NCBI GenBank assembly: GCA_015066045.1
Contig: SVPD01000022.1
Location: 1 to 37,712, forward strand
Length of the DNA: 37,712 bases
Direction of reading: 5' to 3'
Source: Oscillospiraceae bacterium
GTDB lineage: Bacteria > Bacillota > Clostridia > Oscillospirales > Acutalibacteraceae
The translations under genes and the position numbers were made by a program. This document shows positions 1-37,712 of this stretch, one piece after another. Within the stretch, counting starts at the first letter, position 1. The number at the start of each line of letters is the position of its first letter. Under the pieces are notes generated by a model. The model was not told the DNA's origin, did no database searches, and worked only from the letters and a program-made list of their open reading frames with translations.

Positions 1-118
1 AGACGATCATATGAGCTTGATTACTGCTATTGTACTTATCAAAAGAAAGTTTACCGTTACCGAAATTATAGAAAACTACTATGCTAACGTTAATGCTTTC
101 GATAACAATTTATTTTAA
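1..118 (+). CDS. Small hypothetical protein, 3' end only (cut by window edge)
   Basis: Frame starts at base 2 and ends with TAA at 116-118. The visible 38 codons are identical to the C-terminus of the 116-aa protein encoded at 8145-8495, and the DNA stays nearly identical for about 60 bp past the stop (compare 1-177 with 8377-8553). It is therefore the element A copy of a backbone gene shared by both elements. Function unknown. Confidence 0.75.
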   Translation, partial: DDHMSLITAIVLIKRKFTVTEIIENYYANVNAFDNNLF

Positions 119-233
119 TTCTATGAGCCCGTCTTGATAGCACAAAATATCAATGATAGTATCGTAAAAGAATAAAAGAGCTGATTCTTTCCATTGTTGA
201 CTGACCATAAAACACCTTTATATTACTGATTCA
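119..233. other. Intergenic gap; start of a terminator-like sequence
   Basis: Holds the 5' arm region of the hairpin that is complete in element B at 8551-8589 (AAAAGAGCTGA at about 173-183). The matching 3' arm is lost because homology stops near 180. The two genes here converge. Nothing else was seen. Confidence 0.4.
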
Positions 234-824
234 TTAACCTTTTGAAACGCAACCAGCCTTCTTCGGAATAGTAAATGATGGATCTACTTTTTGGATTTCT
301 GCAACATAATTCTCTGCCTTATAGCCTTCATACTTGTAAGCGTAGAACTTCTGTTGAAGTTTAACGGCTTCCTTCCAAGGGATGATTGCAAGCTTCATTG
401 CATCAGAATCAGAATTGAAGTTGTTCTTTATGTACGATCCCAACCAGTAAAGGCTTAATACCCCATTTTCTATTGTGTCTTTGGAAGTGGAAATTCGTGA
501 AGAGGTAACGAAATCGGTTACGGGTGTATAAGTATTCACGATTGCTTTAACAACAGCCAATTTTTCTCCCTTTGAGCATCCATCGTCTGCTACATACTTA
601 ATTGCTTTTTCAAGAGAGTTGATAAGAAACATTAATGAATCTTTTACACCCTCTTTTTTCTCGATACTCTCCTGAAAATCAAAGTAACGGCAAAAATAGT
701 TTGCCTCTGCATTCTCAGGCTCTTCATCCAGAACTAATGCATAGTATGCCAGAGCGTCGGTTTCTTTGCCCTCTTTGTAACAAGCTCTGGCTAGGTTCAG
801 ATTTTTGATTGATGATTCTGTCAT
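234..824 (-). CDS. Hypothetical protein with an N-terminal TPR-like segment
   Basis: A 196-aa protein starting from ATG with a near-perfect AGGAGG site (about 10 nt upstream). Residues about 6-42 (the LARACYKEGKETDALAYYA stretch and following acidic ProGlu) look like one tetratricopeptide repeat; the rest is mixed helical and not recognised. No signal peptide or membrane segment. It is divergent from the XRE regulator at 988, and the shared 163-bp promoter region holds three direct repeats, so the regulator probably controls it. Possible roles are a cargo or regulatory partner of the XRE protein. Function is not known. Confidence 0.7.
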   Translation of the reverse strand: MTESSIKNLNLARACYKEGKETDALAYYALVLDEEPENAEANYFCRYFDFQESIEKKEGVKDSLMFLINSLEKAIKYVADDGCSKGEKLAVVKAIVNTYTPVTDFVTSSRISTSKDTIENGVLSLYWLGSYIKNNFNSDSDAMKLAIIPWKEAVKLQQKFYAYKYEGYKAENYVAEIQKVDPSFTIPKKAGCVSKG

Positions 825-896
825 TTTTTATTTCCTCCTAAAGATAAATTCAAGTCACTTAATATATAAGTGATTCAATTTACAAATATTATAACA

Positions 897-972
897 CTAT
901 AAGACTATCAAGTCAACCTTATAAAACTAATAAAGTGTTAACTTTTGTGATAACATATTCTTATAAGACTAA
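897..972. promoter_or_regulatory. Three direct repeats, probable operator of the XRE regulator
   Basis: The consensus CTTATAARACTAA occurs at 897-907 (shorter, CTATAAGACTA), 918-930 and 960-972, all in the same orientation in the region between the divergent genes 234-824 and 988-1278. The last copy lies just upstream of the regulator's ribosome site. Repeated near-identical boxes between a divergent regulator and its neighbour are typical operators; binding is inferred. Confidence 0.6.
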
Positions 973-987
973 GTTAGGAGTCGTATT

Positions 988-1278
988 ATGAACGTTGGTG
1001 AAAGATTAGTAGAATTAAGAAATAGGTGCTGGCTTACACAAAACGGTTTAGCCGAAAGAGCCGGTGTATCACAAACACATCTGAGAAGAGTAGAGCTAGG
1101 TCAAGCTGATATTACTGTCGGTCATTTACAACTTTTGTGTGATGCTATGGATATTTCACTCCAAGATTTTTTTAATGTAAAAACCGAAAGAGACGAGCTA
1201 TCTGTTGCTCTTTCTAAACTTTCACCTAAGCAAAAGAAACTCTTGATTGCTTTTATTGAAAGTTTATCAGACAATTAA
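988..1278 (+). CDS. XRE-family helix-turn-helix transcriptional regulator
   Basis: A 96-aa protein. Residues about 5-62 form a Cro/C1-type HTH: GERLVELRNR, then LTQNGLAERAGVSQTHLRRVE, then the helix ending DISLQDFF. The C-terminal ~30 residues (a Lys-rich helix) could dimerise. The ribosome site AGGAG lies 8 nt before ATG. Divergent from the TPR-like gene and preceded by three operator-like repeats, so autoregulation is likely. It overlaps the 3' end of the convergent serine recombinase gene by 4 nt. It probably regulates element A genes; no cognate toxin or restriction gene is recognisable beside it. Confidence 0.85.
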   Translation: MNVGERLVELRNRCWLTQNGLAERAGVSQTHLRRVELGQADITVGHLQLLCDAMDISLQDFFNVKTERDELSVALSKLSPKQKKLLIAFIESLSDN

Positions 1279-1979
1279 GTGTTTTGTGTTTTCAACTCTC
1301 TCTTATACTTATAATAAGAATTTCTTGAGATTCCACATAATGTAATTACCTCTGAATCACTGAGCGTGCCTCCAAAATCGAGAGCATGCTTTTTTATTAT
1401 CTCTTTACATTTAACAGATTTTTCTGTTACTAATGTTGTTCCTTTTTCAATACCTATTTTCTTACCGTTCTTCTTGCTCTCCCTCATACCCTGACTAATT
1501 CTCGTATGTAAATCTGTAACTTCTTTTTCAGCTTGAAGAAAAGCTGATTTAATCTGTTCTTCAGCAAGTGCCATAAGTAAGTTGTTAATAAGAGAAATAT
1601 TCCCCTTGAAATAATCATCAAGTGCTGAATTGCCTGTCTGAACAGATATTTCTAATAAGTTGTTTTTAGTAGAGTCAAATATAGATGTATTAATAAGTGG
1701 CTCATTTAAAAAAATCAGATTAACACCAAGTTCATATAACATCTTGTAATCTTTAAAACCTTCGTCAGCATTACGGGACATTCTAGACACACTGTCAAAC
1801 ACTATGGTATCACCCGGTTTTATCAGTTTCATCAGTTTGTCCCACTTCGGTCTGTTCTGTGTTGTTCCGGTATAAAACTCCTTAATGATATTAGCTTCAG
1901 GATAAATATCTGTAATATTGGTAACCTGTCTTGTTATCCTTTGGTGCTTTGTACTCACCCTACAATAACCGTAAATCAT
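1275..1979 (-). CDS. Serine recombinase (resolvase/invertase type), element A copy
   Basis: A 234-aa small serine recombinase. The N-terminus MIYGYCRVSTKHQ carries the catalytic Ser9 with Arg7, and FDSVSRMSRN supplies the conserved Ser/Arg cluster near residue 65. The C-terminal ~45 residues include an HTH (SDSEVITLCGISRNSYYKYK) for site binding. A ~55-residue segment after the catalytic core (about 95-150) is longer than in classic Tn3 resolvases. The paralogue at 14453-15157 is mostly identical but lies in the opposite orientation relative to the integrase. A conserved repeat array lies directly upstream (1996-2103), as expected for a resolvase acting at its own res site. Whether it resolves or inverts is not decided by sequence. 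Confidence 0.93.
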   Translation of the reverse strand: MIYGYCRVSTKHQRITRQVTNITDIYPEANIIKEFYTGTTQNRPKWDKLMKLIKPGDTIVFDSVSRMSRNADEGFKDYKMLYELGVNLIFLNEPLINTSIFDSTKNNLLEISVQTGNSALDDYFKGNISLINNLLMALAEEQIKSAFLQAEKEVTDLHTRISQGMRESKKNGKKIGIEKGTTLVTEKSVKCKEIIKKHALDFGGTLSDSEVITLCGISRNSYYKYKRELKTQNT

Positions 1980-1995
1980 AATTCACGCTCCTTTA

Positions 1996-2103
1996 AGTAT
2001 TGAAACAAACTATACTCACTTTCAATACTTATATTATGTCGTGTTTCAATCTGTTTGTAAGCCCCTTTTAATACAAACAATTGCAAACTTTCTTTTAATA
2101 CTT
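1996..2103. other. Putative res/inversion site of element A serine recombinase
   Basis: About 110 bp conserved, in reverse orientation, with 14331-14436 of element B. Short repeats related to AGTATTAAAAG occur here as AAGTATTGAAAC (1995-2006), TTTCAATACTT (about 2020-2030), CTTTTAATAC (about 2066-2075) and CTTTTAATACTT (about 2092-2103). Multiple paired half sites upstream of a serine recombinase is the architecture of res sites; the promoter of the recombinase must lie here too. Confidence 0.6.
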
Positions 2104-2113
2104 GATCACATAT

Positions 2114-2143
2114 AAAAAACAGCCCACACATAAGTGTGAACTG
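2114..2143 (-). terminator. Intrinsic terminator after the DUF1810 gene
   Basis: Read on the minus strand: CAGTTCACAC, loop TTAT, GTGTGGGCTG, then six T. It sits 13 bp beyond the stop of the minus-strand DUF1810 gene. Confidence 0.75.
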
Positions 2144-2155
2144 TGATAATTCATT

Positions 2156-2584
2156 TCAAATATTTATATTTAAAAGTTTAACTGTTTTGTAATCCATCTC
2201 ACCATCATAGAAACATTCAAGAACCTGATGAAACACAGAACCATCTTCACTAATAAGAGCGAAAAGAGTCATAGAAGATTTAAGTTTCATATCATCAATA
2301 TCACCCATAATATCATAAATATCTTTTCCTTTATGAGCAAGTAAAGCTTCAGTAATTTCAATCAACCTTTCCGACAGTACAGGATGATTAAGATACTCTT
2401 TAGCTTCTTCAATACCATTAACACCAAAGATATATGACATCTTACTGCTACCCAAACCCCTTAACTGAGGGAAGATAAACCACATCCAATGTGAACGTTT
2501 GCTCCCTTTCTTAATCTCACTGAGTGCTATCTGATACATTCTATCCTGAGCCTCGAGAAATCTGTCTAAAGAATTGATATTCAT
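2156..2584 (-). CDS. DUF1810 family protein
   Basis: A 142-aa protein matching the DUF1810 family in length and motifs: N-terminal LDRFLEAQ, then GSKRSHWMWFIFPQLRGLG (about 27-45), a YLNHPVLSERL segment, and DDMKLKSSMTLFA near residue 104. The ribosome site AGGTG lies 7 nt upstream of ATG. DUF1810 proteins are small, soluble and of unsettled biochemical role. It is a single-gene cargo between the integrase and the serine recombinase of element A, in the slot where element B has the surface protein and RNA. Family assignment is firm, function is not. Confidence 0.88.
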   Translation of the reverse strand: MNINSLDRFLEAQDRMYQIALSEIKKGSKRSHWMWFIFPQLRGLGSSKMSYIFGVNGIEEAKEYLNHPVLSERLIEITEALLAHKGKDIYDIMGDIDDMKLKSSMTLFALISEDGSVFHQVLECFYDGEMDYKTVKLLNINI

Positions 2585-2629
2585 ATAATCACCTCTTGAA
2601 ATTCATTATATCACAACCAACCATAAAAG

Positions 2630-3571
2630 TTAACTACTTTTCATACTTATCCTCTTCCTGCTACTGAACTTATCAAGCACATTTATTTCATCAACCTGTT
2701 TAGCCACATCACTAACTAACAGATTTATATAATTCTGTGTTATATCCAGACTCGAATGTCCCAACAGACGAGACAGAGAGACAACATTACCGCCATTCAG
2801 TATCCACTGTTTTGCGAACGTATGTCTGTATCTGTGTATTCCGGTAGTCTCTACACCTCGTTTCTTGTTATACCAATATAGCTTGTTATAACAGGTACTC
2901 CTAGCCAGCTGCTGACCGTAAACATTACAGAACAGATAGTCATTATCTGACTTATGATGTCTGTATTTAAGATATTCAGCCAAGATATTAGTCATAGTCT
3001 GGTTCAGAGGTACTATCAACGGCTTTCTGTTCTTTGTGACATTCACATACACAACTCTGTTATCAAAGTCTATATCCTTTACTTTGATATTGATAAGACT
3101 TCTTTCCCTTACTGCAGTTGAAAACAGAAAGTTAGTAATCACCCAACATTGATACTCATTGAAAGAGCATTTCTTGATATCAGGCTTCTTGAGTAGTATC
3201 TTGAGTTCACTGTCATTATACGTCTCTATGTTAGTTTTATCGACCTTTATGGCTCTCATTTTGTATCTTGGGATATATCCTTCGTCCATCAGAAAGTGCA
3301 TTGTAGTAATATAATCTCTCAAATAAGAGTTGATGCTGACATCGTTCTTAAGAGTAGCTTTCAGGTGTAAAACATATCTCTTATAAGCATCCTCATCAAA
3401 TTCTTCTATAGGTGTATCCGGATCGAAGAACTTATAAAATTGAGTGTAACTCTGTCTGTAATGATTTATAGTTCCCTCTCTTAAATTCCTCTGCCGACAG
3501 TATTCAAGATACTTCTCACAACCTTCTTTAAAAGTTAATGTTTTAGTCGCTTTCATCTTCAGCTTCTGCAT
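2630..3571 (-). CDS. Tyrosine recombinase (integrase), element A
   Basis: A phage/ICE-type integrase of 313 aa. An N-terminal SAM-like core-binding domain (about 10-105) precedes the catalytic domain with Arg155 (TAVRERSL), HRYRHTF (His246, Arg249), Gly-His at 272 (LLGHSSLD) and nucleophile Tyr281. I place the start at the second ATG (3571) because GAGG lies just upstream; an in-frame ATG at 3592 lacks a good site. It is almost identical to the integrase at 20573-21511, and both lie next to a copy of the same 24-bp core, so both should integrate at the 3' end of the GGGtGRT gene. A possible excisionase was not identified. Confidence 0.96.
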   Translation of the reverse strand: MQKLKMKATKTLTFKEGCEKYLEYCRQRNLREGTINHYRQSYTQFYKFFDPDTPIEEFDEDAYKRYVLHLKATLKNDVSINSYLRDYITTMHFLMDEGYIPRYKMRAIKVDKTNIETYNDSELKILLKKPDIKKCSFNEYQCWVITNFLFSTAVRERSLINIKVKDIDFDNRVVYVNVTKNRKPLIVPLNQTMTNILAEYLKYRHHKSDNDYLFCNVYGQQLARSTCYNKLYWYNKKRGVETTGIHRYRHTFAKQWILNGGNVVSLSRLLGHSSLDITQNYINLLVSDVAKQVDEINVLDKFSSRKRISMKSS

Positions 3572-3603
3572 TAAAAAAACCTCACATTTCATATAAAAAA
3601 GAT

Positions 3604-3641
3604 AGACACATCATTTAAGAAAACTCAAAAATGATGTGTCT
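3604..3641 (-). terminator. Element A end hairpin, terminator-like
   Basis: Arms AGACACATCATTT and AATGATGTGTCT are complementary with a ~13-nt loop. On the minus strand it is followed by TATCTTTTTT. An equivalent hairpin is at 21544-21581 in element B, directly downstream of the host gene. It would terminate transcription arriving from the host gene before the integrase. It could also be an integrase arm-binding site. Confidence 0.7.
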
Positions 3642-3686
3642 AAGTTTTTAATTGTTATAAAAGATTTTCAGATGCTATAAAGCTAA

Positions 3687-3780
3687 TTATTTACTTGCCT
3701 CTTCAATAGCAACAGCACATGCTACAGTCATACCAACCATGGGGTTGTTACCTGCACCGATAAGGCCCATCATTTCAACG
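3687..3780 (-). pseudogene. 3' end fragment of the GGGtGRT gene carried by element A
   Basis: Minus-strand reading gives the last ~30 codons of the GGGtGRT protein, ending EEASK and TAA (3687-3689), against EEACK in the intact gene at 21627. Most of the roughly nine base differences are synonymous. This is the coding tail that restored the host gene when element A was the proximal insert. It is now cut off from the rest of the gene by element B. Confidence 0.9.
3757..3780. repeat. Attachment-site core between elements A and B
   Basis: Identical over 24 bp to 21697-21720. It begins CCGATAAGGC and ends TTTCAACG. To its left homology to the host gene continues with scattered substitutions; to its right the two copies differ completely. 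It is therefore the hybrid junction formed by site-specific integration. Strand exchange must occur within or very near it. Confidence 0.85.
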
Positions 3781-4022
3781 CACTCTGAATCAGTAGATAA
3801 TTTGTTTTTTCAGAACATAGCCCGAAAGCCTTATTATGACTTACTTTTTAACACTATTTGATTGTAAAAACTGTCCCACTAAACACATCGTTTTAAGTTT
3901 TCCTAACCACATTATAACGTGTTTACATTGATTTGTAAGCGGTATTTTTGCATACTTAGAATTAAAATAAGAAATTCTAATAGTAGAAATGCTATTAAAA
4001 TTAAAAATATTGTCCCAAAGTA
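3781..4022. other. Left end of element B, non-coding
   Basis: No convincing gene. It holds the first copy of an element-end repeat (3881-3924, with weaker similarity from about 3843 to 3957) and TGTCCCA motifs at 3872 and 4011, with a third in the ietA promoter at 4031. A 62-codon minus-strand frame here lacks a ribosome site and overlaps the repeat and promoter. Confidence 0.5.
3881..3924. repeat. Element-end direct repeat, copy 1
   Basis: Matches 8001-8044 with about five differences in 44 bp, starting with ACACATCG and ending with ATTATAACGTGTTT. Weaker similarity extends the match on both sides to about 115 bp. The central part also resembles, in inverted orientation, the hairpin at the opposite end of the element (21544-21581). 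Confidence 0.7.
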
Positions 4023-4051
4023 TTGACATTTTGTCCCAGAGTGATTATAAT
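4023..4051 (+). promoter_or_regulatory. Promoter of the ietA-like operon
   Basis: TTGACA at 4023-4028 and TATAAT at 4046-4051 with 17-bp spacing are perfect consensus boxes. TTGTCCCA motifs lie just upstream (4010-4017) and inside the spacer (4030-4037), possible operators. The ietA-like ATG is at 4087. Confidence 0.85.
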
Positions 4052-4086
4052 ATAAAATGTGATATTGATTATGTGGAGGTAATTAA

Positions 4087-5121
4087 ATGAAAAAGAAAAA
4101 CATTATAAATCTCATAAAATATTACTCCGAAAAAAATGATGCTGGTTTTAGAACTGAAGCATATGAAATAGCAAGTGATTTTGATAAATCTGGTGATTAT
4201 CAGTTATCAGAATATATTATGGCTTTAATGTCGAATGCGAACACCTTTGTTCCTCAGATGAATGAGGAAAATCTCAATTTTCTTCAAAAAGTCCATTTAA
4301 ATCAAGATCCACTACCACTGCCAGAGGCAATCAAAGAAGATATAGTTGGCGTTATTAATGCCATCAGTCATAATGCAGGAATAAATAAATTTCTTTTTGA
4401 AGGTGCCCCCGGCACAGGAAAGACCGAAACTGTAAAACAAGTTGCTAGAATTTTGGATAGAGAATTATTTATCGTAGATTTTGATTCTGTTGTGGATAGT
4501 AAGTTGGGTCAAACTTCAAAGAATATCGCTGCCTTATTTAATGAGATTGCAAAACTGCCATACCCTGAAAGAGCTATCGTTCTTTTTGATGAAATCGATG
4601 CCATTGCGCTTGATAGACTAAACTCTAATGACTTGCGGGAAATGGGGAGAGCTACATCATCGGTATTAAAAGGTCTAGATAATTTGAACGAAACGGTTGT
4701 TTTAATAGCAACAACCAACCTTTATGCTTCTTTTGACAAAGCTCTGTCGCGAAGATTTGATGCAATCATTAACTTCAATAGATATTCACAGGATGACTTA
4801 GTCGAGGTTGCTGAAACGGTAGTAAATGTATTGCTCACAAAGTTTAAATTTGCAAGTAAGAATACAAGGTTGCTTAAAAAAATCTTGAAATTGATGGAGC
4901 CTATACCTTATCCTGGAGAACTAAAAAATCTTTTAAAGACTTGCCTTGCTTTTAGTAGTCCAAATGATGAATTCGATTATTTAAGAAAACTATATGCTTC
5001 TGTTGACAAAAAGATAGGAAATGATCTAAAAGCAATGCAGGATTATGGTTTTACGGTGAGAGAAATTGAAATTCTCACAGGAGTATCTAAAAGCCAAGTT
5101 TCACGAGAATTAAAGGAGTAA
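4087..5121 (+). CDS. ietA: AAA+ ATPase, IetA-like component of an IetAS-type system
   Basis: A 344-aa cytosolic ATPase. Walker A GAPGTGKT at 106-113, Walker B IVLFDE ending at Asp168-Glu169, sensor 1 Asn211 (ATTN), and arginine-finger region SRRFD at 221-225 define an AAA+ core resembling ClpX/FtsH-type modules. An N-terminal helical ~85 residues precede it. The last ~25 residues (FTVREIEILTGVSKSQVSRE) look like a helix-turn-helix, suggesting DNA binding or autoregulation. The start has GGAGG 7 nt upstream. The gene is four bases from a subtilisin-like protease gene. An AAA ATPase followed by an S8 protease is the IetAS pair, first reported as a plasmid stability system in Agrobacterium and later as anti-phage. 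The symbol is given by architecture only. Confidence 0.85.
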   Translation: MKKKNIINLIKYYSEKNDAGFRTEAYEIASDFDKSGDYQLSEYIMALMSNANTFVPQMNEENLNFLQKVHLNQDPLPLPEAIKEDIVGVINAISHNAGINKFLFEGAPGTGKTETVKQVARILDRELFIVDFDSVVDSKLGQTSKNIAALFNEIAKLPYPERAIVLFDEIDAIALDRLNSNDLREMGRATSSVLKGLDNLNETVVLIATTNLYASFDKALSRRFDAIINFNRYSQDDLVEVAETVVNVLLTKFKFASKNTRLLKKILKLMEPIPYPGELKNLLKTCLAFSSPNDEFDYLRKLYASVDKKIGNDLKAMQDYGFTVREIEILTGVSKSQVSRELKE

Positions 5122-5125
5122 ATGT

Positions 5126-7360
5126 ATGAACGATTTACTTAATTTAAAAGGTACATTTCAACAAGAAAATAGGAATTCAAGACCAGGACCCCCAAGTTTG
5201 CCGGCAAACACAAAAGTGTCTGTACAACACATGAAAAAACTTTTTGATGAACTTTTAGTACTAAAAGATTATTGGCAAAAAGAAAATGTAATTACCGGCG
5301 CTTTAATTAGCGTTCAATATATAGATGTTATTGCTAAGAGTCGCAGAATTTCTGGTTTTTTATCTAAAGGTAGTGTCACTGCTAATAGTTCGGTTGTCGG
5401 TGCAAAATTTGCTGATGAAATAACTCCGGATAACATCATATCTAGAAAGCACATTATTACACATTATGTTTCATTAGCAATTCTTGACGAGTCAATCAGA
5501 AGATTGTCATCTTCTATAGAAGTTGTTGAAAAGACTTTTAATGGTGTTATCTCATCTGAAACTGTAGAAAAAATCAATAAAAAGAAAATCAACTTTAAGC
5601 CAAATGAAATCGCACCAACTACATTTCTAAATATTGTTGTGGATTGTCATTATGTTGAAAAATTCTTCGTAAGTCAAGAAGTTGAAGAGTTTAAAACAGA
5701 TACAATTATAACCATTTATAAAACAGATAATACTAAAGCGGTATTAGAAAAAGTCGGTATTAATGTCTTGCCTAGCAGAATATATCACGAAACCACCTTG
5801 CTTCTCACACCGGACCAGTTAGCAATTCTCCAAAGTAGGGCATCATATTTGATTGCTATGGCAACTACTGACATATCCAAACTTTCAAAAGAAATTTTGT
5901 TAGGGCCTTCAGAAGATTTGGTTACCATTCCATCCCCGTCAAATGAACCTACTATTGGTGTAATTGACACTATGTTTTGGGAAGATGTATATTTCAGCGA
6001 ATGGGTAGAATTTAAAAAAAGAATTCCTGACGATATTGAACTTGAACAAAAAGATTATTTTCATGGAACATCTGTGTCTTCAATTATAGTAGATGGACCA
6101 ACTATAAATCCCGAACTTGATGACGGTTGCGGAAGATTTAAAGTTAGACACTTTGGAGTTGCAACAAGTGGACATTTTAATTCATTCACTATTTTACGCA
6201 CGATAGATGAAATCATAAAAGAAAACAGGGATATAAAAGTTTGGAATTTATCTTTAGGTTCCGAAAAAGAAATCCACCCCAACTTTATTTCCCCTGAAGC
6301 GGCAATCCTGGATAAAATTCAGAGCGAAAACGATGTGATATTTATCATAGCAGGAACCAACAAACGTGCGAATGATGGTGAGGAAAGATATATCGGTTCT
6401 CCTGCGGATTCAATAAATTCCTTAGTAGTAAATTCAGTTGACTATAATAATAAACCTGTCTCGTATTCAAGAAAAGGTCCTGTTTTATCGTTTTTCAACA
6501 AACCTGATGTGAGTTACTACGGAGGAGACAGAAGCAATCCAATTAAAGTCTGTTGCGAAACAGGAGGACAAATCGTAGCTGGTACCTCTTTCGCTGCACC
6601 ATGGATTGCAAGGAAAATGTCTTACTTAATAGATGTACTCGGCTTAAGTAGAGAAGTAGCCAAGGCATTGATTGTTGATTCTGCGGCTAGTTGGAAAAAG
6701 CAAGACGCACCCTCAAAGTATATTGGCTACGGTGTTGTGCCAATCAGGATCGAAGAGATAATAAAATCTAAGGATGATGAAATTAGATTCGTTATTTCCG
6801 GTACTTCTGAAAAATACAATACTTATAACTATAGTTTGCCTGTGCCGATAAGCAAAGATATGTATCCATATATTGCTAAGGCAACTTTATGCTACTTCCC
6901 TGTTTGTTCAAGAAATCAAGGTGTAGACTATACCAATACTGAACTTGATCTGCATTTTGGAAGGCTAAATGGTAGAACCGTAAAAACCATAAACGATAAC
7001 AAACAAGGTGAAGATGGAAGTTACATATACGAAGGCAACGCTCGTACGTTTTTCAGAAAATGGGACAATGTCAAACACATTGTTGAATATCCTAAAAAAG
7101 GTTCAAGACCCAAAAAGGTGTATGAAACTAAAATGTGGGGCTTGAGTATAAAAACGACTGAACGTCTTGAAGAAAAATACGGAGAAGGATTAAATTTTGG
7201 TGTTGTAATAACGCTTAAAGAAATCAACGGTGTTAATCGAATTGATGAGTTTATAAAACAATGTTTCCTCAAAAACTGGCTTGTTACTTCCGTTAATGTT
7301 GAAAATAGAATCGATATTTACAATATTGCGGAGGAAGAAGTTGAATTTGACAACGAATAA
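5126..7360 (+). CDS. ietS: Subtilisin-like serine protease, IetS-like component
   Basis: A 744-aa protein without signal peptide, so intracellular. Residues 1-270 are a helical N-terminal domain. The S8 domain has a full catalytic set: Asp281 (IGVIDTMF), His313 (FHGTSVSS), oxyanion Asn412 (IIAGTN) and Ser488 (GTSFAAP). A ~230-residue C-terminal region after the protease is mostly beta and unrecognised. It is translationally close to the ATPase gene (AAAGGAG before ATG). In IetAS the protease is the likely effector and the ATPase the controller, as known for the toxin-antitoxin behaviour of the pair. All catalytic residues are present, so activity is expected. Its target is unknown. Confidence 0.88.
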   Translation: MNDLLNLKGTFQQENRNSRPGPPSLPANTKVSVQHMKKLFDELLVLKDYWQKENVITGALISVQYIDVIAKSRRISGFLSKGSVTANSSVVGAKFADEITPDNIISRKHIITHYVSLAILDESIRRLSSSIEVVEKTFNGVISSETVEKINKKKINFKPNEIAPTTFLNIVVDCHYVEKFFVSQEVEEFKTDTIITIYKTDNTKAVLEKVGINVLPSRIYHETTLLLTPDQLAILQSRASYLIAMATTDISKLSKEILLGPSEDLVTIPSPSNEPTIGVIDTMFWEDVYFSEWVEFKKRIPDDIELEQKDYFHGTSVSSIIVDGPTINPELDDGCGRFKVRHFGVATSGHFNSFTILRTIDEIIKENRDIKVWNLSLGSEKEIHPNFISPEAAILDKIQSENDVIFIIAGTNKRANDGEERYIGSPADSINSLVVNSVDYNNKPVSYSRKGPVLSFFNKPDVSYYGGDRSNPIKVCCETGGQIVAGTSFAAPWIARKMSYLIDVLGLSREVAKALIVDSAASWKKQDAPSKYIGYGVVPIRIEEIIKSKDDEIRFVISGTSEKYNTYNYSLPVPISKDMYPYIAKATLCYFPVCSRNQGVDYTNTELDLHFGRLNGRTVKTINDNKQGEDGSYIYEGNARTFFRKWDNVKHIVEYPKKGSRPKKVYETKMWGLSIKTTERLEEKYGEGLNFGVVITLKEINGVNRIDEFIKQCFLKNWLVTSVNVENRIDIYNIAEEEVEFDNE

Positions 7361-7379
7361 AGAAAAGAGGTGAAAAACT

Positions 7380-7553
7380 ATGGCAAAAAATGCTCCAACA
7401 GGCGATAATAGAAGAATCGGCGCCGTCAAGAGCAGGACACAAACATATAACCCTAAAACAAATCAATGGGTTAAACGTGATTCTGACACTGGTAAATTTA
7501 TGGATGTCAAACAGGATGGAACCCCTTTTAAGGGAGTTACAAAAGAAAAATAA
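7380..7553 (+). CDS. 57-aa basic protein, third gene of the IetAS-like operon
   Basis: ATG at 7380 has AAAGAGGTG 6 nt upstream, 19 nt after the protease stop, so it should be co-translated. The protein starts MAKNAPTGDNRR, contains TYNPKTNQWVKRD and ends GTPFKGVTKEK, and is rich in Lys/Arg, Gly and Asp with no hydrophobic segment. I recognise the style of a small conserved protein seen near mobile-element cargo, but no function is known to me. It could be a substrate, inhibitor or phage-sensing partner of the protease. The longer overlapping frame at 7390-7614 is a shadow of it. Confidence 0.75.
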   Translation: MAKNAPTGDNRRIGAVKSRTQTYNPKTNQWVKRDSDTGKFMDVKQDGTPFKGVTKEK

Positions 7554-7670
7554 TGTTAGAGCAATAAGGAACAAACTTGGGAAAACTATATGTTTCTTAG
7601 ATAGACAATGTTAAAGAACTGAATTAGAAGCAATAGTTGATTGAGAAAATGTTAATCTTAGAGGAATGTT

Positions 7671-7931
7671 GTGACGGAGCAAGAATATAAAAAACGGTTG
7701 ATTGATATAATTTCAATCGGTGATTATGAAAGAAAAGAAGAAGTTATTAGTTTGCTTAAAATTTGCAATGTTACATTTGAAAAAACAGGTGTATTTGCTT
7801 ATAGTGGGGTTTGGGATCAGCGCAAAGAATACATTCATTTAAGTATAATCCCAGACAAATTGATTCATTTAAAATCGCACTCAGAGTACATCAAATCTAC
7901 GCCTTCTTTGATCATTGAAAAAACAACATAA
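7671..7931 (+). CDS. Hypothetical protein, GTG start
   Basis: An 86-aa protein starting at GTG with AGAGGA 6 nt upstream. It begins MTEQEYKKRLIDII and has a central segment FAYSGVWDQRKEYIHLS. It lies 117 bp after the 57-aa gene, inside the segment bounded by element-end repeats, so it may belong to the IetAS cargo. No family recognised. The abrupt Thr-Thr end close to the repeat could mean truncation. Medium-low confidence that it is expressed. Confidence 0.5.
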   Translation: MTEQEYKKRLIDIISIGDYERKEEVISLLKICNVTFEKTGVFAYSGVWDQRKEYIHLSIIPDKLIHLKSHSEYIKSTPSLIIEKTT

Positions 7932-8000
7932 TCGAGCGCGGCTAGAAAGGCTTACAAACACTAGCTTTGTCGCACATTAGCTTTGTGAAAACATCTGAAC

Positions 8001-8044
8001 TGAACACATCGTTTTGAGTTTTCTTGAACACATTATAACGTGTT
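8001..8044. repeat. Element-end direct repeat, copy 2
   Basis: Second copy of the 44-bp repeat at 3881-3924, in the same orientation. It lies between the IetAS cargo and the conserved backbone gene at 8145, the gene also present in element A. It probably marks the original left end of the element before the cargo was added. Confidence 0.7.
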
Positions 8045-8069
8045 TCTTATCGTTTGCGAACCGTCGTTT

Positions 8070-8093
8070 CTGCTAAATTATATGAATGACAAT
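8070..8093 (+). promoter_or_regulatory. Shared upstream box, copy 1
   Basis: TGCTAAATTAWATGAATGAMAATA is shared, with two differences, with 10056-10079; each copy lies 50-80 bp upstream of a related small-protein gene. TGCTAAAT resembles an extended -10. No clear -35 box in either copy. Probably a common promoter or operator. Confidence 0.45.
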
Positions 8094-8144
8094 ATTTTGT
8101 GCTCTGTTGTCGCTCTAAAATAATTAACAGAAAGAAGATTCATT

Positions 8145-8495
8145 ATGATAAAAACAGAAAAATCCATTGAAACATTAACTAAAGAAATAGCTACATTAGA
8201 CAGCACCGAACTGCATGATTTATTTATGTTTTATTACAGAATAAATCATTATCATTTCAATATTACTTCATTTGATAATTTTAATAAATTCCTAGTATCG
8301 TTTGACAAAAATCCTTTTCGCCGTTGTGATGAAAAAGAATTCAGAAAACAAATGACAGATAATCTAATAGCATATACAGACGATCATATGAGCTTGATTA
8401 CTGCTATTGTACTTATCAAAAGAAAGTTTACCGTTACCGAAATTATAGAAAACTACTATGCTAACGTTAATGCTTTCGATAACAATTTATTTTAA
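8145..8495 (+). CDS. Small hypothetical backbone protein (shared by elements A and B)
   Basis: A 116-aa protein, aromatic and Asn-rich, with no membrane segment. Ribosome site AGAAG about 8 nt before ATG. The C-terminal 38 codons are identical to the partial gene at the window start, so this gene belongs to the core of the element family. It seems distantly related to the 155-aa product of 10126-10593: both have Leu-x-Ser near the start, a Phe/Tyr-rich helix ending Asn-His, an AsnPhe stretch, and a final Tyr-Tyr-Ala-Asn. The upstream regions share a 24-bp box. A terminator follows. Function unknown. Confidence 0.75.
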   Translation: MIKTEKSIETLTKEIATLDSTELHDLFMFYYRINHYHFNITSFDNFNKFLVSFDKNPFRRCDEKEFRKQMTDNLIAYTDDHMSLITAIVLIKRKFTVTEIIENYYANVNAFDNNLF

Positions 8496-8550
8496 TTCTA
8501 TGAACCCGTCTTGATAGCACAAAATATCAAGAATAGTTTTGTAAATGAAT

Positions 8551-8589
8551 AAAAGAGCTGATGATTTTATTAGATCGTCAGCTCTTTTT
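8551..8589 (+). terminator. Terminator after the 116-aa gene
   Basis: AAAAGAGCTGA and TCAGCTCTTTTT are complementary arms around a ~16-nt interior that can itself pair in part. The A-rich left side makes it potentially bidirectional, serving the convergent minus-strand operon ending at 8658. Confidence 0.85.
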
Positions 8590-8657
8590 GCAACTGTCAG
8601 CTATTGTATATATAATAATTAATTTATTCTTATTTCACCTATAATAAATATATATTA

Positions 8658-9395
8658 TTACACTTTCCAATACATTCTAAAAAACTCCTCAAAATTCAAC
8701 CTAACTCCATTTGAAATCATATTTTCAAACAACTCCAAATCTTCTTTCCCCGTAGAATAAAAGCAATCATAAACCATCCATACTCTATGCCCCGAAGAAA
8801 GTAAATCATAAAGTGTCATAAGATAGACACAAGATTCCACATAAAAAATATCACTACCATAAAGCTTTCCGCCCTCAGCTTTAATAATAGAATTCCTGAA
8901 TTCTGACATCTTATTACAAACATCTTCTCTTTCAACACCATCCTGATTCATAGACAGCCAAATATGATGTCCTGTCAACTTGTCCCCAGAGTCAAAATAA
9001 GCACGCATATGAAGCTTTTTTATTGCCTCACGCTTTTCCTTGCTGAAGATACCATTTGGCTCCACGACTCGAAATATGCGCTCATACATATCTTCTGATT
9101 CATCTATCCAATGACCGGAGTTCAAAGATAAAGTCATACGAGGTACCGATGCATTTATATCTTTTTCAAGTGTAAATCCATATAACTTCAAAGCCTCTAC
9201 TCGTTTATCCTTCTTAAGATTAATCATAGAATTTGTAGCACGAATCCCTATACGACTAACATAGATTTCATCTTTAGACCAAGTAATATTAGGCCAGAAT
9301 TTAATTCTGAATTCCGGATAATCTTTATAGTACTTTTCATTAATTTCATCAACCTTTAGAATATGAAATGCCAGTCCGGGATAATTCTCAAACAA
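8658..9395 (-). CDS. C-terminal part of a replication-block ORF split by an amber codon
   Basis: A 245-aa frame. The only early start candidate is TTG at 9395 with the nearest GAGG 15 nt away, a poor site. The frame is continuous with the upstream gene at 9399-10010: only one TAG (9399-9401) and one Cys codon separate them. I therefore read 8658-10010 as one ~450-codon gene interrupted by an in-frame stop. The protein is charged with no membrane segments; notable segments are TGHHIWLSMNQDG and VWMVYDCFYS. Not recognised; position in a plasmid-like block suggests replication or its control. It may be a pseudogene half, a separately translated domain, or a readthrough extension. Confidence 0.6.
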   Translation of the reverse strand: MFENYPGLAFHILKVDEINEKYYKDYPEFRIKFWPNITWSKDEIYVSRIGIRATNSMINLKKDKRVEALKLYGFTLEKDINASVPRMTLSLNSGHWIDESEDMYERIFRVVEPNGIFSKEKREAIKKLHMRAYFDSGDKLTGHHIWLSMNQDGVEREDVCNKMSEFRNSIIKAEGGKLYGSDIFYVESCVYLMTLYDLLSSGHRVWMVYDCFYSTGKEDLELFENMISNGVRLNFEEFFRMYWKV

Positions 9396-9398
9396 ACA

Positions 9399-10010
9399 CT
9401 AAATAAGCTGTTCCTCAAATTCTTTTTTACTAAGCTCCATAGGCCTTACTAGCTTAAGTCCAGATGCAAAACGCACCTTTTTTGTATCAATATCAGGATG
9501 AACACTCTTAACTTTAAGAATAGAATCTACATTATGTTTAATCACAAACATCTTAATATCATGTTCTTCACAATATTTTTTTGCCTTATCTTCATTCTCT
9601 TTATAATAGCGGTAAGTTTTACTTTTATTATCTTTTTCATAATAAGCACTAAATTGATACTTATCACTTTCAACACTTAAGAGTCCAATTTCGATCATAT
9701 AAGAAATAGCTCTGGAAACTCCTTTTTCATTCTCCCAAATAGAAAGATTGTCTTTATTCGTTACACTTATGGGTATAATTGTGCAGCCTGTTTTAAAACG
9801 TTTATGTTTTACCAAATCAATAAATGCCAAGACCTTACTCAATTTATTCCTGAGTTTTGTTTCAGCTCCCTTAGCTTGACTTTCTTTAATATTAAATTCA
9901 GGTAACACGTAGGTATCAGCTCTTTTAGGCTCCCACCTCTCTTTGTTTACGGTAAAATCATAATTACTTTTATCTTTAAGTCTGGAAGCGATTTCTTCTA
10001 GTGTAATCAT
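9399..10010 (-). CDS. N-terminal part of the split replication-block protein, winged-helix-like
   Basis: A 203-aa protein starting at ATG 10010 with AGGAG nearby. The segment from about 75 to 125 (VTNKDNLSIWENEKGVSR, then AISYMIEIGLLSVE and Tyr-rich strand) has the helix/strand pattern of a winged helix, as in plasmid initiator proteins. It ends in TAG at 9399, in frame with 8658-9395. It is the last unit of a minus-strand group, beyond the AT-rich candidate origin. Calling it a Rep protein is inference from context; no catalytic motif was seen. Confidence 0.6.
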   Translation of the reverse strand: MITLEEIASRLKDKSNYDFTVNKERWEPKRADTYVLPEFNIKESQAKGAETKLRNKLSKVLAFIDLVKHKRFKTGCTIIPISVTNKDNLSIWENEKGVSRAISYMIEIGLLSVESDKYQFSAYYEKDNKSKTYRYYKENEDKAKKYCEEHDIKMFVIKHNVDSILKVKSVHPDIDTKKVRFASGLKLVRPMELSKKEFEEQLI

Positions 10011-10055
10011 AAATATTACTCCTGTCTTTTTATTAATCGAATTCTATATAAAATA

Positions 10056-10079
10056 TGCTAAATTAAATGAATGAAAATA
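10056..10079 (+). promoter_or_regulatory. Shared upstream box, copy 2
   Basis: Counterpart of 8070-8093 (two differences in 24). Lies 47 bp before the ATG at 10126 and inside the divergent region upstream of the minus-strand gene ending its start at 10010, so it could serve both directions. Confidence 0.45.
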
Positions 10080-10125
10080 GCAACTGCCACAGGTATACCA
10101 ATTTCATATAAAAGGACAAATACTA

Positions 10126-10593
10126 ATGAATAACAACCTCAAAAACACTTACAATCACGGATTATACAAACATTTAAGCAAACTCAATTCTGCACAATTA
10201 AAAATCTTTTACGGCGCTTTTGTGCATTATTGGGTCAATCATAAATTCTTTATAAGCAAACAGAACTTCTTTAATTTATGGTGCGAACTAAACTTTTTCT
10301 GTCATGAGCTTGATGAAAGTTTTCCTGACCAATATGATAACCATGAAGAAATAAAATCATTTTGGCATAAATATCCTTATTGTTTTACAGATATACTCCC
10401 GGCTGACTTGATAGCTAAACTTTTTGCTGAACATGTTGATAATCGAGTTGATATACTAACAAACATAGTAAAAAAGATATATGAAACAGATATCCACTCT
10501 GTTTATTATTATGCTAACTATGCACTAAAACTAAATGAATCAGTAGATACACTAGTTACAGAAGCACTTGATCATATAAAATATTTTTCTTAA
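10126..10593 (+). CDS. Hypothetical 155-aa protein, possible paralogue of 8145-8495
   Basis: Aromatic-rich soluble protein (many Tyr, Phe, His, Asn), starting MNNNLKNTYNHGLY with AAAGGAC upstream. The segments LNSAQLKIFYGAF, NHKFFISKQNFF and YYYANYAL can be aligned by eye with the 116-aa product at 8145, and the promoters share a 24-bp box, so the two probably belong to one element-specific family. Function unknown. It is divergent from the split replication-block gene and ends at a strong hairpin before the AT-rich region. Confidence 0.7.
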   Translation: MNNNLKNTYNHGLYKHLSKLNSAQLKIFYGAFVHYWVNHKFFISKQNFFNLWCELNFFCHELDESFPDQYDNHEEIKSFWHKYPYCFTDILPADLIAKLFAEHVDNRVDILTNIVKKIYETDIHSVYYYANYALKLNESVDTLVTEALDHIKYFS

Positions 10594-10598
10594 CTTTG

Positions 10599-10642
10599 AC
10601 TTGAACTATAGTAAAAACTACTCATAGTTCAAGTTTTAATTT
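10599..10642 (+). terminator. Hairpin after the 155-aa gene, terminator-like
   Basis: ACTTGAACTATAGTA pairs with TACTCATAGTTCAAGT (one bulge) and is followed by TTTTAATTTT. It is AU-rich but long. Its arms carry the TTGAACT/AGTTCAA heptamer that recurs downstream, so it may also belong to the candidate origin. Confidence 0.6.
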
Positions 10643-10949
10643 TAAACTTCCAAATAACTTTGTCCTATTTTCTACTACCATCTTCCTTAGTTCAAATTTT
10701 GAACTAACCTATTTATTTTTATTATTTTACTCAAGATAATTAATATTTATTTACTGACAATTACTATTGATATTTATCTAAATCTTAGAAAAAGATTTAG
10801 ATAATAAATATTATTAATTAATATTATTTTTATTATTATTACTTATTTTTATTTATGTTTAATATGCTCCCTAAATAAAGTAAAAAACTAGATAAATATA
10901 ATCTGTTTTTCAGACTATATTAGTTCAATATTTATACCATTTTTTATAA

Positions 10950-10987
10950 CAAAAACAGCCCGTGCCTTTAGCATAGGACACGAGCTG
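10950..10987 (-). terminator. Terminator of the minus-strand replication-like operon
   Basis: On the minus strand CAGCTCGTGTCC, loop, GGCACGGGCTG, then five T. It lies 15 bp beyond the stop of 11002-11436. Confidence 0.75.
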
Positions 10988-11001
10988 CATTACAACTACA
11001 A

Positions 11002-11436
11002 TTAAAAACTGTGTTGAAAAGTTGAAATCATTTCAGGAGAATCGTCAAGTATATCATCTATATCTGTAATATCTTTGAACTGATTAGAATTCAACTTAAA
11101 ATCAGAATACAACCTATTCAGTATTGTCATATCAAATTTAAAGTATCTCTTTTTAGGCATACCGTGGTATTTGATTTTTATGATACCATAAGATTTCAAC
11201 TCCTTACAAGCAACTAACTGTTGATGCTTACTTAGGCCAGTATTATTGTACATGTTCTCAATTGTACTATAAAACCAGCCACCCTGTTGAAGCTCGTTTC
11301 TATCTTTCCAATATGTATATTCGGTATATATCTCTGATAACATAACCGCTGTATTTAAGCTGAATTTCCTTATAAACGGACGCGGCAACCTAATAAAGTC
11401 AGACTCGAACATTCGATCTAATTGAGTTTTCATCAA
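11002..11436 (-). CDS. Winged-helix/HTH replication-type protein
   Basis: A 144-aa protein. The stretch RLPRPFIRKFSLNTAVMLSE, then WFYSTIENMYNNTGLSKHQQ and a strand containing KKRYFKFD at about residue 95, is the pattern of winged-helix proteins common in Gram-positive plasmid and ICE replication blocks (replisome organiser-like). The C-terminal 40 residues are acidic and disordered-looking. Start is TTG 11436 (GGAG 10 nt upstream) or the adjacent ATG 11433. It directly borders the AT-rich candidate origin. Role as origin binder is inference; a transcription regulator is the alternative. Confidence 0.65.
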   Translation of the reverse strand: MMKTQLDRMFESDFIRLPRPFIRKFSLNTAVMLSEIYTEYTYWKDRNELQQGGWFYSTIENMYNNTGLSKHQQLVACKELKSYGIIKIKYHGMPKKRYFKFDMTILNRLYSDFKLNSNQFKDITDIDDILDDSPEMISTFQHSF

Positions 11437-11496
11437 TAAGAAATTGCTCCTTTCGTTTCAAATAATTCCTAGTTTTTTAATATCATAAAAGTATAT

Positions 11497-11952
11497 TCAA
11501 AAATTATTTTTGATACATCTTTCCGGATAATCTCTTACTGACTCATAAACTTTAAGTTGTCTATAATTAACTGTTTTCATAAATTTTGTCAATGCGCTCT
11601 CGCAACATATAGTATTCTTGCTCTTATCTTTCATTTGAAGATTAAAATGATCTGCATCAAAAAAATCTTTTACTAGCCTTACTAAAGAAAAGGCGATCCA
11701 TACCCAACGAAAGTGTTCTAATGAAAAAGGGAAGTCAACCATCGAACAAACGGCCATAGTCTTTTGAACCCATCGTTCTCCCTCCTGAAAAGCAATACTA
11801 AATTCTTTAATAAAAGCTTTTGAGTCTTCACCTGCTCTTACAAAACAATCAAAATTGTCAATAGCTCTATATACTCTTTCAGGTCTAAATTCAATAGAAA
11901 ACGCTTCTAAATCATAAGCATACTTAATATCGTCAAAAATATTATTTATCAT
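11497..11952 (-). CDS. Hypothetical protein of the replication-like operon
   Basis: A 151-aa protein, ATG with AAGGTAG 6 nt upstream. Acidic/aromatic, helical, with segments RVYRAIDNFDCFVRAG and FPFSLEHFRWVWIAFSLV; no signal peptide. One of four co-directional minus-strand genes with 60-100-bp gaps (13130 down to 11002). No family recognised. Confidence 0.65.
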   Translation of the reverse strand: MINNIFDDIKYAYDLEAFSIEFRPERVYRAIDNFDCFVRAGEDSKAFIKEFSIAFQEGERWVQKTMAVCSMVDFPFSLEHFRWVWIAFSLVRLVKDFFDADHFNLQMKDKSKNTICCESALTKFMKTVNYRQLKVYESVRDYPERCIKNNF

Positions 11953-12043
11953 TTACAGCTACCTTTCTTGTTATCTTTTTATAAACAGGGATCTTTATAC
12001 AAATTAATTTATAAAGACCCCTTTCGACTATTTTAATATACTA

Positions 12044-12541
12044 TTAATCTATTACTCCACACTCATCAAAAGCAGTATGTTTGCCATTATTTTCTTCAAT
12101 GAAATAATGTGCAAAAACACCACAGTCATACTCACTTATATCTGAAGTTTCTTCAAGGATAACCTTATACTTTCTTTTTAATGATTTCTCTAAATCATAC
12201 TCTACCACCTTGTACTCTTTTCTTTCTCTAACATCAACAACCTTATCCGCATCAACGCCTGTTATATTTGCTACTCGTCCATCTATCCAGGAAGACTCCT
12301 CATTTTCATTCTCAAAAAGCACATCATAATAAGTTGAATCAGAATACTCAACTATCTTATTACCTCTTTTTACTACTATAGAATCATTGACCCAATTAAA
12401 TATAGGCTCATCATATACATCGGTGAAGCCGCTGCAAAAAACAACAGGAATCTCAGGAGAAAACTCACCCTCTACAAAAAGACTTGCTTTTTCCATATTA
12501 GGTTTCATAGGAACTGAATAGCAATAATTACAATTTAACAT
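12044..12541 (-). CDS. Hypothetical acidic protein of the replication-like operon
   Basis: A 165-aa, strongly acidic protein, ATG with AAAGGAT upstream. It begins MLNCNYCYSVPMKP with a Cys-x2-Cys pair (residues 4 and 7) and has two further Cys in the C-terminal region. Mostly beta pattern. No known family. Same operon as the ssDNA-binding candidate at 12639. A DNA-mimic role is imaginable given the acidity but is not supported by anything else. Confidence 0.65.
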   Translation of the reverse strand: MLNCNYCYSVPMKPNMEKASLFVEGEFSPEIPVVFCSGFTDVYDEPIFNWVNDSIVVKRGNKIVEYSDSTYYDVLFENENEESSWIDGRVANITGVDADKVVDVRERKEYKVVEYDLEKSLKRKYKVILEETSDISEYDCGVFAHYFIEENNGKHTAFDECGVID

Positions 12542-12638
12542 AAATTTTTAATCCTTTCATCTTTGATTATTTTAAATTAAATATTATCTTTTCTTCATAA
12601 ATCTAAAGTATAAAGCCTTTAATCCTATTTTATACATT

Positions 12639-13130
12639 TCAAAAACTAAACCCATTAAGTTCTAACTCTGGCCTAATACCGGAACTTGTGGGCTGAGTTT
12701 TGGTATTATGACTATACGAATCATATCTATCTGTTTTTGATACATATAATCTATTCTGCTGATTTCTACTAAGACAAAAAGCAACATTTGCAGTTTTACT
12801 TCCGTTATACACATTATGTCTTACTCGAACAGCTCCGTCCCTTCCAATCCAATCATCATAGTGTGATAAATCATAGTCTCTAATTGCAAAGGAATCGAAA
12901 AACATTCCTAAACGCTGATTCGTTTTAACACTTTCTCTAGGATCCAGCACAAGATAATACCAAAGTTTAGATTTGGATCCTGAAACATCAAATGTAATTT
13001 CAAAGCCCTCATTTCCTGTGCTGAAAACTTTCTCTTTCACACCATTAATTCTTACTCTATGGTCTCCTTCGGGAATAAGATCAAAAGTTCTTTCTGTATA
13101 TTCAGTAGCATTAAATTTCCAAGTAGTCAT
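12639..13130 (-). CDS. DUF669-like, putative single-stranded DNA-binding protein
   Basis: A 163-aa protein, ATG with AAAGGAT upstream, first gene of the minus-strand block. The motif order FDLIPEGDHRVRINGVKE, TGNEGFEITFDVSG, LWYYLVLDPR and a C-terminal disordered tail (Ser/Thr/Gln-rich, ending LELNGFSF) resembles phage DUF669 proteins, which act as ssDNA-binding proteins in recombination/replication modules. A hydrophobic-acidic C-terminal tip is common in SSBs. In this element it would protect single strands near the candidate origin. Assignment is by pattern, moderate confidence. Confidence 0.6.
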   Translation of the reverse strand: MTTWKFNATEYTERTFDLIPEGDHRVRINGVKEKVFSTGNEGFEITFDVSGSKSKLWYYLVLDPRESVKTNQRLGMFFDSFAIRDYDLSHYDDWIGRDGAVRVRHNVYNGSKTANVAFCLSRNQQNRLYVSKTDRYDSYSHNTKTQPTSSGIRPELELNGFSF

Positions 13131-13502
13131 AATATAGCAATCCTTTCATTAATAAATTTTATTTTGTTGAAATTAATTATTGTTGTTAAACACCATTTAA
13201 TTATACATACTTATTCACTAATCAAATCCGTCAAATCTTCTCTGCTTCTTAATTTTCTTCATTTCTCACACTCACTTTCTTTAAAAATTAAAATGGGCAT
13301 AATACGGACGGGGCGAACTTTTCATATTCAATTATCAAGGTACAACAATCAACATCATCTCTCTCAACATTGATTACAAGTAAAGTATAAACCCGATTTC
13401 CCACTTCTCACGGATTGACAATACGGAAATTCAAAAATGCACAAAAAAATGCAAGTGACCTTTTCTGATCACTTGCATTATCTTTTTATTGTTTTATATT
13501 CC
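13131..13502. other. Long leader of the minus-strand replication-like operon
   Basis: No firm gene in 372 bp. It should hold the promoter for the minus-strand block. A weak minus-strand pair (TTGATT at 13220-13225 and TATAAT at 13200-13205, only 14 bp apart) is visible. A 14-codon minus-strand frame, MKKIKKQRRFDGFD, lies at 13218-13262 and could be a leader peptide, but has a poor ribosome site. A local G+C-rich spot is at 13305-13317. The right end is the terminator at 13448-13479. Confidence 0.35.
13442..13479 (-). terminator. Terminator after the 13503-14270 regulator
   Basis: Arms AATGCAAGTGA (13448-13458) and TCACTTGCATT (13469-13479) pair perfectly, with a run of seven A to the left (T on the minus strand) and TCTTTTTATT to the right, so it can act in both directions. 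Confidence 0.85.
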
Positions 13503-14270
13503 TTAGCACTCTATCTCATAATTATGGAATAGCATTAGCTCTCCATTTTCTACCAGTTCAGCATTAATTGCTACAACACTGAAATTTCTATTCCATAGAA
13601 AAGCTTTAATAACAACATCTGTCATTATAGAGTTAGACAAAATAAAGCCAGCACTGTTTAGTAATTCTTCAGCCTCATTGACTTTAAGCTGTAATCCAAT
13701 ACATATCCTTAAAACATTTTCTTTTTTTACTTCTTTATATTTCCCACGTAAAATGGCAGAAAATGTATCCGGCTTCATACCAATTTTTCTACACATAACA
13801 TTATGCTTCTTAATGTCTTTTAAGGCTACATATTTTTGAAGAACCATAGGAAAGGTTGAATTATAATCTATTGTATGAACAAGATGAGTTAAGTTGTTCT
13901 GTTCACCGAAAGAATTCAAGAATGTTTCACTATTATCTGTTTCTTCACTCTTTCCCACATCAGGTTTGAAAGTTTCACAAATAAATGACTTAATACCACT
14001 ATACAAAGACGGATTATTGAATCTATCCATAAAAACTTGATAAGTTGACAAAACTTGCTTAGTTACATTTGGTGATTTATCACCACAGAACAAATATTGG
14101 TACTCCCGAACGCGCCTACTTACAGCCGTCTCACTTCTTGAGCTGAAACCAGTTTCTTTCAACTCTAACATCAAAGGATGAATTTCTTCTGAAAAAATAC
14201 ACCTAGATCTATTTTCATAAGCAAACTTACAAACTATATAATCTTCTTTAAATGACCATCTATTTGCCAT
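13503..14270 (-). CDS. Two-domain DNA-binding regulator, divergent from the serine recombinase
   Basis: About 255 aa from ATG 14270, chosen because GGAG lies 8 nt upstream; a longer frame to 14447 runs into the recombinase promoter and lacks a site. Residues about 3-65 (RWSFKEDYIVCKFAYEN and a later SRSETAVSRRVREY) look like a SANT/Myb-type helix-turn-helix. The C-terminal ~100 residues include HNVMCRKIGMKPDTFSAIL, an XRE-like HTH. It is divergent from the serine recombinase across the repeat array, so it may control recombination. Two HTH modules in one protein are unusual. Not assigned to a named family. Confidence 0.65.
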   Translation of the reverse strand: MANRWSFKEDYIVCKFAYENRSRCIFSEEIHPLMLELKETGFSSRSETAVSRRVREYQYLFCGDKSPNVTKQVLSTYQVFMDRFNNPSLYSGIKSFICETFKPDVGKSEETDNSETFLNSFGEQNNLTHLVHTIDYNSTFPMVLQKYVALKDIKKHNVMCRKIGMKPDTFSAILRGKYKEVKKENVLRICIGLQLKVNEAEELLNSAGFILSNSIMTDVVIKAFLWNRNFSVVAINAELVENGELMLFHNYEIEC

Positions 14271-14330
14271 GTTCATCACTCCGTAAAATAATCTATTTAT
14301 ACAGTATATCATGAAACAAACCCTAAATCT

Positions 14331-14436
14331 AGTATTAAAAGAAAGTTTGCAATTGTTTGTATCAAAAGCGCTTACAAACAGATTAAAACACGACATAATA
14401 TAAGTATCAAAAGAGAGTAAAGTTAGTTTTAATACT
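14331..14436. other. Putative res/inversion site of element B serine recombinase
   Basis: Direct repeats AGTATTAAAAG (14331-14341), TGTATCAAAAG (14359-14369) and AGTATCAAAAG (14403-14413), with an inverted TTTTAATACT (14427-14436). The same ~110 bp sits upstream of the element A recombinase in the other orientation. Arrangement and position are typical of a resolvase site. Confidence 0.6.
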
Positions 14437-14452
14437 GAAAGGGGCACGAATT

Positions 14453-15157
14453 ATGATTTATGGTTATTGCAGAGTAAGTACAAAGCATCAGAGAATAACA
14501 AGACAAGTTACCAACATTACAGAACTTTATCCCGAAGCTACTATCATTAAAGAATTCTACACCGGAACAACTCAAAACCGTCCATTATGGGACAAGCTAG
14601 TGAAACAACTAGCCACAGGTGACACTATAGTTTTTGATAGTGTATCAAGAATGTCCCGTAATGCTGAGGAAGGCTTTAAGGATTATAAAACTCTTTATGA
14701 GTCAGGGATTAATCTTATATTCATCAATGAGCCACTTATAAATTCTTCCATCTTTGATTCAACTAAAAACAATTTATTAGAAATCTCTGTTCAGACCGGT
14801 AACTCGGCAGTTGATGATTACTTCAAAGGTAATATCACATTAATAAACAACCTTCTAATGTCACTCGCAGAAGAACAGATAAAATCAGCTTTTCTTCAAT
14901 CTGAAAAAGAAGTTACTGATCTTCATACCAGAATCAGTCAGGGTATGAGAGAAAGCAAAAAGAAAGGTAATAAGATAGGTCTTGAAAAAGGTACAACCTT
15001 GATTACAGATAAATCTGTTAAATGTAAAGAGATAATAAAAAAGCATGCCCAGGATTTTGGAGGCACACTTAGTGATAAGGAGGTTATGATATTATGTAAG
15101 GTTTCCAGGAATTCTTATTATAAGTATAAAAGAGAACTGAAAGTTCAGAACAATTAA
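14453..15157 (+). CDS. Serine recombinase (resolvase/invertase type), element B copy
   Basis: A 234-aa paralogue of 1275-1979 with identical catalytic motifs (Ser9 in RVSTKHQ; FDSVSRMSRN) and a C-terminal HTH. GGGGC lies about 8 nt upstream of ATG. It is transcribed away from the repeat array and followed after 13 bp by a 57-aa gene with a perfect AAGGAGG site, so an operon with 15171 and 15375 is likely. Relative to the integrase it points the opposite way from the element A copy. Either the segment was inverted or the two elements were assembled differently. Confidence 0.93.
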   Translation: MIYGYCRVSTKHQRITRQVTNITELYPEATIIKEFYTGTTQNRPLWDKLVKQLATGDTIVFDSVSRMSRNAEEGFKDYKTLYESGINLIFINEPLINSSIFDSTKNNLLEISVQTGNSAVDDYFKGNITLINNLLMSLAEEQIKSAFLQSEKEVTDLHTRISQGMRESKKKGNKIGLEKGTTLITDKSVKCKEIIKKHAQDFGGTLSDKEVMILCKVSRNSYYKYKRELKVQNN

Positions 15158-15170
15158 GGAGGACAAATCA

Positions 15171-15344
15171 ATGAGCAACTCATCAAAAACATGGAAGGTT
15201 ACATATTCCCCGAAGATTCTAAATGGCGGTATAAGAGGTGTAGCTATTATAGAAGCTGATACAAAACAATGGGCTATATACACATTTCAGCAGTTATATG
15301 CAGGTCAATATCATACTATTGATAAGTGCGAACCACTATTATAA
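15171..15344 (+). CDS. 57-aa small protein following the recombinase
   Basis: ATG at 15171 with AAGGAGG 8 nt upstream, whose G run begins just after the recombinase stop. The product begins MSNSSKTWKVTYSPK, has NGGIRGVAIIEADTKQW in the middle and ends DKCEPLL. Predicted short beta-rich protein with no signal. Not recognised. The excellent ribosome site and tight spacing support translation. It might be a regulator or partner of the recombinase. Confidence 0.7.
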   Translation: MSNSSKTWKVTYSPKILNGGIRGVAIIEADTKQWAIYTFQQLYAGQYHTIDKCEPLL

Positions 15345-15374
15345 ACTATATCATTTAATTTGGGAGGTAAAATT

Positions 15375-15719
15375 ATGGAACTTAAAAGAATCAATAATAT
15401 CGCTAGAGATTGGCGTTCAGTTACAGAAAAAGTAATTCAATTTGAGAAACCTGACCTTGATAAGCTTAAAGGTTTATTTCAAGAAACATATGAGCTTATA
15501 GAAGAATACAGCAGAGCCGGTTCGGTTCCCAAGGGCGTTTGTGAGGTACTTCTTGAGCTACATAAATTTGGATGGTGGGTTGGTGACTTAGATGATACGC
15601 CCATACACTACCTTTACAGAGAAATAATTGATATAATGTATGATTTAGAGAAATACTTTCTAACACGTGATGCTGATATTGAAACTGTAAAGGAAACCAT
15701 AGAAAAAATAAGCAGCTAA
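15375..15719 (+). CDS. Hypothetical helical protein, 114 aa
   Basis: I place the start at ATG 15375, with GGGAGG 7 nt upstream; a TTG at 15360 would overlap that ribosome site. Highly helical, charged: MELKRINNIARDWRS, LKGLFQETYELIEEYSRAG, a segment FGWWVGDLDDTP and an acidic C-terminus. No membrane segment. Lies 30 bp after the 57-aa gene and likely in the recombinase operon. No family recognised. Confidence 0.7.
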   Translation: MELKRINNIARDWRSVTEKVIQFEKPDLDKLKGLFQETYELIEEYSRAGSVPKGVCEVLLELHKFGWWVGDLDDTPIHYLYREIIDIMYDLEKYFLTRDADIETVKETIEKISS

Positions 15720-15737
15720 CAAAATATGTAATAATAC

Positions 15738-15766
15738 TTGCAAACACTATAGATTTCTAATATAAT
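15738..15766 (+). promoter_or_regulatory. Promoter of the structured RNA
   Basis: TTGCAA at 15738-15743, 17-bp spacer, TATAAT at 15761-15766. Seven bases later (15773) is the first base of the outer stem of the RNA described next, so the transcript would start exactly at the stem. Confidence 0.8.
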
Positions 15767-15772
15767 ATAAAT

Positions 15773-15968
15773 GCCAAACTGTAAGATACTCAAAACTAAA
15801 GAACATTAATACAAGGGGGTAGTGTACCCTTTTTAAATTCATACCATGAATTTGATAAAAATGTGAATTCCTTCGGTATGAATACAGTAATGTTCTTTGT
15901 ATCTACATAGTTTGGCGACTATCGGAGTTTGCATTTTTTGTGCGACTGCTTCGGTGGTCGCACTTTTT
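15773..15968 (+). ncRNA. Novel structured RNA or riboswitch-like leader, ~196 nt
   Basis: Outer stem GCCAAACU (15773-15780) with AGUUUGGC (15909-15916), continued by GUA/UAC and GAUAC/GUAUC (15785-15789 with 15899-15903). Second stem AAAGAACAUUA (15798-15808) with UAAUGUUCUUU (15888-15898), perfect over 11 bp. It closes a junction with hairpin AAGGGGGUA-GUG-UACCCUUUUU (15813-15833) and stem AUUCAUACC/GGUAUGAAU (15837-15845 with 15875-15883), topped by a GAAUU/AAUUC hairpin. A terminator ends it. It starts at a strong promoter and precedes the surface-protein gene, so it is either a stand-alone small RNA or a riboswitch controlling that gene. It matched no riboswitch, T-box or retron pattern I know. 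Confidence 0.7.
15940..15968 (+). terminator. Strong terminator between structured RNA and surface-protein gene
   Basis: GUGCGAC (15940-15946) pairs with GUCGCAC (15957-15963) around a UGCUUCGGUG loop and is followed by five U. The ribosome site of the next gene begins 20 bp later. GGCGAC at 15914-15919 could compete for the GUCGC arm, a weak hint of an alternative fold. Confidence 0.88.
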
Positions 15969-16000
15969 ATTATTAAACCTTTTAAGGTGGTTGATTTATC

Positions 16001-19000
16001 ATGAAACGGATTCTTTCAATACTACTTACCAGTATATTAATTATCTCAATGTTACCCTTTAACGCATTAAGGATAAGTGCAACAGCAACAACAGGGTTTG
16101 CAGGAGGAAGTGGAACAGAAAATGATCCATATCTTATTGAAACAAAATATCATTTGAATAATATTCGTAACTATCCAAGTGCCCATTTTAAAATGGTTGC
16201 TGATATAGAATTTAAAAACTACGACTTTTCTGAGTATGGAGATTTCTATAATCATGGTTATGGATTCAATCCTATCGGTGGTACTTCCGGTTTTACCGGA
16301 GTATTTGATGGCAACAACCATGTTATAAAAAATTTACATATAGAATCTCCAGGGTTACGTGTAGGTCTTTTTAATGAAAATCGAGGAACAATCAGAAATG
16401 TCGGTATAGTTAATAGTTTTATATCCGCTTCATATCCGGAAGAAGCTTCAACTTTATCTATGTATGCAGGAAGTATTGCAGCAAAAAACTATGGAAGGAT
16501 AGAAAATTGTTACAATACAGGTTCAGTGTCAGTTGTATATTCAAACAATCATCTCTATACATACGTTGGTGGTATCGCAGGAGATAATCGTGGCACAATA
16601 TCAGACTGTAATAACCAGGGTTCTGTATCTGATAAGAATAAAAATGGTGAGGCGTCTTTTTTGGGCGGAATCGCGGGAATGAACAAAAGCAGTATAGTTA
16701 AAAACTGCTATAATTCCGGTTCTGTATCAGCCTCAAATTCATCTGACGACGCTTTTGCTGGTGGTATAACAGGAAATAACGATAACGGTACTATAGAAAA
16801 CTGTCATAACATAGGTTCTGTATCTGCTTTAGCGTCATCTTCAAACGAATTTTCTGGTGGAATTGCAGCAACAAACAATAGTAATATAAAAAATTCCTAT
16901 AATGCGGGAACTGTGACGGTTTCAAATTCATCTGCAGGTAAAGTCAATGTTGGTGGAATTGTAGCAACTAACGACGGTATGATAAACAACTGTTATAATA
17001 CAGTGGATTTGTCTGCTTCAGGTTTAGGTAAGTATGTCTATGTGGGCGGAATTGCATCAATTAACAACAGCATTATAAAAAGCTGCTATAACTTAGGCTG
17101 TTTGACAGCTTTGGTATCTGATCCATCTTCTGTAAATTCACTTTACTCTTATTCTGCTTGTGCTTATACAGGTGGCATTGCAGGAGATAATAATGGCAGT
17201 ATAGAGACTTGTTACAACATAGGTAATTTGGCAGCATCAAGCTGGAGTATGTTTTCTAATTTTGATATCTATGCTTACGCAGGAGGTATAGTAGGACACA
17301 ATGGTTCAGGCACAATAGAAAACTGTTATAATACGGATTCAGTGTCGTCAGTTACAGGTCCGGGGACAGAGCCAGGTGTAATCTATGCATCCCTCGCACG
17401 CAATGCATATTCTTATTCTGGTGGAGTTGCAGGATATAACTTAGGTGGTACAATAAACACCTCCTATAGTATAGGAGATGTTTCGGCAGAGGCGCTTGCA
17501 ACTTATGATAAATATACCTATAAAGGTGGTATAACAGGGTTTGGCGGCACATTAAATAATTGTTACTCCGATAAAACATCAGATGAACTTAAGCTATCCA
17601 ACACATACACTGGCTTTGATTTTGAATCTGTTTGGACAATGGATGGAAACGAATGCTATCCCTATGCCGAATTTAAAAATGTAAATATTATATTGGATCA
17701 TTTCTATAATGGTTCTTGCGATACAACTTGCAATTGTGGATTCGTTAGAGCGAGTTCCTCCGACCATAAATATATACATATTTACGACACAATTAATCAT
17801 TTTGATAAGTGTACAATTTGTGAGAATGTAATAAATGCAAAACCTCATCAGTTTGTCAATGCTTGTGATGCAAGCTGTGATTGCGGATATGAAAGAACTA
17901 TCACACACAGCTATGACAATGCGTGTGATACAAATTGTAACGAATGCGGTTTAGAACGTGAAGTTCCCGACCATGTTTATGATAACTCTTGTGATACCGA
18001 TTGTAATTTATGCAATGAATTACGAACAATCACACACTCCTACAAGAATGCCTGTGACACCACATGTGATATTTGCGGACAAATTCGCACAGTGCCTGAT
18101 CATAACTATACACTGAACAGCAATCACACTTGTGACATTTGTAAATACAGCCGAACTCCCGGCAAGCCTATTGTTGAAAGTAAAACAAATAACAGTGTTA
18201 CCTTAGTTCCGTTAGACGGTTTTGAATATTCTAAAAATGGTCTAAACTGGCAAGCAAACAATGTATTCACAAACCTTTCAGCTGATACTACTTACACCTT
18301 CTATCAAAGAGTAAAAGCATCATCGAATGCGTTGGCAAGTGAAATTAGTGAAGGTCTAGCTATTACATTTAAGTCGGCACAGACAGCACCATATGCACCA
18401 ATTATTTCCAGCTTTACTGACACAATGGTAACACTTGTTGCTATTACAAATGGTGAATATTCCACAGACGGCGCAAATTGGCAGACAAGCAATGTGTTCA
18501 CAGGTCTTTCCTCGGGAACAAAATACACTTTCTATCAGCGCTACGCTGAAACCGATACCCACGAAGCAAGTAACATAAGCACCGGTACAAGCGTTACAAC
18601 AGACAAATCGAAACAAACACTTATACCTAATACGCCGACTGTTCAAAGTTTCACTGCAAGTAGTATTACACTAACTCCTATTGATGGTTGTGAGTACTCA
18701 AAGAACGGTACTACATGGCAAACCAATAATACTTTTTATAATTTATCCTGTGGTACAGAATATACCTTTTATCAGAGATACAAGGAAACAGCAACAACGT
18801 ATGCAGGAAAAAGCAGTTCTGCTTTGAAAGCACAAACCGATAAGGGTACTCAAACCAAACCGTCTGCACCAACACTTTCAAGCAAAACATATAACAGCGT
18901 TACACTTACCGCTATCAGTGGATATGAATATTCACGTGACGGTATAAATTGGCAGAACAGCAATGTGTTTACAGGTCTGACTGCAGAAACTAATTATTTG

Positions 19001-20503
19001 TTCTATCGGCGCAGGGCAGAGACAAATACACATTATGCTAGTGAATCAAGTGCTTCTATTACAGTAAAAACAGATGATGCTCCAATATGTGTTATAGATC
19101 CTACCTTGCATATTTATGATAATGATTGTGACAAGACCTGTAACCTCTGCGGTTCTATGAGAAATGTGCAAGAGCATAAATACTCAAATACTTGTGATGC
19201 TACATGTAATGAGTGTCAAGAAGTTCGTGTGGTTGGACCTCATAAGTACGACAATGCGTGTGATGAATCCTGCAACACTTGTGGAGCAACCCGTTCCATT
19301 GCCCACGATTATGCCGAGGCCACCTGCAGAGCACCTAAGACATGTAAGATTTGCGGTACAACTAGTGGAAGCAAATTGAGTCATAACACCGACGCAGGTA
19401 CCATAACCCAAAACGCTACTTGTACTGCCACCGGCACAATGATCTATAAGTGTACATTGTGCAATGAGGTTATCAAAACCGATGCAATCGCAATGCTCAC
19501 TCATGATTATGATTCTGGCAAGCTAACCAAGAGTGCGACCTGTAAGGAAGCAGGAATTAAAACCTATACCTGTAGTGTTTGCAAGGGAACTAAAACTGAA
19601 ACAATTGCAAAGAGTACAACACATTCCTACTCAAATAATTGTGACAGTTCTTGTAATGTTTGCGGTGCAACCCGTTCCATAACCCATAACTATGCGACGG
19701 CTACCTGTACCAAATCAAAAACCTGTAAGGTGTGTGGTGCGACGAGTGGCAAAGCGTTAGGTCATACCTATACTAATTCTTGCGATAAGAGTTGTAATCG
19801 TTGTAAAGCAACACGCTCTATTAAGCACACCTATACAAATGCTTGTGACACTACTTGTAATATATGTAAAGCTACTCGCAGCATAAAACACTCATACAAA
19901 ACTACCACAACCAAAGCAACCCTTAAAAAGAACGGTAGTGTGGTTAAAAAATGTACAGTCTGCGGAATTGTTGCCAGCAAGACAACCATTAAGTATGTTA
20001 AATCTATCAAACTTTCTGCTACAAGTTATACTTACAACGGAAAAGTAAAAACACCTACCGTAACAGTAAAGGATTCTTCCGGTAAAACACTTAAGAAAAA
20101 TACTGATTATACAGTTTCCTATGCAAAAGGCAGAAAGAAAGTTGGCACTTACAAGGTTACCATTAAATTCAAGGGTAATTATAGTGGAACCAAGACTCTT
20201 ACCTTTAAGATCAATCCTGCAAAAACAAATGTATCTAAGCTCACTGCAGGTAAAAAGAGTATCACCGTAAATATTACAAAAAAATCCACACAGGTTACCG
20301 GATATCAGATTCAGTATTCAACCTCTAAAGAGTTTACGAACGCAAAAACCAAGACAATAAAAAGTTGCAAAACTACTAAGTACACTTTAAAAGGTTTGAG
20401 TGCAAAAAAGACATACTATGTAAGAGTAAGAACTTACAAGACTGTTGGAGATATTAAATACTATTCTGGCTGGTCTACATATAAGCATGTAAAAACCAAA
20501 TAA
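16001..20503 (+). CDS. Large secreted surface protein with GLUG-type, Cys-rich and Fn3-like repeats
   Basis: A 1500-aa exported protein. Signal peptide in residues 1-30 (MKRILSILLTSILIISMLPF). Residues ~35-560 hold about ten to eleven GLUG-like repeats (GGIAGDNRGTISDC and similar), a beta-solenoid unit of surface adhesins. Then eleven copies of a CDxxCNxCG-type motif, often followed by Arg and His-x-Tyr, are split into two groups around four ~90-aa repeats carrying YSxxGxxWQxxNxF and TFYQR. The C-terminus has an MBG-like/Ig-like module (~1330-1405) and a fibronectin type III-like domain ending WSTYKHVKTK. No LPXTG or SLH anchor is seen. AAGGTGG lies 11 nt before ATG. Likely adhesin or host-interaction cargo of element B. 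Confidence 0.85.
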   Translation: MKRILSILLTSILIISMLPFNALRISATATTGFAGGSGTENDPYLIETKYHLNNIRNYPSAHFKMVADIEFKNYDFSEYGDFYNHGYGFNPIGGTSGFTGVFDGNNHVIKNLHIESPGLRVGLFNENRGTIRNVGIVNSFISASYPEEASTLSMYAGSIAAKNYGRIENCYNTGSVSVVYSNNHLYTYVGGIAGDNRGTISDCNNQGSVSDKNKNGEASFLGGIAGMNKSSIVKNCYNSGSVSASNSSDDAFAGGITGNNDNGTIENCHNIGSVSALASSSNEFSGGIAATNNSNIKNSYNAGTVTVSNSSAGKVNVGGIVATNDGMINNCYNTVDLSASGLGKYVYVGGIASINNSIIKSCYNLGCLTALVSDPSSVNSLYSYSACAYTGGIAGDNNGSIETCYNIGNLAASSWSMFSNFDIYAYAGGIVGHNGSGTIENCYNTDSVSSVTGPGTEPGVIYASLARNAYSYSGGVAGYNLGGTINTSYSIGDVSAEALATYDKYTYKGGITGFGGTLNNCYSDKTSDELKLSNTYTGFDFESVWTMDGNECYPYAEFKNVNIILDHFYNGSCDTTCNCGFVRASSSDHKYIHIYDTINHFDKCTICENVINAKPHQFVNACDASCDCGYERTITHSYDNACDTNCNECGLEREVPDHVYDNSCDTDCNLCNELRTITHSYKNACDTTCDICGQIRTVPDHNYTLNSNHTCDICKYSRTPGKPIVESKTNNSVTLVPLDGFEYSKNGLNWQANNVFTNLSADTTYTFYQRVKASSNALASEISEGLAITFKSAQTAPYAPIISSFTDTMVTLVAITNGEYSTDGANWQTSNVFTGLSSGTKYTFYQRYAETDTHEASNISTGTSVTTDKSKQTLIPNTPTVQSFTASSITLTPIDGCEYSKNGTTWQTNNTFYNLSCGTEYTFYQRYKETATTYAGKSSSALKAQTDKGTQTKPSAPTLSSKTYNSVTLTAISGYEYSRDGINWQNSNVFTGLTAETNYLFYRRRAETNTHYASESSASITVKTDDAPICVIDPTLHIYDNDCDKTCNLCGSMRNVQEHKYSNTCDATCNECQEVRVVGPHKYDNACDESCNTCGATRSIAHDYAEATCRAPKTCKICGTTSGSKLSHNTDAGTITQNATCTATGTMIYKCTLCNEVIKTDAIAMLTHDYDSGKLTKSATCKEAGIKTYTCSVCKGTKTETIAKSTTHSYSNNCDSSCNVCGATRSITHNYATATCTKSKTCKVCGATSGKALGHTYTNSCDKSCNRCKATRSIKHTYTNACDTTCNICKATRSIKHSYKTTTTKATLKKNGSVVKKCTVCGIVASKTTIKYVKSIKLSATSYTYNGKVKTPTVTVKDSSGKTLKKNTDYTVSYAKGRKKVGTYKVTIKFKGNYSGTKTLTFKINPAKTNVSKLTAGKKSITVNITKKSTQVTGYQIQYSTSKEFTNAKTKTIKSCKTTKYTLKGLSAKKTYYVRVRTYKTVGDIKYYSGWSTYKHVKTK

Positions 20504-20514
20504 AGCTAAAACAA

Positions 20515-20555
20515 GAAAAACGGTCTTTCTTCATTTCGAAGTAAGGCCGTTTTTA
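20515..20555. terminator. Bidirectional terminator between surface gene and integrase
   Basis: AAAAACGGTCTTTCTTC pairs with GAAGTAAGGCCGTTTTT around a short TTTC-type loop. A run on the left and T run on the right give termination both ways for the convergent genes ending at 20503 and 20573. Confidence 0.88.
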
Positions 20556-20572
20556 ACTTTTACACTATTAAA

Positions 20573-21511
20573 TTATTTTGGCAAAGAAATACGTTTCCTA
20601 CCACTAAACTTATCAAGTACATTAATTTCATCCACCTGTTTAGCTACGTCGCTTACCAGAAGATTGATATAATTCTGTGTGATATCCAAGCTTGAATGTC
20701 CCAGCAGACGAGACAGAGAGACAACATTACCGCCATTCAGTATCCACTGTTTTGCGAACGTATGTCTGTATCTGTGTATCCCGGTAGTCTCTACACCTCG
20801 TTTCTTGTTATACCAATATAGCTTGTTATAACAGGTACTCCTAGCCAGCTGCTGACCGTAGACATTACAGAACAGATAGTCATTATCTGACTTATGATGT
20901 CTGTATTTAAGATATTCAGCCAAGATATTAGTCATAGTCTGATTAAGTGGTACTATCAAAGGCTTTCTGTTCTTTGTGACATTCACATACACAACCCTGT
21001 TATCAAAGTCAATATCTTTTATTTTGACATTGATGAGACTTCTTTCTCTCACAGCCGTCGAAAACAGAAAGTTAGTTATCACCCAACACTGATACTCGTT
21101 AAAAGAGCATTTCTTGATATCAGGCCTCTTGAGTAGTATCTTGAGCTCACTGTCATTATACGTCTCTATGTTAGTTTTATCGACCTTTATGGCTCTCATC
21201 TTATACCTGGGTATATATCCCTCGTCCATCAGAAAGTGCATTGTGGTGATATAATCTCTCAAATAAGAGTTAATACTGACGTCGTTATTAAGAGTAGCTT
21301 TCAGATGAAGAACATATCTCTTATAAGCATCTTCATCAAATTCTTCTATCGGTGTATCCGGGTCAAAGAACTTATAGAACTGAGTGTAACTCTGCCTGTA
21401 ATGATTTATAGTTCCCTCTCTTAAATTCCTCTGCCGGCAGTATTCAAGATACTTCTCACAGCCCTCCTGAAAGGTTAATGTTTTGGTTGCTGTCATCTTC
21501 AGTTTCTGCAT
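20573..21511 (-). CDS. Tyrosine recombinase (integrase), element B
   Basis: A 312-aa integrase, almost identical to the element A copy at 2630-3571. Catalytic residues Arg155, His246, Arg249, His272 and Tyr281 are all present (HRYRHTF, LLGHSSLD, NYINL). The start is the ATG at 21511 with GGGGG upstream; a longer in-frame ATG at 21532 would overlap that site. It lies 33 bp left of the terminator-like hairpin and about 115 bp from the host-gene stop, the usual place for an integrase that targets the 3' end of a gene. The middle of the gene (about 20701-20940) is ~99% identical to copy A while the flanks are about 90%. Confidence 0.96.
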   Translation of the reverse strand: MQKLKMTATKTLTFQEGCEKYLEYCRQRNLREGTINHYRQSYTQFYKFFDPDTPIEEFDEDAYKRYVLHLKATLNNDVSINSYLRDYITTMHFLMDEGYIPRYKMRAIKVDKTNIETYNDSELKILLKRPDIKKCSFNEYQCWVITNFLFSTAVRERSLINVKIKDIDFDNRVVYVNVTKNRKPLIVPLNQTMTNILAEYLKYRHHKSDNDYLFCNVYGQQLARSTCYNKLYWYNKKRGVETTGIHRYRHTFAKQWILNGGNVVSLSRLLGHSSLDITQNYINLLVSDVAKQVDEINVLDKFSGRKRISLPK

Positions 21512-21543
21512 AAAAAATCCCCCACATTTCATATAAAAAATAT

Positions 21544-21581
21544 AGACACATCATCTGAGAAAACTCAAAAATGATGTGTCT
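21544..21581 (-). terminator. Element B end hairpin acting as the host operon's terminator
   Basis: AGACACATCAT (21544-21554) and ATGATGTGTCT (21571-21581) pair around a 16-nt loop. On the minus strand TATATTTTTT follows. It is the first terminator after the GGGtGRT stop, and it lies inside the element, so the element supplies the host operon's end. The same structure is at 3604-3641. Confidence 0.8.
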
Positions 21582-21626
21582 GATTATTTAATTATTATAA
21601 AATATTTTCAGATGCTATAAAGCTAA

Positions 21627-22625
21627 TTACTTACAAGCCTCTTCAATAGCAACTGCACATGCAACGGTCATACCAACCATGGGATTGTTACCTGCGCCGA
21701 TAAGGCCCATCATTTCAACGTGAGCGGGAACTGATGAGGAACCTGCGAACTGAGCGTCGGAATGCATTCTGCCCATGGTATCTGTCATACCGTAGGAAGC
21801 GGGACCTGCAGCCATGTTATCGGGATGAAGAGTACGGCCTGTACCGCCGCCGGAAGCAACTGAGAAGTAGCTTACGCCGTTTTCAACACACCACTTTTTG
21901 TAGGTACCTGCAACGGGATGCTGGAAACGGGTGGGATTGGTGGAGTTACCGGTGATGGAAACGCCTACGTTTTCCTTCTTCATGATAGCAACGCCTTCGG
22001 GAACGTTGTCAGCGCCGTAGCAGCGAACCTTGGCTCTGTCACCGTCGGAGTATGCAGTTTCGTTTACAACCTTAACAGTTTCTGTGTAGGGATCGAATTC
22101 AGTCTGAACATAGGTAAAGCCGTTGATTCTGGAGATGATCATAGCAGCATCCTTGCCCAGACCGTTAAGAATAACACGGAGAGGCTGAACTCTTACCTTG
22201 TTAGCGTTGAGGGCGATTTTGATGGCGCCTTCAGCAGCTGCGAAGGATTCGTGACCTGCGAGGAAGCAGAAGCATTCTGTTTCTTCGGAGAGGAGCATTT
22301 TACCGAGGTTACCGTGACCAAGACCAACCTGACGGTTGTCAGCAACTGAACCGGGGATACAGAAGGCCTGAAGACCTTCACCGATGGCTGCAGCAGCGTC
22401 AGCAGCCTTTGTGCAGCCCTTTTTGATGGCGATAGCTGAACCTACTGTGTAAGCCCATTTAGCGTTTTCGAATGCGATGGGCTGAGTTTCTTCTACGATT
22501 TTATAAGGATCGATGCCCTTAGCATCGCAGATTTCTTTACATTCTTCGATGGAAGAAATGCCGTATTCTTTTAAAACAGCGAGAATTTTAGCTTCTCTTC
22601 TTGCATAACTTTCAAATAATGCCAT
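21627..22625 (-). CDS. GGGtGRT protein (host gene at the integration site)
   Basis: A 332-aa protein carrying the signature GGGTGRT at residues 259-265. This family is common in anaerobic Firmicutes and is always of undefined biochemistry; it often sits beside a NifU-like scaffold, as here (14 bp gap, same operon). AGGAGG precedes ATG. The attachment core covers residues ~302-310 and everything after it (MVGMTVACAVAIEEACK) is encoded by element B, not by the ancestral chromosome. The reading frame is intact, so integration has not inactivated it. A function in iron-sulfur metabolism is inferred from its neighbour. Confidence 0.92.
   Translation of the reverse strand: MALFESYARREAKILAVLKEYGISSIEECKEICDAKGIDPYKIVEETQPIAFENAKWAYTVGSAIAIKKGCTKAADAAAAIGEGLQAFCIPGSVADNRQVGLGHGNLGKMLLSEETECFCFLAGHESFAAAEGAIKIALNANKVRVQPLRVILNGLGKDAAMIISRINGFTYVQTEFDPYTETVKVVNETAYSDGDRAKVRCYGADNVPEGVAIMKKENVGVSITGNSTNPTRFQHPVAGTYKKWCVENGVSYFSVASGGGTGRTLHPDNMAAGPASYGMTDTMGRMHSDAQFAGSSSVPAHVEMMGLIGAGNNPMVGMTVACAVAIEEACK
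21697..21720. repeat. Attachment-site core within the host gene
   Basis: The same 24 bp as 3757-3780, within codons for residues ~302-310 of the GGGtGRT protein. Left of it lies the element-supplied gene tail; right of it is chromosomal gene. Confidence 0.85.
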
Positions 22626-22639
22626 ATCCGTTTACCTCC

Positions 22640-23332
22640 TTATTCTTCACGGGGATCGATATACTTAGCGGCATCAGCAAATCTGCCGTAAGTGCCCATA
22701 GCCTTTTTATAAGCCTCGTTGGGTTCCATACCCTTTTTGATGAAGTCTGTCATCTTACCGAGGGAAACGAATTCGTAGCCAATAACCTGGTCGTCAGCGT
22801 CGAGAGCCATTCTGGTTACATAACCTTCAGCCATTTCGAGATAGCGGACACCCTTAACCTTGGTGCCGTACATGGTACCTACCTGTGAACGGAGACCTTT
22901 ACCGAGATCCTCAAGGCCTGCGCCTACTGAAAGTCCGTCCTCAGAGAAAGCAGACTGGCTTCTGCCGTATACTATCTGAAGGAAAAGCTCACGCATAGCA
23001 GTATTGATAGCGTCACAAACGAGGTCTGTATTGAGAGCTTCGAGAATAGTTTTGCCGGGAAGAATTTCACTGGCCATAGCAGCGGAGTGAGTCATACCTG
23101 AGCAGCCGATGGTTTCTACGAGAGCTTCCTCGATGATACCCTCTTTGATGTTAAGAGAGAGCTTACATGTACCCTGCTGAGGAGCACACCAGCCGACACC
23201 GTGTGTAAAACCTGAAATGTCTTTGATTTCATAAGCCTTTACCCATTTGCCTTCTTCGGGAATGGGAGCAGGTCCGTGGTTAGGTCCTTTTGCGACCTTA
23301 CACATTTTTTCAACTTCATGTGTGTAATTCAT
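22640..23332 (-). CDS. NifU-like iron-sulfur cluster assembly scaffold protein
   Basis: A 230-aa protein (start ATG 23332; TTG at 23341 is the alternative). It is the NifU-N-like partner usually found before the GGGtGRT gene. Cysteines suited to a scaffold: Cys49 and Cys56 in GWCAPQQGTC, Cys77 in ETIGCSGMTHSAAMASEIL, and Cys106 in LVCDAIN. The domain occupies ~35-130; the C-terminal 100 residues are family-specific. It should assemble Fe-S clusters for a partner, plausibly the co-encoded GGGtGRT protein. GGAAGGAG precedes the start. It is transcribed leftward into the integration site. Confidence 0.85.
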   Translation of the reverse strand: MNYTHEVEKMCKVAKGPNHGPAPIPEEGKWVKAYEIKDISGFTHGVGWCAPQQGTCKLSLNIKEGIIEEALVETIGCSGMTHSAAMASEILPGKTILEALNTDLVCDAINTAMRELFLQIVYGRSQSAFSEDGLSVGAGLEDLGKGLRSQVGTMYGTKVKGVRYLEMAEGYVTRMALDADDQVIGYEFVSLGKMTDFIKKGMEPNEAYKKAMGTYGRFADAAKYIDPREE

Positions 23333-23454
23333 GATGAACAAATCTCCTTCCGGAATTATATTGGTTTAGTTTACCACTGTTAATAATAACAAAAAATTTC
23401 TTATCTTTCAATAGTCAAAAGTAAAAATATTTAAAGTTATTTCTGAAAAAACTG

Positions 23455-23832
23455 TTATTTTTTCACTACTTCGAAACCGAAGGGTGCCAGAGAGAGCTTT
23501 GCCAGCTTAAAATACTGCTTACCGAAGGGTATACCGATAATCGTGGCACAGAAAATAAGACCGATACAAAGGTTTTCGAAGGCCATAACCGCACCTGTGG
23601 AAATGATCCAGATAATATTTGCTATGGTGCTGAGCACACCGCTGTCATTATCCCTTACCTCTTTGTCAAAGGGCATAAAGGAAAGCCGTGCGAACTTAAA
23701 GCACTGCTTACCGAGGGGGATGCCGATAATGGTACAGCACCACAGCACACCGTAAACACACCACATAAAGGCCGTAATTGCTCCGCCGAAAATAACCCAG
23801 ATAAGATTTCCTATTGCTTTCATATTTTTCAA
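23455..23832 (-). CDS. YccF domain inner-membrane protein
   Basis: A 125-aa membrane protein with the two YccF repeats: each has a hydrophobic helix (NLIWVIFGGAITAFMW and NIIWIISTGAVMAFE) followed by TIIGIPLGKQCFKFA or TIIGIPFGKQYFKLA. Four predicted membrane segments. The family is widespread, of unknown function. GGAG upstream of ATG. Stand-alone gene between the NifU-like gene and the alkaline phosphatase, whose terminator precedes it. Confidence 0.9.
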   Translation of the reverse strand: MKNMKAIGNLIWVIFGGAITAFMWCVYGVLWCCTIIGIPLGKQCFKFARLSFMPFDKEVRDNDSGVLSTIANIIWIISTGAVMAFENLCIGLIFCATIIGIPFGKQYFKLAKLSLAPFGFEVVKK

Positions 23833-23887
23833 CTCCTTTTTATTTTGGTACCTTTATCATACACCCTAAACATAAAAAAATAAATAA

Positions 23888-23928
23888 CAGAAAGTGAAAA
23901 AATCGGATACTGAAATTTTCACTTTCTG
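23888..23928 (-). terminator. Terminator after alkaline phosphatase
   Basis: Minus strand: CAGAAAGTGAAAA, loop, TTTTTTCACTTTCTG, then a T-rich stretch. Located 19 bp beyond the phosphatase stop. Confidence 0.8.
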
Positions 23929-23947
23929 CAAGTTCAGTTATGATATT

Positions 23948-25066
23948 TTATTTCACTGCAGGGAACATATCCTCGCCATAGCCGAATACTCTGGCTATCT
24001 GAACGGGAATCTGTCGGTTCTCTATTTCTACACCTGAAACGAAGCCTGCATCCTCAGCGGAAACATATACGGGTACATTATCAAGGTCGTGGTCTCCGCT
24101 GGTAAAGTAGTATTCATCCTTTTCGGCATCATACTTCATTCCGCCCGTGCCGTGGTCGGCAGTTACGATAACGAGGGTTTCGCCGTCCTTTTCTGCGAAA
24201 TCGAGAGCTGCGGCTACTGCCTTGTCAAACTCTACGGCTGAAAGAGTCATATTATCCATATCGTTATCGTGTGCATGCTTATCGATGCAGGCACCCTCGA
24301 CCATCAGGAAAAAGCCGTCCTCATCAGCTGAAAGAAGCTCGATAGCCTTCGAGGTCATTTCTTCGACAGTGGGTGTGTCGTGCTCGTTTGTAACATATTT
24401 GAGGTCATCGAAGCTGAACTGTGCGAAGGAGCGACTGCCCTTTTCGAGAGCCGCCATATCCGTTTCACTGTCGATATATGTCCATCCGTTTTCTGCGGTG
24501 TTTTCTTCGTTTATGCTATCCGATTCACCGCCCCAGATAAGGTCGAAGCCACTCTTAAGCTGGTCATTGCTTATCTCCTTTTCCAGTGTTCTGGAAAGAG
24601 CGTGGGCAGAGAAGGAGGAGGGAGTGGCACCGCTGGTCTGGTCTGTGGTAACCACACCTGCAGCCTTGCCGTTTGCCTTGGCCAGCTCGGCGATGGTTAC
24701 GGGAGTGGCGCCGGCAAGAGTGTTAAACACAGGAGCGAAGGGAAAAACAGCGACAGAATTAATCCATACTCTGATACCGCTGGAAAGAGCAGTGCCGCCT
24801 GCCGCAGAGTCAGTGTAGGTTATGCCGAAGGAATTTATGTCACTTTCAGCCTTTACGGGCATGGTCTCCATAGCGAGCTTCACTCCGCGCTCTGCCTTGG
24901 TAGCCTCCAGATTATTAAAGCTCATACCGTCACCTATCATAAGAATGACATTTTTATATTTGCCCTCGGTGTAGTCGTCGCTTACATTGCTGCTCATACC
25001 TGCAAAGCCGTAAAGCATAAGCACGAGGGCAGCCATAACAGAAACTAATTTTTTAATGATTATCAT
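23948..25066 (-). CDS. phoA: Alkaline phosphatase, exported
   Basis: A 372-aa phosphomonoesterase with a signal peptide (MIIIKKLVSVMAALVLMLYG). Metal-binding NVILMIGDGM at ~40, nucleophile Ser in YTDSAAGGTALSSG, a GVVTTDQTSGATPSSF segment, the DKHAHDNDM metal site, ADHGTGG (usually ADHETGG) and SGDHDLDNVPVYV near the C-terminus. It hydrolyses phosphate esters outside the cell for phosphate supply. The usual substrate-binding Arg region is divergent (SRTLEKE), so specificity may differ. GGAG is 7 nt upstream. Symbol by family only. Divergent from the MFS gene; no clear Pho box was seen. Confidence 0.88.
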   Translation of the reverse strand: MIIIKKLVSVMAALVLMLYGFAGMSSNVSDDYTEGKYKNVILMIGDGMSFNNLEATKAERGVKLAMETMPVKAESDINSFGITYTDSAAGGTALSSGIRVWINSVAVFPFAPVFNTLAGATPVTIAELAKANGKAAGVVTTDQTSGATPSSFSAHALSRTLEKEISNDQLKSGFDLIWGGESDSINEENTAENGWTYIDSETDMAALEKGSRSFAQFSFDDLKYVTNEHDTPTVEEMTSKAIELLSADEDGFFLMVEGACIDKHAHDNDMDNMTLSAVEFDKAVAAALDFAEKDGETLVIVTADHGTGGMKYDAEKDEYYFTSGDHDLDNVPVYVSAEDAGFVSGVEIENRQIPVQIARVFGYGEDMFPAVK

Positions 25067-25215
25067 ATTTTTTCTCCTTTCGGTTTTTATATAAAAACAT
25101 TGTACATTATTTCCTGCTTTTTTTCAATATTATTAATAATTTTTTATCCTTTGATTGAAAAGTTTGAACTTCTGTGATATCATACCTTTGATTTTTCGTT
25201 AAAGGAGGGAAGAGC

Positions 25216-26412
25216 GTGCGGCTCAGACAAGATTTCAGATTTACCTTTTATGCCTCTTATGCAGGCTATTTCGTGCAGGCCATCATAAATAATTTTCTTC
25301 CCCTCCTCTTTCTTACCCTGCAGCAGAATTTCGCCTTAAGCTACGATAAAATCTCTGTGCTTATCATCATAAATTTCGGCGTGCAGCTGATAGTGGATAT
25401 GGTCTCTGCCGCCTTCATCGATAAAATAGGCTACCGTGCCTCTGCACTTCTGGCTCACGCATTCGCCTTTACGGGACTTTTTTCTCTCGGCATTTTTCCC
25501 TTTATTCTGCCGCCCTATTACGGTATAATACTTTCCATAATAATATATGCCACGGGCAGCGGACTTATCGAGGTCATCATAAGCCCTCTCGTGGAGGCCT
25601 GTCCCAGTCGGAGCAAAAGCGGCTCCATGAGTCTTCTCCACTCCTTTTACTGCTGGGGACAGATGTCCGTGGTTCTTCTCTCTACGGTATTTTTCACTCT
25701 TTTCGGTGTGGAAAAATGGAGATATCTCGCCCTTTTATGGAGTCTTATCCCCCTTTTAAACGGCATTCTTTTTTCGCTCGTGCCCATTCCCGAGGCTCTG
25801 TCGGCAGGCGAAGGAATGTCGGTGAAAAAGCTTTTCGGCACAAAGCTTTTTTATGCTTTCGCACTGATTATGCTTTGCTCGGGAGCGAGTGAAATAGCTA
25901 TGAGTCAGTGGGCATCAGCCTTCGCAGAGTCGGGACTCGGGGTGTCGAAAACCGTAGGCGACCTGCTCGGCCCCTGCCTTTTTGCGGTGCTGATGGGCTC
26001 AGCCAGAGTTTTCTACTCGAAAATCAGCGAAAAAATCTCTCTGAAAAAAATGATGTATGCCTGTGCGCTGCTGTGCATAGTCAGCTATCTTATCGCAAGT
26101 CTCTCACCGCTGCCGCTTCTTTCTCTTTTCGGATGCGCTCTTTGCGGTCTTTCCGTAGGCATTATGTGGCCCGGTACCTTCTCTCTGGCGGCGGAAAAAA
26201 TTCCTGCGGGCGGCACGGCTATGTTTGCCTTCCTCGCTCTTTTCGGCGATATGGGCTGCTCTCTGGGCCCCGGCTGCGTAGGCAAGGCTATCACTCTTTC
26301 CGGCGGTGATATGAATAAGGGTATGCTGGTAGGCACGTTGTTCCCCGCACTGCTGATAGCAGGACTCAGATTTATACGGAAGGATAAAGCCGCAAAGCAC
26401 AACCGTGAATGA
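25216..26412 (+). CDS. MFS transporter
   Basis: A 398-aa protein with about 12 hydrophobic segments, GTG start with AAAGGAGGG 7 nt upstream. N-terminal half contains the MFS loop (FIDKIGYRAS at ~67) and an EACPSRSKSGSMSLLHSFY segment. C-terminal half contains KISEKISLKKMM, the equivalent loop. The substrate is unknown; this subfamily (fucose permease-like, FucP/NagP style) often carries sugars. It overlaps nothing and is followed after 28 bp by the VTT protein, probably one operon. Confidence 0.88.
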   Translation: MRLRQDFRFTFYASYAGYFVQAIINNFLPLLFLTLQQNFALSYDKISVLIIINFGVQLIVDMVSAAFIDKIGYRASALLAHAFAFTGLFSLGIFPFILPPYYGIILSIIIYATGSGLIEVIISPLVEACPSRSKSGSMSLLHSFYCWGQMSVVLLSTVFFTLFGVEKWRYLALLWSLIPLLNGILFSLVPIPEALSAGEGMSVKKLFGTKLFYAFALIMLCSGASEIAMSQWASAFAESGLGVSKTVGDLLGPCLFAVLMGSARVFYSKISEKISLKKMMYACALLCIVSYLIASLSPLPLLSLFGCALCGLSVGIMWPGTFSLAAEKIPAGGTAMFAFLALFGDMGCSLGPGCVGKAITLSGGDMNKGMLVGTLFPALLIAGLRFIRKDKAAKHNRE

Positions 26413-26440
26413 AATTATGCACTTTTACAGGAGTCAGCTT

Positions 26441-27118
26441 ATGAATAAAAAAGTAAAATCTACTCTTCTCGCTCTGCTCAGAGTGGCCGTGGCTATGGCA
26501 ATCTTCGTCATAGCAGTGGTAAATTATGAAAAACTGAAAAACATCGATGTACGTGCTTTAGTGGATGCCAGCGCAAATATGACCGTGGCAGTGCTTACCA
26601 TTTGGGGTGTGTATCTGGTAAAGTCAGTTCTTTTCATATTGCCCGCCTCTCTCATTTACATCTCCATCGGTATGGCCTTTCCTACTCCCACGGCCTGTCT
26701 TATCAGTCTGGTGGGAATCATACTCGAGGTAACCGTCACCTATTTTCTCGGCGTTTTCCTCGGCGGAGATTATGTGGAAAAGCTTCTCAGGAAAAGCAAG
26801 GGCGGCCGCAAGATACTCGAAAAGAAATTTAACGATAACTTCCCTGCACTTCTGGTTATCCGTGCTCTTCCCGTTTTCCCCATCGACTTCGTAAGCCTTT
26901 TCTGGGGTGCCTCGAAATGTAAATTCCCCCGTTACTTCATCGCCTCAGTCGTCGGCATTATGCCACGTGTGGTGCTTTTCACGATTCTGGGCGACGGTAT
27001 TTATGACTACATTCCCATCCATCTGATTATAAAGATAGTCATTTTCTGTATCCCCGTAGGTGCATTGATTTATCTCATAAGGCATTTTATCAGACTCAAT
27101 AAAGAAACAGACACTTGA
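26441..27118 (+). CDS. TVP38/TMEM64 (VTT-domain) membrane protein
   Basis: A 225-aa membrane protein. Start at ATG 26441 (AGGAG 7 nt upstream), avoiding a GTG at 26405 that would overlap the transporter gene. VTT/DedA-like pattern: a first segment AVAMAIFVIAVVNYE, ILPASLIYISIGMAF, the soluble loop GGRKILEKKF, then RALPVFPIDFVSLFWG and the family's GIMPRVVLF. Members of this family have been linked to phospholipid scrambling or transport in the membrane. It ends at a strong terminator. Confidence 0.9.
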   Translation: MNKKVKSTLLALLRVAVAMAIFVIAVVNYEKLKNIDVRALVDASANMTVAVLTIWGVYLVKSVLFILPASLIYISIGMAFPTPTACLISLVGIILEVTVTYFLGVFLGGDYVEKLLRKSKGGRKILEKKFNDNFPALLVIRALPVFPIDFVSLFWGASKCKFPRYFIASVVGIMPRVVLFTILGDGIYDYIPIHLIIKIVIFCIPVGALIYLIRHFIRLNKETDT

Positions 27119-27146
27119 TGTAAAATCAGGTGTCTGTTGTTTTTAT
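27106..27146 (+). terminator. Terminator after the VTT gene
   Basis: AACAGACACTTGAT pairs with ATCAGGTGTCTGTT around GTAAA and is followed by GTTTTTATT. Convergent with secA; its left side also has an A-rich run, so it may serve both. Confidence 0.85.
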
Positions 27147-27153
27147 TCACTGG

Positions 27154-29910
27154 TCAGAATTTCTTTTCTGCTCCGGGCCTGCCGCAGCATTTCTTATATT
27201 TTTTACCGCTTCCGCAGGGGCAGGGATCGTTAACGCCTATTTTCTTTCCGTCGTTTCTTACGGTTCTGCCCTTTTCGCTGCCGTCACCCGAGCCTCTGGC
27301 TACGGTAACCTTAGCCACCTTTTCTCTGGTGACCTCCTCTTCGACTGCGAAGCGCTTTACGAGAACGCATTTAACCGTGTTGTCACGGATGGCACTCGTC
27401 ATTTCCTCAAACATATCATAGCTGTATTCTCTGAAGGCGATGACGGGATCCTTCTGACCGTAGGCTAAAAGTCCTACGCTTCTTTTCAGCTCATCCATAG
27501 CGTCGATGTAGTCCATCCACTGAAGGTCTACATTGTGCAGAAGCTCGCTTCTTTCGATTTCACGCATCATTTCCTCGCCGTAGATAACCTCTCTGCTCTT
27601 ATGGAGCTGATGGGCTCTTTCGGTGAGCATATCGAAAATTTCGTCAGCCTTGTACTTTCTGTCCTCTCTGAAATCGTTTTCAGAGGTAAGCCAGCCGAGA
27701 TATTTGTCACGCAGAGTAGCAAAGTTCCATTCGCTTGAGGGAATGTTTGAGGGGCAGCAGAACTCTACGGTGTCACCGATAGAGTCATCTATCATCTTCG
27801 TAATGACAGGCTTCATATCCTCGCCGTTGAGAACCTTGTCTCTCTGGGTGTAGATAATCTCTCTCTGCTTATTCATAACATCGTCAAACGAAAGAACGTG
27901 GCGGCGGGTAGCGAAGTTATTTCCCTCTACCTTTCTCTGAGCGGACTCTACCTGCTTAGAAAGCATACCTGCCTCGATGGGAAGGTCGTTATCCAGAGGC
28001 ATAGAGTTCATAATAGCCATCATTCTGTCACCGCCGAAGAGACGGAGAAGGTCATCCTGCATAGAAAGGTAGAAACGGCTTTCACCGGGGTCTCCCTGTC
28101 GTCCGCTTCGTCCTCTGAGCTGATTGTCTATACGGCGGGACTCGTGTCTTTCGGTACCGATGATGTAAAGACCGCCTGCCTGTCTTACCTGCTCAGCTTC
28201 GTCTGCGATTTCTGCCTTGTATTTGGCTTCGAGCTCTTTGAATTTCTCTCTGGCCTCGATAATGTCCTCGTTATCCGTGTCGCCAAAGCCCGTGGCCTCG
28301 GAAATAAGCTCCTCGGGATATTCGAGCTTTCTCATTTCGCTCTTCGCCAGAAACTCAGCGTTACCGCCGAGCATAATGTCGGTGCCTCGGCCCGCCATAT
28401 TCGTAGCTATGGTAACTGCTCCGAGCTTACCTGCCTGTGCTACGATTTCCGCTTCCTTGTCGTGATGCTTTGCATTGAGAACGTTATGCTTTATGCCTCT
28501 CTTTTTCAGAGCTGCGGAAAGCTTCTCACTCTTTTCGATGGAAACGGTACCTACGAGCACGGGCTGTCCCTTTTCGTGACACTCCAGAATCTGCTCGATG
28601 ATTGCATTGAATTTAAACTGCTCGGTCTGATAAATTACGTCCGTATTATCCTTTCTGAGGAGCGGCTTATTGGTGGGAATTTCCACCGCATCGAGAGAGT
28701 AAATCTCTCTGAATTCCTCTACCTCAGTCATAGCCGTACCGGTCATACCGGAAAGCTTTTTATAAAGACGGAAATAATTCTGGAAGGTGATGGTGGCGAG
28801 AGTTTTATTTTCACGGGCGATTTTGACGTTTTCCTTGGCCTCGATAGCCTGATGGAGACCGTCACTGTAGCGTCTGCCGAGCATAATACGTCCCGTAAAT
28901 TCGTCAACGATAAGCACCTGACCGTCCTTGACCACATAATCTATGTCTCTGGTCATAATGCCGTGAGCTCTGATAGCGATGTTAAGATGATGGGAAAGAG
29001 TAAGGTTATCGGGATCGCTGAGATTTTCTATGCCGAAAAACTTCTCTGCCTTCCGGATACCCTCTTTAGTAAGGGAAACGTGCTTACTCTTTTCGTCTAC
29101 GATGTAGTCTGCTCCTGCCTCCTTGGCGATTTCCTCCAAATCTGCCTTGGAGTCGGTTTCAGCCACCTTATAGCACTTAAGGCTTCTTACAAAGGTGTTT
29201 GCCACGGAATAAAGCTCACTGGATTTTCCGCCCATACCCGAAATGATGAGAGGAGTTCTCGCCTCGTCGATAAGGATGGAGTCAACCTCGTCCACAATAA
29301 CGAAGCTATGGCCTCTCTGCACCTTTTCTTCCTTATACTGAGCCATATTGTCACGCAGATAGTCGAAGCCCATTTCATTGTTTGTACCGTAGGTAATGTC
29401 TGCGGCATAGGCAGCTCTTCTCTCGTCGTTTTCCAGACCGTTTACGATAAGACCTACCGAAAGTCCCATAAAGCGGTAAACCTTACCCATCCATTCACTG
29501 TCTCGGCGGGCAAGATAGTCATTTACCGTAACGATGTGAACACCGTCGCCCGTAAGACCGTTAAGGTAAGCAGGAAGAGTAGCCACGAGAGTTTTACCCT
29601 CACCTGTTTTCATTTCTGCTATTCTGCCCTGATGAAGCACGATACCGCCCATAATCTGAACGGGAAAATGCTTCATACCTAAGACACGCCATGCGGCCTC
29701 ACGGCAGGCGGCGAAGGCCTCGGGGAGAATATCGTCCGTTGTCTCACCCTTGGCAAGTCTTTCTTTGAATTCGGGAGTTTTTGCCTTCAGCTGACTGTCG
29801 GTAAGCTTGCCGTATTCCTCCTCGTAGGAGAGAACCTTATCAACCAAAGGTCTGATTCTTTTTATTTCCTTCGATGAATAGTCACCGAAAAGCTTTTTTA
29901 ATAAGCCCAT
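27154..29910 (-). CDS. secA: Protein translocase ATPase SecA
   Basis: 918 aa, the usual size. Start ATG 29910 ([12 protein letters not shown]) with AGGTG 6 nt upstream. Walker [16 protein letters not shown]-like [16 protein letters not shown], helicase motif [10 protein letters not shown] and the C-terminal zinc-binding [13 protein letters not shown] (SEC-C) are all present. It drives preprotein export through SecYEG by ATP hydrolysis. Stand-alone gene; a terminator-like hairpin lies just beyond its stop. Confidence 0.98.
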
Positions 29911-30111
29911 TATAATCACCTCTTGTTTTTCTGATTATAAGTATAATCATTTTATTTTAACACAAGTTAAAAAATTTTGCAATAGCTTGAGGACAATAGG
30001 AATTGACGGACAGAAACCGTCAGGTGTATGCTTTTCCAAGCCTTGACAAAAGCCGAACATAATGTTAAAATAATATGAATGATTTTTAACTTAATAAAGG
30101 TGGTAATGCTG

Positions 30112-31782
30112 ATGAAAAAGCTTATTTCTTTTCTTCTGGTCGCTGTGATGCTTTTCGCAGTTATGGCTCCTATGGCGTCTGCTGCGAACGAAAGAACTCC
30201 CGTCGTTTACATCAGAGGCAACGGTGACGGTATTTATTATCCCGACGGCACCCTCTGTGTCGCACAGCTTGAGGACCTCTCTCTCGGCGGTGACGAGGGC
30301 GGCCTTGACAAGGATACCATCGTCGAGGCAGTGGTAAACATTCTCAAGCCCTTCGTTTTGGAGGGTATGCTTTTCGACGAGTGGGACAACTACGGCAGAG
30401 CTGTTTACGATGAAATTTCACCTCTTTTCCCTGATTCAGGTCTCGATGAAAACGGAAATCCGAGAAAGGGTGTAGGTGTTCTCGCTTCGACTATGGCTGA
30501 CTCTGTAGCAGCTGCAAAAACCGCATGGTATTACAATGTGAATTCTGCCTACTGCTTCGCTTATGACTGGCGTCTTTCTCCCTATGATCATGTAGACAGA
30601 CTTCATGAGTATGTTCTTCAGGTTCTGAAAACTACAGGTCAGCAGCAGGTTTCAATGTATGCCAGATGTATGGGCGGCAGTCTGCTTTCCGCTTATCTGG
30701 AAAGATACGGTCATCTCGGACTCGTTAAAAACGTAATCTTCTGCGATGTTCTTTCAAACGAAGCTACCGTTATTTCCAAGCTTTTCAGCGGTCAGATCGA
30801 ATTTGATGCCAAGATGGTGGAAAGATATGCAGGCCAGCTTGATTTCTGCGGACAGACAGGCGACGGTGTAGGCTTTGCCTTCAGCGAAATCCTTTATGAA
30901 ATCGTTTTCAAGACTATGTCCTTCTTCAATCAGATAAATGTAACCGATAAGGCTCTCGACGGAGTGGAGGAGCTTTATGAAAAGCTTTATAAGGCTCTCG
31001 TCCCCGCTCTTTTACACGCTACGGGTATGGCTACTCAGGTAAACTACTGGACAGAGATTGCCGAGGAGGATATGGATGCCGCTCTTAATCTCGTTTACGG
31101 TGAGAAGGGCTCAGAGCTCCGTACAAAATATGCAGGTCTCATCGAAAAAATCCAATACTACAGAGAGCACATTTCATCTGACCTCGACGGCTTTTATAAA
31201 AGCCTCGACGAAAAAGAAATCCATTACGGCTTCATCGGAAAATACGGCTTTATGAATGCCCCCTTCACCGCCGATGCCGACCTTCTCAGCGATTCACTTG
31301 TAAGTCTTACTCACGCTACTGCGGGTGCTACCACCGCTCCCATCGATCAAGTCCTCTCTGATGACTACATAAATGCACGTATAGCTGAGGACAAGGGTAA
31401 ATACATTTCTCCCGACAAACAGGTAGACCTTTCCACCTGTGTTGTTCCCGACAGAACATGGATTCTGAAAAACGCTCACCATGATGTTATTGACTGTCTG
31501 CATCCCATTATCTACGCCTTCCTTAACGGAACAAATGAAAATGCAGATACGGTTTATGAAAAACTCGGACTCGGTCGGTTCCTTACTTATGATTATGCTA
31601 CAAACACTGCCTCCAATATGACGGCAGAAAACTCAGCTGATTATGACTTCATCACCCGTCCCATAGACGAGCCCACCACAGAAACCAGACTTGCCGCCTT
31701 TATGAGATTTTTCACTATGCTTCTCAATTTCATCACAAAGCTTTTAAAGGGCGAGCTTGATTTCTCAAATCTTTTAGGCTGA
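30112..31782 (+). CDS. Secreted LCAT-like alpha/beta hydrolase with Cys at the nucleophile elbow
   Basis: About 556 aa from ATG 30112 (AGGTGG 8 nt upstream); ATG 30079 is the longer alternative. Signal peptide with cleavage near MASA-ANER. The lecithin:cholesterol acyltransferase-type fold is suggested by FAYDWRLSPYDHVDRL (~160) and the elbow ARCMGGSLL, where the normal Gly-x-Ser-x-Gly is Ala-Arg-Cys186-Met-Gly. The acid and His are probably in the Asp/His-rich region after residue ~450 (NAHHDVIDCLHP). A hydrophobic helix at the C-terminus (FFTMLLNFITKLL) may bind membranes. It would act on extracellular lipids or acyl groups; a Cys nucleophile is unusual. Confidence 0.75.
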   Translation: MKKLISFLLVAVMLFAVMAPMASAANERTPVVYIRGNGDGIYYPDGTLCVAQLEDLSLGGDEGGLDKDTIVEAVVNILKPFVLEGMLFDEWDNYGRAVYDEISPLFPDSGLDENGNPRKGVGVLASTMADSVAAAKTAWYYNVNSAYCFAYDWRLSPYDHVDRLHEYVLQVLKTTGQQQVSMYARCMGGSLLSAYLERYGHLGLVKNVIFCDVLSNEATVISKLFSGQIEFDAKMVERYAGQLDFCGQTGDGVGFAFSEILYEIVFKTMSFFNQINVTDKALDGVEELYEKLYKALVPALLHATGMATQVNYWTEIAEEDMDAALNLVYGEKGSELRTKYAGLIEKIQYYREHISSDLDGFYKSLDEKEIHYGFIGKYGFMNAPFTADADLLSDSLVSLTHATAGATTAPIDQVLSDDYINARIAEDKGKYISPDKQVDLSTCVVPDRTWILKNAHHDVIDCLHPIIYAFLNGTNENADTVYEKLGLGRFLTYDYATNTASNMTAENSADYDFITRPIDEPTTETRLAAFMRFFTMLLNFITKLLKGELDFSNLLG

Positions 31783-31792
31783 AAAAATATTT

Positions 31793-31836
31793 AATGCTCA
31801 CGGAGATTTAACCGTCTCCGTGAGCATTTTTATTTT
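31793..31836 (+). terminator. Terminator after the LCAT-like gene
   Basis: AATGCTCACGGAGA pairs with TCTCCGTGAGCATT, then TTTATTTTTAT. Very strong stem, 14 bp. Confidence 0.9.
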
Positions 31837-31869
31837 TATGTGAGCATATATTTCTTCGGGGGGATTAAT

Positions 31870-32163
31870 ATGAAGTATTTACCCGAAGAAAGAGCGAAAG
31901 AGCTGGCTCTTTACATAATCGAAACAGGTGCCACTGTCAGACAGACGGCCAAACGCTTCGGCATAAGCAAAAGCACCGTTCACACAGACATAACCGCACG
32001 GCTCATAAAAAGCGAGCCCGACCTTTACGACAGAGTGCGTCTGGTCCTCGACATCAATAAAGAGGAGCGCCATATAAGAGGCGGAGAAGCGACACGGAGA
32101 AAATTCGGAAATCGGAACACGGAATGCGAAAGTGCAGCGGCCCCGTCTGAGGCAAAGAAGTGA
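31870..32163 (+). CDS. spoIIID: Stage III sporulation transcriptional regulator SpoIIID
   Basis: 97 aa from ATG 31870 (GGGGGG upstream); an ATG at 31840 is less likely. The HTH ATVRQTAKRFGISKSTVHTD at ~22-41, then TARL and a conserved HIRGGEATRRKFG near 70 match SpoIIID. It is the mother-cell regulator acting with SigE and SigK. The C-terminal ~18 residues (ending APSEAKK) are variable. It shows that the organism belongs to an endospore-forming lineage. Confidence 0.92.
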   Translation: MKYLPEERAKELALYIIETGATVRQTAKRFGISKSTVHTDITARLIKSEPDLYDRVRLVLDINKEERHIRGGEATRRKFGNRNTECESAAAPSEAKK

Positions 32164-32186
32164 TTTGTCTGCGTTTTTCACGGAAA

Positions 32187-32230
32187 AAGAAAAGCCTCTG
32201 CCCCGCAGTAGGCTGCGCAGCAGAGGTCTG
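32187..32230 (-). terminator. Terminator after the serine hydrolase gene
   Basis: Minus strand: AGACCTCTGCTGCGCAG... pairs with CTGCGGGGCAGAGGCTT, followed by TTCTTTTTCC. Sits between convergent genes. Confidence 0.7.
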
Positions 32231-32243
32231 AAAATTTACGGCG

Positions 32244-33206
32244 TTATGCCTTAAGGAAATCCAATATTTCCTTCCATACCTTTTCATCCTGAGCGGTCAT
32301 TCTCTTCCAGTCATATTTCGCTTTAAAGGCCTTTTTGTCCTCCTCGGTCATCAAGGTCTTTTTTCTCAGTGCCTTCTGATATTCGGCAAAGAATTTATCC
32401 TTATACCGTACGGCATCCTCTGTGTAGTTAGGATTATGGTTTTTGCCTGTAAGACGGAGAAACCTTATGTTTTCCTTACCCGAAAGCTCTTTTTCCAGCA
32501 GGTCGAAGCTGAGCTTTGCGGAAACGGTTTTATCGTCATCGGAATGGATAACAAGCACTTTCGTTTCAGTGCTTTTAAGAGTATCGACGGCACTGTATTT
32601 CACATAATCGGGGTTTGCCTCTTTTTCCAGAGCGAGGATTTTTTTACAGAAGGGAGAAAGAGGTCCGCGGAAAAAGCCCTTTAAAATCTGTCCTACGGCA
32701 ATAAAGCCCGACATGGCCACACACCTTTCAATGTCCGGATGAAGCGCAGAAATGTTAAGAGTGGAAAAGCCGCCCCAGCTGTGACCGATAACGCTCAGGG
32801 CAAGAGAAGCATATTTTTCATCTGCCTTAAGTGCCTTCACCGCATCGTCAAGGTCACGGAGAGACTGAGCGAAGCCGTTCGTACCGTTACCGCCCGATTT
32901 CATACATCCCGTATGGTCGTAGGCGAAAACACGGTAGCCCTCTCTGCAGAGCCTTTCTATTTCCGTCATATAGCCCGTGTGTCCCGAGCCCATACCGTGC
33001 TCGAAGATAATGAGTCTGCTCTCGTCGTAGCCCTCATAATAATAAAAGGCGCCTGCGAGAGTGTGTCCCAGAGAGGACGGAAACGAATATTCCTCACAGC
33101 GGAGACCTTCGAAGTCCTCTGCAGTGAAATAAACCACGCAGCCGTTATCGTCTGCACGGGTATAGACCATTTTTCTGTAAATTTTTTCTATGGCTTTGGT
33201 TATCAT
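32244..33206 (-). CDS. Alpha/beta hydrolase (serine lipase/peptidase-like)
   Basis: 320 aa from ATG 33206 (AAAGGATG upstream), 16 bp after the Cys-rich gene. A longer frame to 33317 overlaps that gene. Nucleophile elbow GHSWGG at ~150 (VIGHSWGGF); the oxyanion region is FEHGMGSGHTGYM at ~70-82; catalytic Asp in VIHSDDDKTVS and His in GKNHNPNY. Resembles the serine aminopeptidase/monoacylglycerol lipase (Hydrolase_4) group; cytoplasmic. Substrate unknown. Confidence 0.85.
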   Translation of the reverse strand: MITKAIEKIYRKMVYTRADDNGCVVYFTAEDFEGLRCEEYSFPSSLGHTLAGAFYYYEGYDESRLIIFEHGMGSGHTGYMTEIERLCREGYRVFAYDHTGCMKSGGNGTNGFAQSLRDLDDAVKALKADEKYASLALSVIGHSWGGFSTLNISALHPDIERCVAMSGFIAVGQILKGFFRGPLSPFCKKILALEKEANPDYVKYSAVDTLKSTETKVLVIHSDDDKTVSAKLSFDLLEKELSGKENIRFLRLTGKNHNPNYTEDAVRYKDKFFAEYQKALRKKTLMTEEDKKAFKAKYDWKRMTAQDEKVWKEILDFLKA

Positions 33207-33222
33207 AATAAAGCATCCTTTC

Positions 33223-33687
33223 TCATCTGTAAAATCCGGACAAAGCATCTGCTTCTCTGCTCGTTTCCCACATAAACCTGCGGCACTCCTCATCTCTGAC
33301 AAGTATACGTCCTGCACGGGCTACCCTCCGAAGAAAGATTTTACTGAAAAGCACCTCGTCCTTGTGAGCGATAAGAGGGCAGATATTTATGCCTCTGATG
33401 TCTGCTGCGGCTTTTATTTTTCCGTCCTCGGTCATATAAGGGAAAAAAGGAAAAATAATGCAGGAAAGAGGTCTCGTGCTTCTGTCGCAGCTGCCTTCGC
33501 ATACACAGAGTCTGACTCCGTCTCTTTCAATAACGGGAAGAGGCGTATCCTCACCGGGGAAAAGCAGCATTCCCGTTTCACCGTCACCCCTGCAGCAGGC
33601 CTTGTCACAGAGGAGACCGCAGTCCGCACTCAGAGGAGTGTAGGGCAGAAGCACCTCTTTGGCGCGGGTGATAACATCCTTTTTCAC
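33223..33687 (-). CDS. Cys-rich YkgJ-like protein
   Basis: 154 aa, AGGTG before ATG. About eleven Cys: CGLLCDKACCRGD near 23-35, LCVCEGSCD at ~60-68, CIIFPFFP at ~75 and a later CPL. The CxxxC..C pattern and FPFFP segment resemble the YkgJ (zinc/iron-chelating, CxxCxxCC) family. Probably metal binding. It is co-transcribed with the downstream hydrolase (16-bp gap). Function unknown. Confidence 0.7.
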   Translation of the reverse strand: MKKDVITRAKEVLLPYTPLSADCGLLCDKACCRGDGETGMLLFPGEDTPLPVIERDGVRLCVCEGSCDRSTRPLSCIIFPFFPYMTEDGKIKAAADIRGINICPLIAHKDEVLFSKIFLRRVARAGRILVRDEECRRFMWETSREADALSGFYR

Positions 33688-33843
33688 TTTTCACACCTCA
33701 TTTTTTATTTTTTACATATTTATTATACATCCTTTTGTGTTTTTTGTACAGTAAAAAATCTTTTTATTCGTAAGTTTTTTTATTGAAAAAGGACAAGATT
33801 TGTGGTATATTAATGTGTGTAGTTTTTTTTAGGAGATGTTAAC

Positions 33844-35322
33844 GTGAAAATAGGATACGATAACAAAAAATACATCAAAACCCAGTCGGAGCATATCAGG
33901 GAAAGACTGTCCCAGTTCGGAGGAAAGCTTTACCTCGAATTCGGCGGCAAGCTTTTCGACGACCATCACGCTGCCCGTGTTCTTCCCGGCTTCGAGCCCG
34001 ACAGTAAGCTTAAAATGCTGCTGCAGCTTAAGGATGAGGCAGAGGTGGTTATCACCGTAAGCGCAAAGGCTATCGAGGAAAAAAAGCTCCGCCGTGACCT
34101 TAATATCTCCTATGACAAAGAGGTTCTCCGTCTTATCGACCTTTTCAGAAGCGTGGGGCTTTATGTGGGCAGTGTGGTAATCGCACAGTATGACGGCCAG
34201 AAATCTGCCGATAATTTCAGAAACAAGCTCCGAGAGCTGGGCGTCTCTGTTTTCACTCACTATAAAATCGAGGGCTATCCCTCAAATGTACCTCTCATCG
34301 TTTCCGAGGAGGGCTACGGTAAAAACGAATATGTGGAAACGGAAAGGAAAATCGTTGTGGTTACCGCACCGGGCCCCGGCAGCGGCAAAATGGCAGTCTG
34401 TCTCTCCCAGATTTATCACGACCACCTCAGAGGTGTCGAGTCCGGCTACGCCAAATTCGAAACCTTCCCCGTGTGGAATCTTCCCCTTAACCATCCCGTA
34501 AATCTGGCCTATGAGGCAGCCACGGCAGACCTCAATGACCTGAATATGATAGATCCCTTCCATCTGGAGGCCTACGGCATTCCCACGGTAAACTATAACC
34601 GTGACGTGGAAATTTTCCCCGTGCTCGAAGCCATCTTTACCAAAATCTACGGCTCCTGCCCCTACAAATCACCGACAGATATGGGTGTAAATATGGTAGG
34701 CCACTGCATTTTCGATAAAAAAATAGTCGAGGATGCCGCCAAGCAGGAAATCATCCGCAGATATTATTCGGCTCTCTACGATGCCAGACACGGTGCCGAC
34801 ACTGCCAAGGAAAGAGAAAAGATTTCCATTCTTATGAACAAGGCAGGCATCAGCCCCGAAAGCAGAGCAGTAGCCGTAAAGGCAAACGAGGTAGCGGAAA
34901 AGACGGGTGCTCCCGCCGCCGCCATAGAGCTGGACGACGGCAGAATCATCATCGGTAAAACCAAGGACCTTTTAGGTGCCGCCTCTGCTGCACTTCTGAA
35001 TGCGCTGAAAAGCCTCGCAGGGCTGGACGACGAGCTTTTACTTTTACCTTCCACCCTTATCGAGCCGGTGCAGAATCTGAAGGTAAGCTATCTCGGCAGC
35101 AAAAACCCCCGTCTTCACGCCGACGAGGTGCTGGTAGCCCTCTCCGTTTCTGCGGCGACAAACTCAGATGCAGCCAAGGTGCTCGAGTGTCTGCCGCTGC
35201 TGAAAAACTGTCAGGCACACATTTCCGTCATCCCCTCCGATGTGGATAAGATGATTTACCATAAGCTGGGCATACACCTCACTGTGGAGCCCGAATACGA
35301 AAACGATAATTTATATCACTGA
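33844..35322 (+). CDS. DUF1846 family protein
   Basis: A 492-aa cytosolic protein, GTG/ATG-type start at 33844 with AGGAG upstream. It has the DUF1846 signature: N-terminal GYDNKKYIKTQSEHIRERL and ETERKIVVVTAPGPGSGKMA at ~165-185, a P-loop-like glycine run, then YAKFETFPVWNLPLNHPVN. The family is widespread in Firmicutes with no assigned reaction; the glycine run suggests nucleotide or cofactor binding. It is followed 32 bp later by the TerB-like gene. Confidence 0.92.
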   Translation: MKIGYDNKKYIKTQSEHIRERLSQFGGKLYLEFGGKLFDDHHAARVLPGFEPDSKLKMLLQLKDEAEVVITVSAKAIEEKKLRRDLNISYDKEVLRLIDLFRSVGLYVGSVVIAQYDGQKSADNFRNKLRELGVSVFTHYKIEGYPSNVPLIVSEEGYGKNEYVETERKIVVVTAPGPGSGKMAVCLSQIYHDHLRGVESGYAKFETFPVWNLPLNHPVNLAYEAATADLNDLNMIDPFHLEAYGIPTVNYNRDVEIFPVLEAIFTKIYGSCPYKSPTDMGVNMVGHCIFDKKIVEDAAKQEIIRRYYSALYDARHGADTAKEREKISILMNKAGISPESRAVAVKANEVAEKTGAPAAAIELDDGRIIIGKTKDLLGAASAALLNALKSLAGLDDELLLLPSTLIEPVQNLKVSYLGSKNPRLHADEVLVALSVSAATNSDAAKVLECLPLLKNCQAHISVIPSDVDKMIYHKLGIHLTVEPEYENDNLYH

Positions 35323-35354
35323 GATATAAAAAATAAATAGTCAGGAGAATTAAT

Positions 35355-35774
35355 ATGAGAGACTGGACCAGATTAATAGGAAAAGCACTGAAATACAGCT
35401 ACGAGGAGCTGGTTGAGGAGGGCAAGGAAACCGTCGCCAGAGTTCTTGACACCATCGGTAAATATTCCGATCCCGACGGTGCAGACTACACTCTTGTAGG
35501 ACTGACCGCCTACACCGCTGCCGTGGACGATGAGCTTTCTCCCGTAGAAATAAAGCTTATCGGTGACGTTTTAGGCATCAGTGAAAAGGAATTTCACGGC
35601 TTCGTGAAGCAGGTTAAAAATGACGATAAAATCATAAAGGATCTTACGGATATCGTGGAATGCATGAATGAGGATGAGCTCAATGATTTCGCATCCGTTC
35701 TCGTGGGCATTTTCGCCGTAGACGGCAAAATAACAGACGAAGAAATGGCATTTCTGAAAAAGCTCTGCCATTAA
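35355..35774 (+). CDS. TerB-like helical protein
   Basis: A 139-aa protein, AGGAG before ATG. Helices: YTLVGLTAYTAAVDDELSP (residues ~38-56), DDKIIKDL and FASVLVGIFAVDGKITDEE (~113-131). The paired (D)xxLS/T-type acidic loops, VDDELSP and VDGKITDEE, are the TerB/DUF-533-like signature for a small helical domain that may bind metal. Lies between the DUF1846 and mutase genes, likely one operon. Confidence 0.7.
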   Translation: MRDWTRLIGKALKYSYEELVEEGKETVARVLDTIGKYSDPDGADYTLVGLTAYTAAVDDELSPVEIKLIGDVLGISEKEFHGFVKQVKNDDKIIKDLTDIVECMNEDELNDFASVLVGIFAVDGKITDEEMAFLKKLCH

Positions 35775-35806
35775 TATAAGCAAATTCTGAGAAAGGAGAA
35801 TTTATT

Positions 35807-37435
35807 ATGACATACACCGAAAAATACGAACAGTGGCTTACCTTTGACGAAGAAACCAGAGCGGAGCTTCTCGGGGTTACCGACGAAAAAGAAAAGGAAG
35901 ACAGATTTTATAAGGACCTTGCCTTCGGCACGGGCGGACTCAGAGGCATTATGGGTGCCGGCTCAAACCGTATGAACAAATACACCGTCGGCAAAGCAAC
36001 CTTCGGTCTGGCACAGTATCTGAAAAACAAATATGACGGTGAAATCAAGGTAGCCTTAGGCTATGACACCAGAAACAATTCCGCTTATTTTGCCAAGGTA
36101 GCGGCAGGTATTTTCGCCTCCTGCGGCTTCAAGGTTTATCTTTACGACAGATGCTTGCCCGTTCCCGTGCTTTCCTTTACCACGGCATTTTTAGGCTGCA
36201 ACGCAGGTGTTATGATAACCGCCTCCCATAATCCCAAGGAATATAACGGCTACAAGGTATATGACGGCAAGGGCTGCCAGCTTTGCACCGAGGATGCTAC
36301 CGAGGCTATCGGCTACATCAATGCCGTCACAGACTACAAAACTATCCCCTTCCTCGAGGAAAGCGAAAACATAACTCTCATCGGAGACGATGTTTTCGGT
36401 GAATACTGTAAGCAGGTCAGAAAGCAGAGCCTTTACGAGGAAAAATCCGATATTAAAATCGTTTATACTCCCCTTCACGGTACAGGCAACGTGCCCGTAA
36501 GAAAAATGCTCGATGGTATGAACGTCACCGTGGTTAAGGAGCAGGAAATGCCCGACGGTAACTTCTCGACCGTCAGAAGCCCCAATCCCGAGGAAAAGGA
36601 TGCTCTTACCATCGCCATAGAAAAGGCCGGAGAAATCGGAGCTGATCTGGTTCTCGGCACCGATCCCGACTGCGACAGAGTAGGTATAGCCGTAAAAAGC
36701 GGTGACGAATATGTTCTTTTCACCGGCAACCAGACAGGTGCTCTTTTGGTTAAATTCGTGCTCGAAATGAAAAAGGCTTCTCTTAACGAAAAGTCCACTC
36801 TTATAAAAACCATCGTTACCTCAGAGCTTGGTGCAAACATCGGCAGAAGCTACGGTCTTAACATCGAGGAAACCCTCACCGGCTTCAAATACATCGGTGA
36901 CAAAATGTGCAAATACGAGGCAACGGGCGAAAGAGAATTCGTTATCGGCTACGAGGAAAGCTACGGCTATCTCGTAGGTATGCACGCCAGAGACAAGGAT
37001 GCCGTCGTTTCCTCCATGCTTATATGCCAGATGGCTGCCTACTACTACAATCAGGGCAAAACTCTCGTAGATGCTCTGAATGATATTTATGCCGAGTACG
37101 GCTACTATCTTGACCATCTCGACTCCTTCACCCTCAAGGGTAAGGACGGTGCGGAAAAGATAGAAAAGCTGATGGTTTACTTCCGCTCCTTGGGCAAAAA
37201 TGTCTATGAGGGCATAGATGAGGTTATCGACTTCAGCACCGGTGTAGCTGACCTTCCGAAGGAAAACGTGCTTAAATACACCTGGAAGGACGGCTCTTGG
37301 CTGGCCGTAAGACCTTCCGGTACAGAGCCCAAAATTAAAATTTACTACTCCGTAAACGAAGAAAACCAGAAAAAGGCTACCGAAAGACTCGCAGGACTGC
37401 GTGAATATATCGCTTCGGTAATCAATAAGGATTAA
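35807..37435 (+). CDS. Phosphoglucomutase/phosphomannomutase (alpha-D-phosphohexomutase)
   Basis: A 542-aa enzyme of the PgcA/Pgm group. Domain 1 has the phosphoserine loop MITASHNPKEYNG with Ser140; domain 2 metal loop DPDCDRVGIAVKSG; domain 3 sugar loop IGYEESYGYLV; C-terminal phosphate-binding RPSGTEPKIKIYYS. It interconverts glucose-1-P and glucose-6-P (possibly mannose phosphates) for glycogen, cell wall and lipid sugars. AAAGGAG lies 8 nt before ATG. Last gene of the window. Confidence 0.96.
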   Translation: MTYTEKYEQWLTFDEETRAELLGVTDEKEKEDRFYKDLAFGTGGLRGIMGAGSNRMNKYTVGKATFGLAQYLKNKYDGEIKVALGYDTRNNSAYFAKVAAGIFASCGFKVYLYDRCLPVPVLSFTTAFLGCNAGVMITASHNPKEYNGYKVYDGKGCQLCTEDATEAIGYINAVTDYKTIPFLEESENITLIGDDVFGEYCKQVRKQSLYEEKSDIKIVYTPLHGTGNVPVRKMLDGMNVTVVKEQEMPDGNFSTVRSPNPEEKDALTIAIEKAGEIGADLVLGTDPDCDRVGIAVKSGDEYVLFTGNQTGALLVKFVLEMKKASLNEKSTLIKTIVTSELGANIGRSYGLNIEETLTGFKYIGDKMCKYEATGEREFVIGYEESYGYLVGMHARDKDAVVSSMLICQMAAYYYNQGKTLVDALNDIYAEYGYYLDHLDSFTLKGKDGAEKIEKLMVYFRSLGKNVYEGIDEVIDFSTGVADLPKENVLKYTWKDGSWLAVRPSGTEPKIKIYYSVNEENQKKATERLAGLREYIASVINKD

Positions 37436-37712
37436 TTGAAGCACTGCGGAGAAAGCATAGCTGCAAACACAGGAAGCGGCACCGGCAGCAAGAGCTTCAG
37501 TATCAGCTTCGGCGAACGATTAACTGCCGCTGAGTTCGGTACCCGACATCACGTAAAGTAAAATATCTTCATATAAAAGCACCGTAAGGGCGACACTTCA
37601 TAAGGAATTTAAGCCTTAAAATTCGCCATTTTTGCGAATAACTGCGTTAAAAATGCTCGTAATCCGCAAGGATTACTGCGCTTTTTGCCTTGTTCTTCAT
37701 CAAAACTATCTG
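37436..37712. other. Gene-free end of window with hairpins, possible dispersed repeat
   Basis: Holds an 18-bp perfect stem-loop GTAATCCGCAAGGATTAC at 37659-37676 followed by TGCGCTTTTTGCC, and further nested inverted stretches at 37591-37627 (GGCGACAC and CGCC ends; AAGGAATTTAAGCCTT inside). The pattern resembles amplified intergenic repeats, but I cannot compare with other copies. No open frame. Confidence 0.4.

Follow-up and report, generated by a model that had tools for sequence, protein, structure and literature searches.

Copies of a predicted leader RNA with competing linker pairings precede diverse genes in Clostridia

In transcription-terminating riboswitches a conserved body lies in the 5′ leader and is combined with an antiterminator and a terminator that exclude each other. 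A chain of alternative pairings between successive segments is found in the trp-type, ribosome-mediated attenuators, and the T-box leaders are likewise long and contain both an antiterminator and a terminator. The RNA described here, encoded at 15773–15968 on the forward strand of an Oscillospiraceae contig of 37,712 nucleotides (the whole stretch that was analysed, hereafter the window; contig C29 of a 2.24 Mb genome), works, as far as sequence can tell, like a riboswitch or attenuator, and is a candidate for either; membership among the riboswitches would need a ligand. In contrast to terminating riboswitches, the family of this RNA possesses a third helix, a pseudoknot with a distal hairpin that competes for the antiterminator strand, and it matches no Rfam class and precedes unrelated genes. 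Unlike trp-type attenuators it has no evident leader peptide: upstream open frames preceded by a Shine–Dalgarno sequence occur in 45 of 155 copies, a share of 29% where shuffled sequences give 33%, and none is conserved, so that a leader-peptide attenuator was rejected. It is set apart from T-box leaders in that the window RNA matches none of 4227 Rfam families, which presumably include the T-box models, and in that no aminoacyl-tRNA synthetase or amino-acid pathway family is present among the 25 listed of the 52 downstream protein families.

The first-pass annotation of the window proposed a strongly folded RNA of about 196 nt, and this was borne out, since the minimum free energy of 15773–15968 is −71.6 kcal/mol, compared with −37.9 ± 3.96 in 200 shuffles (z −8.51, none as low). 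The proposed promoter, TTGCAA-17-TATAAT, is present at 15738–15766, and the first base of the outer stem, at which transcription was said to start, is the seventh after the −10 hexamer. Promoter-like sites in the surrounding 3 kb are at chance level (13 found, 12.9 expected), with TTGCAA-17-TATAAT the top score among them; the window promoter is convincing because relatives hold its position relative to base 1 of the stem. All features run on the forward strand. The outer stem P1 (15773–15789 with 15899–15916) is formed in the minimum-energy fold by 10 and 6 pairs with small interruptions and is supported by covariation, and the second stem P2 (15798–15808 with 15888–15898) consists of 11 uninterrupted pairs. 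The junction carries two further stems, as had been claimed, namely the small hairpin P3 (15813–15833; a GGGTA/TACCC core followed by T5, at 15817–15834, seen in fold and alignment) and the hairpin P4 (15837–15883). The linker GACTATCGGAGTTTGCATTTTTT (15917–15939) leads to the predicted intrinsic terminator GTGCGACTGC-TTCG-GTGGTCGCAC-TTTTT (15940–15968), which is indeed a hairpin at 15940–15963 with five T residues; the 3 kb has 4 terminator-like sites, both strands counted, where 1.0 was expected. A candidate ribosome-binding site, AAGGTGG (15984–15990), and a gene of 1500 codons (16001–20503) follow, the latter encoding a protein with GLUG motifs and a fibronectin type III domain that is secreted judging by its start.

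The linker of the window RNA could enter two other helices. The P4 loop and 3′ strand AAAAATGTGAATTCC (15857–15871) can form 15 bp with 15924–15938, that is a pseudoknot, and 15917–15928 can pair with 15948–15959, extended by 15929–15934 with 15940–15945, that is an antiterminator. In the minimum-energy fold of the window RNA the terminator is absent and 15917–15934 is paired to the 5′ strand, loop and 3′ side of the terminator; for the linker-plus-terminator segment the antiterminator fold was computed at −23.1 kcal/mol and the terminator alone at −16.5.

The window RNA is one copy of a large and apparently uncatalogued RNA family. Within the genus, blast matched 14 of 34 genomes, counting that of the window. 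At nine of the 18 other places the match is limited to a 59-base stretch at the 3′ end, and one place (L020) proved not to be a copy; the loci, when read, contain complete RNAs with the plan of the window RNA. The covariance model R1 was built from 15 sequences of the 19 genus places, the window's own included and L020 and three cut or divergent loci (L013, L014, L015) omitted. At E 0.01 it had matches in 28 of the 34 genomes of the genus, as many as 22 in a single one, and it also matched 102 of 300 genomes of the family at E 0.001 and 112 of 394 of the order at E 1e-6. The second model R2, made from 45 copies of class II (defined below), gave 8 copies in the genome from which the window comes, the window RNA included, and matched 87 of 391 genomes of the class under the strict filter of E 1e-7. 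Weak matches were lost in the larger searches because the filters there were stricter. In a phylum-wide draw of 398 genomes, a few of them from the same family, order or class, only the window's own genome matched at E 1e-6, and the model is therefore not firing at random. An initial loose pattern scan of genome contigs had given 118 stretches, chance-like in appearance, and 25 of these, compared with R1 as a small negative control, produced no match at E up to 1.

The claim that no known class matches was upheld, as Rfam gave no match for either the window RNA or those of its relatives that were scanned. Nothing in the window exceeded a gathering threshold, the best sub-threshold match near the RNA being MicF (E 0.25; 23.5 bits against a gathering score of 79), and in 51 relative loci only tRNAs were matched. 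A literature search found no description of this RNA in the accessible parts of the sources, PMC8040213 and PMC11109978 among them, and an earlier description in print is still possible. PMC8040213 reports 3161 candidate structured RNAs of human microbiomes, 508 of which lie within 25 bp upstream of genes; its accessible text describes neither such a switch nor such a family, and it is possible that the window RNA is an unnamed entry among these candidates. Blast against phage and plasmid records gave no matches. One exact pattern was found in three IMG/VR contigs filed as viral (L231, L232, L233), which have equal model scores; the L231 copy precedes a protein with a zinc-ribbon-like start.

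For comparison 155 copies were collected from the best-scoring matches listed, which is not a random draw, and were divided by R1 score into 82 of class I (81 matches and L231; 95–200 bits, 187–223 nt), to which the window RNA belongs, and 73 of class II (about 30–91 bits). Among the latter 65 are 143–183 nt long and a few have class I length. Class II derives from 97 matches, from which were dropped 15 already placed in class I, L232 and L233 with the same score as L231, L300 with its 3′ end cut, and five weak matches on the strand opposite to counted copies. The copies share a plan. P1 is followed by an internal loop, which in most cases has its longer side 5′, and by the stem P2, which varies; many class I copies (by eye) then have the hairpin P3. 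Next is P4, with AAAA located in the loop or the 3′ strand, and after the 3′ strand of P1 a linker of some 22 nt leads to the terminator hairpin and its T-rich tail, seen in 155/155 copies with a caller that seeks such tails. Thirty class II matches examined singly have the same plan. The best-scoring promoter placement puts the end of the −10 hexamer exactly 6 nt upstream of the first P1 base in 134 of 153 copies, with a spacer of 17 in 122 and a −35 element starting with TTG in 133. At least 9 of the 12 promoter bases are matched in 92/153 copies, compared with 3.6% of shuffled upstream sequences. The covarying pairs on which the first-pass annotation had made the structure depend are abundant in relatives: in P1 99.8% of cells are paired and 7 of 10 pairs changed on both sides (82 sequences). 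Folding gave no clean relation between P1 and P2 lengths that would account for the distal P4 reaching the linker. The P3 core of the window and of class I relatives resembles a short early terminator or pause site, that is a hairpin followed by T5.

Both alternative pairings of the linker, with P4 and with the terminator, are conserved and co-vary, as indicated by partner swaps and by pair counts in alignments. For the swaps 151 of the 155 copies could be used, four having failed the P1 or linker filter; the pseudoknot swap was confined to the 149 with a P4 motif, 130 of them unique. The antiterminator duplex is stronger with its own partner than with swapped ones (−11.8 and −8.4 kcal/mol, 109 unique copies), and so is the pseudoknot duplex (−15.8 and −11.7, 130 unique copies); in either case none of 5000 permutations was as low, a count that overstates independence because the copies are related. 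The pair counts rest on MAFFT alignments not fitted to structure, with the pairs themselves written from one member. In class I (82 sequences) the pseudoknot is paired in 94.2% of cells, compared with 35–64% when slid, and 16 of 500 shuffles equalled its two-sided changes and further pair types; the antiterminator is paired in 89.7% (at most 46% slid), with two-sided change in 9 of 12 pairs (0/500 shuffles) and a second pair that is formed in only 12 of 82. In class II (45 sequences) the values are 91.0% (at most 61% slid) for the pseudoknot, whose further pair types were equalled by 135/500 shuffles, and 82.5% (at most 55% slid) for the antiterminator, whose two-sided changes were equalled by 74/500 and further pair types by 68/500. 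In each of the four tests the observed paired cells and covariation score were higher than in any of the 500 shuffles or six slid versions; counts of two-sided changes and of further pair types were above every shuffle only for the antiterminator of class I. Compensation of the whole motif is seen in L292, where the linker CAAATGAAG faces the terminator TTCATTTG, and in L291 (CAATAGGGG with CTCTTATTG).

Since the pseudoknot and antiterminator share linker bases, and the antiterminator takes bases of the terminator, the P4 hairpin, pseudoknot, antiterminator and terminator are stepwise mutually exclusive. Covariation of a conserved structure, as in riboswitches, is therefore accompanied by mutually exclusive helices of the expression-platform kind, at the level of sequence. 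Before any loop cost is charged to the pseudoknot, its duplex is more stable than the hairpin P4 in 137 of 149 copies (on average −16.0 against −7.9). The computed minimum of the linker-plus-terminator segment is of antiterminator type in 84/151 copies only, thus the balance between antiterminator and terminator varies between copies; in a stricter fold with four bases of the terminator 5′ strand kept unpaired, the antiterminator lies below the terminator in 18/151.

The RNA is probably, and with good confidence on our part, the 5′ leader of the downstream gene, acting as a transcription attenuator. The first-pass proposal of a riboswitch or attenuator leader of no known class gains support from the gene position (next gene on the same strand in 132/136) and from the co-varying antiterminator. 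Transcription would begin at P1 base 1, and four pairings would be possible in turn, between the P4 strands, between the P4 3′ strand and the linker, between the linker and the terminator loop and 3′ side, and within the terminator itself. If P4 is kept closed, for instance by a ligand, a protein or an RNA, the free linker would form the antiterminator and polymerase would read through to the gene. Capture of the P4 3′ strand by the linker would instead allow the terminator to form, and only a leader of about 150–200 nt would be made. The copies compared indicate that the alternative helices are possible, co-varying and base-sharing, and that a putative module of promoter, switch and terminator precedes diverse genes; from these we infer the formation of the helices in the cell, the default state, the direction of the switch and the action of a signal on P4 or on the P1/P2 body. 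Tandem arrays of 2–4 copies exist (L211, L212, L213, L214, L215, L216, L217, L304 and, in the window's own genome, L340 on contig C33 and L341 on C40), some of the class II copies among them, and a promoter-like sequence precedes each tandem copy read, which is unusual for an attenuator and counts against this reading; so does the result that within the arrays the antiterminator gains nothing from pairing with its own partner.

Within the attenuator reading, control may be exerted by an RNA-binding protein or a trans-acting RNA and not by a metabolite, with terminated leaders possibly acting on sister copies, a sub-case that we take seriously without favouring it. It agrees with the downstream genes, as no common pathway is named among the 25 listed of the 52 families, unlike in most metabolite riboswitches, and with the tandem arrays, in which the linker pairs with the sister's terminator as well as with its own (−11.5 own, −12.1 cross) and with the sister's P4 about 2 kcal/mol less well. 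Against it, no candidate factor was identified, and global signals such as second messengers likewise govern unrelated genes. The scan of downstream proteins covered 124 of 126, all but the 1500-aa one of the window and the 1239-aa one of L154; BspA-type leucine-rich repeats were found in 18, dockerin in 7, DUF6809 and SHOCT in 4 each and collagen in 3. By a crude rule a signal-like or membrane segment is present in 83/126. Genes for contact with the environment thus stand behind the leader: they encode secreted proteins of the leucine-rich-repeat, dockerin and collagen-like kinds and numerous small membrane proteins.

More tentatively, and as a conjecture we hold to be rather unlikely in its full extent, the family might constitute class-wide portable promoter-plus-switch leaders that answer one global signal by three-way strand exchange and gate surface and accessory genes gained by horizontal transfer, with terminated leaders perhaps acting in trans on sisters through partly interchangeable P4, linker and terminator. 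If the attenuator reading is right, this would be a large orphan regulatory RNA family with no Rfam match, present in 87/391 sampled genomes of the class, and a defined switch for which the effects of compensatory mutations can be predicted. What signal, one would then ask, governs such unrelated genes?

The attenuator reading has to be weighed against a free-standing small RNA family, in which the terminator is a plain 3′ end and the neighbouring gene is incidental or has its own promoter. Such a family would agree with the promoter-like sequence at a fixed place (134/153), the T-tailed hairpin found by the tail-seeking caller in every copy and the promoter carried by each tandem copy. A free small RNA would hold no fixed relation to a downstream gene, however, and the position data disagree with this. 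In 132 of 155 copies the gene called next shares the strand of the RNA and in 4 it does not (two of these being open frames of 61 aa or less); a further 4 have no called gene in the stretch examined, and in the remaining 15 another copy follows within 500 nt; hence 132/136 for copies with no following copy and a gene in reach. Upstream genes are less strand-biased (87 same, 58 opposite). Among the 132 same-strand genes 126 start within 160 nt of the RNA end and 6 further off. The start codon of these 126 lies 14–32 nt past the end in 74, a peak that may be sharpened by a caller preferring starts behind a Shine–Dalgarno sequence, 33–160 nt in 49, and less than 14 nt or overlapping in 3. At 14–32 nt there is no room for a separate promoter, so that transcripts there must cross the terminator; in the 49 copies at 33–160 nt, or further off, a separate gene promoter is possible. 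The location is that of a riboswitch in a 5′ leader, and a co-varying antiterminator would have no evident purpose in a free RNA. A 5′ leader is the best reading of these sequences, and a free-standing family is improbable; the element-encoded small RNA that had been offered as an alternative is disfavoured as the main function, and terminated leaders could still accumulate as small RNA. By eye, L007, L008, L009 and L012 have another inverted repeat, for example TTTTGTGG..CCACAAAA, between the terminator and a more distant start codon.

A DNA-level recombination site, attC-like or an integrase target with an incidental fold, would suit the recombinase genes around the window RNA and the enrichment of copies just downstream of tRNA genes, and is very improbable in view of the promoter fixed relative to base 1, the terminator with its T-rich tail and the strand bias toward the downstream gene. 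A retron msr-msd was rejected, as no reverse transcriptase was found among 10 window proteins scanned; the window RNA is flanked by genes for a resolvase, a 114-aa protein with no Pfam match and the GLUG protein.

Of the 142 copies with 600 nt of upstream sequence, 20 (e.g., L144, L145, L149, L234, L296, L299) have a tRNA gene within that distance, on the strand of the RNA in 19 of the 20 loci, with 35 tRNAs in 810 kb overall. A downstream tRNA was found for one copy, a comparison that is unfair as the downstream side is mostly filled by the gene. This suggests that leader–gene units often sit at tRNA insertion sites. In the window, inverted copies of a serine recombinase (1275–2068 and 14364–15157, 81%), direct tyrosine-integrase stretches (2655–2954 and 20595–20894, 93%) and a direct repeat of 190 nt (1–190 and 8378–8567, 96%) are present, and by these repeated modules the RNA looks to be within a composite region that is apparently mobile. 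At 4087–7360 an AAA ATPase gene adjoins a subtilase gene, a pair that might be a defence module.
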